A DNA stretch of 64,000 nt from Streptomyces chrestomyceticus JCM 4735 (lineage in GTDB: Bacteria; Actinomycetota; Actinomycetes; Streptomycetales; Streptomycetaceae), in assembly GCF_003865135.1 (NCBI RefSeq), contig NZ_BHZC01000001.1:8990001-9054000 (forward strand), read 5' to 3'. How positions within the stretch are numbered: position 1 is the stretch's first letter; each line of letters starts with the position of its first letter. Shown one piece after another: positions 1-64,000 of this stretch. The translations under genes and the position numbers were made by a program. Below the pieces are notes generated by a model. That model was not told the origin of the DNA, did not search any database, and was given only the letters and a program-made list of their open reading frames with translations.

Positions 1-346
1 GGGGAAGGTGGTCGGGCAGTTCGTCCGGGGCCGGCTGCCAGCCCTCGGCGCGGTAGCGCGCCTTGATCCGGGCGAGGGTGGCGCCGCGCCGCCGGGTGTC
101 GCCGTCGGTGTAGTACGTCAGGTGCTGGGTCCGGCGGGGGCTGCGGTCGAAGGCGGTGACGTACTGCGCGGCGAGGGTCAGCGTGGGCACGTCCTGGACG
201 CGGGTGCAGAACCGCAGGAGGAGAGCGGCCGGTCCGTCCGTCTCCGTCCGCAGGGCCGCGCGGACGCTCTGGTGCCGGGCGGGCCAGTCGGACCCGGGGT
301 AGGACAGGAGGAGGGACGCGGCCTGGTGGACCAGTGGGGCGTTCAC
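1..346 (-). CDS. narJ: NarJ, nitrate reductase assembly chaperone (partial, C-terminus off the left edge)
   Basis: Reverse-strand reading from a GTG at 346 gives about 115 residues beginning VNAPLVHQAASLLLSYPGSD and containing DVPTLTLAAQYVTAFD and RRTQHLTYYTDGDTRRRG. This is the N-terminal half of NarJ, the cytoplasmic chaperone that inserts the molybdenum cofactor into NarG before the complex meets NarI. The GTG overlaps the narH stop (GTGA), so translation is coupled. The gene is cut by the window edge; narI is expected just beyond. No competing assignment fits the sequence and position. Confidence 0.93.
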   Translation of the reverse strand, partial: MNAPLVHQAASLLLSYPGSDWPARHQSVRAALRTETDGPAALLLRFCTRVQDVPTLTLAAQYVTAFDRSPRRTQHLTYYTDGDTRRRGATLARIKARYRAEGWQPAPDELPDHLP

Positions 347-1941
347 GACTCTCCTCCCCGGCGGGGGAAGAGGCCGGCGGGGCGTCCGCGGCCGTTCCAG
401 TTCAGGAGGTTCACCCGGTCCCGCAGCGAGGTGCCCGCGTGTTCCGCCCGGGGCGGCGCGGCGGGCGGGGCGTGGAAGCCTTCCGGGTCGTACATGCCCG
501 GTGCCCCCGCGCCCTCCAGGCTGCACCCGGAGTCCGCGGCTTCGGGACCGGTGACGGCGTAACTGGTGGGGATCACGTAGCGCTCCTCGTACTTGGCCAC
601 GGCCAGCAGCCGGTACATGGCCTCCAGCGACGCGGTGGTCATGCCCGCCGAGGCGGCGATCGCCGGGTCCTGCTCCTCCCCGAGGTTGGCGCGCCGCATA
701 TGGGCACGCATCGCGGCCAGCCGGCACAGGGCCGCCTCCACCGGCGCCGTGTCGCCCGCCGTGAACAGGTGGGCCAGGTACTCCTGCGGAATCCGCAGCG
801 CGTCGATGGCGGCGAACAGTTTGGCCGGATCCTCACCGTCGTGCCCGGTGGCGGTCAGCGACTCCACCACCGGGGACAGCGGCGGCACGTACCAGACCAT
901 GGGCATGGTGCGGTACTCCGGGTGCAGCGGCAACGCCACCCGGTAGGTGCTGATCAGCGCGTACACCGGCGAGTTGCGGGCCGCGGTGACCCAGTCGTGC
1001 GGGATGCCGGCGGCTTCGGCGGCGCGGGCGACCCCGGGGTCGGACGGGTCGAGGAAGCAGGAGAGCTGGGCCTCGTACAGGTCCCGCTCGTCGGGGGTGG
1101 CGGCGGCCTCGCCGACCCGGTCGGCGTCGTAGAGGACGACGCCGAGGTAGCGCAGCCGCCCCACGCACGTCTCGGAGCACACGGTGGGCTCGCCCGCCTC
1201 CAGCCGCGGGTAGCACAGGGTGCACTTCTCGGCCTTGCCGGTGCGGTGGTTGAAGTAGACCTTCTTGTACGGGCAGCCGGTCACACACATACGCCAGCCC
1301 CGGCAGCGGTCCTGGTCCACCAGGACGATGCCGTCCTCGATGCGCTTGTAGAGGGCGCCGGACGGGCACACGGCCACGCACGACGGATTGAGGCAGTGCT
1401 CGCAGATCCGCGGCAGGTAGAACATGAACGCCTGCTCGTACTCCAGCCGCACCCGCTCGCTCATCTTCTTCAGCACGGGGTCGCCGGCGAGGTGCTCCGG
1501 CCCGCCCCCGAGGTCGTCGTCCCAGTTCGGGCCGCCGGTGACGGCGGTGGGCCGTCCGTCGGTCAGGGAGCGGGGCGGCGCGGTGGGCACGTCGTCGCCG
1601 AGCGGCGCGTCGGTCAGAACGCCGTAGTCGTACGTCCACGGCTGGTAGTAGGCGTCCAGCGTGGGCAGCCGGGGGTTGGCGAACAGCCGGGCCAGGCGGG
1701 CCCGGCCGCCGCTGCGCGGCACCAGCCGGCCGTGCTTGCGCTGCCAGCCGCCCTGCCAGACGTCCTGGTCCTCGTAGGCGCGCGGATAGCCCTGGCCGGG
1801 CCGGGTCTCGACGTTGTTGAACCAGACGTACTCGGTGCCGGAACGGTTCGTCCAGGTCTGTTTGCAGGTGACCGAGCAGGTGTGGCAGCCGATGCACTTG
1901 TCGAGGTTCATGACCATCGCGATCTGCGCCATGACGCGCAT
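343..1941 (-). CDS. narH: NarH, respiratory nitrate reductase beta (iron-sulfur) subunit
   Basis: This 532-residue protein carries electrons through four Fe-S clusters from NarI haems to NarG. The N-terminus has CIGCHTCSVTCKQTW. The middle has CEHCLNPSCVAVCPSGA and then CRGWRMCVTGCPYKK, where Trp replaces one cysteine, as is typical for the 3Fe-4S cluster of NarH. CTLCYPR follows. Length is normal for the family (about 510-560). The ATG overlaps the narG TGA by one base (TGATG) and the stop overlaps the narJ GTG, giving a tightly coupled narGHJ operon. It acts on the cytoplasmic face of the membrane. Confidence 0.97.
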   Translation of the reverse strand: MRVMAQIAMVMNLDKCIGCHTCSVTCKQTWTNRSGTEYVWFNNVETRPGQGYPRAYEDQDVWQGGWQRKHGRLVPRSGGRARLARLFANPRLPTLDAYYQPWTYDYGVLTDAPLGDDVPTAPPRSLTDGRPTAVTGGPNWDDDLGGGPEHLAGDPVLKKMSERVRLEYEQAFMFYLPRICEHCLNPSCVAVCPSGALYKRIEDGIVLVDQDRCRGWRMCVTGCPYKKVYFNHRTGKAEKCTLCYPRLEAGEPTVCSETCVGRLRYLGVVLYDADRVGEAAATPDERDLYEAQLSCFLDPSDPGVARAAEAAGIPHDWVTAARNSPVYALISTYRVALPLHPEYRTMPMVWYVPPLSPVVESLTATGHDGEDPAKLFAAIDALRIPQEYLAHLFTAGDTAPVEAALCRLAAMRAHMRRANLGEEQDPAIAASAGMTTASLEAMYRLLAVAKYEERYVIPTSYAVTGPEAADSGCSLEGAGAPGMYDPEGFHAPPAAPPRAEHAGTSLRDRVNLLNWNGRGRPAGLFPRRGGES

Positions 1942-4900
1942 CAGTAGCTGACCTCCTGGGAGCGGCGGCGGATGGTGGTGACCGCGTCGCGCTGGTTGCC
2001 GGTGGGACCGTAGTAATTGGGGGCGAAGGACAGTTGGGCGTGGCCGCCGATGAGGTGGGTGGGCTTGATCAGCAGCCGGGTCAGCGCGTTGTGGACACCG
2101 CCGCGCCGCCCGGTGGTCTGCGACAGCGGCACGTTCACCAGGCGCTCCTGCACGTGGTACATGAACACCGTGCCGGGCGGCATCCGGTGCGAGACGACCG
2201 CGCGGGCGACGACCACGCCGTTGGCGTTGACCGCCTCGATCCAGTCGTTGTCCGCCACACCGACGGCCTCGGCGTCCGCCACGCTCATCCAGATCACCGG
2301 GCCGCCGCGCGCCAGGGTCTGCATGAGCAGGTTCTCCTGGAACTCGGAGTGGATGGACCACTTGGAGTGCGGCGTGACGTAGCGCACCGTCACCGACCGC
2401 TCGGCGGACGCGCCGGCGCGCGGCTGTTCGCCGAGCGCGGCCAGGTCCAGCGGCGGCCGGTAGACAGGCAGTTGTTCGCCGAACTCGGCGATCCACTCGT
2501 GGTCGAGGTAGAAGTGCTGACGGCCGGTGAGGGTGTGCCAGGGCTTGCGGTGTTCGGTGTTGACCGTGAACGGCGCGTACCGGCGCTCCGGGCCCTCCTT
2601 GCCCGACCACTCGAAGCTCGCCGACACCTGCACCGGACGGGCCTGGGTGTCGGCGAAGACGATGCGCCGCTCGGCGACCGAGGCGGCCAGCTCCTCCAGG
2701 CCGCGGCCGGTGCCGCAGCGCCCGGCCAGCGCGCGGAAGCCCTCGGCGGCCAGCCGGCCGTTGGTGGTGCCGGACAGGGCGAGGATCGCCTCGCACAGCT
2801 TCACGTCGGTGTCGAGCAGCGGCCGGCCGCGCGCCGTGCCGTCGGCCGCCGTACCGCAGCGCTTGGCGAGCCAGTCCGTCTCCGGACCGGCCTGTACGGT
2901 GACGCCCTTGACGGTCATGCCCTGTTCCCGAGGCAGCGGTCCGAGGGCCGCCAACTGGTCGGCCAGCGCGGTGTAGTCCCGCTCCACGAGCGTGTAGCGC
3001 GGCGCCGTCGGCCCCGCGGGCGGTGCCTCACCGGCCGCCGTGTCGTGCTGGAGCGCCGTGGCCACCAGGTCGCAGGCCGTGTCCAGGCGCCCGGCGGCCA
3101 GCCGGCTCACCTCCCGGGCGAGTCCGTGGAAGATCTCGAAGTCGGTACGGGCCTGCCAGGGCGGGCTGATCGCGGGCGAGAAGGCGTGCACGTACGGATG
3201 CATGTCCGTGCTGGACAGGTCGTGCTTCTCGTACCAGGTCGCGGCCGGCAGCACCAGATCGGCGAACAGGGTCGTGGACGTCATACGGAAGTCCAGCGCC
3301 AGCAGCAGGTCGAGCTTGCCGCGCGGCGCCTCCTCGCGCCAGGTGACATCCCTCGGGCGCAACTCAGGCGGCACCTCCTGCGCGCTCGCGTTGTCGTCGG
3401 CGCCCAGCAGATGGCCCAGGAAGTACTCGTTGCCCTTCGCCGAGGAACCGATCAGATTGGCCCGCCACACCGTCAGCACGCGCGGCCAGTTGGCCGGCCG
3501 GTCCGGGTCCTCGCAGGCGAAGGAGAGCCGGCCGGCGTCCAGCTCGTCCGCGACCCACCGGCCGGGATCGGCGCCGGACTCGCGGACCCGCCGCCCGAGG
3601 TCCAGCGGATTGGCGTCGAAGGTGGGGTACGACGGCATCCACCCCCGGCGGGCCGAGCGGGCCACCAGGTCGGCGGTGTGCTGCCCGGCGAACAGGCCCC
3701 GGCCGGCCGGGGACGTGAGCGCGTCGGCCGGGGCCCGGTCGTGCCGCCACTGGCCCGTGTGCAGATACCAGTACGGCGTACCGGCCATCTGCCGGGACGG
3801 GCGTACCCAGTCGGCGGCCGTGGACAACTGCTGCCAGCCCGCGTAGGGGCGCACCTTCTCCTGGCCCACGTAGTGGGCCCAGCCGCCGCCGTTGACGCCC
3901 TGACACCCGGTGAGCAGCAGCAGGGACAGGAACGACCGGTAGATGGTGTCCGAGTGGAACCAGTGGTTGGTGCCCGCGCCCATCACGATCATGCAGCGGC
4001 CCCGGGTCTGCTCCGCCGTGCGCGCGAACTCCCGCGCCGCCCGCACCGCGGCCCGCGCCGGCACCGACGTGAGGGTCTCCTGCCACGCCGGAGTGCACGG
4101 CACGTCCGCGTCCTCGTACGAAGCGGGCCACTGCCCGCCCAGACCGGGGCGCCCCACCCCGTACTGCGCCAGCAGCAGATCGAAGACCGTGGTCACCAGC
4201 CGCCCGCCGACCCGGAGGGCCGGGACCTCCCGTTCCAGCGTGCCCCGCTCCTGGTCGAAGCGCGGCAACAGCACCCGCGCGACGGTCGCGTCCGGCCGCC
4301 CGTACAGACTCAACTGCGGATCGACCTCGCCCAGGTCCAGGTTCCAGCGCCCTTCGCCGCCCGCGCGCCAGCGGTCGCCCAGCGTTCCGGCCGGTACCAC
4401 GGGGGCGCCGGTGACCGCGTCGACGAGGACGGGCATCCAGCGCCGGGGCTCCGCGTCGATGTCCGTGGCCAGTCCGGCGTGCTGGGCCGTGAGGAACGGG
4501 CCCGGAACCACCCGGGGGGCGCCGCCCGCCGTCCCGTCCGCACCTGACTCGCCCGCCTTGGCCGCTGCTCCTTCCGCGCCCGCCTCGCCGGTCCCGTGCT
4601 CCTCCAGTTCCACGAGGAACGGCAGGTCCGTGAACCGCTTCACATAGTCGGTGAAGTACGGCACCTCCCGGTCCACGAAACACTCGCGCAGGATCACGTG
4701 GCCCATCGCCATCGCCAGGGCGCCGTCCGTGCCCGGATGCGGGTGCAGCCACTCGTCGGCGAACTTGGTCGCGTCCGAGTAGTCGGGGGAGACCACCACC
4801 ACCTTCTGGCCGCGGTAGCGGGCCTCGGCCATCCAGTGGGCGTCCGGCGTGCGGGTCACCGGCACATTGGAACCCCACAGCATCAGGTAGGCCGCGTCCC

Positions 4901-5675
4901 ACCAGTCGCCCGACTCCGGAACGTCGGTCTGGTCGCCGAAGACCTGCGGCGAGGCGATCGGCAGGTCCGCGTACCAGTCGTAGAACGAGAGCATCGGCGC
5001 GCCGATCAGCGACATGAACCGGGCGCCGACCGCGTGCGAGGCCATCGACATCGCCGGGATCGGGGAGAACCCGGCGATCCGGTCGGGCCCGTGCTCCCGC
5101 AAGGTGTGCACATGGGCGGCGGCCGCGATCTCCAGCGCCTCGTCCCAGCCGACCCGCACCAGCCCGCCCTTGCCGCGCGCCCGCTGGTAGCGCCGGCGCC
5201 GCTCCGGGTCGCCGGTGATCTCCGCCCAGGCAGCCACCGGGTCGCCGAGCCGGTCCCGCGCCTCCCGGTACATCTCCACCAGCACGCCGCGCGCGTACGG
5301 GTGGCGCACCCGGGTGGGGGAGTACGTGTACCAGGAGAAGGACGCGCCGCGCGGGCAGCCCCGGGGCTCGTACTCCGGCCGGTCCGGACCCGTCGTCGGA
5401 TAGTCCGTCGCCTGCGTCTCCCAGGTGATGAGCCCGTCCTTGACGAACACCTGCCAGGAACAGGAGCCCGTGCAATTCACCCCATGGGTGGAACGCACCA
5501 CCTTGTCGTGCGCCCACCGTTCCCGGTAAGGCGCGTCATTCACGCCCTGATCCGTACGGAAAACCGCCCGCCCGTCCTCCGAAACCGGCGCCCGGCTCAG
5601 CAGCCGGCCGACCGCCAGGAGCCGTTCGGCCGCCTCCGCCGCGGCACGTTCCGCCTTTGCCCTGCCACGCCACAT
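1941..5675 (-). CDS. narG: NarG, respiratory nitrate reductase alpha subunit (Mo-bisMGD)
   Basis: The catalytic subunit reduces nitrate to nitrite. The N-terminal 4Fe-4S site is visible as His64-xxx-Cys68-xxx-Cys72 (THGVNCTGSC) and Cys107 (PRGCPRG). The molybdenum ligand region is present as FYDWYADLPIASPQVFGDQ. The open frame reaches 5717, but the ATG at 5675 (MWRGRAKAERAAAEAAERLL) has a strong AGGAGG about nine bases upstream and is preferred, giving 1244 residues, normal for NarG. No Tat signal is seen, consistent with an inward-facing enzyme. It is the first gene of narGHJ(I). Streptomyces nar operons typically serve survival under hypoxia in spores or mycelium. Confidence 0.97.
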   Translation of the reverse strand: MWRGRAKAERAAAEAAERLLAVGRLLSRAPVSEDGRAVFRTDQGVNDAPYRERWAHDKVVRSTHGVNCTGSCSWQVFVKDGLITWETQATDYPTTGPDRPEYEPRGCPRGASFSWYTYSPTRVRHPYARGVLVEMYREARDRLGDPVAAWAEITGDPERRRRYQRARGKGGLVRVGWDEALEIAAAAHVHTLREHGPDRIAGFSPIPAMSMASHAVGARFMSLIGAPMLSFYDWYADLPIASPQVFGDQTDVPESGDWWDAAYLMLWGSNVPVTRTPDAHWMAEARYRGQKVVVVSPDYSDATKFADEWLHPHPGTDGALAMAMGHVILRECFVDREVPYFTDYVKRFTDLPFLVELEEHGTGEAGAEGAAAKAGESGADGTAGGAPRVVPGPFLTAQHAGLATDIDAEPRRWMPVLVDAVTGAPVVPAGTLGDRWRAGGEGRWNLDLGEVDPQLSLYGRPDATVARVLLPRFDQERGTLEREVPALRVGGRLVTTVFDLLLAQYGVGRPGLGGQWPASYEDADVPCTPAWQETLTSVPARAAVRAAREFARTAEQTRGRCMIVMGAGTNHWFHSDTIYRSFLSLLLLTGCQGVNGGGWAHYVGQEKVRPYAGWQQLSTAADWVRPSRQMAGTPYWYLHTGQWRHDRAPADALTSPAGRGLFAGQHTADLVARSARRGWMPSYPTFDANPLDLGRRVRESGADPGRWVADELDAGRLSFACEDPDRPANWPRVLTVWRANLIGSSAKGNEYFLGHLLGADDNASAQEVPPELRPRDVTWREEAPRGKLDLLLALDFRMTSTTLFADLVLPAATWYEKHDLSSTDMHPYVHAFSPAISPPWQARTDFEIFHGLAREVSRLAAGRLDTACDLVATALQHDTAAGEAPPAGPTAPRYTLVERDYTALADQLAALGPLPREQGMTVKGVTVQAGPETDWLAKRCGTAADGTARGRPLLDTDVKLCEAILALSGTTNGRLAAEGFRALAGRCGTGRGLEELAASVAERRIVFADTQARPVQVSASFEWSGKEGPERRYAPFTVNTEHRKPWHTLTGRQHFYLDHEWIAEFGEQLPVYRPPLDLAALGEQPRAGASAERSVTVRYVTPHSKWSIHSEFQENLLMQTLARGGPVIWMSVADAEAVGVADNDWIEAVNANGVVVARAVVSHRMPPGTVFMYHVQERLVNVPLSQTTGRRGGVHNALTRLLIKPTHLIGGHAQLSFAPNYYGPTGNQRDAVTTIRRRSQEVSY

Positions 5676-6186
5676 ACGAGGGCTCCTCCTGGGCCGTGTG
5701 GCGGACTCGCTGGGCACGCCACTTTACGAAACGCCCCCAGATTCCCCCGCGTCCGGCGGAAACAGGGACGCTTTTTCGCCAGTTGGCCAGGTCTGGAAGT
5801 TATTTTCCCCGCGCTTTGCCGTGGTTGCCGCGGGGATACCCGAAGGACACGTTCTCGTGTTCGAAAAAAGGAGCGAAGGGTGTGCGGGGGCCGGTTGCGG
5901 GCGCTGGTCCCGGCTGCTTTTCGGGCTGCTCGCCCGTCGGAGCCGTATGAATCATGTCGCCGTTGTCCAGGGGTGTCATGTGATGGTTCGGTCGTCGGTG
6001 CCGTGGCGAGTGACCTTTCCGGGAGTGCATTCCGCGTAGCTTCCGCAGCCCGGTAGCCCGTACGGCTACGTAAAGGATGGTCGATGCAGAGCCGCCCTTT
6101 CCTCTTCCACGGCAGCCGATTCGCGGCCCCATTCCTCGAACGAATGTCTGATGAGGCTGGCTGCCGATCACTGTAAATTCCTACCG
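5676..6186. other. Gene-free stretch upstream of narG
   Basis: No credible gene is seen; short frames here lack G/C third-position bias. It must hold the nar promoter, reading leftwards. A small inverted repeat with arms ACACG/CGTGT and a TTCT spacer lies at 5847-5860, and another with arms GTAGCC/GGCTAC around 6053-6069. I could not place a convincing DevR/OsdR or FNR-type box. Confidence 0.5.
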
Positions 6187-6218
6187 CGCCCCGCCTGGAG
6201 TCGTCCTCCGCCGGGGCG
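6187..6218 (-). terminator. Hairpin terminator after the ADC-like gene
   Basis: Arms CGCCCCG (6187-6193) and CGGGGCG (6212-6218) pair perfectly and a GGAG/CTCC pair lies inside. It sits about 24 bases past the stop of the acetoacetate-decarboxylase-like gene, with no T-tract, as is usual in Streptomyces. Confidence 0.5.
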
Positions 6219-6241
6219 GGCCGGCGGGTGAATTCGGTGAA

Positions 6242-6874
6242 TCAGCCGGCCGGCGGAGCGAGGTGGAGTGTGGGGGCGGGCAGGGCCATGGTGAAGGATG
6301 CCGCGCGGAAACCGGGGCGGGCGCCGGCATGGCGGAGTGCGGGCAGCCTTGCCGGCCACTCCTCCACGCGTACCGAAGCGGCCCCCGGGCGGGCGGTGAA
6401 CCGTGCGGTGAACACCGTCCGCGCCCCGTCGAGGGTGCCGAAGCCCGTCATCGGCAGGGGGAGCCTGGGGAACGACGGGCCCTTGGCCGACAGGCGCAGA
6501 GCGGCGACGAGCCCTTGGCCGTCGGTCACCCGGACCCGTGGCCCCTCCCAGCGGAACTCCGCCAGGTGTTTGGGCACTCCCCAGATGCGGCGCCCGCCCC
6601 GCAGTGACCGCTCGTCGTCGACCCAGATCCAGTGCACGTACAGACCGGCCCGCCGGCCGTGGCGAGCGGGTGTCCCCACGATCAGCTCGTCGTAGCGGAG
6701 GGTCCCCGCGCGGTACCGGAGCACGAACACGGCCAGCGAACGGGCCGTCAGGGGAGAGAGGTCCGGGGGGAGGGGCGGGGCCGCGTCCGTGGCGAAGAGG
6801 CCACCCCACAGGTGGCCTCTCATGCGCCAGGGCGGCGGCGGGTACGGACCCGGCGCGGCGCCGGTACCGGGCAC
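6242..6874 (-). CDS. Acetoacetate decarboxylase-like (ADC superfamily) protein
   Basis: The 210-residue protein has the ADC-fold signature: a YDELIVGTPAR strand, then RRIWGVPKHLAEFRWEG. In this motif the lysine matches the Schiff-base lysine region of acetoacetate decarboxylases. ADC-superfamily proteins include true decarboxylases and also cyclases or aldolase-dehydratases such as MppR, so the substrate is not fixed by sequence. The start is GTG at 6874 with a GGAGG-like site rather far upstream; an internal ATG (MRGHLWGG) lacks a better site. It lies 49 bases downstream of the GH55 gene on the same strand and could be co-transcribed. Confidence 0.7.
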   Translation of the reverse strand: MPGTGAAPGPYPPPPWRMRGHLWGGLFATDAAPPLPPDLSPLTARSLAVFVLRYRAGTLRYDELIVGTPARHGRRAGLYVHWIWVDDERSLRGGRRIWGVPKHLAEFRWEGPRVRVTDGQGLVAALRLSAKGPSFPRLPLPMTGFGTLDGARTVFTARFTARPGAASVRVEEWPARLPALRHAGARPGFRAASFTMALPAPTLHLAPPAG

Positions 6875-6923
6875 CGTCAGCTCTCGTCTCCTCCCGGACC
6901 AGGGTCGGTCGGCTCACTCCGGA

Positions 6924-8720
6924 TCAAGGGTACGAGACCACCTTCGACGGAACGGTGTTCGTGCCGGAGGTGGGAGCGCCGGTGTCGTTGAGCACGTGGG
7001 CGTACTGGCCCTTGCCCCCGAGGGAGACCACGAGCAGATCGTGGAACTTCACCCCGGGCCTGCGCGGCGCCGCGAAACCGTGGTCCTGGACGATCGTCGG
7101 ATCGTCCTTGTAGAAGCAGTAGCTGCCCAGGCCCCAGCCCTCGTGCGCGGTGACGGAACCGGCGACCTTGTAGGCGGCGAAGCCCCGGGTGGCGCCGTCC
7201 TGGACGGCTGCCTGGTTCGGCGCGTCGTACGCCTTCTCGTTCTGGAAGAAAACGGTGCGGCCGCGCTCACCGTTCCACTGCACGTCGTACTTGTTGAAAT
7301 GTTCCACGAACAGCCCGGTGGCCAGGACGTCGTCGCCGTTGACGACGACACCGTAGTCGGCCCGGTTGGTCTCCCAGCCCACTCCGTCGCCGTGGTCGGC
7401 GCGCCAGATCCAGGTGTGGTCGATGATCGTGTGGTGGCTGTTGACCACCAGGCTCGTGGTCGCCCTCCCCGCCCCCGCGCCGCCGATGCGGACGAACACG
7501 TCCTGCACGGTGACCGGGTCGGCCGCGTGGCCGGCGGACGCGCCGGCGGGGCCGATCTCTATCAGCACCTCGGAGTTCCGCGGCCCGGCGTCGACGAGAA
7601 GCCCGGCGATCCGTACGCCGCCCACGTCGGCGACCTTCAGCGCGCTCACCCCGCCGTCCGGGACGATCGTGGCGTACCCGAGGCCGAGGACCACGGTGCC
7701 CGCCCGCTTGATCTCGACCGGCCGGTCCACGTGGTAGACGCCCGGGGTGAACAGCAGATGCAGCCCCTGGTCGGCCGCCGCGTTGATGACCGCGGCGGTG
7801 GCACCCGGCTTGACCACGTAGAACCGGCTCAGCGGCAGGGAGGTTCCCTTCGGGGTGCCGCTGCCCCAGGTGGTGCCTCGGGCATCGGTGCGCAGTGCGG
7901 GCAGGAACACCTTGTACTCCGCGCCGTCCAGGTAGAGGAACGGTTTTTCGCGGGAGACCGGCGTGGTCCGGAGCGTCGTGTACGCCGGGTCGGGGAACGA
8001 CTGCGCGGGCGCGCCCTCGACACCGGAGAAGACCATGTTCCACACGCCGTTGAGCCAGCCGCCGACGGAGCTGTCGCGGGTGTACCACTGCTGCTGGGAG
8101 TACGGCTGCACGGTGCCGTCGATCCGGCTGTCGGCGATGTAGCCGCCGCTGGCCCATCCGTAGCCGTCGGGGGCGAGGTTGAGGTTGCCCTTGACGTGCA
8201 TACGGCGGAAGGGCGCTGCCTGGGAGACGGCGAAACGGTTCGTGCCGCTGACCGGTTTCAGGGCGAGGTTCTCCGCCGACCGCCAGAAGTTCTGGGTGGC
8301 GTTGCCGCCGAACCAGCCCGCGTCGACCGTCACATCCCCGTTGATGAGCGTGTCGTCGGGCGACAGACCCAGGCCCATGATCGAGGTGTAGAAGCCCAGT
8401 TGGGCGTTGAGCCCGTGGTAGGTGCCCGGTTTGAAGAGCACGGCGTACCGGCCGCTGCCGAACTGGGCCCTTTCCTGCCGCGCGAAGATCTCGTCCAGCT
8501 TGGCCTGGATGCCGCGCGTACCGGGGTCGAAGACGATGACGTTCGGACCGAGGTCGCCGCCGCCTGCCAGCGGTGCGTCGGCCGCCCGGTCCGGGGCGGC
8601 CGGCGTCTGGGCCGCGGCCGCGGTTCCGGACCGGGCGAGCAGACCGGCGGCGGGGAGCGCGACGGCCGCCGCCGCGAGGACTCTCCGGCGGGAGGGCTGG
8701 GGTGCGGGTGGGGTGGGCAT
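6924..8720 (-). CDS. Secreted GH55 exo-beta-1,3-glucanase (laminarinase)
   Basis: A Tat signal (SRRRVLAAAAVALPAAG) leads a 598-residue double beta-helix protein. From about residue 55 it closely follows Streptomyces GH55 enzymes such as SacteLam55A, which I recognise from sequence (DLGPNVIVFDP, GFYTSIMGLGLSPDD, DGYGWASGGYIADS, FVEHFNKYDVQW). The expected catalytic acid is Glu527 in VTAHEGWGLGSY. Such enzymes release glucose from the ends of beta-1,3-glucans of fungal or algal walls. The ATG has AGGAG upstream. A LacI-type palindrome lies about 130 bases upstream and a decayed LacI gene beyond it, suggesting sugar control. Databases often mislabel this family as coagulation factor 5/8 or adenylyl cyclase. 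Confidence 0.92.
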   Translation of the reverse strand: MPTPPAPQPSRRRVLAAAAVALPAAGLLARSGTAAAAQTPAAPDRAADAPLAGGGDLGPNVIVFDPGTRGIQAKLDEIFARQERAQFGSGRYAVLFKPGTYHGLNAQLGFYTSIMGLGLSPDDTLINGDVTVDAGWFGGNATQNFWRSAENLALKPVSGTNRFAVSQAAPFRRMHVKGNLNLAPDGYGWASGGYIADSRIDGTVQPYSQQQWYTRDSSVGGWLNGVWNMVFSGVEGAPAQSFPDPAYTTLRTTPVSREKPFLYLDGAEYKVFLPALRTDARGTTWGSGTPKGTSLPLSRFYVVKPGATAAVINAAADQGLHLLFTPGVYHVDRPVEIKRAGTVVLGLGYATIVPDGGVSALKVADVGGVRIAGLLVDAGPRNSEVLIEIGPAGASAGHAADPVTVQDVFVRIGGAGAGRATTSLVVNSHHTIIDHTWIWRADHGDGVGWETNRADYGVVVNGDDVLATGLFVEHFNKYDVQWNGERGRTVFFQNEKAYDAPNQAAVQDGATRGFAAYKVAGSVTAHEGWGLGSYCFYKDDPTIVQDHGFAAPRRPGVKFHDLLVVSLGGKGQYAHVLNDTGAPTSGTNTVPSKVVSYP

Positions 8721-8848
8721 GGGGGGACTCTCCTGAATTGTCGGCTCGTGGAGCGGGAGGCGTCAGGGTGCCGTGAGGTGGGGGGCAGGGGTGCGGTGCC
8801 CGGCCGGTCCGGCCCGTCCGGGCTTCAAGGTACGAACGCTCGGAGGGG

Positions 8849-8862
8849 AGAGAGCGCTCTCT
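8849..8862. promoter_or_regulatory. LacI-family operator-like palindrome upstream of GH55
   Basis: AGAGAGCGCTCTCT is a perfect 14-bp palindrome centred on GC. It has the same architecture as actinobacterial CebR/CelR/BglR operators (TGGGAGCGCTCCCA type). It is 129 bases upstream of the glucanase start. Confidence 0.7.
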
Positions 8863-9020
8863 TGCGTGTTGGGGATGGTGGCGCCGATGCGGACAGGCGT
8901 CAAGGGAGTGCGCGCAACAGGGGGCGGAAGGACGGCTGTTGGTCCGGCTGTGTCAGGGTTTGCGGCCCGAAGGTGATGAGTTCGGCGGGGCAACGCATCG
9001 CCCCTGCAAGCTCATTGCGT

Positions 9021-9300
9021 TCAAGAGATGGAAGCTGACACCAGGACGGCGCTGAGCGCCATCAGGTCCGAGGCGACGAACAACCGTCCACCTCGGGGCA
9101 CCGGTGCAGCAGGTCGCGCATCGCCTTGGCACCGCCCGCGCGCGTGAAGTTCCCCTCCGCTTAGGGGGCGTCGATGCCCGCCCCCGAAGGCGCGCCGCAG
9201 AACACCGTGCGCGCTCGGAGATCACCAGGGCTATGGAGCGCGTGCGCCGGGTCACCAGGCAGCGGGCGGCTCCTGGCCGGGTACGTACTCGGTGGCCGTG
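9021..9300 (-). pseudogene. Decayed LacI-family transcriptional regulator
   Basis: Three out-of-frame pieces in correct order match a LacI regulator. They are EYVPGQ (end of the HTH region, near 9290), LVTRRTRSIALVISE (9258-9214, hinge and start of the effector domain), and AEGNFTRAGGAKAMRDLL...PEVDG (9160-9083) running into LFVASDLMAL (9083 onward, one base out of frame, stop at 9021). An in-frame TAA precedes AEGNF. Most of the sugar-binding domain is missing. The gene once read leftwards toward the GH55 gene and its palindromic operator, so it was probably that gene's repressor. Too short and broken to be functional. Nothing else is seen at 8721-8848, 8863-9020 or 9301-9434. Confidence 0.75.
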
Positions 9301-9434
9301 ACGGCGTCCTCCGCCTTGAGGCGCAGCGCTGCGTCCACGCGGGGCGCCCTCCCGAGACCCGGGGCAACGGGCGGGGCTGCCGCGACCGTGGTGACGACCG
9401 CCGCTGGGGCGCAGGAAGGGGAAGCCGCAAACGG

Positions 9435-9473
9435 CCAGGGCCGCGGGCGGGAGTGTCCCGTCCGCGGCCCTGG
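9435..9473. terminator. Strong hairpin terminator after the aminotransferase gene
   Basis: An 18-bp stem (left arm 9435-9452, right arm 9456-9473) with one G-T wobble and a GTG loop lies 16 bases past the aminotransferase stop. It insulates the aminotransferase operon from the LacI remnant and glucanase gene. Confidence 0.8.
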
Positions 9474-9488
9474 GGTGGTGTCCGCAGG

Positions 9489-10589
9489 TCAGCCCTTGGA
9501 CGCCACGGCGGCCAGCCGCTCGATGCCGGCGGCGAACTCGTCCGGCTCGAAGGACTGGAACGGCAGGCGGAGGAAGACCTTGCCCTCCGGCGGCGCGGCG
9601 TCGCCCGGGTAGAAGCCCGAGCCCCGGGTCAGCTTCAGGCCGTCGGCGGCCGCGGCCTTGAGGAACGTGGCCTCGTCCGTGGCGACGGGCAGGTGCACGC
9701 TCACGTAGTAGCCGCCGTGCGGTACGGCGAGCAGCGCGTCCTCGCCCAGCAGTTCGCGTACGGCCTTGACCGCGCCGTCGTGCCGGGGGCCGAGCAGTTC
9801 CCGGATACCCGCCACGTTCTCCTGGGCCAGGCCCGCCGCCAGGGCCTGCGCGGCGACCGCCTGGAGCAGCGGGGCGGGGGAGAGGTACGTGCCCTCGGCG
9901 AGCGCGGCCAGGGCGCCGAGCGTCTCGGGTGCGCCGATGACGTACCCGACGCGCAGACCGGGGCTGAGGATCTTGCTCAGCGAGCCCATCGTGAGCACTC
10001 GCCCGGCCGGCGCGAGCTCGAAGAAGCCGGCCGGAGCCTGGCCGCCGTACCGCAGCTCCCGGTAGGGGATGTCCTCCAGGATGAGGAAGTCGTGGGTCTC
10101 GGCGAGCTGCACCAGGCGGCGGCGCTTGTCCTCGCTCATGGTGACGCCGCTCGGGTTCTGGAAGTCCGGGATGACGTAGACGAGCGCCGGGACGCGCGTC
10201 GCCAGCCGGGCTTCGAGGGCGTCCAGGTCGAGGCCGTCGTGCTGGAGGGTGATGCCGGAGACCCGGCCGCCGTGCCGCTCGAAGATCTGCACCGCGCGGT
10301 CGTACGTGGGGGCCTCCACGTACACGTCCTTGCGGTCGCCCGCCAGGAGGTGCGCGGCGAGCAGGTCCAGCGCCTGGAGGGAACCGTTGGTCACGAAGAT
10401 CTGCTCGGCGCTGACCGAGTGGAAGGCCGCGAGCTGCTCGCGCAGGGCCGCGTCCCCCGTGTGGTTGCCGATCGGCGCGTACTGGAACACCCGGTCCTCG
10501 CTGTCCCGCAGGACGGCGGCGGTGTGCTCGGCGAGCTGCCGCGAGGGGATCGCTTCCTGCGGGGGGATGCCGCGCGAGAAGTGGAACAT
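9489..10589 (-). CDS. PLP-dependent class I/II aminotransferase
   Basis: The 366-residue fold-type I enzyme has the aspartate region NPSGVTMSEDKRRRL...ILEDIPYREL and the PLP lysine in GSLSKILSPGLRVGY. It resembles the HpgT/ARO8/LysN-like group that moves amino groups between 2-oxo acids and aromatic or aliphatic amino acids. The ATG has GGAG upstream. The gene follows an alpha-hydroxyacid oxidase gene by 111 bases on the same strand. The oxidase would make a 2-oxo acid and this enzyme would aminate it, the Hmo-HpgT logic of hydroxyphenylglycine synthesis. No hydroxymandelate synthase is present, so that specific product is not claimed. Confidence 0.85.
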   Translation of the reverse strand: MFHFSRGIPPQEAIPSRQLAEHTAAVLRDSEDRVFQYAPIGNHTGDAALREQLAAFHSVSAEQIFVTNGSLQALDLLAAHLLAGDRKDVYVEAPTYDRAVQIFERHGGRVSGITLQHDGLDLDALEARLATRVPALVYVIPDFQNPSGVTMSEDKRRRLVQLAETHDFLILEDIPYRELRYGGQAPAGFFELAPAGRVLTMGSLSKILSPGLRVGYVIGAPETLGALAALAEGTYLSPAPLLQAVAAQALAAGLAQENVAGIRELLGPRHDGAVKAVRELLGEDALLAVPHGGYYVSVHLPVATDEATFLKAAAADGLKLTRGSGFYPGDAAPPEGKVFLRLPFQSFEPDEFAAGIERLAAVASKG

Positions 10590-10625
10590 GCGTGGTTCTC
10601 CGATCTCGGAAAGTCGTGGTGCGGG

Positions 10626-10680
10626 TACGGCGTGCGATACGGGTGGAGCTGCAGGTACGGGTACGGATACGGGTGTGGAG
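10626..10680. repeat. Short GGTACG-like hexamer repeats between oxidase and aminotransferase genes
   Basis: The intergenic spacer contains several copies of GGTACG/GATACG-type hexamers in tandem (for example around 10652-10675). It has no recognisable gene. Confidence 0.45.
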
Positions 10681-10700
10681 CGGGCGGTGGTGCGGGGCCG

Positions 10701-11804
10701 TCAGGCCGCCCCGGCCGCCGCCCCGGCGCCGGCCTTGGCCACGAAGTGCGGCCCCAGCTCGTTGACATCGGCCGCGCCGAGCTGCCGGAGGGTGTCCTCG
10801 ATCTCCCGGCGCAGCAGCCGCAGCACCGCTTCGACCCCTTCGCGCCCGGCGACGCTCAGCCCCCACAGGTAGGGGCGCCCCAGGCAGACCGCGTCGGCGC
10901 CGAGCGCGAGGGCCTTGACGACGTGCACGCCGGAGCGGATGCCGCTGTCCATCAGGACGGCGCACCGGCCGTCGACCTCGGCCGCGACCTCACTGAGCGC
11001 GACAACACTGGGCACCGCCCCGTCCAGTTGCCGTCCGCCGTGGTTGGAGACGATGACGCCGTCCGCGCCGCTGTCCAGGCAGCGGCGGGCGTCGTCGGCC
11101 CGCAGGACGCCCTTGACCAGGAGGGGGAGCCGGGTCCTGGCCCGGATCCACAGCAAATCCTCCCAGCTCAGCGACAACCGGTCGATGCGGGCGCCGGCCG
11201 GTACCTCGCCCTCCAGGATGCCGAGCGCGCGCAGCGTCCCGAAGTCCACGTGCCCGGGTGTGGAGAACCCGGCGCGCTGGGCGTGCACCCGCAGTGCGGC
11301 GTGACTGGCGTCCACGGTGACCACCAGGGCCGTCGCACCGGCGGTCTCGGCCATGTCGATGGTCGCGGCGATGTCGTCGCGCGACCGGTAGGCGTAGAGC
11401 TGGAACCAGCCGGCCCGGCCCGACGCCTTGGCGATCTCCGGGAACGGGACGTGGCTGTCCGTGCTGACGACGGGGACGATGCCGGCCGCCTCGGCGGCGA
11501 GCGAGGTGGCGATCTCCGCGTCCTCGTGCAGCAGCCGCTGCGGGCTCGTCGGCGCGAGCAGGACGGGCATGGACAGGTGATGGCCGAGGACCGTCACGTC
11601 CGTGCGGGGTTCGGTCGTCGTACTGGCCAGGACCCGTGGTCTCAGCCAGATGTCGTCGAACGCCGCGATGTTGGCGCGTACGGTGCGATCGGTACCGGCG
11701 CCGCCGGCGACATAGGCGCGGCAGCCCTGGTCGAGCACCGCGTCACTGGCGGCCTCGAAGTCCGGCAGGGTCAGTAGTTCAGCGAGATTCCGTACGGGGT
11801 CCAT
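10701..11804 (-). CDS. FMN-dependent alpha-hydroxyacid oxidase (hydroxymandelate/lactate oxidase family)
   Basis: The 367-residue TIM-barrel flavoprotein oxidises a 2-hydroxy acid to the 2-oxo acid. Family marks are LLAPTSPQRLLHEDAE, GWFQLYAYRSRD, LLVKGVLRADDA, the active-site histidine in VSNHGGRQLDG, and the FMN-phosphate loop DSGIRSG...ALGADAVCLGRPYLWG. The ATG at 11804 (MDPVRNLAEL) is chosen because GGAGG lies five bases upstream; a longer frame to 11864 lacks support. The neighbour downstream is an aminotransferase, so the pair converts a hydroxy acid to an amino acid. Hydroxymandelate oxidase (Hmo) is one possibility; substrate choice cannot be read from sequence alone. Confidence 0.88.
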   Translation of the reverse strand: MDPVRNLAELLTLPDFEAASDAVLDQGCRAYVAGGAGTDRTVRANIAAFDDIWLRPRVLASTTTEPRTDVTVLGHHLSMPVLLAPTSPQRLLHEDAEIATSLAAEAAGIVPVVSTDSHVPFPEIAKASGRAGWFQLYAYRSRDDIAATIDMAETAGATALVVTVDASHAALRVHAQRAGFSTPGHVDFGTLRALGILEGEVPAGARIDRLSLSWEDLLWIRARTRLPLLVKGVLRADDARRCLDSGADGVIVSNHGGRQLDGAVPSVVALSEVAAEVDGRCAVLMDSGIRSGVHVVKALALGADAVCLGRPYLWGLSVAGREGVEAVLRLLRREIEDTLRQLGAADVNELGPHFVAKAGAGAAAGAA

Positions 11805-11874
11805 GGTGGCCTCCGGGCTCTCGTAGCGTGGTTTATGAGTGCGTTCTCGCGTGGTTCCCATCAAGTGCTGACGT

Positions 11875-11980
11875 GCAGGCGGTGCAGACGTGCTGATGTA
11901 CAGGCGGTGCTGACTGAACCGGGTGTACTGACTGAATCGGATGTACTGGCGGACCCGGACGTACCGGCTGAGCCGGTCGG
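11875..11980. repeat. Degenerate 18-bp tandem repeats upstream of the oxidase gene
   Basis: The spacer between the oxidase and TauE genes contains about five imperfect units of the type GTGTACTGACTGAATCGG / ATGTACTGGCGGACCCGG / ACGTACCGGCTGAGCCGG. On the plus strand these would read as hexapeptides (VLTEPG, VLTESD, VLADPD), but no start or good coding context exists. Similar 18-bp periodicity appears inside the MarR gene near 38.9 kb. Confidence 0.5.
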
Positions 11981-12004
11981 GCCCGCCCCGGCCGATCCCG
12001 GACC

Positions 12005-12033
12005 GGCCGGACCCGGCCGGAGCCGGGCCGGCC
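12005..12033. terminator. Hairpin terminator after the TauE gene
   Basis: Left arm 12005-12017 pairs with right arm 12022-12033 (GGCCGG...CCGGCC type, one bulged A, loop CGGA). It lies ten bases beyond the TauE stop. Confidence 0.55.
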
Positions 12034-12042
12034 GCCGTCGCC

Positions 12043-12810
12043 TCAGGCGAACTGGTCGAACGCCATCTTCGTCACCATGCCGACCACCACGAGCACCAGC
12101 ACGGTACGGACGAATCCGGACCCCTTCTTCAGGGCCATGCGCGAACCGATCAGCGCGCCGGTCACATTGCCCACGGCCATCCCGAGCCCCAGCGCCCAGA
12201 GCACATTGCCCTGGAGCGCGAAGACCAGCAGGGCACCGAGGTTGGACGAGGCGTTGATGACCTTCGACATCGCCGCGCTCTCCAGGAACTGGGTGGCGAG
12301 CAGCGTGGTGAAGGAGATGATGAGGAAGGTGCCCACGCCGGGCCCGAAGAGCCCGTCGTAGAAACCGACCACACAGCCGCCGAGGAGCACCGCGACGACG
12401 CGTCGCCGCCGGGTCACCTCACGGGCCAGCGGCTGGGTGCCGAAGCTCGGTTTGAACGCCACGAACAGGGCGACCGAGATCAGCAGAACCATGATGACCG
12501 GGCGGAAGTACGTCGTGGGGACGGTGGCCGCCGACAGCGCGCCGAGCGCGCCGGCCGGTACCGCGCAGGCGGCGGCCGGTACGAGGATCTTCCGGTCCAG
12601 GGCCGTACGCCGCGCGTACATGTAGGCGGCGGTCGCCGTGCCGGTGATCGCGGCGATCTTGTTGGTGCCCAGGGCGGTGGCCGGCGGCAGGTGCGGAAAA
12701 CTGAGCAGCAGAACGGGGATGAGCAGCACCCCGCCCCCGCCGACCACCGCGTCCACCCACCCGGCGGCCACCGCGGCGGTGAGCAGCCCTATGACGTCTA
12801 TGAAATCCAA
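12043..12810 (-). CDS. TauE/SafE-type sulfite/organic anion membrane permease
   Basis: A 255-residue integral membrane protein with roughly seven or eight hydrophobic segments. It carries the family pattern of two repeated halves: AAGWVDAVVGGGGVLLIPVL near the N-terminus and VGFYDGLFGPGVGTFLII in the middle. Family members export sulfite, sulfoacetate or other small organic anions. The start is TTG at 12810 with GAGGA upstream. It lies between a 2OG oxygenase and an oxidase/aminotransferase pair on one strand and could export a product or an intermediate acid of that pathway. Confidence 0.85.
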   Translation of the reverse strand: MDFIDVIGLLTAAVAAGWVDAVVGGGGVLLIPVLLLSFPHLPPATALGTNKIAAITGTATAAYMYARRTALDRKILVPAAACAVPAGALGALSAATVPTTYFRPVIMVLLISVALFVAFKPSFGTQPLAREVTRRRRVVAVLLGGCVVGFYDGLFGPGVGTFLIISFTTLLATQFLESAAMSKVINASSNLGALLVFALQGNVLWALGLGMAVGNVTGALIGSRMALKKGSGFVRTVLVLVVVGMVTKMAFDQFA

Positions 12811-12896
12811 GGTATTCCGGTCCTCAGTGCAAGGGTGCGCAGTCCTGGGCGACGACTGCGCGGGCAGGGCGAATCACACGCATCCCGGGGCGCGGC

Positions 12897-13886
12897 TCAG
12901 AGCACGCCCTGGATGTCCTCCAGCGTCGGGACGACGCGCTGACGGGGCATCATGTGCTGCGTCCAGCCGGGGAGGGAGCGTACGGAGTAGAAGCGGCGCA
13001 GCCAGCGGTCCCGGCCGTCGTACCGGGGGATGAACGCGCTGCGGCCGTGCGCCGCCACGTGGTTGTCGACCACGACGAGGTCGCCGGGCTCCAGCACGAC
13101 GTTGTGGCAGACCGCTTCCAGGGCCTCGGACAGCGCCTTCAGCGCCGCGGTCGCCTCGGCGCCGGCAGCGTGCGTGGTGTGCGAGTTGAAGCGCATGAAC
13201 GGCCGGTCGTACGGCCCGAAGACGGCGGGGTGCGGGCCGGAGCGCGGCACCGGGCCGGTCCTGCCCCGGGTGAAGGACGCCGGGTAGGAGCTGTAGAACT
13301 GTGGCGTGCGCAGGATCGCCACCTGCTCCTCGGTCAGCAGCCGGACGGCCTCGCGCACCGAGGCGACGCGGGTGGCGGCGACACCCTCGTGGTCCTGGCG
13401 CAGGCACAGCAGGCCCAAGTAGTCGGGGCGCAGCGGGTGGTGGACGTTCTCGGTGTGGAAGTCGAAGGCCACCGAGCCGCTGTTCTCGATGCGCTTCTCC
13501 TCCCCGGGCACGGCGTGCACGTCGTGGATGAGCGCGCCGTCCTTCTCGTCCAGGTAGCCGACGAGCGAGCCGAGCAGGTCCGCCACGAGGGTCAGGGTGC
13601 CGTCGGTGGGGTGTCCCTGGAGGGCGCCGGAGTGGTGGACGGTGGGGGTGTCGGGAAGATCCCCGACGGTGACTCCGCGCAGCAGGAGGAATCCCGAGTC
13701 CGCACCGGCCTCGGCGAATTCGAGCAGGGGGGTGCGCACGGATTTCGGCAGATCGAGAAGTAGACCGGAAAGCGCCAGCGCAGATGCCTCCGAGGCGCCG
13801 GCGGCGAGCTGGGAGAGCCGCCAGAGCTTATGTGTTTCGGCCTCGGACAGGTGGTAGGTCTGCTGTGCGGCGAGTGCGGTGGTCAC
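12897..13886 (-). CDS. Fe(II)/2-oxoglutarate oxygenase, clavaminate synthase-like (Asn/Arg hydroxylase type)
   Basis: GTG at 13886 (TTALAAQQTYHL) has AAGGAG just upstream and gives 329 residues; a longer frame to 13961 has no ribosome site. The iron ligands are visible as His144-x-Glu146 (FDFHTENVHHPLRPDY) and His280 (NHVAAHGR), followed by the 2OG-binding arginine cluster RDRWLRRFY. The HxE rather than HxD triad is typical of the clavaminate synthase/AsnO/VioC family, which hydroxylates free or carrier-bound amino acids at the beta carbon. As the most upstream gene of a minus-strand set with TauE, oxidase and aminotransferase, it probably tailors an amino acid. The exact substrate is unknown. 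Confidence 0.87.
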   Translation of the reverse strand: MTTALAAQQTYHLSEAETHKLWRLSQLAAGASEASALALSGLLLDLPKSVRTPLLEFAEAGADSGFLLLRGVTVGDLPDTPTVHHSGALQGHPTDGTLTLVADLLGSLVGYLDEKDGALIHDVHAVPGEEKRIENSGSVAFDFHTENVHHPLRPDYLGLLCLRQDHEGVAATRVASVREAVRLLTEEQVAILRTPQFYSSYPASFTRGRTGPVPRSGPHPAVFGPYDRPFMRFNSHTTHAAGAEATAALKALSEALEAVCHNVVLEPGDLVVVDNHVAAHGRSAFIPRYDGRDRWLRRFYSVRSLPGWTQHMMPRQRVVPTLEDIQGVL

Positions 13887-14581
13887 CGTTTCTCCTTGTA
13901 CTTGATTGCTGCGTTCGAGCTGCCTCTTCAGGCCGCGAAAAGGCGCGAACCTGTTCGGCAAACGACAGAAAACATGCGCACGTGCAAATGGTGAACGGTT
14001 GGTGTCCGCTCACTATGAGCTGAAAGGAGGGGTAGAGCCGGAATTTGCACGTAACAGTAGAGACCGCATTTCCGGACTGTCAACGAAAGGTTCCGGTCAT
14101 CGGGAAATGCTGCCGGGCCGGCGCCGGTCGACCGTATTTGCCCGTACATGGCGTGGTTGGGACGGTACGCCGGGTTCGTTCGATGCAGAGGTTGTAGAGG
14201 ACGTGTGATGATCCTGTGACGGCGCCGGAACTGGGGTGAGGGCGTCCGGAGGGGCGCCGGGCGGCGCCGTCTCACCCACTGGACACCGGCGACGCGGCCG
14301 AGTTACGACCCCCGGTTCACGCCACCGGCAGCACACCACTTTTGGTCATCCGGAGCAGAACCAGCCATTCGAGATGACCAAAATGAGCCGCTGACCGCGT
14401 CTTCGGACGAGCCGGCCCGCCACGGCCTGCGCCCGAGGCGGCGTTATGCTCGGCGACGAGGGGCTGATCGGCTTCCTCGCCGCCCGCACCCGCCGGCCCG
14501 CTCCCGAGGCCGGTGCCACCGTGGACGGCGTCCCTGTCCCGCCCCGCCCCGCCCCTCCGGGCGGCAGCCGGAGAACCGACC
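13887..14581. other. Gene-free stretch of about 700 bases
   Basis: Divergent control region between the oxygenase gene (minus) and the STAS gene (plus). Patches of lower G+C at 13.9-14.1 kb probably hold the oxygenase promoter. A perfect Shine-Dalgarno string AAAGGAGG at 14023-14030 is not followed by a usable start codon. An 11-bp inverted repeat lies at 14340-14383 and is listed separately. No gene or recognisable gene remnant was found on either strand. Confidence 0.5.
14340..14383. repeat. Perfect 11-bp inverted repeat TTTTGGTCATC / GATGACCAAAA
   Basis: TTTTGGTCATC at 14340-14350 and its exact reverse complement GATGACCAAAA at 14373-14383 are separated by 22 bases. The A/T-rich arms stand out in this genome. 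It could be a two-site operator or a transcript hairpin. Confidence 0.75.
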
Positions 14582-14956
14582 GTGAACGACACCTTCCGCC
14601 TGACCACCCGGCGCGCCGAAGGCGACCTCGCCCTGGCCGCCCTCGCCGGCGATCTCGACCTGACCACCGCGCCCACCCTGCGCGCCGAAGCCCTGGACCT
14701 CATCGGACGGGGCCACCGGCACCTGGTCCTGGACCTGGAGGCCGTCTCCTTCTGCGACTCCTCCGGCTTCAACGCGCTGGTGGCGATCTGGCGCTGCGCG
14801 CAGGAGGCGGAAGGCACCCTCAGCCTGGCCGCCGTCTCCGGCCGGCTCGCCCGCCTGCTGAACATCACCGGTCTTGACACCCTGTTGCCGGCCTATCCCA
14901 CCGCCGCCGCGGCCCTCGCCGCGCACCACCGCGACGGCGAAGCCGGCGCCTCGTGA
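14582..14956 (+). CDS. STAS-domain anti-sigma factor antagonist
   Basis: The 124-residue single STAS domain begins at GTG 14582 (VNDTFRLTTRRAEGDL) with GGAG upstream. GDLDLTTAPTLRAEALDLI and the phosphorylation-site motif SFCDSSGFNALV are characteristic. Such proteins, when unphosphorylated, bind an anti-sigma kinase and free a sigma factor (SpoIIAA/RsbV logic). No kinase or sigma gene lies beside it, which is common for Streptomyces orphan STAS proteins. Confidence 0.88.
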   Translation: MNDTFRLTTRRAEGDLALAALAGDLDLTTAPTLRAEALDLIGRGHRHLVLDLEAVSFCDSSGFNALVAIWRCAQEAEGTLSLAAVSGRLARLLNITGLDTLLPAYPTAAAALAAHHRDGEAGAS

Positions 14957-15088
14957 GCCGTTCCGGCGTCTGACCCGTTCCGCCCGCCAGGCCGGCCCCC
15001 CGGCAGCCCCTCGCCGTGACCTTTGTCGCGCCGGGTCGTTCGGTAGAGGGGGAGATGCATCGGACGGGTGACAAGGAGGCGGGGGAGC

Positions 15089-16042
15089 ATGGCCGGTACG
15101 CGTGGCGCATTCTTCAAGCTGACCACGGCGGCAGTGGCGGGGGCGGCGCTTCTGGCCGGCGGCCCGGCCCTCGCCGCACCACCACCGCGTGACGCCGCCC
15201 GGCACCCTTCCTGCGACGGGCCGGTGGTCGGATGCGTCCAGGCAGCCCGCCGGACCCTGACCCGGCTCCGCGACCGGCTGGGGTGTGACCACCGGGCGCC
15301 CTTCCCCGTGATCTACGTCCAGCTCGAACGCGCTCTGGAAGCGGCCGCGGCGAAGCCGGGCTCCTTCGACGACCCGGACTGGCTGGCCGGAGACCTCAAC
15401 ACCGGCTTCGTCGGCCTGTATCTGGACGCCTACCACGCGGACCGGCAAGGACGGCCGGTTCCGCAGGCGTGGAAGACGGCCTTCGAGGCCGCGCGCACCG
15501 GTGACGTGAACGCGGGCCAGGATGTCCTGCTCGGCGCCAACGCGCACATCCAGCGGGACATGCCCTACGTACTGGCCGCCGTCGGACTCACCCGTCCCGG
15601 CGGCGCGTCACACAAGGCCGACTACCGGCGATTCCAGACGGTGCTGGACCGTGCGTACGCGCCCGCGGTCCAAGAAATCGCCCGCTATTACGACCCGGTG
15701 CTGGCCCTGGCCGACGACCGGTGGAACCCCATCGCCGGATACACCGCCGGCCGGCTCTTCCGCATGTGGCGGGAGCAGGCGTGGATTTACGCGCAGCAGC
15801 TCACCGCGGCCACCACGCCCGCCGCCCGGCGCACCGTCGAACGGCGGATCGAGGCGAATGCGGCCCGCTGGGCGCTGCTGCTGAACACCGTGCACGTACC
15901 CGGATACCGCGCCGTGCGCGACACGTATTGCCGCACCCACCACCGCGGCGCTCCGGGAATGCGGGCCGAGCCGCCCCGTCCCGAGACGACCGCCGGTCAG
16001 GCCACGCCCACCACGGCCGGATTGAACCGCTCCGCGACATAG
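15089..16042 (+). CDS. Secreted DUF5995 family protein
   Basis: ATG 15089 (MAGTRGAFFKLTTAAVAG) has AAGGAGG upstream and begins a Sec signal ending near ALAAPPP. The 317-residue protein then follows the DUF5995 pattern: PFPVIYVQLERALEAA, WLAGDLNTGFVGLYLDAYHA, and the histidine motif LLGANAHIQRDMPYVLA. A C-terminal helical part lies near FRMWREQAWIYAQQL. Function is unknown; the conserved NAH..D..Y histidines suggest a metal or catalytic site. Its 3' end overlaps the convergent DUF98 gene by 46 bases. Confidence 0.8.
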   Translation: MAGTRGAFFKLTTAAVAGAALLAGGPALAAPPPRDAARHPSCDGPVVGCVQAARRTLTRLRDRLGCDHRAPFPVIYVQLERALEAAAAKPGSFDDPDWLAGDLNTGFVGLYLDAYHADRQGRPVPQAWKTAFEAARTGDVNAGQDVLLGANAHIQRDMPYVLAAVGLTRPGGASHKADYRRFQTVLDRAYAPAVQEIARYYDPVLALADDRWNPIAGYTAGRLFRMWREQAWIYAQQLTAATTPAARRTVERRIEANAARWALLLNTVHVPGYRAVRDTYCRTHHRGAPGMRAEPPRPETTAGQATPTTAGLNRSAT

Positions 16043-16527
16043 ACCGGATATCGGTCCGGGCTTCTGATCACGTATTCCTTGAAGGCGCACCGGCCGAATT
16101 GCGGCGCCTCGGGCGCGTGACCGACACCGCACCGCAGCAATTCGCGGTGCTGTGCGCGGCGTTCCTCGCGCAGCCGCACACCGAGCGGTGTGGGGTCCGT
16201 CGGCGGCGGGAGCTGGCCGGTCGCGGCCACCGCGGAGACGACACGGTTGCGGCTGACCGGCCGTCCGGCGGGGTCGACCAGTTCGGACAGCCGCTCCAGG
16301 AGCCGGGGCATCCGCTCGGCCGCGAGGGCCCGGCGGACCGCGGGCGGCACCGCCGTCGTGTCCACCACCCGCTGGGCGACGACCCGCACCCGCAGCGGCA
16401 CTTCGAGCAGCGCTTCCAGCATGACCGTCGTCGCGCCGTCCCCGGTGAGGAGGATGCGGGTGGAGGAGGGCAGCGCGGCCAGGCCGTACACCGGGGCCGG
16501 GGCGGAATCAGTAGTAGAGGAGACCAC
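15997..16527 (-). CDS. Chorismate lyase-like (DUF98/UbiC fold) protein
   Basis: The 176-residue protein from GTG 16527 (VVSSTTDSAPAP, GAGGA upstream) overlaps the CoA ligase gene by 20 bases. It aligns by eye with the chorismate pyruvate-lyase family that includes mycobacterial Rv2949c. Shared features are STRILLTGDGATTVMLEALL near the N-terminus, a central VDPAGRPVSRNRVV, then TDPTPLGVRLREER with the invariant-looking Pro-Leu-Gly. The C-terminus is FKEYVIRSPDRYPVYVAERF. Rv2949c makes 4-hydroxybenzoate from chorismate. If this holds, the protein starts the small aromatic pathway encoded with the CoA ligase and FAD monooxygenase. A binding role without lyase activity is the alternative. Confidence 0.68.
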   Translation of the reverse strand: MVSSTTDSAPAPVYGLAALPSSTRILLTGDGATTVMLEALLEVPLRVRVVAQRVVDTTAVPPAVRRALAAERMPRLLERLSELVDPAGRPVSRNRVVSAVAATGQLPPPTDPTPLGVRLREERRAQHRELLRCGVGHAPEAPQFGRCAFKEYVIRSPDRYPVYVAERFNPAVVGVA

Positions 16528-17818
16528 GGGACCAGTCCTCGTCGGGGCCGAACAGGCTGCGGGGCTTGAGCACGTCACCGGGCGCGGACAGCACCTCGTC
16601 GGGCATCAGGGTGCCCGGCGGCACGGGCGAAACCTCGCAGTCCACGCCCAGCCGGGTCCGTACGGCAGCGGCCAGCTCGGCGCAGGCGTCAGCGGCGTAC
16701 GCGTCCGCCACCTCCACCTCGGCGACGAGCCGCCGCGCCTCGGCCCGCGCCCGCCAGAACAGCACGCCGTACGCGGCAGGCAGGCGGAACACCAGCTCCT
16801 CCAACTGCAACTGGGAGACCTGCCGCCCCGCGACGTCGAAGGTCTGCGTCGCGCGGCCCGCGAGCCGGATGACGGGGAGCCAACTGCCGCAGGGGCACGG
16901 CTCGTGGCTCAGCCGGACGGTGTCCTCCAGGTTGTACCGGAGCAGCGGCATGGCCTCGCGGTACAGCGGGGTGATGACGAGGTCGCCGGTACCGTCCGAG
17001 GTGATCTCCCCGGTGGCGGGATCGAGGACCTCGGGCACCACACGGTCGGCGTAGAAGTGCCGCCGCCCGTGGCGGCAGGCGGAGGCGAGCGGTCCGACCT
17101 CGGTGGCGCCGTAGTCCTCGATCACGGCCGCGTCCCACAGTTCGCCCAGCCGCTCGCGGCGCGCTTCGCTCAGCGGCTCGCCGCAGACCAGGAGCGCGCG
17201 CAGGCGCGGGAAGTCGGTGCGGGGGTCCAGCCCGGCGGCGCGGGCCGCCGCGGCCCAGATGAGCGGCTCGGTCGGGTTGGACCAGGTCAGGGTGACACCG
17301 AGGTCGTGCAGCAGCCGGACGACGCGGCCGTACGGGGTGGCGAAGCTGCGGCTGTCGGCGGGCACCACGGTCGCGCCCCTCGCCCGGGCGCCGAAGTGAC
17401 CGATGTGCCCGGCCAGCACCATCGCGTACGGAATGCGCACCAGCAGGGTGTCGGCGGGCCCGATACCGGCCGGCATCCGGTTGAAGCGCTCACCGATGTC
17501 CACCCAGTCGTCCTCGGTGCAGAACGAGGACGTCGCCCGGCCCGAACTCCCGCTGGACTCGTGGTAGGTGGCGACCCGCTCCCGCGGCACCGCCAGCATG
17601 CCGAACGGGTAGGCAGCGCGCAGATCGTCCTTGGTGGTCACCGGGACGTCGGCGAGGCTGCCGGGCATCGTCCCGCCCTGGCGCAGGCGGAACCTGTCCC
17701 GGTAGAAGGGGGAGTGCGCGGCCTGGCACAGAGCCGTGCCGATACGTTCCCGCTGGAGCGCGTGAAGCTCCTCGAAGCCGTTCCACCGCCGGGCTGCGAC
17801 CGGTTGCGTCGGTGTCAT
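16508..17818 (-). CDS. Phenylacetate-CoA ligase-like (PaaK family) adenylate-forming enzyme
   Basis: The 436-residue protein has the ATP-binding motif ESSGSSGRATSSF, the YGATEVG motif, TGDLVITPLYREAMPLLRYN and the C-terminal AMP-binding subdomain. PaaK-type ligases activate aryl acids as CoA thioesters or acyl adenylates. ATG 17818 overlaps the stop of the FAD monooxygenase gene (ATGA) and its own end overlaps the DUF98 gene, so the three are one operon. The likely substrate is the benzoate made by the DUF98 enzyme, or its hydroxylated form. A cysteine pair EPCPCGSW resembles the zinc-like knuckle of PaaK relatives. Confidence 0.85.
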   Translation of the reverse strand: MTPTQPVAARRWNGFEELHALQRERIGTALCQAAHSPFYRDRFRLRQGGTMPGSLADVPVTTKDDLRAAYPFGMLAVPRERVATYHESSGSSGRATSSFCTEDDWVDIGERFNRMPAGIGPADTLLVRIPYAMVLAGHIGHFGARARGATVVPADSRSFATPYGRVVRLLHDLGVTLTWSNPTEPLIWAAAARAAGLDPRTDFPRLRALLVCGEPLSEARRERLGELWDAAVIEDYGATEVGPLASACRHGRRHFYADRVVPEVLDPATGEITSDGTGDLVITPLYREAMPLLRYNLEDTVRLSHEPCPCGSWLPVIRLAGRATQTFDVAGRQVSQLQLEELVFRLPAAYGVLFWRARAEARRLVAEVEVADAYAADACAELAAAVRTRLGVDCEVSPVPPGTLMPDEVLSAPGDVLKPRSLFGPDEDWSRGLLYY

Positions 17819-19134
17819 GGTGCTGTCTGCCTCTCCTGTGGTCCTGAGTGGTGGCCCGCGTGTCCCTGCGGCTCAAGGGGGCCGGCGGCTGCCGCGCCGA
17901 GGTCCGGGCGGAGCCGGCCGGCGGCCTGCCCGTCGTCCAGCAGCGAGAGCGGCAGGACCGAGCGGAGCGCGGCGGCCCGGGAGCGCCGTAGCTCCTCGTC
18001 GGCCGCCAGCCGGCGGAGCGGGGCGAGGGCTTCGGCGAGCCGTGCGGGGTCACGGGTGTCGAAGACGAGGCGCTTCAGATCGGTCGCGAGCGGCGAGAAC
18101 CGGGTCAGGAACGCGGCCCGGCCGGCCTCGGCGTAACGGTCCAGCACGTCCTCACCGCACCGCCCGAGAAGGACGGCGGCCAGCGCCTCGCCCAGCGGGA
18201 AGGCGTCGTGCAGCCCGGCCGTCAGGCCCATGCCGCCGGTCGGGTTGGTGACGTGCGCGGCGTCGCCCGCCAGCAGGACCCGGCCCACGCGGAACCGTTC
18301 GGCGGTCCGCTGGTGCGCGCGGTACGGGGCGTGCGCGACCAGTTCGTAATCCCGCGGCCGGGGCCCGGGAAGGTTACGTGCGAAGAATTCCGCCAGCCGT
18401 CGCGGGAGGGTTTTCTCCGGGAGGGCCGCGGATTCCGTCCAGGCCACCCGCCAGAGATTTCCGGCATCGATACGCACGATGATCGCCCCGTCGTCCGGAT
18501 CGATGACGAAATTCGCGTCGGCGTAATCGTGCGCCGCGAAGTCGTAGCGGATGTCCGTGGCGACGAAGCGTTCCGGCCAGGTGAATCCCTCGAATTCCAC
18601 ACCGAGGGCTTTCCGTACGGTGCTGCGCGCGCCGTCCGCGCCGACGGCCCAGCGCGCTTCGAGCTGCCCACGGCCCTCTTTGTGCGTGTAGCCGACGCGT
18701 ACCGAGGTGCTGTTCTGGCGCACCGTGTCCACCGCGCAGCCGAATTTCACCTCGGCGGCCGGAGAGCGGACCAACTGCCGGAGGAGGATGCGGCTGAGCT
18801 CGTCCTGCCGCAGGATCAGGTTGTACGCCGGAGCGGAGCCGGTACGGAGATCCGGCGTGGGATGACGGATGCGCTCGCCTGTGCGGCGCACCACGAAATC
18901 CCGGGCGCGCAGCGGCGTTCCCGCACGCAGGACGGCGTCGAGCACCTGGAGGCGCGCGAAGCCCTCCAGCGTGTGGCTCTGGTGGACCAGGGCGCGGGAG
19001 GACGCGGCGATGTCCGGAGCGCTTTCCAGGACGGTGACGCCGACCCTCGCGGCCGCCAGTCCCAGAGCGGTGGTGAGACCGACCGGCCCCGCTCCCACGA
19101 CACAGACGTCCGGACGTCTCGATCCGGAAGACAT
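17815..19134 (-). CDS. FAD-dependent aromatic monooxygenase (PHBH/UbiH family)
   Basis: This is a group A flavin monooxygenase of 439 residues from ATG 19134 (MSSGSRRPDVCVVGAGPVG), chosen because AGGGGGA lies seven bases upstream; another ATG two codons earlier is too close to that site. Motifs: the FAD Rossmann fold VVGAGPVGLTTALGLAAARV, the GADGARSTVR (DG) motif, and GDAAHVTNPTGGMGLTAGLHD (GD motif). It uses NAD(P)H and O2 to hydroxylate an aromatic ring. Being upstream of and overlapping the CoA ligase gene, and near a chorismate-lyase-like gene, a 4-hydroxybenzoate-type substrate is plausible. The C-terminal 30 residues are low-complexity. Confidence 0.87.
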   Translation of the reverse strand: MSSGSRRPDVCVVGAGPVGLTTALGLAAARVGVTVLESAPDIAASSRALVHQSHTLEGFARLQVLDAVLRAGTPLRARDFVVRRTGERIRHPTPDLRTGSAPAYNLILRQDELSRILLRQLVRSPAAEVKFGCAVDTVRQNSTSVRVGYTHKEGRGQLEARWAVGADGARSTVRKALGVEFEGFTWPERFVATDIRYDFAAHDYADANFVIDPDDGAIIVRIDAGNLWRVAWTESAALPEKTLPRRLAEFFARNLPGPRPRDYELVAHAPYRAHQRTAERFRVGRVLLAGDAAHVTNPTGGMGLTAGLHDAFPLGEALAAVLLGRCGEDVLDRYAEAGRAAFLTRFSPLATDLKRLVFDTRDPARLAEALAPLRRLAADEELRRSRAAALRSVLPLSLLDDGQAAGRLRPDLGAAAAGPLEPQGHAGHHSGPQERQTAP

Positions 19135-19343
19135 GAGCATTCCCCCTGCCGTGCCGCGGCACGGAACCGTCGGAATCATCGGCCCGAAGCGGAAGCCGCA
19201 GGTGATGTCAGCAGCCGCCGCGCATCGAAAGGCACAAGAAACCTACGGTGCGCCCTGTGGTAATCCAAGGTTCCGTTTTGACGGTTGGACAGGTGAGTGC
19301 GGAGAGGTGGCGGGTGCCCCCTGGTCCTGCCTGAACCGGTCGG

Positions 19344-22105
19344 TCAGCCCGCGACGACGCGGAGATTCCCGCCGGGGGCGCGCCCGCCGCCCAGGGCGAC
19401 GCCGCCCTGTCCGGCAGCCGCCCCTTCCACCGGTTGCGGCGGTCCGGCGAGGGCCGCGGCCTCGCTGAAGCAGCGCCGGGCCTCGCCGTCGCGCCCCAGG
19501 GCCTGCAACGCCTTGCCGCAGGTGTCGAGGAGCAGCGCCCGGCGCTCGTCCGACTGCTCTTCAGGGGCCAGCGCGAGGGCCTGACGGCAGTGGCTGATCG
19601 CCTCGTCGGGCCGGCCGACGGTGAGGCAGTGGGCCGCCAGGTGGTAGAGGGACAGGGACTCGGTGTGCGGGTGGTCGAGGGCGTGCGCCATCCGGGCGGC
19701 CATCTCCCGCCGGGTTCCGGCCCCGGACAGATCGCCGACGTGCTCCAGCGCGGCGGCCCAGTTGATCAGCGCGATCACCTGGCCGCGCGGGTCCCCGGCC
19801 CGTACGGCCAGGTCCGGGGCGCGGCACAGGTGTTCCAGCGCCGCGGTGTGCTGCCCGTTCTCGGTGAGGACCCAGCCGAGCAGCGAGCACAGCCGGGACT
19901 CGGCGTCCGGGTCGTCCAGCGCGGTGGCGGCGGCCAGGGCGCGTTCGAGGGCCGGTTCCCAGCCGTCGTGCACCTGGCGCACGACCAGCGGCCACAACTG
20001 GACGGCGATCCGCCAGGCCAGTTCGGGGTGCCCGGCGTCGGCCGCGGCGGCCACCGCCGAGGTGAGGTTGGCGCGCTCGGTGACGTACCAGGCCATCGCG
20101 TCGGCACGGTCGGCGAAGACCGGCGGCGCGGCGGGCGGCGTCACACCTGGGGGCAACGTGCAGCAGGGCTGGCTGCCGGGCTCGGCCGCGGCCGCCGCGG
20201 CCTGGGCGGCGGACAGGTAGTGCACCAGCAGCCGGTGCAGCCCCGCCGTGTCGGCCCGCGCCGCGGCGGAACGCGCGTACAGCCTGGTCAGGTCGTGCAT
20301 CAGATACCGGTCACCGGTCCACTCCTCGACGAGGTGGGCGGCGGCCAGCTCGTCCAGGGCGGCGCGGGCCTCGGCGGGCGGCAGGCCGCTGAGCGCCGCC
20401 GCGGCACCGCAGTCGAGTTCGGACCCGACGTGCAGGGCCAGTTGACGGAAGAGCAGCGCGCCGGACGGCGGCAGTTGCTGCACGCTCAGACGCAGCGTCG
20501 CCTCGACCCCGAGATCCTCGTTGGACAGCAGGGACAGCCGCCGGTGCTCGTCGACCAGATCGTCCGCCATCGCGCGCAGGGACAGCCGGGGCCGGGCGGC
20601 GAGACGGGCCGCGGCCAGCCGCAGCGCCAGCGGCAGGCCGTCGCACAGGGCGGCCAGTTCCGCCGCGGCGACCGGCTCGGCGGTCACCCGGGCCTCACCG
20701 ATCACGGTGCGCAGGACCTGTACACCGTCCGGTGGCGCCAGCCGTTCCAGGGGGAGCAGCCGGGCGCAGTCGGTGGCGGCCAGTCCTTCCAGCCGGTTGC
20801 GGCTGGTGACCAGCACGGTGGACCCCGGCGTACCGGGCAGCAGGGGACGCACCTGCGCCGAGTCGCGCGCGTTGTCGAGCAGGACGAGGACACGGCGGCC
20901 GGTGAGCAGCGAGCGGTACAACTGCTCCGCGCCTCGGGCGTCGGCGGGCAGCCGTTCCTCCGGGATACCCAGTGCCTGGAGGAAGTCGTGCAGGACACCG
21001 GCCGGCTGCGGGCCGGTGCCGTCCGGCTCCATGGCGTGCAGGTCGGCGTAGAGGATGCCGCCGGGGAAGTCACCGGCATACGTGTACGCCCAGTGGACCG
21101 CCAGCGAGGTCTTGCCGACTCCGGCCGGGCCGGTGACCACGCACAGGGCCGGGGTGCCCGACCGCGCGGCTTCGGAGAGGCGCGCCAGTTCGTCGGCACG
21201 GCCCACGAAGCCGGCCGGGGCGCGGGGAAGCAAGAAGGGGGTGGGGGAGTGTCCGTGGGGGCGGGGGCGGTGAGTGTGGCAGGAGTGGCGGGCTGGTCGG
21301 GCGTCGACGGGGCGGGGGCGGGTGCCGGCACCAGCGTCGGCGCGTCCCGCTCCGTCTTCGGCTGCCGGCCGACGGGCGGCCGGGAGCGCAGGATGGCGAG
21401 GTACGCCTCGGACAGCGCGGCCCCGGGGTCGACGCCCAGCTCCTGGGCGAGCAGGCGCTGCGTACGGTGGTAGAGGTCGATGGCGTCGGCCTGGCGGTCC
21501 GCGTCGTGCAGGGCGCGGACGGTGACCGCGACCAACGACTCGCGCAGCGGGTGGCGTTCGAGGGCCGTCCGGAGCGGTACGAGGGCCTCCGGGCCCCGGC
21601 CGCAGGCGTGCAGGGCACCGGCGAAGTGCTCCAGCGCGGCGAGCCGTTCCTCCACCAGCCGGTCGGCCGCCGCGGCCATCAGCCGCGTGTCACCGGTTCC
21701 GCCGAGCACCCGGCCCCGCCACAGCCCGAGAGCCTCCCGCAGCAGGGCGGCCGCCTCCTCGCCGGGGGAACCGGCCGTGGCCCGGCGCACCAGTTCACGG
21801 AAGCGCCACACGTCCACCGCCTCCGGCGCGGCCTGCAGCGCGTAGCCGCCGCTCCCGGTGGCGACACAGGCCGAGGGGTCCGCGTGCAGGAGCCCCCGCA
21901 GGGCCGACACATGGCCGTAGACGATGGTCCGCGCGTGGGTCGGCGGGCGGGTGTCCCACAACGCCTCGATGATGCGCTCGGCGCCCACCGGCGTGCCCTC
22001 GGCCAGCACCAGCAGCGCCAGTACGGCCCGGCGCTTGGGAGGGCCGATCGGCACCGGCACGTCCCCCGAGAAGGCCGACACCGGCCCGAGCAGCCGGAAG
22101 TCCAT
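19344..22105 (-). pseudogene. AfsR/SARP-family activator (BTAD, NB-ARC, TPR), broken by a frameshift
   Basis: From ATG 22105 the first frame encodes a winged-helix/BTAD SARP: MDFRLLGPVSAF, PPKRRAVLALLVL, ARTIVYGHVSALRGLL, then TPR-like BTAD to about residue 250 and a Pro/Ala linker. The frame then becomes nonsense near 21.26 kb. A second frame carries on with FLLPRAPAGFVGRADELARL, a P-loop TGPAGVGKTSLAVHWA, LLDNARDSAQV, LCDGLPLALRL and C-terminal TPR repeats to 19344. The change equals loss of one base in the C/G runs at about 21237-21270. Repaired, it would be one protein of about 920 residues like AfsR. It likely controls the adjacent aromatic operon. It could be an assembly error, or a natural split into a short SARP and an NB-ARC-TPR protein (TTG 21233). 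Confidence 0.8.
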
Positions 22106-22295
22106 CAGCGTCTTCTCCCCTTGGCCGAGTCGTTACGGCGGGAATCTTACGAGGTCAAAGAGTCGAGGGCGTACCAGAAGGGGCACCGGGGCCGGAAATG
22201 GACCATGGGGTGCGGCGGACCCGGGCGGCGGGCCCGCACAGCGGACCTGGGCAGACGTAGCTGGATAGACGGATCTGCGCAGACGGGTCCGGGCG

Positions 22296-23171
22296 TCAGG
22301 CCGCAGCGGCGCCACCGCGGTTCCACGCCGCCGTCGCGATGCGCACGAAGGAGCGGACGAGCGGTCCGGGGTCGGTGCCGTGCCAGGCGATGACCAGGTG
22401 GCTGGGCGGCATGTCGGCCAGCGGGACGGCGGTGAGCCCTTCGGGAAGGGGGTGGCCCAGCGGTATCAGTCCCACCGTCCCGCTCCACAGGACGGACTGG
22501 AGGCATTCATGGGCGGTCCGTACGACGGGCCCGCTCCGGCGGGCGGTGTGCCGGCCGCCCCAGAACGCGGCCCACACGGGATCGGTGCCGTCCGGGAAGC
22601 GGAACCACGGCCGGCCGGCGAGGTCGTCGAGCCGCAGACTGCCGCGCCCGGCGAGCGGGTCGTCGGCGCGCAGCACGGCGCCGACCGCGTCCGACCGCAG
22701 GACGTGGGTGGTGAGGCCGGTGGTGTCGAACGGCGCGCGGGTCAGGGCCACATCGACCAGACCGGCACGCAGCCCGGTGGTCGGATCGGTCAGATCGGCC
22801 TCGCGGATGCGGACCTCCACATGGGGGTGCCGGGCCCGGTAGGCGGCGGCGAGCCGGGTACCGGCTTCCCCGGCGCTGTCGGCCAGGGTGCCGACGGTGA
22901 GGGTGGCCGTACCCGCCGCGGCGGCCACTCTGACGCGTGCCTGGTCGGCCCGCTCCAGCAGTGTCCGGGCTTCGTCGAGGAGTACGGCTCCGGCGGGCGT
23001 CAGGGCGACTCCGGCGGGGGAGCGGTCCAGCAGGACGCAGCCCAGATCGGCCTCCAACTGCCGGATCGCCCGGCTCAGCGGCGGCTGGGTCATCTGCAGC
23101 CGTACCGCGGCCCTGCCGAAGTGGAGTTCTTCGGCGACGGCCACGAAGTAGCGCAGCACGCGTAGCTCCAT
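22296..23171 (-). CDS. LysR-family transcriptional regulator
   Basis: ATG 23171 (MELRVLRYFVAVAEELHFGRAA) starts a typical LysR HTH with MTQPPLSRAIRQLEADLG, followed by a periplasmic-binding-protein-like effector domain, 291 residues in all. A longer frame upstream lacks a ribosome site. It is divergent from the MBL-fold hydrolase gene, whose start is 180 bases away. The shared spacer has an A/T-rich segment with GTATATAC at 23322-23329 where promoter and LysR box probably lie. The inducer is unknown. Confidence 0.92.
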   Translation of the reverse strand: MELRVLRYFVAVAEELHFGRAAVRLQMTQPPLSRAIRQLEADLGCVLLDRSPAGVALTPAGAVLLDEARTLLERADQARVRVAAAAGTATLTVGTLADSAGEAGTRLAAAYRARHPHVEVRIREADLTDPTTGLRAGLVDVALTRAPFDTTGLTTHVLRSDAVGAVLRADDPLAGRGSLRLDDLAGRPWFRFPDGTDPVWAAFWGGRHTARRSGPVVRTAHECLQSVLWSGTVGLIPLGHPLPEGLTAVPLADMPPSHLVIAWHGTDPGPLVRSFVRIATAAWNRGGAAAA

Positions 23172-23350
23172 CCAGCCACGATACCCGGACGGTATCGGGG
23201 TGACGGGATCGGTGTTGGACGCCGCGGTGGGCCGGGCGGTGGACTCGACGTCGTGGCGGAGCCGCGCAGGCGTACAGCCGTACGGACGGACGTACTGCGC
23301 CTCCACCCACCCTATTTTTGCGTATATACCGTACTTGTCGAGGAGTTGAC

Positions 23351-24337
23351 GTGGCCGAGATGACCGAGATGCCCGAGGTGGCCGACATGGTCGAGCAGGC
23401 GCTCCCGGACCCCGCCGTGCGCGTCGCGGGCGCCCAGGAGATCGCCCGGGACGTGCTGGTCGTCCCGGACCAGGGGGTGCCGCTCGTACCGAACATCGGG
23501 GTCGTCGGCGGCCGGGACGCGGTCCTGGTCGTCGACACCGGGATGGGCCCGCGGAACGCCGAAGCGGTACGGGAGTTCGCGACCGACTACGCGCGGGGAC
23601 GCAGGCTGTACCTGACGACGACGCACTTCCACCCCGAGCACGCCTTCGGGGCGCAGGTCTTCGCCGACGCGGCGACCTATCTGGTCAACCGGGACCAGGC
23701 CGAGGACCTGCGGGAGCGGGGGCCCGGCTATCTGGAGATGTTCCGGCAGTTGGGCGAGCCGGTCGCGCGCCGGCTCGCAGGCGTCGTCCCGGCGCGGCCC
23801 GACCACGTCTACGGCCACGCCCACGACCTCGACCTGGGCGGCCGGGTGGTGCGCCTCCGGGCCACCGGCCGGGCGCACAGCCGCGGCGACCAGGTGATCG
23901 AGGTGCCCGATGCGGGCGTGCTGTTCACCGGAGACCTGGTGGAAGCGGGACAGTTCGCCATCTTCCCGTGGTTTCCGCCGCACGACACCGACGTCTCCGG
24001 CACCCGCTGGCTCACCGTCATGCGGCGGCTGGCGGCCCGCGCCCCGCAGATCGTGGTGCCCGGCCACGGCCCGGTCGGCGGCCCGCAGTTGCTCACCGAC
24101 GTGGGCGACTACCTCGAACTGCTCCGGCACGAGACGTGGACACGCCGCGACGCGGAGGTCGGCGAGCAGACGATCGCCGACGAGGTGGCGGAGCTGATGA
24201 TCCGGCGGTACCCGCAGTGGGCCGGACGGGAGTGGATCGGCAAGGGGGTGGGCTGCCTGTGCTCCGAGTACGCCGCCGGGGGCGCGGGGGAGGCGCCGAT
24301 GCCGGGCTCTGAACCCGCCCGCCCGGCTTCCTCCTGA
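23351..24337 (+). CDS. MBL-fold metallo-hydrolase
   Basis: GTG 23351 (VAEMTEMPEVADMV) has GAGGAG six bases upstream; 328 residues. The zinc motif is present in the variant TTTHFHPEHAFGAQ (HxHxxH becomes His-Phe-His-Pro-Glu-His). It continues with ATGRAHSRGDQVIEV, the bridging aspartate in FTGDLVEAG and the distal histidine in VVPGHGPVGG. These support a di-metal hydrolase of the glyoxalase II/lactonase group. It is divergent from a LysR gene that probably regulates it. Substrate not inferable. Confidence 0.88.
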   Translation: MAEMTEMPEVADMVEQALPDPAVRVAGAQEIARDVLVVPDQGVPLVPNIGVVGGRDAVLVVDTGMGPRNAEAVREFATDYARGRRLYLTTTHFHPEHAFGAQVFADAATYLVNRDQAEDLRERGPGYLEMFRQLGEPVARRLAGVVPARPDHVYGHAHDLDLGGRVVRLRATGRAHSRGDQVIEVPDAGVLFTGDLVEAGQFAIFPWFPPHDTDVSGTRWLTVMRRLAARAPQIVVPGHGPVGGPQLLTDVGDYLELLRHETWTRRDAEVGEQTIADEVAELMIRRYPQWAGREWIGKGVGCLCSEYAAGGAGEAPMPGSEPARPASS

Positions 24338-24529
24338 AGTCCCCGCGGCCCCCGACTTGCCAGGGTCGGCCGGAGGCGCCGTCGTACCGCGGCCCCTACG
24401 GCCACCCATCACCACGAAGCTCGCGAAGCGGACCGGTCCGGCGCCGGGGAGAGCACCGCCGGCCGGCCATGACATCCTGTGATCTCGCTACGCGCGCCGG
24501 GCCGGCGCGGCGGATTACAAGGAAGATCG

Positions 24530-25396
24530 ATGAAGCTCTGCTTCCTGGTGGAGGAACACTACCGGCGCGACGGAATGCCGAACGAGGTGATCCGTCAGTT
24601 GCAATCCTGGGGGCACCAGGTGGACGTACTGCGGCCCGGCGGCTCCTTGCTGCGCATGACGGAGGCGGTACGGGCGGGATCGCACGACGCCTGGGTGCTC
24701 AAGACGGTCTCCGGCGGTCCGGGGCTCACCCTGCTCGAAGCGGCGGCCTCGGCCGGGCTGACGACGGTCAACGACGCCCGGTCGATACGGCGCGTACGGG
24801 ACAAGGCGCTGGCCGCGGCGATCGGCCGCAGCCGAGGGCTCCCCGTACCGCCGACCTACGCCGCGGCCCGCCCCGAACTGCTGGCGGAGCTGCCGGAGTC
24901 GGAGTACCCGCTGGTGGTCAAGCCCGCCGACGGCAGCTCGGGGCGGGCCGTGCACCTGGTGGCGTCCCCGGACCGGCTGGCCGCCATGGCCCCCGAACTG
25001 GCGCGGGAGGGACTGCTCATCGCCCAGCCGTACGTCGCCAACTCCGGCATCGACCTGAAGGTGTACTGCGTCGGCGGCGAGTTCTACGCCACCGAGCGCT
25101 GCTCCCCCCTGCACCCCGAACTCGGCGTACGCGAGCGCCGCGTGCCGCTGCCCGCGGAGGTGGCCGCGATCGCCGGGCAGGTCGGAGCGGTCTACGGCCT
25201 CGACCTGTACGGCGTGGACGTCCTGCTGGGGCCAGACGGCCCGGTGGTGGTCGACGTGAACGACTTCCCCAGCTTCCGGCAGGTGCCGGACGCGGTGGCG
25301 CGGGTGGCGCGTGCCGTACTCGGGCTGGCCGGTGGTGGCCGGGCGCCGGTCCCGGCCCCGGTGCACGTGCCCGCGACGGCCGGGGAGAGCGCATGA
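24530..25396 (+). CDS. ATP-grasp ligase (RimK-like), first of a tandem pair
   Basis: ATG 24530 (MKLCFLVEEHYRRDG) follows AAGGAAG. The 288-residue protein has a preATP-grasp domain, then VVNDARSIRRVRDKALAAA-like central region, the ATP lysine in YPLVVKPADGSSGRAVHLV, the second lysine region IDLKVYCVGGEFYA, and the metal-binding end VVVDVNDFPSFRQV. Ligases of this group join a carboxylate (as acyl phosphate) to an amine or thiol, as RimK, LysX and microviridin-type enzymes do. Its stop overlaps the start of a second ATP-grasp gene. No precursor peptide or partner biosynthetic gene was recognised beside it. Confidence 0.87.
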   Translation: MKLCFLVEEHYRRDGMPNEVIRQLQSWGHQVDVLRPGGSLLRMTEAVRAGSHDAWVLKTVSGGPGLTLLEAAASAGLTTVNDARSIRRVRDKALAAAIGRSRGLPVPPTYAAARPELLAELPESEYPLVVKPADGSSGRAVHLVASPDRLAAMAPELAREGLLIAQPYVANSGIDLKVYCVGGEFYATERCSPLHPELGVRERRVPLPAEVAAIAGQVGAVYGLDLYGVDVLLGPDGPVVVDVNDFPSFRQVPDAVARVARAVLGLAGGGRAPVPAPVHVPATAGESA

Positions 25397-26196
25397 GAAT
25401 CGGCCTTGTTTCAGGCGATCCAGGCCATCCCGTGCTGGCCGCCACCACCGCCCTGCTCGCCTCCGAGCACCGGGTGGAGACGCTGGACCCGGACGCGGTG
25501 GACGGTGCTCCCGAGCGGCCTGCCGACGTCTACCTGTTGAAGTCCCGTACGCCACGGGCCCTCGCCCTCGCCCGCGCCCTGGAGGGGCGTGGTGTCCCCG
25601 TGGTCAACACCGCCGCGGCGACCACGCTGTGCCAGGACCGTACGGCGATGGCGGAGCACGCCCGGCGAGCCGGTCTTCCGTTCGCGCCCACCCGTACCTT
25701 CGCGACCCTCGCGGAGCTGGCCGACGGGCCGGGACTGCCCGGCCCGGTCGTGGTCAAGAGCCGGCACAGCCGTAAGCAGGACCTGGTGGCCCGCCTGGAC
25801 GACGGCACGCAACTGCGCGAACTCGCCGCCACCCGGCCGCAGGAGCCGGTCGTGGTCCAGAAGTTCGTCCCGAACAGCGGGTGGGACCACAAGCTCTGGG
25901 CGGTCGACGGCCGGCTCTTCGCCGCCCTGCGCCGCTCCGAACTCTCGCCCGGAGACCGGGGCCCCGACCGGCCGCTCGCCCTCGGCGCCCTGCCGGCCGG
26001 CTGGCCGGACCTGGCGCGCCGGGTCGGCGAAGTCTTCGCGCTGGACGTCTACGGCGTGGACGTCATCGACGCGGGCGACGGCGCGCCGCTCATCGTGGAC
26101 ATCAACGCCTTTCCCGGCATCCGGGGACAGGCCGGCGCCCCGGAGGCCCTGGCGGAACTGGCGCTGCGCCGGGCCGTGCGGGCGGCGGACGCCTGA
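25393..26196 (+). CDS. ATP-grasp ligase (RimK-like), second of a tandem pair
   Basis: ATG 25393 overlaps the previous stop (ATGA), so expression is coupled. The 267-residue protein has its own preATP-grasp region (MRIGLVSGDPGHPVLAATTA), a CQDRTAMAEHARRAGLPFAP hinge, VVVKSRHSRKQDLVARL for the ATP lysine, WDHKLWAVDGRLFAALRR, and VDINAFPGIRG for metal binding. It is a paralogue of the upstream gene but quite diverged, so the two may act in sequence or as a heterodimer. A strong hairpin ends the transcript. Confidence 0.86.
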   Translation: MRIGLVSGDPGHPVLAATTALLASEHRVETLDPDAVDGAPERPADVYLLKSRTPRALALARALEGRGVPVVNTAAATTLCQDRTAMAEHARRAGLPFAPTRTFATLAELADGPGLPGPVVVKSRHSRKQDLVARLDDGTQLRELAATRPQEPVVVQKFVPNSGWDHKLWAVDGRLFAALRRSELSPGDRGPDRPLALGALPAGWPDLARRVGEVFALDVYGVDVIDAGDGAPLIVDINAFPGIRGQAGAPEALAELALRRAVRAADA

Positions 26197-26227
26197 CGGG
26201 CCTGCCCGGGCGGGGCACTTGACGGTA

Positions 26228-26256
26228 CCGGGCGGCCGATGGCGCCGGCCGCCCGG
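26228..26256. terminator. Hairpin terminator of the ATP-grasp operon
   Basis: Perfect 11-bp arms CCGGGCGGCCG (26228-26238) and CGGCCGCCCGG (26246-26256) with a 7-base loop, about 30 bases past the second ATP-grasp stop. Confidence 0.8.
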
Positions 26257-26268
26257 CGGGGTCGGTGA

Positions 26269-26297
26269 GCCGGGCCCGGACCGATGCCGGGCCCGGC
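26269..26297. terminator. Hairpin terminator of the LAXTG-protein gene
   Basis: Perfect 11-bp arms GCCGGGCCCGG (26269-26279) and CCGGGCCCGGC (26287-26297) with a 7-base loop, ten bases past the stop of the convergent LAXTG gene. With the hairpin at 26228-26256 it forms a back-to-back terminator pair. Confidence 0.75.
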
Positions 26298-26306
26298 CTC
26301 CGGTAC

Positions 26307-27491
26307 TTACACCGCGGCTCCGGTGCCACCGCCGGAACCGACACCGGCCTTGCGACGGCGTACGGTGACGACCGCGCCCGCTCCCACGGCCATGGCTACG
26401 CCGCCCACCAGGGCGATCGTCGGCAGTGCCGAGGACGAGCCGGTGGCGGCCAGTTCGCCGGTGCCGGCGGTCTCCTGGGCGCCGCCCTGCGTCTTCAGGC
26501 CGACCTGCGGCGTGTTGCCGCCCGTGCTGCCGGTGCCGGGCTGGGCGCTCTCGTCGGGCTTGCCCGGCTTGCTCGGCTTCCCGGGCTTACCCGGCTTACC
26601 CGGCTTCCCGGGCTTGTCGTGCGCCGGGAGGATGTTGAAGTAGTACTCCCCGTGGTTGGAGTTGCCGCAGGAACCGTCCTTGTTGGAGAACGTTCCTTCC
26701 ATGATCACCCAACCGCGGCCAGGTGTGGCTGTGGGGATGGCGTGGAGGCGCAGCGGCAGGCTGACCGAGCTGTGCGGAGCGACGGAGAGCCCGACGAACT
26801 CGTTGTCGTTGCTGGCGTCGTCGAAACTCACCCACCTGCCCGTACGGGGGTCCTGGATCTCCCCCTGCAGTTCCCAGTACGGGTAGTCGACGATTTCGAA
26901 GGAGTAGGCGAGCGGCTCCAGTCTGATCCTCTCCATCGTCTTGCCGGTGGTGTTGGAGATCTTGATGGAGGAACGGCTCCAGCCGGCGCCGGCGACGAAG
27001 TCACCCTGCCACCCCTCGATGGACATCTGCAGGCGCCCCGCCTCGACGTCGCATTCCCCGCTCGGCTCGTCGTCCTCGGACTTCGAACCGCCGGTCGTGG
27101 TGCCCGGCTCGGTCTTCGGGTCCTGACCCGGCTGCGTTCCGGTTCCCTTGCCGGGCTGGGTCGTGGTGTCCTTACCGGTGCCGGTCCCCGTACCGGACTC
27201 GGTGCCGGTTGCGGGGCCAGTGCCGTTCCCCGTACCGGGCTTCTGGTTTCCTTCGGTTCCGGTGGCCGGCTCCCCGGCCCCGGACGACCCGCCCGATTCC
27301 GTCGCCCCGCCCGGCTGTCCGGTCTTGCCGCCGTCCTCCGGGTTTCCTGTCTGCTGCGACGCGGCGGTGTCGGCCGGCCGGTCCGGAGCCTCCGTGGCGG
27401 TCGCGAACGCGGCGGCGGGCGTGGCCAGTACGGCGCCGGGTGCGAGCACGGCCGCGGCCGCGGCAGCCGTCAGGGTCTGGCGGAACTTCAT
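26307..27491 (-). CDS. Cell-wall-anchored LAXTG protein with Gly/Thr-rich and PGK repeats
   Basis: The 394-residue surface protein begins at ATG 27491 (MKFRQTLTAAAAAAVLAPG, AGGAAGG upstream) with a Sec signal ending near ATPAAA. A long low-complexity Gly/Thr/Pro/Glu region (about residues 40-145) is followed by a folded domain of about 140 residues with two cysteines (SGECDVEAG, NKDGSCGNSN). A collagen-like stretch of PGK triplets follows, then LAATG at 347-351 with a hydrophobic segment and RRRK. LAXTG is the class E sortase signal of Streptomyces, so it is linked to peptidoglycan. The folded domain was not recognised. Confidence 0.85.
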   Translation of the reverse strand: MKFRQTLTAAAAAAVLAPGAVLATPAAAFATATEAPDRPADTAASQQTGNPEDGGKTGQPGGATESGGSSGAGEPATGTEGNQKPGTGNGTGPATGTESGTGTGTGKDTTTQPGKGTGTQPGQDPKTEPGTTTGGSKSEDDEPSGECDVEAGRLQMSIEGWQGDFVAGAGWSRSSIKISNTTGKTMERIRLEPLAYSFEIVDYPYWELQGEIQDPRTGRWVSFDDASNDNEFVGLSVAPHSSVSLPLRLHAIPTATPGRGWVIMEGTFSNKDGSCGNSNHGEYYFNILPAHDKPGKPGKPGKPGKPSKPGKPDESAQPGTGSTGGNTPQVGLKTQGGAQETAGTGELAATGSSSALPTIALVGGVAMAVGAGAVVTVRRRKAGVGSGGGTGAAV

Positions 27492-27612
27492 CAACGAGAC
27501 CTTCCTGAGATGTCACCTGAGGTGTCAGGCACGTACGCCTAGGTGACTCCTGGCGAGGCAAATGGTTGTGCTGTGCCGCCAGTTACGGGTGTGCATCACA
27601 GTGGTGCGCCCG

Positions 27613-28425
27613 TCATCCCCAGGTGAGAGGATCGAGATGCAGGTAGAAGCGCTCCCGGCCGCGGTCGAGCGTGATCCCGTACCGCACGGCGAACGCGTCC
27701 TCCGCGGCGGCCGCCTGTGCCTCGTCGTCCCACGTCTCCCGGGCGGTGGCGAAGAGGAGCGCGAGATCGGCGTACGGATCGGCCCGGCCGAGGCGGCCCA
27801 GGTCGATGAAGCCCGACACGGTCAGCGTGTCCGGATCGAGCACGATGTTGGGCAGGCACAGGTCCCCGTGGCAGACGACGGTCTCCGCGGCCTCCTGCGC
27901 CAGCCGCTGCGCGAGCTGCGGAGTGAGGCGCGCGAGCAGCTCGTCGGGATCCGTCCCCTGCTGTTCGACGGGGAGGAATTCCGAGTCGACCGCTCCCCGG
28001 GCCACGACATCGCGGGCCGTCGCGAACATCAGGGTGAGGTCGCGCGTGTACGGGCACTGCGACGCGGACAGGCCGTGCAGGTGACGTACGGCGTCGGCGA
28101 TCGGCCCCCACGCCGTACGGAGCGCCGCGGCCGGTACCCGGTCGGCGGGCACGCCTTCGACGGCGCTGGTGACCAGGGCGGCACCGGCGGGGTTCACGCG
28201 CCAGTCGAGGACGCGCGGGCCGGGCACGTCCTGCGTGCCGAGCCAGTCGGCGCGGTCCCGTTCCGTCTCCAACGAGGCCGTGTGGCCGGCGGGGACGCAC
28301 TTGGCGTACCGCTTGCCGTCGGCGGAACGGAAGACACTGGCCGCGGACTCCCCGTCCGTGACGGGTTCCCACCCGTCACCGTCGGCGGGCAGCAGCGTAC
28401 GGAATGCGGAGGACACATCGCTCAC
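27613..28425 (-). CDS. APH(3'')-type aminoglycoside phosphotransferase (streptomycin 3''-kinase family)
   Basis: The 270-residue kinase from GTG 28425 (VSDVSSAFRTLLPADGDGWEP) matches the AphE/APH(3'') group that phosphorylates streptomycin. N-terminal lysine region is FRSADGKRYAKCVPAG. The catalytic loop is VVCHGDLCLPNIVLDPD, the metal region is GFIDLGRLGRADPYADLALL, and the C-terminus is RERFYLHLDPLTWG. The enzyme is cytosolic and ATP-dependent. The ribosome site is weak (GACGGAT), so the message may be nearly leaderless. No streptomycin biosynthetic genes are in the window, so it would be a stand-alone intrinsic resistance gene, or act on another substrate. Confidence 0.85.
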   Translation of the reverse strand: MSDVSSAFRTLLPADGDGWEPVTDGESAASVFRSADGKRYAKCVPAGHTASLETERDRADWLGTQDVPGPRVLDWRVNPAGAALVTSAVEGVPADRVPAAALRTAWGPIADAVRHLHGLSASQCPYTRDLTLMFATARDVVARGAVDSEFLPVEQQGTDPDELLARLTPQLAQRLAQEAAETVVCHGDLCLPNIVLDPDTLTVSGFIDLGRLGRADPYADLALLFATARETWDDEAQAAAAEDAFAVRYGITLDRGRERFYLHLDPLTWG

Positions 28426-28503
28426 ATCCGTCAACCTAACCGGCGGAGCCGACCGGCCGCACCGCAATTCCCGACATGGCAACCACGGTGTCATGATGGG
28501 GGA

Positions 28504-28977
28504 GTGAGCGAGGAGAACGGCACCCGGGCGTACGGGGATCCGGGCGACCGGTTCGTGGAGATCTTCAACCTGGTGGGGCCGCTGTACCGGCGTGCCCAGC
28601 GCAAGGTGGAGCAGGACGCGCCTCTCGAAGGGCTGTCGGTGGGGGTGCGGGCGGTCCTCAACATGCTCCGCGAGGACGGGCCGATGACCGTGCCGCAGAT
28701 GGGCCGGGCCCAGGCGCTGAGCCGTCAGTTCGTGCAGCGGATGACCAATGACGCGGCGGGACTCGGACTGGTCGAGTTCCACCCCAACCCGGCGCACAAG
28801 AAGTCCTCGCTCATCGCCCTCACCGGTAAGGGCCGCGCCGCCATCACCGCCGTGATCGACCGGGAACGGGCCGCGCTGCGTCAGGCGGGCGCCGACCTCA
28901 CGGAGGACGAGATCGCCGCCTGTATCCGGGTCCTCTCCCGCCTGCTGCACTCCCTCGACGACGTGGACGTGAACTGA
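28504..28977 (+). CDS. MarR-family transcriptional regulator
   Basis: 157 residues from GTG 28504 (VSEENGTRAYGDPGD); GGGGGA lies immediately before the GTG, so initiation may be atypical or leaderless. The winged HTH includes DGPMTVPQMGRAQALSRQFVQRMTNDAAGLGLVEF and the wing NPAHKKSSLIALTGKGR. It lies 91 bases upstream of and parallel to an alpha/beta hydrolase gene whose promoter contains two palindromic sites ending in GGTTGTCAT. It probably represses that gene. It is divergent from the APH gene, with a 78-base spacer. Confidence 0.9.
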   Translation: MSEENGTRAYGDPGDRFVEIFNLVGPLYRRAQRKVEQDAPLEGLSVGVRAVLNMLREDGPMTVPQMGRAQALSRQFVQRMTNDAAGLGLVEFHPNPAHKKSSLIALTGKGRAAITAVIDRERAALRQAGADLTEDEIAACIRVLSRLLHSLDDVDVN

Positions 28978-29018
28978 GGCGGCCGCCCAACTCCCCGGCC
29001 GCACACCCCGCATGCGAA

Positions 29019-29039
29019 TATGACAACCCGGTTGTCATA
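29019..29039. promoter_or_regulatory. Perfect palindromic operator (MarR-type) upstream of the alpha/beta hydrolase
   Basis: Ten-base arms TATGACAACC (29019-29028) and GGTTGTCATA (29030-29039) around a central C are exact reverse complements. Size and A/T-rich arms fit a MarR dimer site; the marR gene ends 41 bases upstream. Confidence 0.8.
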
Positions 29040-29050
29040 AGGTCGAGGCT

Positions 29051-29069
29051 GTGACACCTTGGTTGTCAT
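29051..29069. promoter_or_regulatory. Second, degenerate copy of the MarR operator covering the start codon
   Basis: GTGACACC-TT-GGTTGTCAT repeats the right half-site of the 29019-29039 palindrome exactly, with an imperfect left half. Its centre is about 30 bp (three helical turns) from the first, and its last AT is part of the hydrolase ATG. Confidence 0.6.
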
Positions 29070-29844
29070 GAATGACCTGTTCTGGCTCGACACCGGCAGT
29101 GGCCGCCCGCTCGTCCTTCTGCACGGCGGCTTCCTCGATCACCGCATGTGGGACCGTCAGATCCCCGCCTTCGCCACGAAGTACCGCGTCATCGCCCCGG
29201 ACGCCCGCGGCCACGGCCGCTCCGCCAACGCGACCGGGCCGTTCCGGCCTGCCGACGACGTCGCCGGGCTGCTGCGCCACCTGGGCACCGGCCCGGTGAT
29301 CCTGGTGGGCCTCTCCATGGGGGCGGCCACCGCCGTCGACATCGCGCTGGAGTATCCGGAGCTGGTCGGCGGCCTGGTCGTCAGCGGCGCGGGCACCAGC
29401 GAGCCGTACTACTCCGACCCCTGGACCGTCCGGACCATGGGTGCGTGGCACGCGGCGATGGCGTCGGGCGACCTGGACGCGTGCGTGGAGGCGTTCACCC
29501 TCTTGGCGGTGGGCCCGCACCGCGACCTCGACGACGTCGACGCCGAGGTCGTCAAGGAACTCCGCGACATGAAGCGCGGCACCATGGCCAAGCACACCAG
29601 CGGCGAAGCCAATCCGATCGTCCCGGTCCCTGACACCTGGGAGCGGGCCGCCGGTATCGAGGTCCCCGTGCTCGCCGTCAACGGCGGCATCGACTCGCCC
29701 GACAACATCGGCATGGCCGAGCGCCTCGTCCGAACCGTCAAGAACGGCCGTGCGGTCTCCGTCGACGGGGCGGCCCACTATCCCAACATGGAGCGCCCGG
29801 ACGAGTTCAACGAGATCGTCGGCAGCTTCCTGGAAACTCTCTGA
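29068..29844 (+). CDS. Alpha/beta-fold hydrolase
   Basis: 258 residues from ATG 29068 (MNDLFWLDTGSGRPLVLLHGG). It has the oxyanion HGG motif, the nucleophile elbow VGLSMGAATA (Ser), the acid near NGGIDSPDN and the histidine in DGAAHYPNMERP. It is a cytosolic esterase, lactonase or similar hydrolase of unknown substrate. There is no Shine-Dalgarno sequence: the operator GGTTGTC directly precedes the ATG, so the transcript may be leaderless or very short-leadered. The upstream MarR and the paired sites imply induction by a small molecule, possibly the substrate. Confidence 0.9.
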   Translation: MNDLFWLDTGSGRPLVLLHGGFLDHRMWDRQIPAFATKYRVIAPDARGHGRSANATGPFRPADDVAGLLRHLGTGPVILVGLSMGAATAVDIALEYPELVGGLVVSGAGTSEPYYSDPWTVRTMGAWHAAMASGDLDACVEAFTLLAVGPHRDLDDVDAEVVKELRDMKRGTMAKHTSGEANPIVPVPDTWERAAGIEVPVLAVNGGIDSPDNIGMAERLVRTVKNGRAVSVDGAAHYPNMERPDEFNEIVGSFLETL

Positions 29845-29916
29845 GCGTCCGGTGCGGCCGGAGTGCGCCGGCCGCACCGTGACGTACTGATCCCGCCGTT
29901 TCCGCTGTGATGCGGC

Positions 29917-29951
29917 GTAACGAACTTGTTCGTAACGAACATGTTCGTTAC
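29917..29951. promoter_or_regulatory. Two overlapping TetR operators
   Basis: GTAACGAACATGTTCGTTAC at 29932-29951 is a perfect 20-bp palindrome. An overlapping near-palindrome with arms GTAACGAAC / GTTCGTAAC and a TT centre occupies 29917-29936. The 15-bp spacing allows two dimers to bind opposite faces. The array ends ten bases before the tetR GTG, so autorepression is expected. Confidence 0.82.
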
Positions 29952-29960
29952 GGTGGCCGG

Positions 29961-30674
29961 GTGACCCCGAAACCCCCTGAGCAGACCCCGGCAGCCACCC
30001 CCGCCTCCCGCAGCCGCCGGGAGCGCCCCGCGAAACCCGCCCTCACCTACGAGGGCATCGTCGGGACCGCCGTCGCCCTGATGCGGTCCGAAGGGCTGCA
30101 GCGGGTGACGATGCGCCGCCTGGCCCAGCAGCTCGACACCGGCCCCGCCTCGCTGTACGTGTACGTGGCCAACACGGCCGAGCTGCACGCCGCGATCCTG
30201 GAGAATCTCCTCGGCGAGGTCGACCTCTCGCCGGTCCGGGCGCCCGGCGACTGGCGGGAACGGCTGGTGACCCTCCTCGGCTCCTGTACGCGCACCCTCT
30301 TCCAGTACCCGGGCCTGGCGCACTCCGCGCTGGTGGCCCGCCCTTCCGGGCCGAACTACCTGGCCCTGGTCGAGTCGGTCCTCGCCCTGCTGCACGAGGG
30401 CGGGGTCCCCGACGCGCAAGCCGCCTGGGGCGTGGACGTCCTGCTCCAGGTGGCCACGGCCACCGCCGCCGAACAGTCCACCCGCGACCGTGACGCCGCC
30501 GCCGAGGACGAGCACGAGGCGCTCGTACGAGCACTGCGGCAGGCCACTTCCGCCGGCCACCCGAGGATCGCCGCCCTCGGCGACGACCTGTTCTCCGGCA
30601 GCCCCGAACAGCGGCTTGCCTGGATCTTCCGCGCCGTCATCAACGGCACGGAGACCACTCCCCGCACGCACTGA
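29961..30674 (+). CDS. TetR-family regulator
   Basis: 237 residues from GTG 29961 (VTPKPPEQTPAATPASRSRR). The HTH is ALTYEGIVGTAVALMRSEG...VTMRRLAQQLDTGPASLYVYV; the C-terminal ligand domain is of the class with HSALVARPSGPNYLALVE. The promoter carries two overlapping palindromes abutting the start. The next gene, 53 bases downstream, is a TetX-like monooxygenase, so this is a substrate-induced detoxification pair. The ligand is unknown, possibly an aromatic antibiotic. Confidence 0.9.
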   Translation: MTPKPPEQTPAATPASRSRRERPAKPALTYEGIVGTAVALMRSEGLQRVTMRRLAQQLDTGPASLYVYVANTAELHAAILENLLGEVDLSPVRAPGDWRERLVTLLGSCTRTLFQYPGLAHSALVARPSGPNYLALVESVLALLHEGGVPDAQAAWGVDVLLQVATATAAEQSTRDRDAAAEDEHEALVRALRQATSAGHPRIAALGDDLFSGSPEQRLAWIFRAVINGTETTPRTH

Positions 30675-30727
30675 GCCGCCTCGCGCGCGCCGCACCGGCC
30701 GCGCCCCCACGGAACGGAGAGACCGCC

Positions 30728-31879
30728 ATGACCAGCACTCCCACCCATCACCCCATCGCGATCGTCGGAGCGGGCCTCGGCGGCCTGACGCTCGCCCGCG
30801 TCCTGCACGTACACGGCATCGAGGCGGTGATCTACGAGCTCGAAGCCGGCCGGGACGCCCGTACCCAGGGCGGCATGCTCGACATCCACGAGGACAGCGG
30901 CCAGGAGGCCCTGCGCGCCGCGGGCCTGCACGATCGTTTTCGCACCCTCGTCCACCCGGGCGGCGAGGCCACGCGCGTCGTCGACCCCCAGGGCACCGTC
31001 CGCCTGGAGGAAGGGGACGCGGGCGACGGCACCCGCCCCGAGGTGGACCGCGGACAACTGCGCGACCTGCTGCTGGACTCCCTGCCCGAGGGCACCGTCC
31101 GCTGGGGGAGCAAGGTCACCGGCGCCCGGGCGCTGGGCGGCGGACGCCACGAGGTGACCCTCGCGGACGGCACCGCCTTCACCACCGGCCTGCTCGTCGG
31201 CGGCGACGGCGCCTGGTCGAGGATCCGGCCGCTGGTCTCGCCGGCCACCCCCGCCTACACCGGCATCTCCTTCATCGAATCCGACCTGCTGGACGCCGAT
31301 ACCCGCCACCCGGAGAGCGCCGCGCTCATCGGCGGCGGCTCCTTCTTCTGCCTCGGGGACGGTAAGGGCATCCTCGCCCACCGCGAATCCGACGGCAGTC
31401 TGCACATCTATACGGCGCTCAAGACCGGCCCGGACTGGCTCGACAGCATCGACTTCACCGACACCGACACCGACACCGCCAAGAAGGCCGTGCTCGCCCC
31501 CTTCGAGGGCTGGGCCGACAGCCTGCGGGCGCTGATCGCCGACGCCGACGGCGCGCTCGTCCCGCGGCACATCCACGCCCTGCCCGTCGGCCACCGCTGG
31601 GACCGCGTCCCCGGTGTCACCCTGCTCGGGGACGCCGCCCACCTCATGTCCCCGTTCGCCGGTGAGGGCGCCAACCTGGCCATGTTCGACGGTGCCGAAC
31701 TCGGCCGGGCGGTCGCCGCCCACCCCGGCGACACCGAGGCCGCCCTCGCCGCGTACGAGGCGGCCCTGTTCCCCCGCGGCGAGGCATCGGCCGTGGATTC
31801 CGCCGGGAGCCTGGACCTGATGTTCGGCGACCGGGGCCTGGAGCGGCTGCTCGACATGTTCGCCGCCCACGGGCAGTAG
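30728..31879 (+). CDS. TetX-like FAD-dependent monooxygenase
   Basis: 383 residues from ATG 30728 with GGAGAG upstream. The FAD fold is AIVGAGLGGLTLARVLHVHG. Then come the TetX-like GGMLDIHEDSGQEALRAAGL and PEVDRGQLRDLLLDSLPEG, and GDAAHLMSPFAGEGANLAM (GD motif). The overall pattern and length match Tet(X) and related rifampicin/tetracycline-destroying flavin monooxygenases rather than ubiquinone hydroxylases. It probably hydroxylates and inactivates an aromatic or polyketide compound in the cytosol. Regulation by the adjacent TetR is expected. Real tetracycline activity cannot be judged from sequence. Confidence 0.87.
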   Translation: MTSTPTHHPIAIVGAGLGGLTLARVLHVHGIEAVIYELEAGRDARTQGGMLDIHEDSGQEALRAAGLHDRFRTLVHPGGEATRVVDPQGTVRLEEGDAGDGTRPEVDRGQLRDLLLDSLPEGTVRWGSKVTGARALGGGRHEVTLADGTAFTTGLLVGGDGAWSRIRPLVSPATPAYTGISFIESDLLDADTRHPESAALIGGGSFFCLGDGKGILAHRESDGSLHIYTALKTGPDWLDSIDFTDTDTDTAKKAVLAPFEGWADSLRALIADADGALVPRHIHALPVGHRWDRVPGVTLLGDAAHLMSPFAGEGANLAMFDGAELGRAVAAHPGDTEAALAAYEAALFPRGEASAVDSAGSLDLMFGDRGLERLLDMFAAHGQ

Positions 31880-31888
31880 GTCCGGGCG

Positions 31889-33076
31889 TCAGGCGCCGCC
31901 GTTCCGGTTCGCGAAGGCGCCGCCGTCGGCGAAGGCGAGCTTGGCGAAACGTTCGCCGATCCGGCGGTGGGCGGCGGCGTCCGGGTGCAGGCCGTCGGGC
32001 AGCGGCAGCTCGGCGAAGTCCGCCTCGCCGTACAGCTCGCGGCCGTCGAGGTGGTGCAGATGCGGGTCCTCGGCCGCCCGCTGCGCCACGATCCGGGCCA
32101 GTTCCTCCCGGATGACGTTCAGGGTCAGCTTCCCGGCCGCGCGTTCCGCCGGGTCGCCCGCGGCCCGGAAGCGGAGCTGCCCGGTGCTGATCTCGGAGAA
32201 GTCCGGGGCGCTGGGCCCCGGGGTGTCCTCGTGGATCGGGCACAGGATGGGGGAGACGACCAGCAGCGGGGTGGTGGGGTGGCCCTCGCGGATGGTGTCG
32301 AGGAACCCGTGGACGGCGGGCCCGAAGGCGCGCAGCCGCATCAGGTCGGCGTTGACCACATTGATGCCGATCTTGACGCTGATCAGGTCGGCGGGCGTGT
32401 CCCGCATCGTCCGGGCGGTGAACGGGTCGAGCAGCGCGCTGCCGGCCAGCCCCAGGTTGACGAGGTCCACGCCGCCCAGGGAGGCGGCCAGCGCGGGCCA
32501 GATCGTGGTCGGGCCGGCGGCGTCGGAACCGTGGCTGATCGAACTGCCGTGGTGCAGCCACACCGCGCGGCCCCGGTCCGGCGCGGGCTCGACGGGAGCG
32601 TCGGTGCGCAGGGCGAGGAGTTCGGTCGTCTCGTTGTGCGGCAGCCAGATCTCGACGTCCTTGAGCTCGCCGGACAGGCCGTCGAAGCGCAGGGTGCCGG
32701 CCGGACCGGGCCGGTGTTCGGCGGTTCCGGCGGACATGTCGATGGTCAGCGTGTTGCCGCCCGTGACACTCGTCCGCCCGGCCGGACGGCCGTCGACGAG
32801 CAGCTCGTACACGCCGTCCGGACGGGGCGGGACGCCCGTGTAGACCCGCTTGGTGGGCCGGGTGTCCAGTTCGAGGGCGGTCGCCCGGGTGCGGAAGGCC
32901 AGCCGTACGCCGGAGGGTTGGGACTCGGCCATGGCCAGTTGTCCGTCGGTGTTCTGGGCGCGGGCCCAGGCGGGCAGCCGGTGCGGCAGCACGCCCTCCT
33001 CGGTGCGCTCCACGTCGAGGGCGCCGCGGAGGAGGTCGTCGGTGATGGGGGTGGTGGTCCAGTTGTTGTCGTGCAT
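31889..33076 (-). CDS. SGNH/GDSL-family hydrolase with N-terminal beta-sandwich domain
   Basis: 395 residues from ATG 33076. An N-terminal jelly-roll-like domain (about residues 1-160) precedes the SGNH domain: block I is HHGSSISHG (Ser nucleophile, Ser in place of the Asp of GDS), block II glycine in NLGLAGSALL, block III GINVVN, block V DGLHPDAAAHR. It resembles CE2/carbohydrate-esterase-type SGNH proteins. No signal peptide is visible, so it acts inside the cell. It is convergent with the TetX-like gene (9-base gap) and follows a TetR gene on the same strand by about 100 bases. Confidence 0.87.
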   Translation of the reverse strand: MHDNNWTTTPITDDLLRGALDVERTEEGVLPHRLPAWARAQNTDGQLAMAESQPSGVRLAFRTRATALELDTRPTKRVYTGVPPRPDGVYELLVDGRPAGRTSVTGGNTLTIDMSAGTAEHRPGPAGTLRFDGLSGELKDVEIWLPHNETTELLALRTDAPVEPAPDRGRAVWLHHGSSISHGSDAAGPTTIWPALAASLGGVDLVNLGLAGSALLDPFTARTMRDTPADLISVKIGINVVNADLMRLRAFGPAVHGFLDTIREGHPTTPLLVVSPILCPIHEDTPGPSAPDFSEISTGQLRFRAAGDPAERAAGKLTLNVIREELARIVAQRAAEDPHLHHLDGRELYGEADFAELPLPDGLHPDAAAHRRIGERFAKLAFADGGAFANRNGGA

Positions 33077-33177
33077 GGCCTCAACCTGTTGATCGAAGTG
33101 TTCGGGTGGTGCGAGGGGGGTGCGGGTGGTCCGTACGGCCCGTGTGGCGTGGGTGTTTCGGGCGGCCCGTACGGCTT

Positions 33178-33759
33178 TCAGGGCAGTTGCGGCGCCGGCC
33201 AGTTCCGCAGCAGGGCGTCGAGGGCGTCCAGGACCCGGGACCAGGTCTCGTCCGAGTCGGGGGCGCTGTGGCTGAACCCGCCTCCCAGCTCCAGGCTGAC
33301 GTAGCCGTGGAAGACGCTGCCCAGCAGCCGGACCGCGTGCGTCTGGTCCGGCTCCGTCAGGTCGTAGCCGCGCAGGATCGCCCGCGTCATCCGGGCGTGC
33401 CGGACACCGGCACTGGCGGCGGCCGTCTCCGGGTCGAGTCGCAGTTGCGCCGCCGCGTACCGGCCGGGGTGCTCCCGCGCGTAGTCGCGGTAGACATTGG
33501 CCAGCGCGGCCAGGGCGTCCTTGCCCGCCCGGCCGGCCAGTGCGGCGTCGCCCCGGTCGGCGAGTTCTTCCAGGGCGAGCAGGGCGATCCGGGTCTTGAG
33601 GTCGTGCGAGTTCTTCACGTGGGAGTACAGGCTCGCGACCTTGACGCCGAACCGCCTGGCCAGCGCCGAGACGGTCACTTCCTCGAACCCGGCCTCGTCG
33701 GCCAGCTCCGCTCCCGCCCGGGTCAACCGGTCCGGGGTGAGCCCTACGCGTGGGGCCAT
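33178..33759 (-). CDS. TetR-family regulator (WHG-type C-terminal domain)
   Basis: 193 residues from ATG 33759 (MAPRVGLTPDRLTRAGAELA; AGAAGGA upstream; the frame extends to 33801 without support). The HTH is EVTVSALARRFGVKVASLYSHVK. The C-terminal half has GRYAAAQLRLDPETAAAS and VRLLGSVFHGYVSLELGGGF, typical of WHG-domain TetR proteins. It lies upstream of and parallel to the SGNH hydrolase gene, its likely target. A palindrome at 33823-33841 lies in its promoter. Confidence 0.9.
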   Translation of the reverse strand: MAPRVGLTPDRLTRAGAELADEAGFEEVTVSALARRFGVKVASLYSHVKNSHDLKTRIALLALEELADRGDAALAGRAGKDALAALANVYRDYAREHPGRYAAAQLRLDPETAAASAGVRHARMTRAILRGYDLTEPDQTHAVRLLGSVFHGYVSLELGGGFSHSAPDSDETWSRVLDALDALLRNWPAPQLP

Positions 33760-33822
33760 GGTCTTCCTTCTGTCTCGCTTGTAGCTAATGATGGCAAGCA
33801 TCTGCCTTATCGAGTATGGACC

Positions 33823-33841
33823 TGCCTAAAGGTATTAGGCA
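33823..33841. promoter_or_regulatory. Palindromic operator upstream of tetR
   Basis: TGCCTAA (33823-33829) and TTAGGCA (33835-33841) are perfect inverted arms around AGGTA, 64 bases upstream of the tetR start. A single TetR-type dimer site; autoregulation is likely. Confidence 0.68.
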
Positions 33842-34227
33842 AGTTGGCGTGAGGAGTAGGCAGTGGATGCGGAAGGAGAGCGAGCGCCAGGTACGCCGTC
33901 CGCACCGGCCACCACCTGCACCGGCCGCCCCTTCGGGCCCCCGGAAAACCGATAGGACGCCGCCCCGCCGCTTGATAACGCGTGCGACGCGGGGCGGCTC
34001 CGCAGCGTGCTTCCTTCTCCTTCCTGAAACGAATCGAGCGCGCTCCCTGGACGCGGGTACGACCGTGCTGCTGGCCGCCTCCGACCTCGTCACGTCGCTG
34101 GCCGCGACGAGCGGGTGAGCCGTCGGACGGCCTGACTTCCGTACCCGCCGGGCCCGGGGAGTCGAACGCGGATCGCGCCCCGCTGCGCTGCCATACTGGC
34201 CGGCACGCCTCGAAAGGGGACGGGACG
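33842..34227. other. Gene-free stretch with a hairpin
   Basis: No convincing gene between tetR and the amidase gene. A perfect 10-bp inverted repeat GCCGCCCCGC (33959-33968) / GCGGGGCGGC (33989-33998) with a 20-base loop may be a terminator or leader structure. The stretch near 34.16 kb contains GTTCGACTCC on the minus strand but does not fold as a tRNA. Confidence 0.5.
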
Positions 34228-35700
34228 ATGACCGCTGCCACTGACGAGGACCCCGCCCCACGGACGGCGTACGAGGTGGCCGCCGAGGTGGCGGCGGGAC
34301 GGCTCACGGCGCGCGGACACGCGGCCCGGGCGTTGCAGCCCCATCGCCTGTCCCACGCCCGTGACCTGCGTGCCTTCATCAGCGTGGAGCCGCCCGGCGT
34401 GCTCGCCGACGCGGAACGCGCCGACCGTGCCCGTACGGACGTCGGCGCGCAACTCCCTCTGCGCGGCGTACTTCTGGCGGTCAAGGACAACATCGACGTG
34501 GCCGGGCTGCCCACCACCGGCGGAACACCGGCACTGCGCCGGCACCGCCCGGCGCGTGACGCCGCCGCGGTGCGGGCACTGCGCGACGCGGGCGCGGTCG
34601 TCCTGGGCAAGGCCAACATGCACGAGCTGGCCTTCGGCGCGACCAGCGACAATCACGCGTACGGCCGGGTGCGCAACCCCTGGCGGCCCGACCGCCTGGC
34701 GGGCGGCAGCAGCGGCGGTACCGCCGCTGCCGTGGCGGCCGGCCTGGTCACGGCCGGGCTCGGCACCGAGACGGGATGTTCCGTACGCCTCCCGGCCGCC
34801 CTGTGCGGGGTGGTGGGTTTCCGCCCGACGACCGGCCGTTATCCCGCGCAGGGCGTGCTGCCCCTGTCGTGGACCCGGGACACCATCGGCGTCCTGGCGC
34901 ACACCGTCGAGGACGTCTGCCTCCTGGACGCCGTCATCACCGGCACGCACCCCGCCCACCCCGCGCGCTCGGCGTCGCCGCCCGACCCCCGTACCGTACT
35001 GCGCGGCCTGCGGTTCGGCGCTCCACGGCACCCCTTCCGGGACGGCATCGCCCCGCCGCTGCTCGCGGCACTGGACGCCAGGCTCGCCGAACTCGCCGCC
35101 GCCGGGGCCACCATCGTCGAAGACGAACTGCCCGCCGGGACAGCGTCCCACGTGGCGGCCGCCGGACTGCCCATCGCCCTGTACGAGACGTCCCGCGCCC
35201 TCGACGGGTATCTCCGCGAGCACGATCTGCCCCTGCGCTTCGCCGATGTCGCCGCCCGGATCGCGAGCCCGGACGTGGCCCGGCTCCTGCGCCCGCTGCC
35301 CGGTCACGGACCGACCGAAGACGCGTACGAGCAGGCGCTGACGGTCCACCGTCCCGCACTCGACGCCCTGTTGCACGCCCACCTCGCCGACCGCGGGCTC
35401 GACGTACTCCTGCTGCCCACCGCCCCCGTGACCGCGCCACGCCTGCTCCCCGGCGAACACATCCTGCTCGCAGGCCGTCCGGTACCGGCGTTCCCCGCCC
35501 TCCTGCGCAACACCGACCCGTCGAGCATCGTCGGCTGGCCCGCCATCACCCTGCCCGCCGTCCGCGACGCACATGGGCTCCCCTTCGGCATCGACCTCCA
35601 GGCCCCGGCTGGCAGGGACTTGCCCCTCTTGCAGATCGCGCGCGCCTGCGCGGCACTGTGGGGCCTGCCGCGCCGGGGCAGGGTGGCACCCCTCCGGTAG
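34228..35700 (+). CDS. Amidase-signature family hydrolase
   Basis: 490 residues from ATG 34228 (MTAATDEDPAPRTAYEV). The Ser-cisSer-Lys triad is visible: Lys in LLAVKDNIDVAGLPTTGG, cis-Ser in AGGSSGGTAAAVAAG and the nucleophile in LGTETGCSVRLPAALCG (Cys replaces the usual second Gly before Ser). KANMHELAFG and ITLPAVRDAHGLPFGIDL complete the pattern. Closest in style to allophanate-hydrolase or indoleacetamide-hydrolase-like amidases. Cytosolic. It is followed 20 bases later by an SDR gene and may share a transcript with it. Confidence 0.9.
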   Translation: MTAATDEDPAPRTAYEVAAEVAAGRLTARGHAARALQPHRLSHARDLRAFISVEPPGVLADAERADRARTDVGAQLPLRGVLLAVKDNIDVAGLPTTGGTPALRRHRPARDAAAVRALRDAGAVVLGKANMHELAFGATSDNHAYGRVRNPWRPDRLAGGSSGGTAAAVAAGLVTAGLGTETGCSVRLPAALCGVVGFRPTTGRYPAQGVLPLSWTRDTIGVLAHTVEDVCLLDAVITGTHPAHPARSASPPDPRTVLRGLRFGAPRHPFRDGIAPPLLAALDARLAELAAAGATIVEDELPAGTASHVAAAGLPIALYETSRALDGYLREHDLPLRFADVAARIASPDVARLLRPLPGHGPTEDAYEQALTVHRPALDALLHAHLADRGLDVLLLPTAPVTAPRLLPGEHILLAGRPVPAFPALLRNTDPSSIVGWPAITLPAVRDAHGLPFGIDLQAPAGRDLPLLQIARACAALWGLPRRGRVAPLR

Positions 35701-35720
35701 ACCCCTTAGCGTTGCCACCC

Positions 35721-36509
35721 ATGACGAACGTCTTTCCCGCCTCCGTGCCCATGCCCTCCGCCGACGTGCACCTCGGCGGACGTACCGCCCTGGTGACCGG
35801 TGGCGGCAGCGGCATCGGCAAGGCGTGCGCGGTGGCGCTGGCGGCGGCGCACGCCACGGTGCACGTGGTCGACAAGGACGGCGAGTCGGCCAAGGCCGTG
35901 GCCGCCGAGACCGGCGGCCGGGCGCACGTCGTCGACCTGGCCGATCCCGCCGCGATCGAGTCCTTGCCGGCCGAGGTCGACATTCTCGTCAACAACGCCG
36001 GGTTCCAGCATGTGGCTCCGCTCACCGAGTTCCCTCCGGAGCGGTTCGCGCTCATGCAGCAGGTGATGGTGACCGCGCCGTTCCTGCTGCTGCGCCGCAC
36101 ACTGCCGCACATGTACGCGAACGGCTGGGGCCGCGTCGTCAACATCTCCAGCGTCCACGGGCTGCGGGCGAGCGCCTACAAGAGCGCCTATGTCGCCGCG
36201 AAGCACGCTCTGGAGGGGCTGAGCAAGGTCACCGCCATCGAAGGGGCGGAGCACGGCGTGACGAGCAACTGCGTCAACCCCGGTTACGTGCGGACGCCCC
36301 TGGTCGAGAAACAGGTCGGCGACCAGGCCGCGGCTCACGGGATCGACGCGTCGGACGTGCTCACCGACATCCTGCTGGCCCGGTCGCCGATCAAGCGGTT
36401 GCTGGAACCCGAGGAGGTCGCCGCGGCCGTGCTGTGGCTGTGCTCACCGCACACCGCGTACATCAACGGTGCTTCCGTCCCGCTGGACGGCGGCTGGGGA
36501 GCCGGCTGA
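35721..36509 (+). CDS. SDR, 3-hydroxybutyrate dehydrogenase type
   Basis: 262 residues from ATG 35721. Motifs: TALVTGGGSGIGKACA (NAD-binding), NNAGFQHVAP, NISSVHGLRAS, YKSAYVAAKHALEGLSK (catalytic Tyr-xxx-Lys) and NCVNPGYVRTPLVEKQ. The NAGFQHVAP, SAYKSAYVAAKHG-like and VRTPLVEKQ segments are typical of D-3-hydroxybutyrate dehydrogenases, which interconvert 3-hydroxybutyrate and acetoacetate. It lies 20 bases after the amidase gene. Confidence 0.87.
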   Translation: MTNVFPASVPMPSADVHLGGRTALVTGGGSGIGKACAVALAAAHATVHVVDKDGESAKAVAAETGGRAHVVDLADPAAIESLPAEVDILVNNAGFQHVAPLTEFPPERFALMQQVMVTAPFLLLRRTLPHMYANGWGRVVNISSVHGLRASAYKSAYVAAKHALEGLSKVTAIEGAEHGVTSNCVNPGYVRTPLVEKQVGDQAAAHGIDASDVLTDILLARSPIKRLLEPEEVAAAVLWLCSPHTAYINGASVPLDGGWGAG

Positions 36510-36563
36510 CCGCACCTGCCGCAGAAAGCGAATGCGCCGATTTTTCTCCAGGAAATGCCCGCG

Positions 36564-37064
36564 CTAAATGCATTTGGCCTTCTGCGGGATCGCCCGCACC
36601 GTGTCGCCGAGGTCGACCAGCGTGTCGCCGGCAGCAGTCATCGCCTCCGCCGTCACCGTCACTTCGACGGCAGGATCACGCCCGTAGGTGAGAAGGGTCT
36701 TCTTGCTCTTGCTGCCGCCCTCGCCCTCGCTTGACGCGTCGCTGCGCAATACCCAGTCGACTCCGTTCACGTTGAGGCACAAGTCGGTGGTCGGCTTGGG
36801 CGGCTTCATGCCGCAGCGGAGGACGACCGCCGAATCTCCCCAGACCGCAACTCCCTCCCCGTTCGCCTCGGTTCGGTCCTCGCCCAGGAGTTGGCGCGGG
36901 TAGTTCCGGGCGATGTCAGCGCAGAGCGGATGACCCGCGTTCGGTGCGCTCTCGATTTCCGGTGGGGAGGGAAGGAGCGAAAAGGCGAGTACCCCGGCCG
37001 CGACGAGGGCGGTTCCGCCCACGGCCCCGCCCGTGATGAGGGCCTTCTTCGACGGTGCAACCAC
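36564..37064 (-). CDS. DUF3515 family membrane-anchored protein
   Basis: A 166-residue protein with a lysine-rich N-terminus and one transmembrane anchor (ALITGGAVGGTALVAAGVLA), then an extracytoplasmic domain with CADIARNYPRQLLGE, VLRCGMKPPKPT, CLNVNGVDWV and a terminal cysteine. This is the DUF3515 pattern common in actinobacteria; function unknown. GTG 37064 is preferred because codons upstream to an ATG at 37127 have poor third-position G/C bias and no ribosome site. A longer product of 187 residues from 37127 is the alternative. Its codon use is somewhat less G/C-biased than its neighbours'. Confidence 0.75.
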   Translation of the reverse strand: MVAPSKKALITGGAVGGTALVAAGVLAFSLLPSPPEIESAPNAGHPLCADIARNYPRQLLGEDRTEANGEGVAVWGDSAVVLRCGMKPPKPTTDLCLNVNGVDWVLRSDASSEGEGGSKSKKTLLTYGRDPAVEVTVTAEAMTAAGDTLVDLGDTVRAIPQKAKCI

Positions 37065-37178
37065 TTCTCGCCACGCCTTCTTCGGTCGAACAAGACAAAC
37101 GGCAAATCTTGCCGTGCCGGGCAACATTAATGCTTGTTCAGGGTGAAATTCCCATAAGGGCGGGAGGGGCGCACCGGC

Positions 37179-38762
37179 TCAGGCCGTCCGGGCGGCGGGC
37201 GGCCGGCCGGGCCCGGGCAGATGCGGCGCGAGGTGCTTCGCCATGGCGACGAGTGTGCGGTCCGCCAGGTAGGGGCCGATGATCTGAACGGCCAGCGGCA
37301 GCCCGTCGGCGGTCCGGCCGGCCGGCACGACCACGGACGGCAGGCCCACCAGGCTCGCCAGGTTGACCCAGCTCGTCTGGTCGAAGAACGGGCGCTTCAC
37401 ACCGTCCACCGTGATGAACCGCTGCGGCGGCGGGGTGCCGGTCTGGTCGGGCACGGCCGCCGTCGGCGCCGCCGGGGTGATCAGGACGTCATGGCCGGCG
37501 AAGTAGCGGTCCCACGCGGCCCGTAGCTGCTGCCGCGCCTCGTCGGCGACGCACCAGTCCCGGTGCCGCATCGTCCGGGAGTGCAGGAACAGACCGGCCG
37601 GGTCGTCGGCGGGGATCTTCTCCGCCGCCGCCACGTCGGCGGCGAACGCGCTGTCCGTGGCGGTGGCGGAGCCCGTGGCGAACAGGAGCCGCTGGAACAG
37701 GGTGTTGCTCTCGGCGAAGTCGACGGGCCGGGTGGTGTCGTCGACGCTCGCACCGACGGAGCGCAGCAGCGTGGTGACCTGATCGAGCAGCGCACGGGTC
37801 TCGGCGTCGACGCGGCAGTAGGCGTCGTCCGCCCAGACGCCGACGCGGTACTGGGACAGTTCGGCCCTCGTGGGGGCCGGGAGCGTGATCGTCCATCCGC
37901 CCCGGTCGGCGAGGGCGGGCGCGACCAGCACGTCCAGGAGGAGGTCGAGGTCGTCGGCCGTACGGGCCATCGGGCCGAGGGTGACCATGTCGCTGCTGGT
38001 GGCCCAGCCGGGCAGGCGGGGGATGTGGCCGCGTACGGGCACGACGGGCGCGGTGCCGCGGGAGGTCCGCAACGCGTGCACACCGCAGTACGCGGCCGGC
38101 AGGCGCAGCGAACCGGCGAGGTCGGAGCCGACTTCAAGACTGGTGAGGCCGGTGGCGACGGCGGCGGCCGCGCCACCGGAGGAGCCGCCCGCGGTCCTGG
38201 TGCTGTCGTACGGGTTGTCCGTCGTCCCGAAGAGGGGGTTCGACGTCTGGATGTCCTGGCACATGACCGGCACGTTCGTCTTGCCGATGAGGACGGCACC
38301 GGCGGCGCGCAGCAGGGCGACGGCGTCGGCGTCCCGGTCCGGTATGTGGCTGGAGAGGTCGGGGGAACCGCTGGTGGTGCGCATGCCCTTCGTCTCCAGG
38401 GCGTCCTTGACCGTCATCGGGAGCCCGTGCAGGGGGCCGAGGGGCCGGCCGGTCTCGGCGAGGTGCCGGTCCGCCCGGTCCGCGGCGGCGCGTGCGGCGT
38501 CGGCGTCGAGGGTCACGATGGCGCTGACGTGCGGGTTGGCTTGCGCGATGTGCCGGAGGTACTGCTCCAGGAGGTCACGGCTGCTGATCTCGCGTCGGCA
38601 CAGTGCGGCGACCTGAACGCGCGCGGGCGCCAGGTGGAGCGCCTCGGCGTCGGCCTTCCGGAAGCCGGGCCGGGGCCCGGGCCGAGGGGAGGAGGGGGCG
38701 CTCGCGGCGGCCGGTGTGGTGATGCCGGTGGAGGCGATGAGCAGGGTGCGGCGGGGGATCAT
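37179..38762 (-). CDS. Amidase-signature enzyme with N-terminal signal-like region
   Basis: 527 residues from ATG 38762 (MIPRRTLLIASTGITTPAA; CAGGAG upstream). The N-terminus has twin arginines and a hydrophobic stretch, suggesting Tat export or anchoring. The triad lies in GLPMTVKDALETKGMRTTSG (Lys), AGGSSGGAAAAVATG (cis-Ser) and GSDLAGSLRLPAAYCG (Ser). FDQTSWVNLASLVGLPSVVVP is the usual C-terminal motif. It is distinct from the cytosolic amidase at 34-36 kb. Substrate unknown. Confidence 0.88.
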   Translation of the reverse strand: MIPRRTLLIASTGITTPAAASAPSSPRPGPRPGFRKADAEALHLAPARVQVAALCRREISSRDLLEQYLRHIAQANPHVSAIVTLDADAARAAADRADRHLAETGRPLGPLHGLPMTVKDALETKGMRTTSGSPDLSSHIPDRDADAVALLRAAGAVLIGKTNVPVMCQDIQTSNPLFGTTDNPYDSTRTAGGSSGGAAAAVATGLTSLEVGSDLAGSLRLPAAYCGVHALRTSRGTAPVVPVRGHIPRLPGWATSSDMVTLGPMARTADDLDLLLDVLVAPALADRGGWTITLPAPTRAELSQYRVGVWADDAYCRVDAETRALLDQVTTLLRSVGASVDDTTRPVDFAESNTLFQRLLFATGSATATDSAFAADVAAAEKIPADDPAGLFLHSRTMRHRDWCVADEARQQLRAAWDRYFAGHDVLITPAAPTAAVPDQTGTPPPQRFITVDGVKRPFFDQTSWVNLASLVGLPSVVVPAGRTADGLPLAVQIIGPYLADRTLVAMAKHLAPHLPGPGRPPAARTA

Positions 38763-38885
38763 GTGGGGGCTCCTGGTGCGGTGCTCGGGGCTGACTGCGG
38801 GGGGGGGAGGGGCAAGGACGGGGGCTGGGGGCGTCGCCCGGGGGGGCGGGCGGCCGTCCCGGAGGGCAGGGGGACGCTCCAGGGA

Positions 38886-39461
38886 TCAGGACGTCTGCTG
38901 CCCCGCGCCGGGCTCCACCGCCGTACGGGCGTCCACCGACGTACGACCATCCGCCGTCTCATGGGCATCCCCTGCCGCACGGACATCCCCCGCCGTACGA
39001 CCATCCAGCACCGGCCGAACGTCCAAGTTCTCCCGCAGCCGACGCAGCACCGAGAGGGCGACGTGCAGGTCCTCGGACGGGATGTCCCCGGCCAGGTGCT
39101 CCAGCCAGCGCTGTTCCAGGGGGCGGAGATCGTCCAGGGCCTGCCGGCCGCCCGGGGTGAGTTCGACCAGCGGGCTGCGCTGGTCCTGCGGGTTGGGGCG
39201 GGTCGTCACGACGCCTTCGGCCCGTAGGCGGTCGACGGTCTGCTGGACCGCCTGCCGCCGCAGTCCTCGCTCCCGGGCCAGGCGGGCCACCGTCGACGGC
39301 CCGTCCAGCAGCAGTCCCGCCACCTGCCAGCGCGCCGAGGTCAGCCCCGCGTGGGCGGAGAGCCAGTCCCCTTCGCGCAGCAGGCGGCCGTTGACCGCGA
39401 AGACCTCGGCGGTCACCTCGACCAGGGCGTCGATGTCCGCGTCCGGGGGTGAGGAATCCAT
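38886..39461 (-). CDS. MarR-family regulator with hexapeptide-repeat tail
   Basis: 191 residues from ATG 39461 (MDSSPPDADIDALVEV). The winged HTH is LTSARWQVAGLLLDGPSTVARLARERGLRRQAVQQTVDRL with wing NPQDQRSPLVELTPGGRQ. After the domain comes an unusual tail of six tandem xDxRxx hexapeptides (LDVRPV LDGRTA GDVRAA and so on) encoded by 18-bp DNA repeats. It is divergent from a DHA2 exporter gene, with a 16-bp palindrome in the 250-base spacer, so it probably represses the exporter and itself. Confidence 0.9.
   Translation of the reverse strand: MDSSPPDADIDALVEVTAEVFAVNGRLLREGDWLSAHAGLTSARWQVAGLLLDGPSTVARLARERGLRRQAVQQTVDRLRAEGVVTTRPNPQDQRSPLVELTPGGRQALDDLRPLEQRWLEHLAGDIPSEDLHVALSVLRRLRENLDVRPVLDGRTAGDVRAAGDAHETADGRTSVDARTAVEPGAGQQTS
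38918..39025. repeat. Six tandem 18-bp repeats inside the marR 3' end
   Basis: Units start at 38918, 38936, 38954, 38972, 38990 and 39008, each 18 bases, for example CCGCCGTACGGGCGTCCA and CCGCCGTACGACCATCCA. They keep frame and encode hexapeptides of pattern xD(V/G/A)(R/H)xx. Confidence 0.82.
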
Positions 39462-39543
39462 GGCCACAGCGTAGATCCCCGGTCCCACGGACCGTTCCGC
39501 GCCTCCGGGAACGGCCTGCCGGAGGGCGTCCCTCCGGAGAGGA

Positions 39544-39559
39544 CGACAAGAACTTGTCG
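39544..39559. promoter_or_regulatory. MarR-type palindromic operator between marR and the exporter gene
   Basis: CGACAAG (39544-39550) and CTTGTCG (39553-39559) are perfect arms around AA, in the divergent marR/exporter spacer. Confidence 0.72.
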
Positions 39560-39713
39560 AAATCCGCTCCGGTGATTACGCTCGGCGTCCGGCCGGGGCG
39601 CCGACCGCGGGCAGACAGCGAGCAGCAGGCCGCGAACAGCAGGCCGTGTGCAGAAGGCAGAGGGCACGCTGCGCGGACGGCGCCGAGACCCCCGGCCTGG
39701 AGAGTGAGGCACC

Positions 39714-41366
39714 GTGTCATCCGCGCATCCGGGCACCGCCGACGAGGCCGCCCAGACAGGCGGGACGTTCACCCACCGGCAGATCCTGACGGCCATGTCG
39801 GGACTGCTGCTGGCCGTCTTCCTCGCGGCCCTGGACCAGACGGTCGTCGCCACCGCGATGCGCACCGTCGCGGACGATCTCCACGGCCAGACGGAACAGG
39901 CGTGGGCGACGACCGCGTACCTCATCGCCTCCGTGCTGGCGATGCCCTTCTACGGCAAGCTCTCCGACATCCACGGGCGCAAGCCGATGTACCTCATCGC
40001 GATCGCCGTGTTCGTCGCCGGATCGGTCCTGTGCGGTACGGCCGGGTCGATGACCGAACTCGCCCTCTACCGGGCGGTCCAGGGGCTGGGCGGCGGCGGG
40101 CTGATGTCCCTGCCCACCGCGGTGGTCGCCGATCTCGCGCCGGTACGGGAGCGGGGGCGCTACTTCGCCTTCCTGCAGATGGCCTGGGTGGCGGCCAGTG
40201 TCGTCGGGCCGCTGGCGGGCGGGACCTTCGCGGAGGCCGGTGAGGTGTTCGGCGTGGACGGCTGGCGGTGGGTGTTCCTGCTGAACGTGCCGCTGGGGCT
40301 GCTGGCCCTGGTCACCGTACGCCGGGCCCTCGACCTGCCGCACGAGCGGCGCGAACACCGGATGGACGTACTGGGGGCCGCGGCGCTGGCCCTGTTCCTG
40401 GTGCCGCTGCTGATCGTGGCCGAACAAGGCCGCTCCTGGGGCTGGACCGCGCCGGTCTCCCTCGTCCTCTTCGCGCTGGGCGCGGCCGGACTGGCGCTGT
40501 TCATCCCCGTCGAGCTGCGGCGCGGCGACGAGGCCGTACTGCCGCTGCGGCTGTTCCGGCGGGGCGGCATCGCCCTGTGCTCGGCGGTCAACTTCACGAT
40601 CGGCGTCGGCATCTTCGGTACGGTCACCACCCTGCCGCTCTTCCTCCAACTGGTGCAGGGGCGGACGCCGACCGAGGCGGGGCTGGTGGTCATCCCGTTC
40701 ATGGTGGGCACCATCGCCTCCCAGGTGGTGTCCGGCAAACTGATCGCGGACTCGGGCCGGTTCAAGAAGCTCGCCGTCGTGGGCCTGGGTTCCATGGCCG
40801 GAGCGCTGCTGACGCTCGCCGCGGCCGGCCCCGCGACCCCGATGTGGGGTATCACGCTGACCGTCGGCTGGCTGGGCATCGGCATCGGACTGTCCCAGAC
40901 CGTCATCACCCTGGCCATGCAGAACGCGGCGCCCAAGAGCCAGCTCGGGGTGGCGAACGGCGCGTCCGGCCTGTGCCGGCAGATCGGCGGCTCCACCGGC
41001 ATCGCGGTCCTGTTCTCCGTCCTGTTCTCGGTGGCGCTCGGCCGCCTGGCCGACCTGCTGCACTCCGGCCGCTTCAAGGCCCTCCTCACGGACCCGTCGG
41101 TCACCGGGGACCCCGCCAACCACCGCTTTCTGGCCATGGTCGATCCGGGGCGCGGTACGGGCATCGACCTGGACGACACGTCCCTGCTCCAGGGCATCGA
41201 CAGCAGGCTGGCGCAGTCGGTCACCGAGTCCTTCGCCCACGGCTTCCACGTCGTGTTCCTCGCGGCCGGAGCCGTGCTGCTGGCCGGTTTCGTCCTCACC
41301 TGGTTCCTGCGCGAACTCGACGACGGCACCCGGACACCGGAGCGCGCGCTGCGAGCAGTCAAGTAG
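39714..41366 (+). CDS. DHA2-family MFS multidrug exporter (EmrB/QacA type, 14 TM)
   Basis: 550 residues from GTG 39714 with GGAG/GAGG upstream. About 14 hydrophobic segments; motif C-like region LDQTVVATAMRTVADDLHG in TM1, motif A YGKLSDIHGRKPMYL, and ALYRAVQGLGGGGLMSLPTAVVADL. A long extracytoplasmic loop lies near the C-terminus (LTDPSVTGDPANHR...LLQGIDSRL), as in DHA2 exporters. It uses the proton gradient to export drugs. It is divergent from the MarR gene, which presumably controls it. Confidence 0.93.
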   Translation: MSSAHPGTADEAAQTGGTFTHRQILTAMSGLLLAVFLAALDQTVVATAMRTVADDLHGQTEQAWATTAYLIASVLAMPFYGKLSDIHGRKPMYLIAIAVFVAGSVLCGTAGSMTELALYRAVQGLGGGGLMSLPTAVVADLAPVRERGRYFAFLQMAWVAASVVGPLAGGTFAEAGEVFGVDGWRWVFLLNVPLGLLALVTVRRALDLPHERREHRMDVLGAAALALFLVPLLIVAEQGRSWGWTAPVSLVLFALGAAGLALFIPVELRRGDEAVLPLRLFRRGGIALCSAVNFTIGVGIFGTVTTLPLFLQLVQGRTPTEAGLVVIPFMVGTIASQVVSGKLIADSGRFKKLAVVGLGSMAGALLTLAAAGPATPMWGITLTVGWLGIGIGLSQTVITLAMQNAAPKSQLGVANGASGLCRQIGGSTGIAVLFSVLFSVALGRLADLLHSGRFKALLTDPSVTGDPANHRFLAMVDPGRGTGIDLDDTSLLQGIDSRLAQSVTESFAHGFHVVFLAAGAVLLAGFVLTWFLRELDDGTRTPERALRAVK

Positions 41367-41465
41367 GCCCTACGGGGGCACGGGCTCTCCTCGCGGCCTT
41401 GCGCCCTCGCGGCCCGTCACCCGAACGGCCGAGTGGACAAGCCCGTGGCGTGCCGGGGAGGGACG

Positions 41466-42050
41466 ATGGGCACGCGGGAGGGGACCGTCCTTGTCCGGCT
41501 GCCCCGGGAGCCCATCGTGACCTGTTTCGACCGACGTGACCTCGGCCTGCTGATCCTGCGCGTGGGTACTGGCGGCGTGCTGGCCGCGCACGGCGCGCAG
41601 AAGCTCTTCGGCTGGTTCGGCGGTGGCGGCCTTGAGGGCACCGGCCAGTTCATGGAGTCCGTCGGCTACGCGCCGGGCAAGGCCAACGCCACGATCGCCG
41701 GACTCACCGAGGCCGGCGGCGGCATACTGCTGGCGCTAGGACTGGCTACCCCCGCCGCCGGCGCCGCCGCGGCAGGCGCGATGGCGGGCGCCGCCGCCGT
41801 GCACACCCCGAACGGCTTCTTCGCGCAGAGCGGCGGCTACGAGCACCCGGCCTTCCTCGGGCTGACGGCCACTGGACTGAGCATCACCGGCCCTGGCCGG
41901 ATCTCCCTCGACCACGCCCTCGGCCACTCCGTCAACCGCGGCTGGATGGTCCCGGCGGCCCTCGCGGTGACCGGAGCGGCCACGGCACTGGTCGTGGGCG
42001 CACGCAACAAGCGGGCCGCCCGGCAGGTGGCGGGGGACGGGCAGGAGTGA
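41466..42050 (+). CDS. DoxX-family membrane protein
   Basis: 194 residues from ATG 41466 with GGAG upstream. Four predicted membrane segments and the DoxX pattern DLGLLILRVGTGGVLAAHGAQKLFGWFGG near the start, then AGGGILLALGLATP and NGFFAQSGGYEHPAFLG. DoxX proteins are linked to thiol/oxidative stress or to quinol oxidation, but the role is not settled. Convergent with the cupin gene. Confidence 0.88.
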   Translation: MGTREGTVLVRLPREPIVTCFDRRDLGLLILRVGTGGVLAAHGAQKLFGWFGGGGLEGTGQFMESVGYAPGKANATIAGLTEAGGGILLALGLATPAAGAAAAGAMAGAAAVHTPNGFFAQSGGYEHPAFLGLTATGLSITGPGRISLDHALGHSVNRGWMVPAALAVTGAATALVVGARNKRAARQVAGDGQE

Positions 42051-42156
42051 CGGGCGTACGACAAGAAGGCGGCCCTGCACTGTCCGTGTGTGGACCTTCG
42101 GCGACCCGAAGTAGGGCCGTGCGCCGCTGCCCACGGAGCGGCGGCGCCCGCACGTG

Positions 42157-42513
42157 TCAGCTTCCGTACTGCTTCGTGTCGGGGTGCTCGATGAGCAGGA
42201 CGTGCGCGGTCTCCTCCGCCACGGGGCGGTGCCGTGTCCCCCGGGGGACGACGAACAGTTCGCCCGCCTTCAGCTCCACCGGGTCCCGGCCCTCCAGCTC
42301 GATCCGGAAGGTGCCGTCCCAGCACAGGAACAGTTCGTCCTCGTCGTGGTGGTGCCAGGGGAAGGCGCCTTCGAACCGTGCGAGACGGACGGCGGTGGTG
42401 TCGTTCACCCCCGCCAGGGTGTGCTGCTGGTAGGGGCCGGGGAGGGCGGCGATGGCGTCGGTGACCGATACCGGTGCGGGGGCGTGGTGCTGGACTTCGT
42501 GGTGTGTGGTCAT
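42157..42513 (-). CDS. Small single-domain cupin
   Basis: 118 residues from ATG 42513 (MTTHHEVQHHAPAPVSVTDA). Cupin motif 1 is FPWHHHDEDELFLCWDGTFRIEL with three metal-binding histidines and a glutamate; motif 2 is VVPRGTRHRPVAEE. Such proteins bind a metal and may be isomerases, dioxygenases or sensors. It is divergent from a MocR regulator gene, and a perfect inverted repeat lies between them. Confidence 0.88.
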   Translation of the reverse strand: MTTHHEVQHHAPAPVSVTDAIAALPGPYQQHTLAGVNDTTAVRLARFEGAFPWHHHDEDELFLCWDGTFRIELEGRDPVELKAGELFVVPRGTRHRPVAEETAHVLLIEHPDTKQYGS

Positions 42514-42564
42514 GACGTGATCTTTGCTGCCGGTGCGGTGGGTTCCCAGATCCAATGACCCATA

Positions 42565-42587
42565 ATTGGTCCGGCTCTTGGACCAAT
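42565..42587. promoter_or_regulatory. MocR-type operator between cupin and mocR
   Basis: ATTGGTCC (42565-42572) and GGACCAAT (42580-42587) are perfect arms with a 7-base spacer. A further CCAAT half-site lies just upstream near 42552. The site is in the 167-base divergent spacer. Confidence 0.72.
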
Positions 42588-42680
42588 CACGGTCCCGCCC
42601 GCTGCAGGGACGCAAGCATCGCCCCGCCTCGGCGGCGCGAACACCGGCCCGCCACGACGACGGAAGAGAAGAACCCCGCC

Positions 42681-44171
42681 ATGCCCACGGACCCAGCCGC
42701 ACTGGCCGACCGCCTGGGCCGCTGGTCGGCCGGCCGTGGTCCGCTGTACCTCCTGCTCGCCGCCCGCCTGCGGCACCTCGTGGACGAGGGCGAGCTGCCG
42801 ACCGGTACGGCGCTGCCGCCCGACCGGACGCTGGCGTCCGCGCTCGCCGTAGGGCGCGGCACGGTCGTCGCCGCGTACGAAGAGCTGCGCCGAGAAGGCC
42901 GGATCACCCGGCGCCAGGGGAGCGGCACCCGGGTCGCGGGGCCGGCGCGTACCGCACCGCAGGAGAGCACCAGGGCTCCGGTCTTCCTCCACCTCCTGGA
43001 GCCCCGCGACGACGACACGATCCTGCTGGCGTGCGCCGCCCCCACCGCGCCACCGCCGGTCCTGCTGGCCGCGTACGAACGGGCCCTGTCCCGGCTGGCC
43101 ACGGTCGAGGACGACATCGGGTACCACCCGTCGGGCCACCCGCTGCTGCGCCGCGCCGTCGCCCGGCACTACGGGCGGCGCGGGGTGCCGACCGAGCCCG
43201 AGAACATCCTGATCACCAACGGCGGGCAGCAAGCCCTCTCGCTGCTGGCCCGCGCCTTCCTCCAGCCCGGCGGCACAGCACTGATCGAGGCGCCCACCTA
43301 CCCGGGCGCCTTGGAGGCGTTCCGCGAACACGCCGTGCGCCTGCGGACGCTTCCCGTCGGCCTGGACGGCTTCGAAGCGGTGGTACGCGGCCCGTCGCGC
43401 CGCCCGGACCTCGCCTATCTCGTGTCCACTCACCACAACCCGACCGGAGCGGTGCTGTCACAACTGGCGCGCCGGCGCCTCGCGGTGGCCGCCGCCGACG
43501 CGGATGTCCCGCTCATCGACGACGAAGTCCTGGCCGACCTCGCCTTCCCCGGACACCGGACGCCCTCGCCGCTCGCCGCCTTCGGTACGTCGGTCATCTC
43601 CGTGGGCTCGCTCAGCAAGAGCGTCTGGGGCGGGCTGCGCGTCGGCTGGGTCCGGGCGGCCCGGCCCGTCGTCGACCGCCTCGCCCGGCTGCGCGCGGTG
43701 CACGACCTGGGCGGAAACCTTCCCGCCCAACTGGCCGCCGCCGAGCTGCTCCCGGGGATCGAAGACCACTGCCAGGAAACGGCCGCCGACCGCCGGGCCC
43801 GTCACGACCAGCTACGGGCGCAACTGGCGCGACACCTGCCGGACTGGGATGTCCCGCCCGTGACCGGCGGAACCACCCTGTGGGTGCGTCTGCCGCACGG
43901 CGACGGGGACTCCTTCGTGCAGACGGCCTTCCGCCATGGCGTCGTCGTGCTGCCCGGCCGGGGACTGGACGCCTCGGGAGGCAGCGGGGAATTCCTCCGT
44001 ATCCATTTCCTCGCCGGCGCCGACAGGCTGACCGAGGCGGTACGCCGGCTGGCGGCCGCCTGGCGTGATCACCATGCCGGCCGCGGTGCGGGCGCCCCGG
44101 CGCCCCGGTCACCGGCCGTCCGACGTCAAGCCCGTATGTCTGGTTCCGGTACGCGGGTGAGGTGGAAGTAG
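42681..44171 (+). CDS. MocR-type GntR/aminotransferase fusion regulator
   Basis: 496 residues from ATG 42681. An N-terminal GntR winged HTH (LRHLVDEGELPTGTALPPDRTLASALAVGRGTVVAAYEELR) is fused to a full PLP fold-type I domain with NPTGAVLS and the lysine motif VGSLSKSVWGGLRVGW. MocR proteins sense PLP or an aldimine of it and commonly control PLP, amino-acid or GABA metabolism. It is divergent from the cupin gene, the likely target. Its 3' end overlaps the convergent terpene synthase gene by 46 bases, coding for the non-conserved tail. Confidence 0.93.
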   Translation: MPTDPAALADRLGRWSAGRGPLYLLLAARLRHLVDEGELPTGTALPPDRTLASALAVGRGTVVAAYEELRREGRITRRQGSGTRVAGPARTAPQESTRAPVFLHLLEPRDDDTILLACAAPTAPPPVLLAAYERALSRLATVEDDIGYHPSGHPLLRRAVARHYGRRGVPTEPENILITNGGQQALSLLARAFLQPGGTALIEAPTYPGALEAFREHAVRLRTLPVGLDGFEAVVRGPSRRPDLAYLVSTHHNPTGAVLSQLARRRLAVAAADADVPLIDDEVLADLAFPGHRTPSPLAAFGTSVISVGSLSKSVWGGLRVGWVRAARPVVDRLARLRAVHDLGGNLPAQLAAAELLPGIEDHCQETAADRRARHDQLRAQLARHLPDWDVPPVTGGTTLWVRLPHGDGDSFVQTAFRHGVVVLPGRGLDASGGSGEFLRIHFLAGADRLTEAVRRLAAAWRDHHAGRGAGAPAPRSPAVRRQARMSGSGTRVRWK

Positions 44172-45514
44172 AAGTCCTCCGGGTCGCCCTTCTTGTCCAT
44201 CACGCACAGCAGGACGTCGTCGGTGAGACGGCGGAAGTGGTCGATGACCGGCAGTTGGTCGTAGACCATCGCCGTGGACTGCTTGCCGCGGTGGACGACC
44301 TCGCGCAGCGAGGCCAGGCCCGATTCCGTGTACGAGTAGACCGCCCCGTCCTCGTCGCGGCAGAGCAGCGGCTCCACGTGGTCGGCGTCGACGAACCGTT
44401 TGCCGTACCACCGCATCTTCGTGAGCAGCTCGGCGTTCTCGCCGGTGTGCTCGAAGGCGCCGCCTCGCCACGTCCCGATCAGGAAAGCGGTGTCGACGGG
44501 GGCCAGCCGGTCGAAGAGGGCCGCGAGTTCCGCGGTGTCGTACGTGGCTCCGGACGCGACGGCGTCCAGGACTTCCTGCTCGGTACCCATGGGCGGGGCC
44601 TCCTTCGGCCGGGGCGGGACGGATGGGGCGGGCACGGTACTGCCCGGCAGGGGAGGGGCGGCGGTCCGGCCGGGCCGTACGGGGTCGAAGCGGTGGTACA
44701 TCCGGGCGTGCCAGATCACCACCCGCTGCAGCGCCACCGCGGAACCGTACCCGGCGGCGGTGAGCGGAGCCAGGGTCCGCAGGCAGCTTTCCAGCCCCGC
44801 GTCGGCGCGTTCGTACGCCTCCCGCTCGGTCAGGCCGAGGGTCAGGGCGTCGGGCTTGCCCTCGGCCTGCTCCCGGTGGTGGCCGCGCAGGTCGTTGAGC
44901 AGACGGATCGCGGTCGCGGCGTCGTGCAGCGCGGTGCGCAGTACGGGCAGGCGGTCGGCCAGGCCGGGCTCGTCCAGGAGCGCCCACAGGGCGGTGACCT
45001 GCTGTTCGACGCCGATGCTCCAGGCGCCGTGCCGCAGATAGTCGGCCAGCGGGGGCGCCGTGCCGCCGGTGGCGGCCGTCCGGGAAGTCTCGTGTTCGTA
45101 CCGCATGCCGGTCAGCGTCTGATGCATGCTTTCGCGCCATACGGCGAATAGTTCGGGCCGTCCGTCTCCGTCCACGTCCCGGATGATCTCGGCCAGAGCG
45201 CGCGCCACGGGATCGTCGCTGCCGCCGTCGTGCCCGTCGAGAATCCGGTGCCAGTCCTCGACGCGGGCCGTGGGCCAGTCCGCGCCCGGCGAGCCGGGCG
45301 CTTCGGGCGCGTCCAGGACGTTGTCGATGGCCATCAGCCAGACCGTGAGCCGGGACAGCCGCAGACAGGTGTCCGGCGGGAGCCACGGGGTGAAGAACGC
45401 CGTCTGCAGACACATGAGGGGGACCAGCGCGGTGTCCACGGGTAAACCGAGCTTTTCGAGCCAGTTTTCGAGCCTGGGCATGTTTTGCAGGGCGGCGGAG
45501 CATGTGTCCGCCAT
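44126..45514 (-). CDS. Class I terpene synthase-like domain fused to a GXWXG/DUF4334 domain
   Basis: ATG 45514 (MADTCSAALQNMPRLENWL; GGAG nine bases upstream) gives 462 residues; an upstream GTG at 45562 is possible. Residues 1-280 form an all-helical class I terpene-synthase-like domain with a metal motif Asp64-Asn-Val-Leu-Asp68 and a second motif Asn207-Asp-Leu-Arg-Gly211-xxx-Glu215 (NSE type). After a Pro-rich linker, residues 309-462 form a GXWXG (FLIGTWRGGAFEH) plus DUF4334 domain. An internal ATG at 44590 has GAAGGAGG eight bases upstream, so the second domain may also be made alone. Divergent from the class II cyclase gene; the pair suggests a bicyclic terpenoid pathway. Confidence 0.78.
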   Translation of the reverse strand: MADTCSAALQNMPRLENWLEKLGLPVDTALVPLMCLQTAFFTPWLPPDTCLRLSRLTVWLMAIDNVLDAPEAPGSPGADWPTARVEDWHRILDGHDGGSDDPVARALAEIIRDVDGDGRPELFAVWRESMHQTLTGMRYEHETSRTAATGGTAPPLADYLRHGAWSIGVEQQVTALWALLDEPGLADRLPVLRTALHDAATAIRLLNDLRGHHREQAEGKPDALTLGLTEREAYERADAGLESCLRTLAPLTAAGYGSAVALQRVVIWHARMYHRFDPVRPGRTAAPPLPGSTVPAPSVPPRPKEAPPMGTEQEVLDAVASGATYDTAELAALFDRLAPVDTAFLIGTWRGGAFEHTGENAELLTKMRWYGKRFVDADHVEPLLCRDEDGAVYSYTESGLASLREVVHRGKQSTAMVYDQLPVIDHFRRLTDDVLLCVMDKKGDPEDFYFHLTRVPEPDIRA

Positions 45515-45734
45515 GGAGACGATCTCCGAGGGAAGGTGGCCGGCCGGCGGTGAGGTGTGCACGCCGTCAGGCTACGTCCCGGGAATCCGGGCGCGGTCCG
45601 CCGCCCCGTACCCCGGTGTGCCCGGAAGCCGCCGCGCGCGGCCGGGCCGCCCGGTCGTCCCCCGGCCGCCCGGCAGTACGCGGGACGGCGCGTAAGCCCG
45701 AAGTACCGGCGGGACCAGCAGAAATCGAGGCAAG

Positions 45735-47369
45735 ATGTCAGCAGGACGCGCGTTACCGCAGCTCTCGGCCGCCCGCTTGTCACCCACGCTCGCGCCACGG
45801 GTGAATCGTTCCCTCACCCTCGCCACCCGGCACGCCCTCACCACCCAACGGGCAAACGGCTCCTGGCTCGCCGTCCCCGACCCCCGGATCACCGAGACCG
45901 CGCTGTGCACGCTGGCCCTGGCGTGTTCACCGCAACCCGGCGCAGGCCACGCCGCCGCCCGGGGCCGGGCCTGGCTCGCCGCCGGAGCCGCCCCGCAGGA
46001 CCACCACCCGGTGGCCCGGGCTGTGGAAAGCGCGCTGCTGTCCCTGGCCTTGGGCGCCGACGGCTCCATCGACGTGAGCCACCCCGCCTTCGAGGACCCC
46101 GCGCTGTCGGCCCGGGCCCGGCTCCTCCAGGCCCTCGCCCTGCACACGGGCCGGACGGTCCGCGGCGGCGCCGGGCCTGACGTGCTGCGCACGCAACTGG
46201 CCGCCGCGGTGGCCGCCCCGGGACGGCTCAAGCGCTGGTCGCGCGTGGAACTCTGGTCGGCGCACGCCCTCGTGGCGGCCCACTTCGGCGACCGTAAGGC
46301 CGCCCTGCTGGCCGCCCGTACGATCGCCGACCAGCAGTCCCCGGCGGGCGACTTCTTCGCCAACCCGGTCACCACGGCTCTCGCGGCGCTCGCCCTCCAG
46401 GCCGCCGCGCCGGGCACCGCCGCCGCCCGCCGCTGCACGGAATACCTGCTCACCAGCCAGCACGCCGATGGCACCTGGCGCTTCACCACCAGCGACGTCT
46501 GGGACACCGCGCTGGCCGTACGGGCCTTCCGGGGGCAGCCGGACTTCGACCGCCACGCGCTGCCCGCCGCCGTCGCCTACCTGGTCGCGGCGCAGAACCC
46601 GGACGGCGGCTGGCCGTTCCGCCTGGGCGTCGAGTCCGACAACGACACCACCGGGGCCGCCCTGATCGCCCTGGACGGCGGGAGCCACGCTCCTGGCGGG
46701 GTGATCCGGGCCGGGGTGCGGCACCTGGCCCGGCAGCAGCGGGACGACGGGCTCTGGCGCACCTGGCAGTCCGCCGGAGATCCGCCGGTGGACGACGTGA
46801 TCGCCCATGTGGTCACCGCGCTGGCCCGCCACTCCGGCCGCCACCGCGTGGACCTGGCCCCGGCGCGCGCCTGGCTCACCGGACGCCTCGACGGCCAGGG
46901 ACGCTGGTACGCCGGCTGGTACCGGGGCCTGGCGTACGCCGCGGCCGAAGTCCTCCCCGCCCTCGACGCCCCCGCACCGCCGGACGGCCATGCCGCCGCC
47001 CGCGTGCTGGCCGAAACCCGTAACCCGGACGGCGGCTGGCCGGTCGAGGCAGGCGGCCCGAGCACCCCTGCCGCCACCGGCCTGGCGCTGGCAGCTCTGG
47101 AGCGCGGCGGACTCCGCGACGAAGACCTCTGGGCGCCGGGGCTGACGTATCTTGTGGAGACCCAGCGCGATGACGGCACCTGGCCGGGCGTACCGCTCAT
47201 GTACGGCCCGCGGCCGCTCCTCACCCACTTCCCCACGCACACCCACGCGTTCACCGTGGAGGGCCTCTTCGCCGGTCAGCGCAGGCTCCGCGCCGCCGCG
47301 CGAGGCGGCTGCCTCCAGCCGCACGGGGAGGAGCTGTCCTACGGCCGGGCGGAAGGGGGACCGGCGTGA
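45735..47369 (+). CDS. Class II terpene cyclase (squalene-cyclase-like) with variant motif
   Basis: 544 residues from ATG 45735 (GAGG upstream). QW-type repeats (QNPDGGWPFRL, TRNPDGGWPVEA, TQRDDGTWPG) show the beta-gamma double alpha-barrel fold of bacterial class II cyclases. The catalytic Asp-rich motif is Asp302-Asn-Asp304-Thr-Thr rather than DxDD. Such enzymes protonate a prenyl diphosphate to form drimane- or labdane-type bicyclic diphosphates. The stop overlaps the P450 start (GTGA). With P450, SDR and methyltransferase genes downstream it starts a tailoring operon. No prenyl diphosphate synthase is in the cluster. Confidence 0.85.
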   Translation: MSAGRALPQLSAARLSPTLAPRVNRSLTLATRHALTTQRANGSWLAVPDPRITETALCTLALACSPQPGAGHAAARGRAWLAAGAAPQDHHPVARAVESALLSLALGADGSIDVSHPAFEDPALSARARLLQALALHTGRTVRGGAGPDVLRTQLAAAVAAPGRLKRWSRVELWSAHALVAAHFGDRKAALLAARTIADQQSPAGDFFANPVTTALAALALQAAAPGTAAARRCTEYLLTSQHADGTWRFTTSDVWDTALAVRAFRGQPDFDRHALPAAVAYLVAAQNPDGGWPFRLGVESDNDTTGAALIALDGGSHAPGGVIRAGVRHLARQQRDDGLWRTWQSAGDPPVDDVIAHVVTALARHSGRHRVDLAPARAWLTGRLDGQGRWYAGWYRGLAYAAAEVLPALDAPAPPDGHAAARVLAETRNPDGGWPVEAGGPSTPAATGLALAALERGGLRDEDLWAPGLTYLVETQRDDGTWPGVPLMYGPRPLLTHFPTHTHAFTVEGLFAGQRRLRAAARGGCLQPHGEELSYGRAEGGPA

Positions 47370-48757
47370 ACAGCGGTGCACGGTCGGCCGCACGCCCCGG
47401 GCACGCCCCCGCCGATGCTCCCGCCGAGGCGCCCGTCGCCCCCGGCCGCGTACCACTGGCCGGGCACGCCCCGCGCTTCCGGCGGGACGCCCTGCGCTTC
47501 GTCCGCGAGCAGCGGCACCACGGACCGGTGACGAAGGTCTACATCGGCCCGCGGCCGGTCCACGTCGTCAACTCCGGCGAACTGGTACGGGAACTCCTGA
47601 CCGCCCAGGCCCGTTCCTTCGACAAGGGCGCGATGTTCGACGCCCTCCGCGTCCCACTGGGCGACGGGCTGATCACCGCTGCCGGGGACCGCCACCTCCG
47701 CCACCGCCGCACGATGCAGCCCGCCTTCCACCACGACCGGATCGCCGGTTACGCCCGCATCATGTCCGAACGCTCCCTGGCATGCTCCGCCGCCTGGGAA
47801 CCCGGCACCACCCGCGACCTGGTGCCGGACATCCACCGCCTCACCCTCGACATCCTGCTCCGCACCCTCTTCGCGGACCCCCAGGACCCCGAGCTGCGCA
47901 CCGCCGTCAAGGACTGGCTGACCGTCAAGTACCACTCAATGCGCCTCGCCCTGTCGCCCCTGCACGCCTGGGCGGAACGCCTCCCGCTGCTGCCGGGCTG
48001 GCGGCCGCCGGACGACGGCCCGCTGCGCAGGCTGGTGGCCGTTCAGCAGCGGATCGTCGACGGCTACCGCGCCGACGGCCGGGACCGCGGCGACCTGCTC
48101 TCGATGCTCCTGCCGGCGGGCGGCCCGGACGGCGCCCTGACCGACACCGAGGTGACCGACGAGCTGATCACCCTCTTCCTGGCCGGCACCGGCACCGTCA
48201 GCGCGTCGCTGGCCTGGGCGCTGTACGAGATCTCCCGCCGCCCCGACGTCCAACGGCGCCTGCACGACGAGTTCGACACCGTCCTCGAAGCGGGACGCCC
48301 GCCCCGCTTCGAGGACGTACCCGCGCTGGTCTTCACCCGGCAGGTGCTGGCCGAGACCCTGCGGCTGCACCCGCCGTCGTGGCTGCTGATGCGCCGTGCC
48401 GTACGGCCGGTCACGCTCGGCGGCGTACGGCTCGCCCCGGGCGCCGAGGTGTTCTTCAGCCCGTACGCCCTGCACCACGACCCGCACCTGTACGAGGACC
48501 CCGAGCAGTTCCGCCCCGACCGCTGGCCGCCGGACGCCGCCGCGAAGCCGCCTCGGCACACCTACCTGCCGTTCGGCGCGGGCAGCCGGCTGTGCATCGG
48601 CGAGGACTTCGCCTGGACGGAACTGACGCTGGCGGTGGCCGCGTTCACCGCCCACCGCCGCCTGGAGCCGGTCGCCGCCGCGCCCGTACGGCCCCTGGTC
48701 GGCACCGTCCTGCGCCCGGACCGGCTGCCGCTCACGGCGCACCCCCGCACTCCCTGA
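47366..48757 (+). CDS. Cytochrome P450
   Basis: 463 residues from GTG 47366, overlapping the cyclase stop. ExxR is in AETLRLHPPSW, the PERF-like region is FRPDRWPPD, and the haem ligand is in YLPFGAGSRLCIGEDFAW. The I-helix reads LFLAGTGTVSASL: the threonine is kept but the preceding Asp/Glu is Gly, an unusual change at the proton-relay position. The length and style resemble the CYP102/CYP4-like long bacterial P450s often found in terpene clusters. It likely oxidises the cyclised terpene. A ferredoxin gene is not adjacent. Confidence 0.92.
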   Translation: MNSGARSAARPGHAPADAPAEAPVAPGRVPLAGHAPRFRRDALRFVREQRHHGPVTKVYIGPRPVHVVNSGELVRELLTAQARSFDKGAMFDALRVPLGDGLITAAGDRHLRHRRTMQPAFHHDRIAGYARIMSERSLACSAAWEPGTTRDLVPDIHRLTLDILLRTLFADPQDPELRTAVKDWLTVKYHSMRLALSPLHAWAERLPLLPGWRPPDDGPLRRLVAVQQRIVDGYRADGRDRGDLLSMLLPAGGPDGALTDTEVTDELITLFLAGTGTVSASLAWALYEISRRPDVQRRLHDEFDTVLEAGRPPRFEDVPALVFTRQVLAETLRLHPPSWLLMRRAVRPVTLGGVRLAPGAEVFFSPYALHHDPHLYEDPEQFRPDRWPPDAAAKPPRHTYLPFGAGSRLCIGEDFAWTELTLAVAAFTAHRRLEPVAAAPVRPLVGTVLRPDRLPLTAHPRTP

Positions 48758-48786
48758 CCCCTTCCGCCTCTCCCTAGGAGCCGCAC

Positions 48787-49572
48787 ATGTCCACGCACCT
48801 CCCCCCGTCCGGCGACGGAACCCGGCCCGGTCGGCTGCGGGACCGGGTCGCCCTGGTGACCGGTGCCGCCTCCGGAATAGGCGCGGTGTGCGCGGAGCGG
48901 CTGGCGGCGGAGGGCGCCGTGGTGGTGGCCGCCGACCTCGACGAGGACGGTGCCGCCCGGGTGGCCGGGCAGATCACCGAGGCCGGGGGCACCGCCCTGG
49001 CCCGCCGGGTGGACGTCACCGACCTGGACAGCGTCACCAGCGTCGTCAAGGAGGCCGCCACCATGGGCGACGGCCTGCGGATCGCGGTCAACAACGCCGG
49101 GATCAGCGGCCCCCTCACCCCGCTGGCGGAGCTGTCACCCGCCGACTTCGACGCCGTGACGAAGGTGAACCTCTACGGCGTCTACCACGCGATGCGCTGC
49201 CAGCTCCCCGTGATGGCCGCGACGGGCGGCGTCATCGTCAACCTCTCCTCCATAGCCGCCCACTCGGCCTTCCGCGGCCACGCCGCCTACGCGGCGGCCA
49301 AGCAGGGCGTCCTCGCCCTGACCCGGACCGCGGCCCGCGAGTACGCGAGCCACGGCATCCGGGTCCTGTCCGTGTCACCGGGCGTCGTCGGCACCCCGAT
49401 GGTCACCTCGCTGCCGCCCGGCAGCACCGACAACCTCATCGCCTCCGTCCCGTTGCAGCGCACCGCGCAACCGGCCGAAGTCGCCGCCCTCATCGCGTTC
49501 CTGGTGTCCGACGACGCCTCGTACATGACCGGCAGCGACCATGTGGTGGACGGCGGGTACCTGGCCAAGTAG
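48787..49572 (+). CDS. SDR oxidoreductase in the terpenoid cluster
   Basis: 261 residues from ATG 48787 (AGGAG upstream), 29 bases after the P450. Classical SDR: RVALVTGAASGIGAVCA, VNNAGISGPLTPL, VNLSSIAAHSAF, AYAAAKQGVLALTR (Tyr-xxx-Lys), VSPGVVGTPM, and C-terminal YMTGSDHVVDGGYLAK. ADLDEDG after beta-2 suggests NAD over NADP. It probably oxidises an alcohol made by the P450 or from the terpenyl diphosphate. Confidence 0.9.
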   Translation: MSTHLPPSGDGTRPGRLRDRVALVTGAASGIGAVCAERLAAEGAVVVAADLDEDGAARVAGQITEAGGTALARRVDVTDLDSVTSVVKEAATMGDGLRIAVNNAGISGPLTPLAELSPADFDAVTKVNLYGVYHAMRCQLPVMAATGGVIVNLSSIAAHSAFRGHAAYAAAKQGVLALTRTAAREYASHGIRVLSVSPGVVGTPMVTSLPPGSTDNLIASVPLQRTAQPAEVAALIAFLVSDDASYMTGSDHVVDGGYLAK

Positions 49573-49705
49573 CGCGAAAACCGCTGGCGGTGCCGATCTC
49601 GTGGAACTTACCCTGCGTCGGCGGTCGCTGCTCTCAACTCAGGTCGGCGGCCCCCGGCTTCGGCCCGCGAAGCCGGCCTCCCACAGAAAGGCCCGGCAAA
49701 CGTCC

Positions 49706-50452
49706 GTGGACCCAGCCGACTTCTACACCGGCCTCGTCGCCGAGTCCTTCGCCCCGTTGCGGTCCTTCTCCCCGGACCCCGAGGTCTATGCGGCCTTCCT
49801 CCGCGAAGTGGGCGGCCCGGCCCTGGAACTGGGCTGCGGGGACGGTGACCCGCTGCTCGCCCTGCGTCGCAGCGGCCTGGATGTCGAGGGCGTCGACTCC
49901 TCCGCCGACATGCTGGAACGCTGCCGCCGCCGGGCCGACGAGGCGGGCGTCACCGTCACCGTCCACCACCAGCGGATGGAAGCGCTCAGCCTGTCACGCC
50001 GGTTCCAGGCGGTCTTCCTGGCCGGGCCCACCTTCAACCTGCTGCCGGACGACAGCGTCGCCGCGGCCGCTCTCCACCGCGTCCGCCGCCACCTGGCCGA
50101 CGGCGGCACCGCGCTGATCCCGCTGCACGTCCCGGGCCCGACCCCCGCCGACCGGATCGGGCAGGTCCGCACCGCTCCCGCCGACGACGGCGCCGAGCTG
50201 CGGTTCTCCGTGGTGTCGGAACAGCGCGACGAGGCCGCGCGCACCAGGACCACCGTGCTGCGCTACGAACGCCACGGACCCGGCGGGCCCACCGTGGTCG
50301 AGCGTCCGTGGCTGCTGCACTGGTACACCCGCTCCGGCTTCGAGAAGCTCGCCGCCGAGGCCGGGCTGCGTACGGTGTCGGTGACGGACGGGGACGGCAG
50401 CGCCGTGGAGGGGGACGCCCCGGACATGGTCTTCCGCCTGCGGGCCGACTGA
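49706..50452 (+). CDS. Class I SAM-dependent methyltransferase
   Basis: 248 residues from GTG 49706 (VDPADFYTGLVAESFAPLR); no strong ribosome site is seen, so the start is the least certain in this operon. SAM motif I is ALELGCGDGDPLLALRRSGLDVEGVDSS, with SADMLERCRRRADE and a motif IV-like FLAGPTFNLLPDD. It probably methylates oxygen on the terpenoid (hydroxyl or carboxyl), or another small molecule. It lies 133 bases after the SDR gene on the same strand. Confidence 0.85.
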   Translation: MDPADFYTGLVAESFAPLRSFSPDPEVYAAFLREVGGPALELGCGDGDPLLALRRSGLDVEGVDSSADMLERCRRRADEAGVTVTVHHQRMEALSLSRRFQAVFLAGPTFNLLPDDSVAAAALHRVRRHLADGGTALIPLHVPGPTPADRIGQVRTAPADDGAELRFSVVSEQRDEAARTRTTVLRYERHGPGGPTVVERPWLLHWYTRSGFEKLAAEAGLRTVSVTDGDGSAVEGDAPDMVFRLRAD

Positions 50453-50540
50453 GCTCCGCGGACCGACTGACCTCTGCGGACCGGCCGTTACCTCCGAGGC
50501 GGCCGGCACCTCCGCCCGGAGGCGGTCCGCGCCGGAACCG

Positions 50541-51254
50541 TCACGACGAGCCGTTGTCGAGGCGGAGGCGGTGCGCGATGACGTCGCGGGCCACGTCGAG
50601 GAGAGCGCGGTCCTGGGAGTACGCGTGGGCCCGCAGCCGCAGGAGGGCCTGGTCGAGGGCGACCCGGAGCTGGACGGCGAGGACGCCGGTGGCCTGGTGG
50701 ACCTCGGCACGGTGCAGGGCCAGCCCGGCGCCGTGCTCACCGGTGAGCAGCCGCGCGGGGGAGGTGTACAGCAGCAGGTTCAGCGCGGCCCGCGCGAACC
50801 GGTCGGTCGCCGCTATCTGCTGGGCGCTCGGGGCACCGGGCCGGACGCGGTAGGCGGTCAGGACACCGACGGACACGACACCCAGGAGCAGCGGGACGGC
50901 CACCACCGTACGGACGTCGGTACGGGCGGCGGCGGGCAGGAACTGGGGCCAGCGGTCGACGGGCGTGTTCCGCAGGTCGGGTTCGACGACGGTACGGCCG
51001 GTGTGGAGCGCCTCCAGGGTGGGCCCTTCACCGAGGACGTACTGCAGGTCGTCCATGGCCGGGCCGAGCCGGTCGGCGGCATCGTCGGCCCACAGGAGTT
51101 CCAGGTGGCCACGGGGAGTGGCGAGGCACAGGGTCAGGGCGTCGTGGCCGAGCAGTCGCGCGGCGGTTCCCGGGCTCACGCCGTTAAGGCCCTGGCCGGT
51201 GCGCGCGGCATGGCGCAGCCGGTCGAGGAGCATCTCCCACTCGGCGTGTGGCAT
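50541..51254 (-). CDS. GAF-ANTAR regulator
   Basis: 237 residues from ATG 51254 (AAAGG upstream). An N-terminal GAF sensor domain (about 20-165: GHLELLWADDAADRLGPAMDDLQYVLGEGP) is followed by an ANTAR domain (HRAEVHQATGVLAVQLRVALDQALLRLRAHAY...LDVARDVIAHRL). ANTAR domains bind paired RNA hairpins and prevent termination. It is 71 bases downstream of a second GAF-ANTAR gene on the same strand. Confidence 0.9.
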   Translation of the reverse strand: MPHAEWEMLLDRLRHAARTGQGLNGVSPGTAARLLGHDALTLCLATPRGHLELLWADDAADRLGPAMDDLQYVLGEGPTLEALHTGRTVVEPDLRNTPVDRWPQFLPAAARTDVRTVVAVPLLLGVVSVGVLTAYRVRPGAPSAQQIAATDRFARAALNLLLYTSPARLLTGEHGAGLALHRAEVHQATGVLAVQLRVALDQALLRLRAHAYSQDRALLDVARDVIAHRLRLDNGSS

Positions 51255-51325
51255 GGTCTACCTTTCGTGGCGGGCGCGGCCGACGCGGTCGGTGCCGGCG
51301 GCGCGCGGTCCGTCCGGCCGGGACG

Positions 51326-52057
51326 TCACGGCTCGGACAGTTCGGAGGGCACCGTGCCCTGGGCGACATCCGCCGCCAGGTCGGTGAGCTTGAGCTGCCG
51401 GGCGCGGGCGTGCGCGCGCAGCCGCCCGAAGGCGTCGTCCAGACTCACCCCCAGCCGTTCGGACAGCACCCCCTTGGCCTGCTCGATCACCAGGCGGCTC
51501 TCCAGCGCGGTGGAGAGCTGCTGGATGAGGACGGCCTGGTCGTGCAGATCGTGCTGATGGCCGAAGCAGGCCGCGGTGGCGTCGGCCAGGGCCTGGGCGA
51601 TGCGCAGGTCGTTGGCGGTGGGTATCTCGGTCTCCTGGCCGCTCATCAGGTTGAGGGCACCGGCGGTGAAGCCGGGGGTGCGCAGCGGGACCGCGGCGAC
51701 CGCGGTGACCCCGGCGCGCCGGGCGCGGCGGGCGAAGCGGGGCCAGCGCATCGCCGCCGGGCCGGACAGCGAGGCCGGAGCCATGGCGGTGCCGTCGCGG
51801 GTGGCGTCGAGACAGGGCCCCTCGTCCAGTTCGATCTGGACTTCTTCCAGCCGGCGGCAGCGTTCGTCGGAGGCGGTGGCGTACTCCACCCGCCCCAGGT
51901 CGTCGAGGACGGTGACGCCGGCTCCGGCCACCGGCAGCAGGGCCGTGGCGTGTTCGGTCAGGTCGTGCAGCAGCTCCAGCGGATCGAAGTCCGCGCTGCG
52001 GTGCACCAGGTCGCGTACCGCTTCGGCGATACGCGCCTCACGTTCGGTCGCAGGCAT
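51326..52057 (-). CDS. GAF-ANTAR regulator
   Basis: 243 residues from ATG 52057 (MPATEREARIAEAVRDLVH). GAF domain with AGVTVLDDLGRVEYATASDE and ELDEGPCLDATRDG, then ANTAR: QLSTALESRLVIEQAKGVLSERLGVSLDDAFGRLRAHAR...LTDLAADVAQG, which is closer to canonical ANTAR than its neighbour's. The Shine-Dalgarno site is weak. A 25-bp palindrome 24-48 bases upstream of the start could form a hairpin in the leader, relevant because ANTAR proteins act on RNA hairpins. Targets are unknown. Confidence 0.9.
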   Translation of the reverse strand: MPATEREARIAEAVRDLVHRSADFDPLELLHDLTEHATALLPVAGAGVTVLDDLGRVEYATASDERCRRLEEVQIELDEGPCLDATRDGTAMAPASLSGPAAMRWPRFARRARRAGVTAVAAVPLRTPGFTAGALNLMSGQETEIPTANDLRIAQALADATAACFGHQHDLHDQAVLIQQLSTALESRLVIEQAKGVLSERLGVSLDDAFGRLRAHARARQLKLTDLAADVAQGTVPSELSEP

Positions 52058-52080
52058 GAATGGCCGCCGATCGGCAGGCT

Positions 52081-52105
52081 CCCGCCTCCACGACGTGGAG
52101 GCGGG
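52081..52105. repeat. 25-bp perfect palindrome upstream of GAF-ANTAR gene
   Basis: Twelve-base arms CCCGCCTCCACG (52081-52092) and CGTGGAGGCGGG (52094-52105) flank a single central base. It can be a DNA operator, an RNA hairpin in the GAF-ANTAR leader, or a terminator of the fec operon reading in from the right. Confidence 0.78.
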
Positions 52106-52393
52106 GTCTCGGCGCGCGTCCGCGGCGGTGGGAGAAGGAAGTCCGGTCCCAGGGACCGCTGATGCCCGCTGACAGGAATTGCCGGCCGCCTCGACTCTCA
52201 CCTGGCCCATCCGGGGCCGCCGCGGCTGCCGGTTCCACCCGGCTCTGGACGGCCTCACGGTGCACTTCTCACGGTAGCGCTCCGGCAAGAGCGCGCACAG
52301 GGAAAGCCGGTGCTTCCGCGAGCCGTTGACGCCACGGGGTGCCGGCCCTCCCCGCGCTTGCCGCCGTACGGGTCCGGCACCGCGCACGGCTTC
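52106..52393. terminator. Gene-free spacer with a possible fec-operon terminator at 52338-52381
   Basis: Nothing coding is seen between the GAF-ANTAR and FecCD genes. GGTGCCGG (52338-52345) and CCGGCACC (52374-52381) are perfect 8-bp arms with a 28-base spacer just past the permease stop. A GGTCCC/GGGACC pair lies near 52.15 kb. Confidence 0.4.
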
Positions 52394-53485
52394 CTAGGGC
52401 CGGCCCGCGCCCCGGTCCGGGCGGAAGAGGACCCACAGCAGGAAGGGGCCGCCGAGCACGCTGGTGACCACGCCCACCGGGATCTCGACGGGGGCGATCA
52501 CCCGGCCCAGCGCGTCGGCGCCGGCGATCAGCGCGCCGCCCACCAGGCTGGAGGCAAGTACCGGTACGCGTGCCCGGCCGCCGAGGCGGTCGGCCAGTAC
52601 GGGAGCCGCGAGGGCGACGAAGGCGATGGGGCCGCCGATGCCCGCGGCGACGCCGGAGAGGACCACCGCGAGGGCCAGGGCGAGCGCCCGGATTCGCCGT
52701 ACGGGCACGCCGAGCCCGGCGGCGGTGTCGTCGTCGAAGCGCAGCAACTGGAGCCGGTTCCCGGCGGCGAGGGCGAACGGGAGCAGCGCGAGCAGGATCA
52801 GCAGCAGCGGCGTCCCCACCGACCAGTCGCGCCCGCTGAGGCTGCCGACCGTCCACAGGAAGACGCCGCCGGCCGTGTTGTCGTTCTGACGGGACATGAC
52901 GAGGTCGGTGACGGCACCGACGACGGTCGAGACACCGATGCCGACGACGAGGACACGGTGTCCCCGGTGACCCGCGCCGCCCGCGCACAGCACCACCAGC
53001 GCGGCGGCCAGCACCGCGCCGACCGGGCCGAGCCACCACTCGCCGATCATGCCGGTGGACGAGCCGACGACGGAGGCGACGACGGCCGCGGTGGCGCCCT
53101 CGTTCACGCCGATGAGGTCGGGAGTGGCGAGGCGGTTGCCGGCGAGGGTCTGGGTGAGGCAGCCGGCGATGCCCAGGGCCGCGCCGACCAGGACGCCGAC
53201 GGCGATCCGGGGCAGCCGGAAGTCCTGGACCAGCATCACCGTCGCGGGGTCGCCGGTGCCGAACAGGCCGGAGAGCGTCTCGGTGAGGCTCATGCCGGTG
53301 GAGCTGGCGAACGTACCCAGCGCGACGATGACCAGGATCAGCGCGCCGAGCGCGACGGCGACCAGCGAGCCCCGGCGGGGGAAGAGCCAGGAGAAGGCGC
53401 CGGTCCGCAGGACGAGGCTGTCGGGCGGCGTGACGTCCGGAGCGGTCCCTCCGGGAGAGACGGCGCCCGTCGTCGGTTTCGTCAT
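52394..53485 (-). CDS. FecCD-family siderophore ABC transporter permease (second subunit)
   Basis: 363 residues, ATG 53485 overlapping the upstream permease stop (ATGA). About ten membrane segments with FecCD marks: RLPRIAVGVLVGAALGIAGCLTQTLAGN, LATPDLIGVNEGATAAVV, GLGVPVRRIRALALALAVVL, GGPIAFVALAAPVLADRLGG and VGVVTSVLGGPFLLWVLFRP. It forms the inner-membrane channel for an iron-siderophore with the other FecCD protein and an ATPase. No ATPase gene is present in the locus; a shared one such as FchC-like may serve. Confidence 0.93.
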   Translation of the reverse strand: MTKPTTGAVSPGGTAPDVTPPDSLVLRTGAFSWLFPRRGSLVAVALGALILVIVALGTFASSTGMSLTETLSGLFGTGDPATVMLVQDFRLPRIAVGVLVGAALGIAGCLTQTLAGNRLATPDLIGVNEGATAAVVASVVGSSTGMIGEWWLGPVGAVLAAALVVLCAGGAGHRGHRVLVVGIGVSTVVGAVTDLVMSRQNDNTAGGVFLWTVGSLSGRDWSVGTPLLLILLALLPFALAAGNRLQLLRFDDDTAAGLGVPVRRIRALALALAVVLSGVAAGIGGPIAFVALAAPVLADRLGGRARVPVLASSLVGGALIAGADALGRVIAPVEIPVGVVTSVLGGPFLLWVLFRPDRGAGRP

Positions 53486-54570
53486 GCCGTCCCTCCCGCC
53501 GTGGACATCCGCCGCGAGCGGGCGATCCAGATCAGCAACGGCCCGCCGACGAAGGCGAGGAGCACGCTCACGGGGGTCTCCCAGGGGCGGATGGCGATCC
53601 GGGCGAAAATGTCCGCCGCGATCATCACATCGGCGGCGATCAGTGCCGACAGGGCGAGCTGCGCGGCGATCCGCGGGCCGGTGACGGAGCGGGCGGCGTG
53701 CGGGGCCAGCAGGCCGAGGAAGGCGATGGGACCGGCGATCGCCACCGCCGACCCGGCCAGCAGGGTCACCGCCCCGGCGACGACGACGCGGACCAGCCCG
53801 GGGCGGTGCCCCAGGGATCGCGCGCTGTCGTCGCCGAGCGCGAGGGCGGCCAGCGGGCGGGCGGCGCCGAAGGCGATCAGCAGGCCGGTCGCGACGAGCG
53901 GGATCAGCGGGTAGGTGTCCGAGGTCTTGATGCCCGCCAGGGAGCCGATGGTCCAGTAGCGGAACGTGTCGAAGGTGGACTGGGTGCTGAGCAGGACGTA
54001 CGAGGTCATGCCGTGGAAGGTGGCGCCGAGCGCGGAGCCGGCGAGCACCAGCCGCAGGGGTGACGCCGCGGCCCGGCCGGAGGCGGCCAGCAGCAGGACC
54101 ACCGCGCTGGCGGCCATGCCGCCGGCGAGGGCCCAGCCGAGCAGGGCGTAGGAGGAGTTCGCCCCGAAGTAGGTGAGACCGATGACGACGCCGAGTGCGG
54201 CGCCGGAGTTCACGCCGAGCAGTCCGGTTTCGGCCAAAGGGTTGCGGGTGACGGCCTGGAGGAGGCAGCCTGCGGCGCCGAGGGAAATACCGACGAGGAC
54301 GGCGGCGAGGGTGCGCGGCAGCCGTACGTCCAGGACGGCGAGCCGGAGTTGGGCGTCGGCGCGGGCCGCCGGATCGCCCAGGAGGAAGTCCCACGCGCGC
54401 GCGACGGGGCTGGATCCGGTGCCGATGAGCAGGGACAGCAGCACCAGGACGGCCAGCAGCACGGTCAGGGCGACCGCAACGGTCAGGATGCGCCGGCGGT
54501 GGCCGGACGCCCGTGACGGAGGGGGCTGGGTGTCGCCCACGGGGGGCCCGGCCTCTTGCGCAACCAACAT
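53482..54570 (-). CDS. FecCD-family siderophore ABC transporter permease (first subunit)
   Basis: 362 residues from ATG 54570. Marks are RLPRTLAAVLVGISLGAAGCLLQAVTRNPLAETGLLGVNSGAALGVVIG, SLGHRPGLVRVVVAG, GPIAFLGLLAPHAARSVTGP and ETPVSVLLAFVGGPLLIWI. An iron box starts at the very base of the ATG and there is no ribosome site, so either the message is leaderless or the real start is GTG 54540 (VGDTQPPPSRAS, AGAGG upstream). Repression by DmdR/IdeR with Fe(II) is expected. It is first gene of the permease pair. Confidence 0.93.
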   Translation of the reverse strand: MLVAQEAGPPVGDTQPPPSRASGHRRRILTVAVALTVLLAVLVLLSLLIGTGSSPVARAWDFLLGDPAARADAQLRLAVLDVRLPRTLAAVLVGISLGAAGCLLQAVTRNPLAETGLLGVNSGAALGVVIGLTYFGANSSYALLGWALAGGMAASAVVLLLAASGRAAASPLRLVLAGSALGATFHGMTSYVLLSTQSTFDTFRYWTIGSLAGIKTSDTYPLIPLVATGLLIAFGAARPLAALALGDDSARSLGHRPGLVRVVVAGAVTLLAGSAVAIAGPIAFLGLLAPHAARSVTGPRIAAQLALSALIAADVMIAADIFARIAIRPWETPVSVLLAFVGGPLLIWIARSRRMSTAGGTA

Positions 54571-54588
54571 AAGGTTAGCCTAACCTAA
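54570..54588. promoter_or_regulatory. Iron box (DmdR/IdeR) between fecCD and receptor genes
   Basis: TAAGGTTAGCCTAACCTAA has perfect 7-base arms AGGTTAG/CTAACCT around one C (54572-54586) and matches the actinobacterial iron-box consensus at 18 of 19 positions. It lies in the divergent spacer and can control both transport directions. Confidence 0.9.
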
Positions 54589-54712
54589 GGCTTGACCGGG
54601 GCTTTCGTCGCCCGACAGGCCCGGATACCGGGGTTTCCCCGGCATGCCCGGCACCAGTTGTTCCGTCAAACACCGTCCTGGCACCGGACTTCACCACTCG
54701 GAGAGCACAGAC

Positions 54713-55684
54713 ATGTCCACCCACACCCTGCCGCGCGTCCGCCGGACCGCGGCGGCCGCCGTCACCGCCGCCCTGGCGCTGGCCCTCACCGCCTGCGGAG
54801 GGGACGCGTCCGGTTCCGGGCAGGCGAAGACCGGCGGCGGCAAGGTCACCGTCACCGACGCCACCGGCACCGAGGTCGAGGTGCCCGCCAAGCCCGCCAA
54901 GGTGGTCGCGCTCAGCGAAATGGACCTCGACTCCGCGCTGGCCCTCGGGGTGAAGCCGATCGGTCTGACCGCCGGCCGCGGCCAGAAAGGCGCCCCCGGC
55001 TACCTCGCCGGCCGGGCCGGGGACATACCGGTCGTCGGCGCGGTCACCGGCCCCGACGTCGAGAAGGTGCTGCGCGCCAAGCCCGACGTCATCCTCGCCG
55101 GGCAGCTCGCCGACCCGAAGGTGCTCCAGCAACTGAAGGCCGTCGCGCCGACCGTCGTCACCATCGGCAAGGACAAGGACTGGAAGAAGGCGCTCGACCT
55201 CACCGGCCGGGTCCTCGGCAGGCAGAACGAGGCCAAGACCTTCCTCACCGGCTACGAGAACAAGGCCGCGGCCCTGAAGAAGAAGCTCGGCCCGCGCGCC
55301 GGCGCCACCGTCTCCGTCGCCCGCTACTCCGCCAAGGGCACCGCCGTGATGCAGCAGGGCGTGTTCATCAGCGACGTCCTGAAGAACCTCGGCTTCAAGC
55401 GGCCCGGCATCCAGAACGAGCGCGGCCAGGGCCACTCCACCCCGATCAGTGACGAGGACATCCAGCAGATCGACGGCGACTGGCTGTTCATCGGCACCCT
55501 CGCCGCCAAGGGCAAGGACGCCGACCTGTTCACGGAGCTGAAGGCCAAGCCCGCCTACCGTCAGCTCGGCGCGGTCCGCGAGGGCCACGCCACCGAGATC
55601 GACGGCTCCAAGTGGACGAGCCTGGGCGGCGGCCTGGCGGCCCTGTCCGTCCTGGACGACATCGAGAAAGCCATGGCCAAGTGA
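54713..55684 (+). CDS. Siderophore-binding lipoprotein (FepB/FecB-like ABC receptor)
   Basis: 323 residues from ATG 54713 (GGAGAG upstream). Lipobox LALTACGG puts the lipid on Cys28. The class III binding-protein fold follows: VTVTDATGTEVEVPAKPAKVVALSEMDLDSALALG, PDVILAGQLADPKVLQQLKAVAPTVV, and the C-terminal lobe YRQLGAVREGHATEIDGSKW. It captures the ferric siderophore outside the membrane and delivers it to the FecCD permeases. Divergent from them across an iron box, followed by the NRPS genes. Confidence 0.93.
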   Translation: MSTHTLPRVRRTAAAAVTAALALALTACGGDASGSGQAKTGGGKVTVTDATGTEVEVPAKPAKVVALSEMDLDSALALGVKPIGLTAGRGQKGAPGYLAGRAGDIPVVGAVTGPDVEKVLRAKPDVILAGQLADPKVLQQLKAVAPTVVTIGKDKDWKKALDLTGRVLGRQNEAKTFLTGYENKAAALKKKLGPRAGATVSVARYSAKGTAVMQQGVFISDVLKNLGFKRPGIQNERGQGHSTPISDEDIQQIDGDWLFIGTLAAKGKDADLFTELKAKPAYRQLGAVREGHATEIDGSKWTSLGGGLAALSVLDDIEKAMAK

Positions 55685-55853
55685 CGCACGGCGCCCGGCC
55701 GGACGGGCACACTCCGCCCGGCCCGGCGCCCGCCCGCGGCCGTACGCACCGGCAGCACCCCGCACGTACGCGCACGTCCCGGCCGTCCGCCGGAACTCCG
55801 GCAGCACGCCCTCAACTACCACCGGCCCCACCCCTCAAGGAGAACCACCTGTC

Positions 55854-56084
55854 ATGGCTCTGACCATCGACCACCTGCGCGCGGACGTCGCCGACGTGCT
55901 GGGCGAGGACCCGGCCGACATCCCCGTCGACGAGAACCTCGTCGACTACGGCATGGACTCGGTCCGCATCATGGCGCTCCTGGAACGATGGCGGCGCGAC
56001 CACGGCACCCGGGCCGGCTTCGTGGACCTCGCCGAGCAGCCCGCCATCGAGGCATGGGCCCGCATCCTGGGCGCGGACTCATGA
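55854..56084 (+). CDS. Stand-alone aryl/peptidyl carrier protein
   Basis: 76 residues from ATG 55854 (AAGGAG upstream). The phosphopantetheine site is Ser36 in LVDYGMDSVRIMALLERW, a form typical of aryl carrier domains such as the C-terminal part of EntB (GLDSVR-like). The gene overlaps the NRPS start (ATGA), so the carrier probably holds 2,3-dihydroxybenzoate for the adjacent condensation domain. Here the carrier lacks the isochorismatase domain with which it is usually fused. Confidence 0.9.
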   Translation: MALTIDHLRADVADVLGEDPADIPVDENLVDYGMDSVRIMALLERWRRDHGTRAGFVDLAEQPAIEAWARILGADS

Positions 56085-59000
56085 CGGCGCTGCTCGACAC
56101 CGCCGCGGCCGGCCGGCCCGTCGCCGCCGAGGGCCTGCCGCTGACGGCCGCCCAGACCGGCCTCTGGTACGCGCAGGCCCTGGACCCGGCGAGCCCCGCG
56201 CAGAACACCGCCGAGTACCTGGAGATCCACGGGCCGGTGGACCCGGCGCTGTTCTCCGACGCGCTGCACCACGTGGTCGCCGAGGCCGACGCGCTGCGGG
56301 TCCGGATCGTCGAGACTCCCGAGGGGCCCCGCCAGCTCCCGCTGACCACCGGCCCGGCGCCGCTGCCCCTGCATCTGGCGGACCTGCGCGCGGAGGCCGA
56401 CCCGGACGGCGCGGCGCTCGCCTGGATGCGCGCCGACCTGGCCGAACCGTTCGACCTGGCCGCCGGACCGCTGTTCGCGCACGCGCTGTTCCGGGTCGGC
56501 GACACCCGCTGGCTGTGGTACCAGCGCGTCCACCACGTCGTCATGGACGGCTTCGGCTACTCACTGCTGGCCCGCCGCACCGCCGAGGTCTACACGGCGC
56601 TCGCGACCGGCGAGCCCGTCGGGCCCGACCCCTTCGGGCGCCTCACCGACCTGGTCGACGACGACGCCGCGTACCGCGCCTCGGACACGTACGAGACCGA
56701 CCGGCGGCACTGGAACGAGGCGTTCGCGGACCGGCCCGAGGCCGTCAACCTGGCCGGGCGCACCGCCCTGCCCTCCCGTACGCATCTGCGCCGCACCGCG
56801 TACCTGGGGCCCGAGGTCACCGAACGGCTCAAGGGACTGGCCTCCTCGGTCCGCGCCACCTGGCCCGACGTGCTGATCGCCGCCCAGGCGCTGTACCTGT
56901 CCCGGGCCACCGGCGCCGAAGAGGTCGTCCTCGGGCTGCCGATGATGGGCCGGATGGGCTCGGTGGCGCTGCGCGTCCCCGGCATGGTCATGAACGTCCT
57001 GCCGCTGCGGCTGACCGCCGGCCCGCGCGCCACCTTCGCCGAACTGACCCGCCAGGTCGTCCTCGGCATCCGCGCGGCCCGCCGCCACCAGCGCTACCGC
57101 TACGAGGACGTCCGCCGCGACCTGGGCCTGCTCGGCGCCGACCGGGCGCTGGTCGGCCCGCTGGTCAACGTCATGCCCTTCGACTACGGCCTGGACTTCG
57201 CCGGCGCCCCGGCCACCGCGCACAACCTCTCCACCGGCCCGGTCGACGAGCTGACCGTCAACGTCTACGACCGCGCCGACGGCCGCGGCCTCCGCCTCGA
57301 CTACGACGCCAACCCCGCGCTGTACGAGGGCCCGGAGGTCGGCCACCACCAGGAGCGGTTCCTGGACCTGCTGTCCCGCCTCGCGCACGCCGACCCGCAC
57401 GTCCCCCAGGGCGAGCACGGCATCGCCACGGCGGCCGAACGTTCCCTGGTGCTGGAGCAGTTCAACGCCACGGCCCGCGAGCTGCCGCCCACCACGCTCA
57501 TCGGGCCCATCGAGGCACAGGCCGCCCGCACCCCCGGCGCCACCGCGCTGGTCTTCGGGGACACCACTTGGACGTACGCCGAACTCGACGCCCGCGCCAA
57601 CCGGCTGGCCCGGCACCTGGCCTCTCTGGGCGTCCGGCCCGGCACCCTGGCCGCCGTCGCCGTACCGCGCTCCGCCGACCTCGTCCTCACCCTGCTGGCC
57701 GTGCTCAAGGCGGGCGGCGCCTACCTGCCGCTGGACCCCGACTACCCCGCCGACCGGCTCGCGTACATGCTCGACGACGCGCGGCCCGTGTGCGTGATCA
57801 CCGACCGGGACGACCGCGTACCCGGCGACGGGCAGCCGCCGGTGGTCGCCCTGGACGGCCTCGACCTGGGCGCGTACTCCGGCACCGTTCCGCCGCGCCC
57901 GCTCACCCCGGACCACCCCGCGTACGTCATCTACACCTCCGGCTCCACCGGCCGCCCCAAGGGTGTCGTGGTCAGCCACCGGGCCATCGACAACCGGCTG
58001 CGCTGGATGCAGGGCGAGTACGGCCTGGAACCGGGCGACCGGGTGCTCCAGAAGACGCCCTCCGGCTTCGACGTGTCCGTGTGGGAGTTCTTCTGGCCGC
58101 TGCGCCAGGGCGCCACGCTGGTGGTCGCCGAGGCCGGCGGTCACCGGGACCCCGCGTACCTGGCCCGCGTCATCCGCGAACAGGCCGTCACCACCTGCCA
58201 CTTCGTGCCCTCCATGCTCCAGATGTTCCTGGCCGAGCCGGACACGGTGAACTGCGCCGGGCTGCGCCGGGTGTTCTGCAGCGGCGAGGCACTGCCGCGC
58301 GAGACGGCACGGGAGTTCGCGCGGGCCCTGCCGGGCGTGGAACTGCACAACCTGTACGGCCCCACCGAGGCGGCCGTCGACGTCACGTACCACGCCTGCG
58401 CGCCCGACGGCGAAGGCCCGGTGCCCATCGGAGCGCCCGTCTGGAACACCCGTCTGTACGTCCTGGACGCGGCCCTGCAACCCTGCCCGCCCGGCATCCC
58501 CGGCGAGCTGTACCTCGCGGGCACCCAGCTCGCCGACGGGTACCTGGGACGGCCCGGCCTGACGGCGACCCGCTTCATCGACGATCCCTACGGGCCCGAC
58601 GGCGGCCGGATGTACCGCACCGGTGACCTCGCCCGCTGGACCGACCACGGCGAACTGCTCTACCTCGGCCGCACCGACCACCAGGTCAAACTGCGCGGCC
58701 AGCGCGTCGAACTCGGCGAGATCGAGGAGGCCCTGGCCGCCCTCCCCGCCGTCGCCGCCGCCTGCGCGGTGGTACGCGAGGACCGGCCCGGCGACCAGCG
58801 GCTGACCGGCTACGTCACGTACGAGCACCGCGACGGCGAGACCCCGCCCGACCCGGAGGAACTGCGCGCCGCGCTCGCCCGCACCCTCCCGGAGCACATG
58901 GTGCCCACCAGCGTGGTCGCCCTGGACGCGTTCCCGCTCAGCCCCAACGGCAAGCTGGACCGCAAACAGCTCCCGGCCCCCTTCTTCGAGGCGGGTCCCG

Positions 59001-59881
59001 GGCGCGCCCCGCGCACCCACCGGGAGGAGACCCTCACCCGGCTGTTCGCCGAAGTGCTGGGCCTGCCCCGGGTCGGCGTGGACGACGCGTTCTTCGACCT
59101 GGGCGGCACCTCCCTGCTGGCCGCCCGCCTGATGGCACGGGTACGGGACACGCTCGGCACCAGCCTGGCCATCGGCGCCCTCTTCCAGGACCGCACCCCG
59201 GCCGCGCTCGCCGCCCGCCTGGACGGCGACGGGGCGGGCGGCGACGCGCTGGACGTCCTGCTGCCGCTGCGCCCGGCCGGCGACCGCGTACCGCTGTTCG
59301 TCCTGCACCCGGCGGGCGGCATCAGTTGGTGCTACTCCGGCCTGTTCTCCCGGCTCGACCCCGCGCAACCGGTGTACGGCCTCCAGGCGCGCGGGCTGGC
59401 CCAGGACGAGCCGCTCCCGGCGACGATGGAGGAGATGGCCGCGGACTACGTACGGCAGATGCGTACCGTGCGGCCGCACGGCCCGTACCGGCTGCTCGGC
59501 TGGTCCGTGGGCGGCGTCCTCGCCCACACCGTGGCCGTACAGCTCCAGGAGGCGGGGGAGCGGGTCGAGTTCCTCGCCCTGCTGGACGCCTACCCCTCCG
59601 ACCAGTGGCGCGACCAGGCCGTCCCCAAGGAGACCGACGCGCTGACCGCGCTGCTGCGGATGGCGGGGTTCGAGCGTACGGACGAGCTGACCCGCGAGGA
59701 CGTCCTGGAGACGCTGCGCCGCGAAGGCAGCGCGCTGGCCGGGCTGTCCGACCGGACACTGTCCGCCGTCGTGGACATCGTCGTCAACAACGCCCGTCTC
59801 ATGCGGGAACACCAGCACCGGGTGTTCACCGGCGACGCGCTGTTCTTCACCGCCGCCGCCCGCGCGCCGAGGACTGGCTGA
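56081..59881 (+). CDS. EntF/DhbF-like NRPS (C-A-T-TE), serine-activating; 3' end frameshifted
   Basis: Begins at ATG 56081. Condensation domain: active site HHVVMDG at residues 151-157. Adenylation: YTSGSTGRPKG from residue 618, NLYGPTEAAVDV, GRTDHQVKLRGQRVELGEIE, NGKLDRKQ. The ten-residue code read from these motifs is DVWHFSLVDK, the serine code of EntF. Carrier serine 1011 in FFDLGGTSLL; thioesterase serine 1142 in GWSVGG. The frame stops at 59881 after FFTAAARAPRTG, while the rest of the thioesterase continues in another frame to 60024. With the aryl carrier it would condense dihydroxybenzoate with serine and release an enterobactin-like product. It belongs to the iron-regulated locus. 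Confidence 0.9.
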   Translation: MTALLDTAAAGRPVAAEGLPLTAAQTGLWYAQALDPASPAQNTAEYLEIHGPVDPALFSDALHHVVAEADALRVRIVETPEGPRQLPLTTGPAPLPLHLADLRAEADPDGAALAWMRADLAEPFDLAAGPLFAHALFRVGDTRWLWYQRVHHVVMDGFGYSLLARRTAEVYTALATGEPVGPDPFGRLTDLVDDDAAYRASDTYETDRRHWNEAFADRPEAVNLAGRTALPSRTHLRRTAYLGPEVTERLKGLASSVRATWPDVLIAAQALYLSRATGAEEVVLGLPMMGRMGSVALRVPGMVMNVLPLRLTAGPRATFAELTRQVVLGIRAARRHQRYRYEDVRRDLGLLGADRALVGPLVNVMPFDYGLDFAGAPATAHNLSTGPVDELTVNVYDRADGRGLRLDYDANPALYEGPEVGHHQERFLDLLSRLAHADPHVPQGEHGIATAAERSLVLEQFNATARELPPTTLIGPIEAQAARTPGATALVFGDTTWTYAELDARANRLARHLASLGVRPGTLAAVAVPRSADLVLTLLAVLKAGGAYLPLDPDYPADRLAYMLDDARPVCVITDRDDRVPGDGQPPVVALDGLDLGAYSGTVPPRPLTPDHPAYVIYTSGSTGRPKGVVVSHRAIDNRLRWMQGEYGLEPGDRVLQKTPSGFDVSVWEFFWPLRQGATLVVAEAGGHRDPAYLARVIREQAVTTCHFVPSMLQMFLAEPDTVNCAGLRRVFCSGEALPRETAREFARALPGVELHNLYGPTEAAVDVTYHACAPDGEGPVPIGAPVWNTRLYVLDAALQPCPPGIPGELYLAGTQLADGYLGRPGLTATRFIDDPYGPDGGRMYRTGDLARWTDHGELLYLGRTDHQVKLRGQRVELGEIEEALAALPAVAAACAVVREDRPGDQRLTGYVTYEHRDGETPPDPEELRAALARTLPEHMVPTSVVALDAFPLSPNGKLDRKQLPAPFFEAGPGRAPRTHREETLTRLFAEVLGLPRVGVDDAFFDLGGTSLLAARLMARVRDTLGTSLAIGALFQDRTPAALAARLDGDGAGGDALDVLLPLRPAGDRVPLFVLHPAGGISWCYSGLFSRLDPAQPVYGLQARGLAQDEPLPATMEEMAADYVRQMRTVRPHGPYRLLGWSVGGVLAHTVAVQLQEAGERVEFLALLDAYPSDQWRDQAVPKETDALTALLRMAGFERTDELTREDVLETLRREGSALAGLSDRTLSAVVDIVVNNARLMREHQHRVFTGDALFFTAAARAPRTG

Positions 59882-60024
59882 CGCGGGACACCTGGACGCC
59901 GTACATCCGGGGCGGGCTGGCCAATCACGACGTGGACTGTCTGCATCCGCAGATGACGCAGCCGCGTTGGATGGACGGGATCGCGGGGGTGGTGGCGGGG
60001 CGGCTGGCGGAGTTGGACGGCTGA
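59862..60024 (+). pseudogene. Out-of-frame C-terminal part of the NRPS thioesterase
   Basis: Reading one base shifted gives PRAEDWLTRDTWTPYI, NHDVDCLHPQMTQPRW and VVAGRLAELDG before TGA at 60022-60024. This is the normal C-terminus of an EntF-type thioesterase and includes the catalytic histidine region (DCLHPQM). Loss of one base in the GCC run around 59850-59870 explains the break. Confidence 0.85.
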
Positions 60025-60132
60025 AGGGGGCGTGCGGACGGGCTGGATGCCTGAATGGGCCGTTGGTCACGAGCTGGACGCCTGAACGGGTCGTTCGGTA
60101 CGAGCTGGACGCCTGAACGGGCCGTTCGGACG
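60010..60132. repeat. 31-bp imperfect tandem repeats starting at the NRPS stop
   Basis: Three 31-base units (60040-60070, 60071-60101, 60102-60132) share a core GAGCTGGACGCCTGAACGGG. A fourth, 30-base degenerate unit at 60010-60039 contains the last NRPS codons GAG TTG GAC GGC TGA. The array thus grew from the gene's own 3' end into the spacer. Confidence 0.85.
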
Positions 60133-60196
60133 GGTGAGTCGGGTGTGCCGCCGTGGGGTGCCCGGCTCGCCCTCGAGGCCGCCGAGGGAGTGCAAC

Positions 60197-60215
60197 TTAG
60201 GTAAGGCTAAGCTAA
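60197..60215. promoter_or_regulatory. Iron box upstream of the YncE-like gene
   Basis: TTAGGTAAGGCTAAGCTAA agrees with the 19-base iron-box consensus at 17 positions and lies 71 bases before the ATG of the secreted propeller gene. Confidence 0.82.
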
Positions 60216-60285
60216 CCTTTGACCGTGTCGGGTGGATCTCACCCGACTGCCCTGCCCCGCCCGCCCCTTCAGGAGGAGCCGGATC

Positions 60286-61371
60286 ATGAGCGCCCTCAAG
60301 ACGCAGCCCCGCGTCACCGCCCGCCGCCTCGTCCGCAACGCCACCGCCCTGGCCGTCGCCGCGGGCAGCGTCCTGGCGGTGAGCGGCACCGCCGTCGCCC
60401 ACGACCGGCCCGCGCACCGGGCGTCGTACCAGGTGGACACCGCGCAACTGGCCACCGGCCTCTACCAGTCCGCCTACTCCGAGCGCCACCACGTCCTGTG
60501 GACCACGACGGCCGTCGGCCGGCCCCCGGTCACCCAGTCCAGACTGCTGAAGGTCGACCCGAAGACGCTCAAGGCCAAGGCCGCGTACACCCCGCCGGTC
60601 ACCGACCAGGCGACCGGCGCCGTCGAGGCGGTCTACGGCGTCGCCGTGGACGACGAGCACGACACCGTCTGGACCACCAACACCCGCGACAACTCGGTGG
60701 CCGTCTACAACCAGCGCACCGGCAAGCACCTCGCCACCCTGCCCAATGTCGCCCACGCCCGCGAGATCGTCGTCGACAAGCGCCACGATCTCGCCTGGGC
60801 CAGCGGCTTCGGCGACGGCTCGGTCGTCGCCTTCGACACCCGCACCTTCAAGGAGAAGAAGCGCGTCAAGGTCGAGGGCGCCGGCACCGCCGGACTCGCC
60901 GTGGACACCCGCACCGGCACCGCCTACGCCACCGACCTGACCAACGACCGGATCATCGCGGTCAGCCCGTACAAGGCCGAGCCGCGCTTCATCCCCACCG
61001 GCGACGCCCCCATCGGCATCGAGCTGTCCGCCGACGGCCGCACCGCCTACACCGCCAACCAGGCCGCGGGCACCCTCTCGGTCGTCGACCTGCGCAAGGG
61101 CACCGTCACCCGGACCGTCACCACCGGCGCGGGCGCGATCTCCGTCGCCGCCGACCACCGCTCCGGCCGGGTCTTCGTCGCCAACCGGGGCAGCGGCACC
61201 ACCACCGTCGTGGACCCGGAGAAGGGCACCGTCCTGGCCGACCTGGCCACCGGCCCCAACCCGAACCACGTCACGGTCCGCCGCGGCACGGCCTACGTCG
61301 TCGACAAGTCCGCCGCCGGTGCCGACCGGATCGACTCGGTGCACCGCATCAGCCTCACACGCTCCCACTGA
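60286..61371 (+). CDS. Secreted YncE-like beta-propeller protein, iron-regulated
   Basis: 361 residues from ATG 60286 with AGGAGG upstream. A signal peptide (ATALAVAAGSVLAVSGTAVAH) leads repeated blades of the type GVAVDDEHDTVWTTNTRDNSVAVYN, IVVDKRHDLAWASGFGDGSVVAF and GLAVDTRTGTAYATDLTNDRI, a seven-bladed YVTN/YncE propeller. E. coli YncE is an iron-repressed periplasmic propeller of unclear role. Here the gene has its own iron box inside a catecholate-siderophore locus, so a part in iron or siderophore handling outside the cell is likely, but the function is unknown. Confidence 0.88.
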   Translation: MSALKTQPRVTARRLVRNATALAVAAGSVLAVSGTAVAHDRPAHRASYQVDTAQLATGLYQSAYSERHHVLWTTTAVGRPPVTQSRLLKVDPKTLKAKAAYTPPVTDQATGAVEAVYGVAVDDEHDTVWTTNTRDNSVAVYNQRTGKHLATLPNVAHAREIVVDKRHDLAWASGFGDGSVVAFDTRTFKEKKRVKVEGAGTAGLAVDTRTGTAYATDLTNDRIIAVSPYKAEPRFIPTGDAPIGIELSADGRTAYTANQAAGTLSVVDLRKGTVTRTVTTGAGAISVAADHRSGRVFVANRGSGTTTVVDPEKGTVLADLATGPNPNHVTVRRGTAYVVDKSAAGADRIDSVHRISLTRSH

Positions 61372-61462
61372 CCGGTACGCCGCACACGCTCCCACCGAGT
61401 CCGGCTCCGTCGCGCACGCTCCCGGCGTGGCGGAGCCGGACTCGGCGGCGTTCGACGGTGAC

Positions 61463-62725
61463 TCAGCGCCCCGGGCCGAGCAGGTCGCACAGCCCGTCGG
61501 CCAACTCCGTACGCCAGCACAGGTAGTCGTGGCCGCCGTTGAACTCGCGGTACACCGCGTCGTCGTACCCCTTCGCCGCCAGGGTGTCACGCAGCCGGCG
61601 GTTCGCGGGCAGCGCGACCCACTCCTGCTCGCCCGCCGACAGCCGGAACCGCACCGGCAGCCGAGGGGACTCCGCGATCCGTTCGGTCAGCCACTGCGCG
61701 CCCGGACCGTTCGGCCACCAGAAGGAGCCGGACTGCGCCAGCACGCAGCCGAACCGGCCGGGCACGGACACCGCGGCGTACGCGGCGGTCAGGCCGCCCA
61801 GGCTCTGGCCCGCCACGACGGTACGGGCCGGGTCGGCGGTCAGCGGCAGGTCCGCGCTCGCCCAGGGCAGCAACTCGTCCGCGAGAAAGCCGGTGAACCG
61901 CGGGTCGCACGTCATCTCGGTCCAGCGGGTGTCCGCGCCCAGCGACTCCGGCAGCAGCGCGGCCAGCGGGGGGATGCGGCCGTCCGCGATGAGGTTGTCC
62001 AGGAGCGTGGCCACCCCCAGTCCCGGCTGCCACATCTCTCCGTCCAGGAGGACGAGGACGGGGAGTTCCGCACCCGGTTCCGCGCCGCCCGGGGGCGCGT
62101 ACCGCCACACCCGGCGCTCGTTGCCGAGCAGCGCGCTGCGTACGGTGTGGACGGAGACCGTGCCGCGGGGTACGCCGGGCCGCTCCCGCCACATCTCATC
62201 CTGCGGCGCACCGGACAGCGCGACGCAGGACACCGGGGTGTCGCCCCAGCGGCTCGCGATAGCGCGCTGGTTGTACGGGTCGGGGCGCTGCTGCGTGCGC
62301 AGCCAGGGCCAGTACGCGGCGGCGTCGGCCGGGCCGTCACCCTCGTCCACACACAGCGTGTACGTGGCGTGCCAGTCCCGGCGCATCCGCACCGACCAGT
62401 GCCACACGTCCGTACCCGGGACGCGTTCCATGAGATTCCCGGACGGGTCGCGCGGATCGGCGAGCTTGTTGGGCGACACCAGGACCGCGCGGGTGGCGGG
62501 GGAGCCGCGCCACAGGAACGTCACCAGCGCGTGGTCCGCCGCACCGTACGGGTCCGGGCCGGTCAGCGGCGTACCCTCGCGCTCCACCGCCCGCCAGAAC
62601 TCCGCCCCGGACAACGCGGCCGCCCGGCGGACGACACGCTCGTCCGTGACGCGCGGCACGGGGGAGGGCCGCGGCACGCGGGGCGGGTGCCGGGGCGTGT
62701 CGGAGGGCGGGGCGGTGACGGTCAT
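61463..62725 (-). CDS. Enterochelin esterase (Fes/IroD-like)
   Basis: 420 residues from ATG 62725. An N-terminal Fes-type domain (VTFLWRGSPATRAVLVSPNKLADP, WHWSVRMRRDWHATYTLCVDEG) precedes an alpha/beta hydrolase domain with the Ser nucleophile in VVAGQSLGGLTAAYA and histidine in EFNGGHDYLCWR. It cleaves the ester bonds of catechol-serine siderophores to free iron in the cytosol. A good iron box lies 24 bases upstream of the start. Its presence supports a cyclic or linear tri-ester siderophore as the transported ligand. Confidence 0.93.
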   Translation of the reverse strand: MTVTAPPSDTPRHPPRVPRPSPVPRVTDERVVRRAAALSGAEFWRAVEREGTPLTGPDPYGAADHALVTFLWRGSPATRAVLVSPNKLADPRDPSGNLMERVPGTDVWHWSVRMRRDWHATYTLCVDEGDGPADAAAYWPWLRTQQRPDPYNQRAIASRWGDTPVSCVALSGAPQDEMWRERPGVPRGTVSVHTVRSALLGNERRVWRYAPPGGAEPGAELPVLVLLDGEMWQPGLGVATLLDNLIADGRIPPLAALLPESLGADTRWTEMTCDPRFTGFLADELLPWASADLPLTADPARTVVAGQSLGGLTAAYAAVSVPGRFGCVLAQSGSFWWPNGPGAQWLTERIAESPRLPVRFRLSAGEQEWVALPANRRLRDTLAAKGYDDAVYREFNGGHDYLCWRTELADGLCDLLGPGR

Positions 62726-62748
62726 CGGGCGATCTCCATGCCGACGGG

Positions 62749-62767
62749 TAAGGTCACCCTTACCTTA
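62749..62767. promoter_or_regulatory. Iron box upstream of the fes-like gene
   Basis: Arms TAAGGT (62749-62754) and ACCTTA (62762-62767) with a 7-base centre form a 19-bp iron box in the fes promoter. Confidence 0.82.
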
Positions 62768-62889
62768 CGTCCCGTACGCTGCTCGGGCCCGGTCGCGGGT
62801 GGGCGCGGGCGGGCGCGACCGGGCCCGACGGTGCCCCTGGGCGTGCTGCCGCCTCTGGCCGCGCCGGGGCACGCACGTGGGAGGCGGCC

Positions 62890-63430
62890 GTGGGCCCCCG
62901 ACGTACCGCACTGCCGAGAGTCAGCACTCGGTACGACTTCGCCACACGCGGCGGGCGGCGCCTGTCCGTCGTCGTCCACCAGGACGGGCGCCGCTCCCTG
63001 GGGCTCCACTCGGCGGACGACCCGTACGCCTGCCAGAAATCCGTCTCCCTCGAACCGGACGAAGCCACCGAACTGGCCCGCCTTGTCACTCCCTCCTCAC
63101 TGGAAGCGGTGCCCACCGGCGGACTCGACCTGATCACCGGACACCTCCCGCTCGGCGCCCGCTCCCGTGCGGCGGACGGCCCCTGGGAGACACCTTGGCC
63201 CGCACCCGCACCGGAGCCTCGACCGTCACCGTCCTGCGCCGCACCAGCGCCCACCCCGCCCCCGGCCCCGACTTCCGGCTCGCCATCGGCGACCCCCTCA
63301 CCGGACGCTTCGCGGGCCGCGTCGGACTGTCCTCCGTTCCCCTGTACCTACTGGCCGGACTCGCCTTCGGGCCCCTCCGACGCGGTCGCCGAGGTCCGCA
63401 CCGACCCCGGCTTGGCGCACACCGGAAACA
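62890..63430 (+). pseudogene. Decayed cation/proton antiporter regulatory subunit joined to antiporter remnant (KhtT/KhtU-like)
   Basis: GTG 62890 with GGAGG upstream starts a frame VGPRRTALPRVSTRYDFATR with GGRRLSVVVHQDGRR, the N-terminus of the Streptomyces TrkA-C regulatory subunit. At about 63.17 kb the frame breaks. The next frame reads RPLGDTLARTRTGASTVTV and HPAPGPDFRLAIGD, the TrkA-C part. It then jumps directly to GRVGLSSVPLYLLAGLAFG, the first membrane helices of a CPA2 antiporter, and degrades. A frameshift plus a deletion joining two genes marks true decay. Confidence 0.75.
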
Positions 63431-63435
63431 GAGCG

Positions 63436-63455
63436 CCTCCGGCGCGCGCCGGAGG
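63436..63455. terminator. 20-bp palindromic terminator-like hairpin
   Basis: CCTCCGGCGC and GCGCCGGAGG at 63436-63455 form a perfect 20-bp palindrome, 20 bases from the stop of the convergent DUF1707 gene. Confidence 0.65.
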
Positions 63456-63474
63456 TGAACGTCCCCACCGAATC

Positions 63475-64000
63475 TCAGCGCCGCGCGTGGCGGATCTTCA
63501 GCCGTCCGAAGCCCACGGCCCCGGAAATGCGGATCTTCGGTCCGTCGCCGGACCGCTTCGGGGCCTGGTAGCGCAGGTCCTTCCACCCGGTGTGCAGACC
63601 CTCGACGTCGACGACCGCCTCGCGCGGCACCGTGATCTTCGCCCCGCCGGTACCGAGTTGCAGCTCGATGTCGACGACCGGATGCTCGATGACCGCCCGG
63701 GACAGATCCAGCCGTACCTTCCCGAACGCGGACCCGACCTTCAGGACCCGGGGCACCCGCCACGCGCCCCGCCGCCGGATCCGTCCGCCGGCGGCCGCGA
63801 TCGTCGACGTGGTGCCCGGACGCTCCGGGGGCAGCGAGGCCAGGAGCGATGCCAGTTCATCGTGCGTCTCGGCGGTGAGCACCTGGTCGAGACGTTCGTC
63901 CATCTCCTCGTGCGGGACGAGCCCGTCGGCATACGCATCCCGCAGGCGTTGCAGGGCCCTCTCGCGGTCGTCCTCGTCGAGCGGCCGGTGCGAATGTTCC
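63475..64000 (-). CDS. DUF1707 (SHOCT-like) protein, partial at the right edge
   Basis: The frame is open to the edge. Reading in from 64000 it encodes EHSHRPLDEDDRERALQRLR and DAYADGLVPHEEMDERLDQ, then HDELASLLASLPPE, the DUF1707 domain found at the N-terminus of many actinobacterial proteins. The C-terminal part (SAFGKVRLDLSRAVIEHPVVDIELQLGTGGAKITVPREAVVDVEG) is a beta-rich LiaF/DUF2154-like domain. No membrane segment is visible in the part seen. An ATG at 63903 is internal to the domain and not the start. Function unknown. Confidence 0.85.
   Translation of the reverse strand, partial: EHSHRPLDEDDRERALQRLRDAYADGLVPHEEMDERLDQVLTAETHDELASLLASLPPERPGTTSTIAAAGGRIRRRGAWRVPRVLKVGSAFGKVRLDLSRAVIEHPVVDIELQLGTGGAKITVPREAVVDVEGLHTGWKDLRYQAPKRSGDGPKIRISGAVGFGRLKIRHARR

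Follow-up and report, generated by a model that had tools for sequence, protein, structure and literature searches.

A Streptomyces gene fusing a class I terpene synthase to a GXWXG/DUF4334 domain, with a conserved internal start

Does a single gene of Streptomyces chrestomyceticus JCM 4735 join a terpene synthase to a GXWXG/DUF4334 domain, is the second domain also produced by itself, and what could it contribute to a terpene synthase? The locus lies in a 64,000-nucleotide stretch of DNA (contig NZ_BHZC01000001.1), called the window below. An earlier note on the same DNA had described, over 44126..45514, an unbroken frame leading from terpene synthase motifs through a Pro-rich linker into GXWXG/DUF4334, and knew of no described enzyme built in this way.

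Results

All of these features are present in 44126..45514, but the strand, which had been left unstated, is the minus strand, and the start differs from the one implied. On the minus strand, the frame from 45514 to 44126 is open over 462 aa, with Pfam matches above their cut-offs, bearing out the claim of continuity; a reading of the interval on the forward strand was discarded because of stops within it. We place the gene start at GTG 45562, since this codon is present in 9/9 homologues, whereas ATG 45514 is ATA in seven of the nine and was discarded as a start. The gene accordingly spans 44126..45562 (minus strand) and encodes 478 aa. Its class I terpene synthase domain (44672..45562, minus strand; Pfam PF19086, E 3.7e-13) extends to about residue 281 in the numbering of the 462-aa frame and is followed by the Pro-rich linker (44591..44671, minus strand; about residues 282-308). 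The linker is variable, with indels among the aligned homologues. The GXWXG domain PF14231 (44345..44521, minus strand; residues 332-390, same numbering) and the DUF4334 domain PF14232 (44153..44317, minus strand; residues 400-454) score 73.9 and 78.4 bits, respectively, against a Pfam cut-off of 25.

Searching other genomes for the domain pair, as the earlier note had proposed, yielded nine Streptomyces sequences with the full fusion. Because these sequences, pairwise 66-88% identical, all retain the whole architecture, we do not attribute the fusion to chance; their linkers vary in length, but the frame does not, and no stop intervenes. At the level of sequence, the fusion of a terpene synthase with DUF4334 is confirmed as real. 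No described enzyme of this architecture was found in the open-access text of PubMed Central, as had been claimed. Judged by title and abstract, no paper found there on DUF4334 or GXWXG concerns terpene synthases, and a search of the same resource for fused bacterial terpene synthases returned none.

The terpene synthase identity of the N-terminal half, likewise proposed earlier, agrees with a Terpene_syn_C_2 match at residues 56-224 (50.1 bits, Pfam cut-off 23.7), and all seven members of set A1, one of them truncated, match this family at E <= 0.001. The nearest solved relatives are Stt4548 (7e4m, E 4.5e-24) and Sat1646 (7e4n, E 1.1e-10); experiments have established that both turn CPP into isopimara-8,15-diene (PMC9814573). 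Homology to 7e4m predicts the alpha-helical bundle fold of class I synthases for this half. Its Asp-rich metal motif DNVLD (45311..45325, minus strand; residues 64-68) aligns with DDCAD of Stt4548, and both aspartates, which correspond to Mg-binding positions in Sat1646 (PMC9814573), are kept in 9/9 sequences. The NSE-type motif NDLRGHHRE (44870..44896, minus strand; residues 207-215) reads NDLRGH(H/R/Q)RE across the nine. Compared with (N,D)DXX(S,T)XXX(E,D), and with motif positions in the relatives taken from PMC9814573, its Asn, Asp and Glu match, and Gly replaces Ser/Thr. Stt4548 and Sat1646 have counterparts of sensor Arg204, of the linker residue Ser/Thr166 and of effector Ile167. The atypical DNVLD and the Gly within the NSE motif could be taken to mean that the synthase domain is catalytically dead and acts as a scaffold for DUF4334. 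Yet the metal-binding Asp pair, the NSE Asn/Asp/Glu, the sensor Arg and the effector Ile are invariant in 9/9 sequences, and the active Sat1646 has an equally atypical EDWQVD (PMC9814573), so that we judge a dead synthase very improbable. S. rimosus SrGuaS, which may or may not be the same gene, produced sesquiterpenes in E. coli; the passages of that report make no mention of a fusion (PMC7192455).

The divergent partner of the fusion gene is a 544-aa class II terpene cyclase (45735..47369, plus strand), which stands beside the fusion in 8/8 full-length relatives. A cytochrome P450 (47366..48757, plus strand) and a short-chain dehydrogenase/reductase (SDR; 48787..49572, plus strand) are likewise found in all eight, so that the nine Streptomyces fusions share these three neighbours. 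The methyltransferase at 49541..50452 (plus strand), possibly a tailoring gene, was found (at least 33% identity) only in L001 among the eight relatives. GGPP synthase is absent from the core cluster. At the DXDD position, the class II cyclase reads DNDTT in the window, in the eight relatives and in L179, DNDSS in L077 and DVDTT in L180. We assigned this position by numbering the toroid repeats backwards from the C-terminal end, with squalene-hopene cyclase as the reference. A phmmer alignment to 7xr7, which paired DVWD with its DXDD, was discarded, as the repeat count would put DNDTT there.

These observations bear on the substrate. The class I domain might use a C15 (drimenyl-type) product of a DXDTT class II cyclase, or an acyclic diphosphate directly; DNDTT in place of DXDD, the lack of a GGPP synthase in the core cluster, an active site that differs from Stt4548 at some residues, and the presence of 7xr7/7xq4 (presumably drimenyl diphosphate synthase) among the best solved matches of the class II cyclase all point in this direction. 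However, among solved proteins the class I domain is closest to enzymes that use CPP, and the related cluster of G141 carries a polyprenyl synthetase; a C15 or acyclic substrate therefore seems to us rather unlikely.

The second part of the question concerns the free domain. An eight-base spacing between a Shine-Dalgarno (SD) site and an internal ATG at 44590 had been reported and is exact: GAAGGAGG (44599..44606, minus strand) sits 8 bases ahead of the ATG (44588-44590), its predicted pairing of -12.5 kcal/mol ranking 1/20. This ATG opens an internal cistron (44126..44590, minus strand) for a putative free GXWXG/DUF4334 protein of 154 aa, and the chain of 4mve, a solved DUF4334 protein, has its first Met at the aligned position. 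Start and site are conserved throughout the nine homologues, with ATG in eight and GTG in one, and a purine-rich ribosome site in 9/9. In seven of the nine genes, no other in-frame start-like codon pairs with the anti-SD as strongly as the internal start does. The exceptions are L003, where it ranks second, and L005, where the aligned start is GTG (second of 27) and an ATG two codons downstream ranks seventh. Arginines at the internal ribosome site are all encoded by the rare codons AGG/AGA (6/6, versus 10/373 elsewhere), an argument weaker than the raw frequencies suggest, because synonymous divergence among the genes is unsaturated. Overall, the internal start looks to be under selection, and the gene seems to make DUF4334 also as a separate protein.

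The start of the full-length product is of a different kind. GTG 45562 has no clear SD and pairs weakly with the anti-SD, and TAGCCT, a -10-like hexamer (45569..45574, minus strand), ends 6 nt ahead of it. This -10-like block is similar across the nine homologues, whereas the remaining intergenic region is not. The hexamer and the lack of a clear SD suggest that the fusion transcript is leaderless.

An internal start with its SD is also what an ancestral separate gene would leave behind. Two operon neighbours may have been joined by neutral read-through, with DUF4334 active only when free, the tether without a role and the internal start a relic of the old gene start. Consistent with this, G141 carries an unfused DUF4334 gene within a related cluster, and the truncated relatives L006 and L079 now lack a large part of the synthase, while their DUF4334 part remains open, with its start. 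The persistence of a stop-free fusion at this degree of divergence, with frame but not linker length held constant, argues against a neutral join, which we regard as possible but doubtful.

Finally, we turned to the relatives of the C-terminal half, which matches residues 4-149 of the 151 of 4mve (E 1.2e-50). The earlier statement that DUF4334 has no settled function held insofar as no functional paper was found, but passed over this solved structure; a search of open-access PubMed Central for literature on 4mve/Tcur_1030 gave no relevant paper. A nitrobindin-like (THAP4 heme-binding) fold, picked for comparison because the GTWxG motif is shared, was unsupported (hhalign probability about 0.1%, with shallow profiles).

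The fused DUF4334 domains form one clade, adjoining actinobacterial stand-alone proteins. Outside fusion-type clusters, a zinc alcohol dehydrogenase lies directly downstream of DUF4334 in 37/54 loci (31/34 in Streptomyces), its best solved relatives being a zinc-binding alcohol dehydrogenase and benzyl alcohol dehydrogenase. Latex-clearing protein (Lcp), a rubber oxygenase, occurs in 25 of the same 54 loci. In G382, a GMC oxidoreductase-DUF4334 fusion adjoins a 1214-aa terpene synthase gene. In G141, the separate DUF4334 gene follows the SDR of the related class II/P450/SDR cluster, and the nearest Terpene_syn_C_2 match is more than 900 kb away; this link hangs on a single imperfect gene, because the DUF4334 copy is frameshifted in its assembly. 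A Pfam family search found no class I domain in the same stretch in G141, G086, G097 or G411 (for G411, a stretch of only 14.7 kb). As other loci pair DUF4334 with alcohol-oxidising enzymes and no adjoining synthase, the domain is not tied to class I synthases. That its genes adjoin those of alcohol dehydrogenases and of enzymes degrading rubber suggests that it deals with oily isoprenoids, and several contexts (alcohol dehydrogenase, Lcp, the G382 fusion and G141) agree with the previously proposed role in terpenoid processing. What holds for the catabolic loci may not apply to the fusions, because Lcp was not found around the fusions L080-L082 and no alcohol dehydrogenase partner is known there. 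DUF4334 is also not obligatory for such clusters: G183 has a related class II gene (40%) that is followed directly by a class I synthase and also has a P450 beside it, with no DUF4334, and G086 has a 51% relative with neither class I synthase nor DUF4334.

Two loci deserve separate mention. L131 (G889) has a DUF4334 gene less than 7 kb from a terpene synthase and a P450, to which we give little weight because other genes intervene, and L184 shows two synthase stretches by Pfam.

Discussion

Taken as a whole, the evidence inclines us, by no great measure, to a CPP-type class I diterpene synthase with a tethered, isoprenoid-handling DUF4334 domain, made in both fused and free forms. The DNDTT class II cyclase would make a bicyclic, copalyl-diphosphate-type diphosphate, which the class I domain of the fusion would convert to a diterpene; the P450 and SDR encoded nearby would then oxidise this product. 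DUF4334, on its tether, would be a recruited accessory domain, working with alcohol-oxidising enzymes, that may bind, and perhaps isomerise or relay, a hydrophobic alcohol or aldehyde of terpenoid type as it passes between the cyclase and the oxidising enzymes. Full-length fusion protein would arise from the GTG start, probably leaderless, and free DUF4334 from an ancestral ribosome site and start codon retained within the fused gene.

A broader proposal, which we put forward only tentatively, is that DUF4334 is a general isoprenoid-carbonyl domain, an isomerase or relay for unsaturated isoprenoid aldehydes and ketones that partners alcohol-oxidising enzymes and serves rubber breakdown as well as terpenoid biosynthesis. 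Here it would have been captured into a diterpene synthase gene whose tethered and free copies are initiated differently, the former from a leaderless transcript and the latter from an SD.

DUF4334, which has a solved structure and no assigned function in the open-access literature searched, gains a testable one. Recurring beside alcohol dehydrogenase and lcp genes, it may supply a component still missing from the picture of rubber degradation in actinobacteria. The locus further adds a fused architecture to the bacterial terpene synthases and draws attention to a cluster of diterpenoid type, still uncharacterised, that nine Streptomyces share.

Among known systems, Stt4548 and Sat1646 come closest to the synthase half: they are homologous bacterial class I diterpene synthases, from pathways of the pimarane type, with the same metal-motif positions and effector triad and a class II cyclase in the cluster. 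However, they measure about 290-300 aa and lack a C-terminal domain (PMC9814573), whereas GXWXG/DUF4334 is appended here, and residues of the active site differ. Stand-alone GXWXG/DUF4334 proteins have the same two Pfam domains (PF14231 and PF14232), but their genes adjoin alcohol dehydrogenase and often lcp, and are unfused to a synthase. A published Streptomyces lcp2 locus has the order TetR, hypothetical protein, alcohol dehydrogenase, TetR, lcp2 (PMC9108482). The lcp loci of the present analysis show the same order, except that DUF4334 stands where the published locus has its hypothetical protein; judged by gene order, the latter may itself be DUF4334. Unlike the fusion cluster, such rubber-degradation loci are catabolic and contain no terpene synthase. 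Finally, the HAD-TCbeta drimenol synthase AsDMS and fusicoccadiene synthase are described as fused terpene cyclases (PMC12365925). As in the fusion reported here, a flexible linker connects the terpene cyclase with a partner domain; theirs is a phosphatase or prenyltransferase, whereas ours is a domain of unknown function.

Reading frame and start of the fusion gene

The fusion gene occupies an open frame on the minus strand (45562..44126). The earlier note had begun it at ATG 45514; we rejected this codon as the gene start, since seven of the nine aligned sequences have ATA at the homologous position and all nine keep a GTG located 16 codons further upstream. In the 462-aa reading from ATG 45514, Terpene_syn_C_2 (residues 56-224), GXWXG (332-390) and DUF4334 (400-454) all scored above their Pfam cut-offs. 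The DNVLD and NDLRGHHRE motifs and the Pro-rich linker were found as previously described, as was GAAGGAGG eight bases ahead of the internal ATG 44590. Anti-SD pairing revealed no clear Shine-Dalgarno (SD) sequence at the upstream GTG. Immediately 5' of this codon lies a TAGCCTGACGGC block (window 45560-45574), similar across the nine homologues, in which a TAGCCT-type hexamer ends six bases 5' of the GTG. Together, hexamer, block and the lack of a clear SD suggest that the fusion may be expressed from a leaderless transcript beginning at the GTG.

Conservation of the fusion

A scan of species genomes found five full-length fusions and a single truncated copy, at six loci that all belong to Streptomyces. 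Some match was present in 37 of 295 Streptomyces genomes, a full-length fusion in four, including the window's own, and a truncated fusion in two (G060 and G048, the former apparently the same locus as L006, from S. klenkii). In an alignment of nine different full-length fusions (from the window, L001-L005 and L080-L082), the synthase part is 65-88% and the DUF4334 part 72-86% identical to the window, with a linker of variable length and constant frame. All eight relatives carry divergently oriented genes for a class II cyclase, a P450 and an SDR next to the fusion. Two decayed copies (L006:9836-11014; L079:6437-6865) have lost much of the synthase, and their DUF4334 part is still open; in L006, class II gene remnants overlap the decayed copy on the opposite strand. 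Also near the terpene cluster, an MFS transporter (39714-41366, plus strand) matched the NCBIfam OtrB model, an oxytetracycline efflux pump family, with 1054 bits (cut-off 999), and a protein 93% identical to it is found near the cluster in L001.

A conserved internal start

The internal start codon is ATG in eight of nine sequences and GTG in L005, and its SD block is purine-rich in all nine, within a variable linker. Arginine at the SD codon is encoded by AGG/AGA in six of six cases, compared to 10 of 373 other Arg codons of the nine genes and only two of nine in each of two other all-Arg columns. Against a 12-mer of the 16S 3' end, the internal start ranked first in pairing among 20-27 in-frame start-like codons in seven of nine genes. 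The exceptions were L003, where it ranked second, and L005, where the aligned GTG ranked second and an ATG two codons downstream seventh. Both the Arg-codon counts and these ranks carry limited weight, as the sequences are related and their synonymous sites unsaturated. In chain 4mve_A, a solved DUF4334 protein, the counterpart of the internal Met is residue 4, presumably the native first Met following a three-residue tag.

DUF4334 within and outside terpene clusters

In a midpoint-rooted tree of 57 rows, the nine fused DUF4334 domains formed one clade (support 99/93), grouped with L129, L130 and L131 and split from the 45 other rows (100/99); the tree software flagged several long branches, including L145, that meet this group. 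The tree excluded truncated copies, a frameshifted copy, 4mve and sequences containing unknown residues (L128).

Terpene clusters of other compositions were also found. The G141 cluster (L077:4661-11748, minus strand) encodes a class II cyclase, P450, SDR, frameshifted separate DUF4334, P450, NUDIX and polyprenyl synthetase; its class II, P450 and SDR proteins are 49-50% identical to their fusion-cluster counterparts. A whole-genome family search revealed no class I synthase near it, the closest Terpene_syn_C_2 match lying >900 kb away. G382 carries a 699-aa GMC oxidoreductase-GXWXG/DUF4334 fusion (L184:5981-8080) adjoining a 1214-aa terpene synthase gene (8096-11740, both minus strand) with two class I Terpene_syn_C_2 stretches and a squalene-cyclase-like part. 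The association is not obligatory, because the G183 locus (L180, about 8978-11424), with a class II relative (40%, DVDTT), a class I synthase directly behind it and a P450 on the other side, has no DUF4334, and the contig of the G086 class II relative (51%) has neither a DUF4334 nor a class I match.

More globally, DUF4334 matched in 59 of 394 genomes of the class and GXWXG in 21 of 297 genomes of the family. We examined 54 loci outside synthase clusters, many of them close kin of one another, comprising the stretches around DUF4334 matches of the Streptomyces and family searches without G060 and G506 (apparently L006 and L005), counting in the GMC fusion L061; from the class-wide search we took 18 places in 16 genomes, most of them high on its list, together with second copies from two of these genomes. 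A zinc alcohol dehydrogenase lies directly 3' of DUF4334 on the same strand at 37 of the 54 loci and at 31 of 34 Streptomyces loci (exceptions L061, L074 and L086). At L059-L098, L134 and others, this arrangement is often accompanied by lcp and TetR genes. Lcp-type rubber oxygenase (MPAB_Lcp_cat) occurs at 25 of the 54 loci, usually at a distance of 3-4 kb and usually accompanied by a TetR gene. Other recurrent genes are those for acyl-CoA dehydrogenase, thiolase, multifunctional enoyl-CoA hydratase, acyl-CoA ligase and aldehyde dehydrogenase. Strong Lcp matches were present in 18 of 150 Streptomyces genomes: 10 of the 14 that carry DUF4334 away from terpene clusters versus 8 of the 136 others (Fisher p 3e-8; hand-compiled table, assuming the 150 genomes to be G000-G149). 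In those 10, the Lcp gene sits at the DUF4334 locus in six and on another contig in four. PMC9108482 gives a Streptomyces lcp2 locus as TetR, hypothetical protein, alcohol dehydrogenase, TetR, lcp2, the same gene order as at our DUF4334/lcp loci.

DUF4334 recurs with oxidizers of hydrophobic alcohols (ADH, SDR, GMC) and with isoprenoid-making or -cutting enzymes, which makes an accessory domain binding or isomerizing isoprenoid alcohols or aldehydes the most economical view. Such a domain would have been recruited to the diterpene pathway via fusion, retaining its own start for a putative short protein.

Comparison with characterized diterpene synthases

In the partner class II cyclase, DNDTT occupies the expected DXDD position, as assigned by toroid-repeat counting and a DPPxxDV anchor; this assignment contradicts the phmmer local alignment. 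The solved relatives of the synthase half are Stt4548 (E 4.5e-24) and Sat1646 (1.1e-10); pentalenene synthase is a weak third (0.0013). According to PMC9814573, both Stt4548 and Sat1646 convert copalyl diphosphate to isopimara-8,15-diene, the NSE motif of Sat1646 binds Mg together with two Asp from its motif on helix C, and Arg236, Ser198 and Ile199 are the proposed effector triad of Stt4548. This triad aligns with Arg204, Ser166 and Ile167 of the fusion; position 166 is Ser in three and Thr in six of the nine fusions, and Ile167 is present in all. At the Ser position of the NSE motif, all nine carry Gly. Leu200 and Phe204 in the Stt4548 pocket are replaced by Gly168 and Gln172 in the alignment and, given these differing pocket residues, the fusion synthase probably makes a different product.
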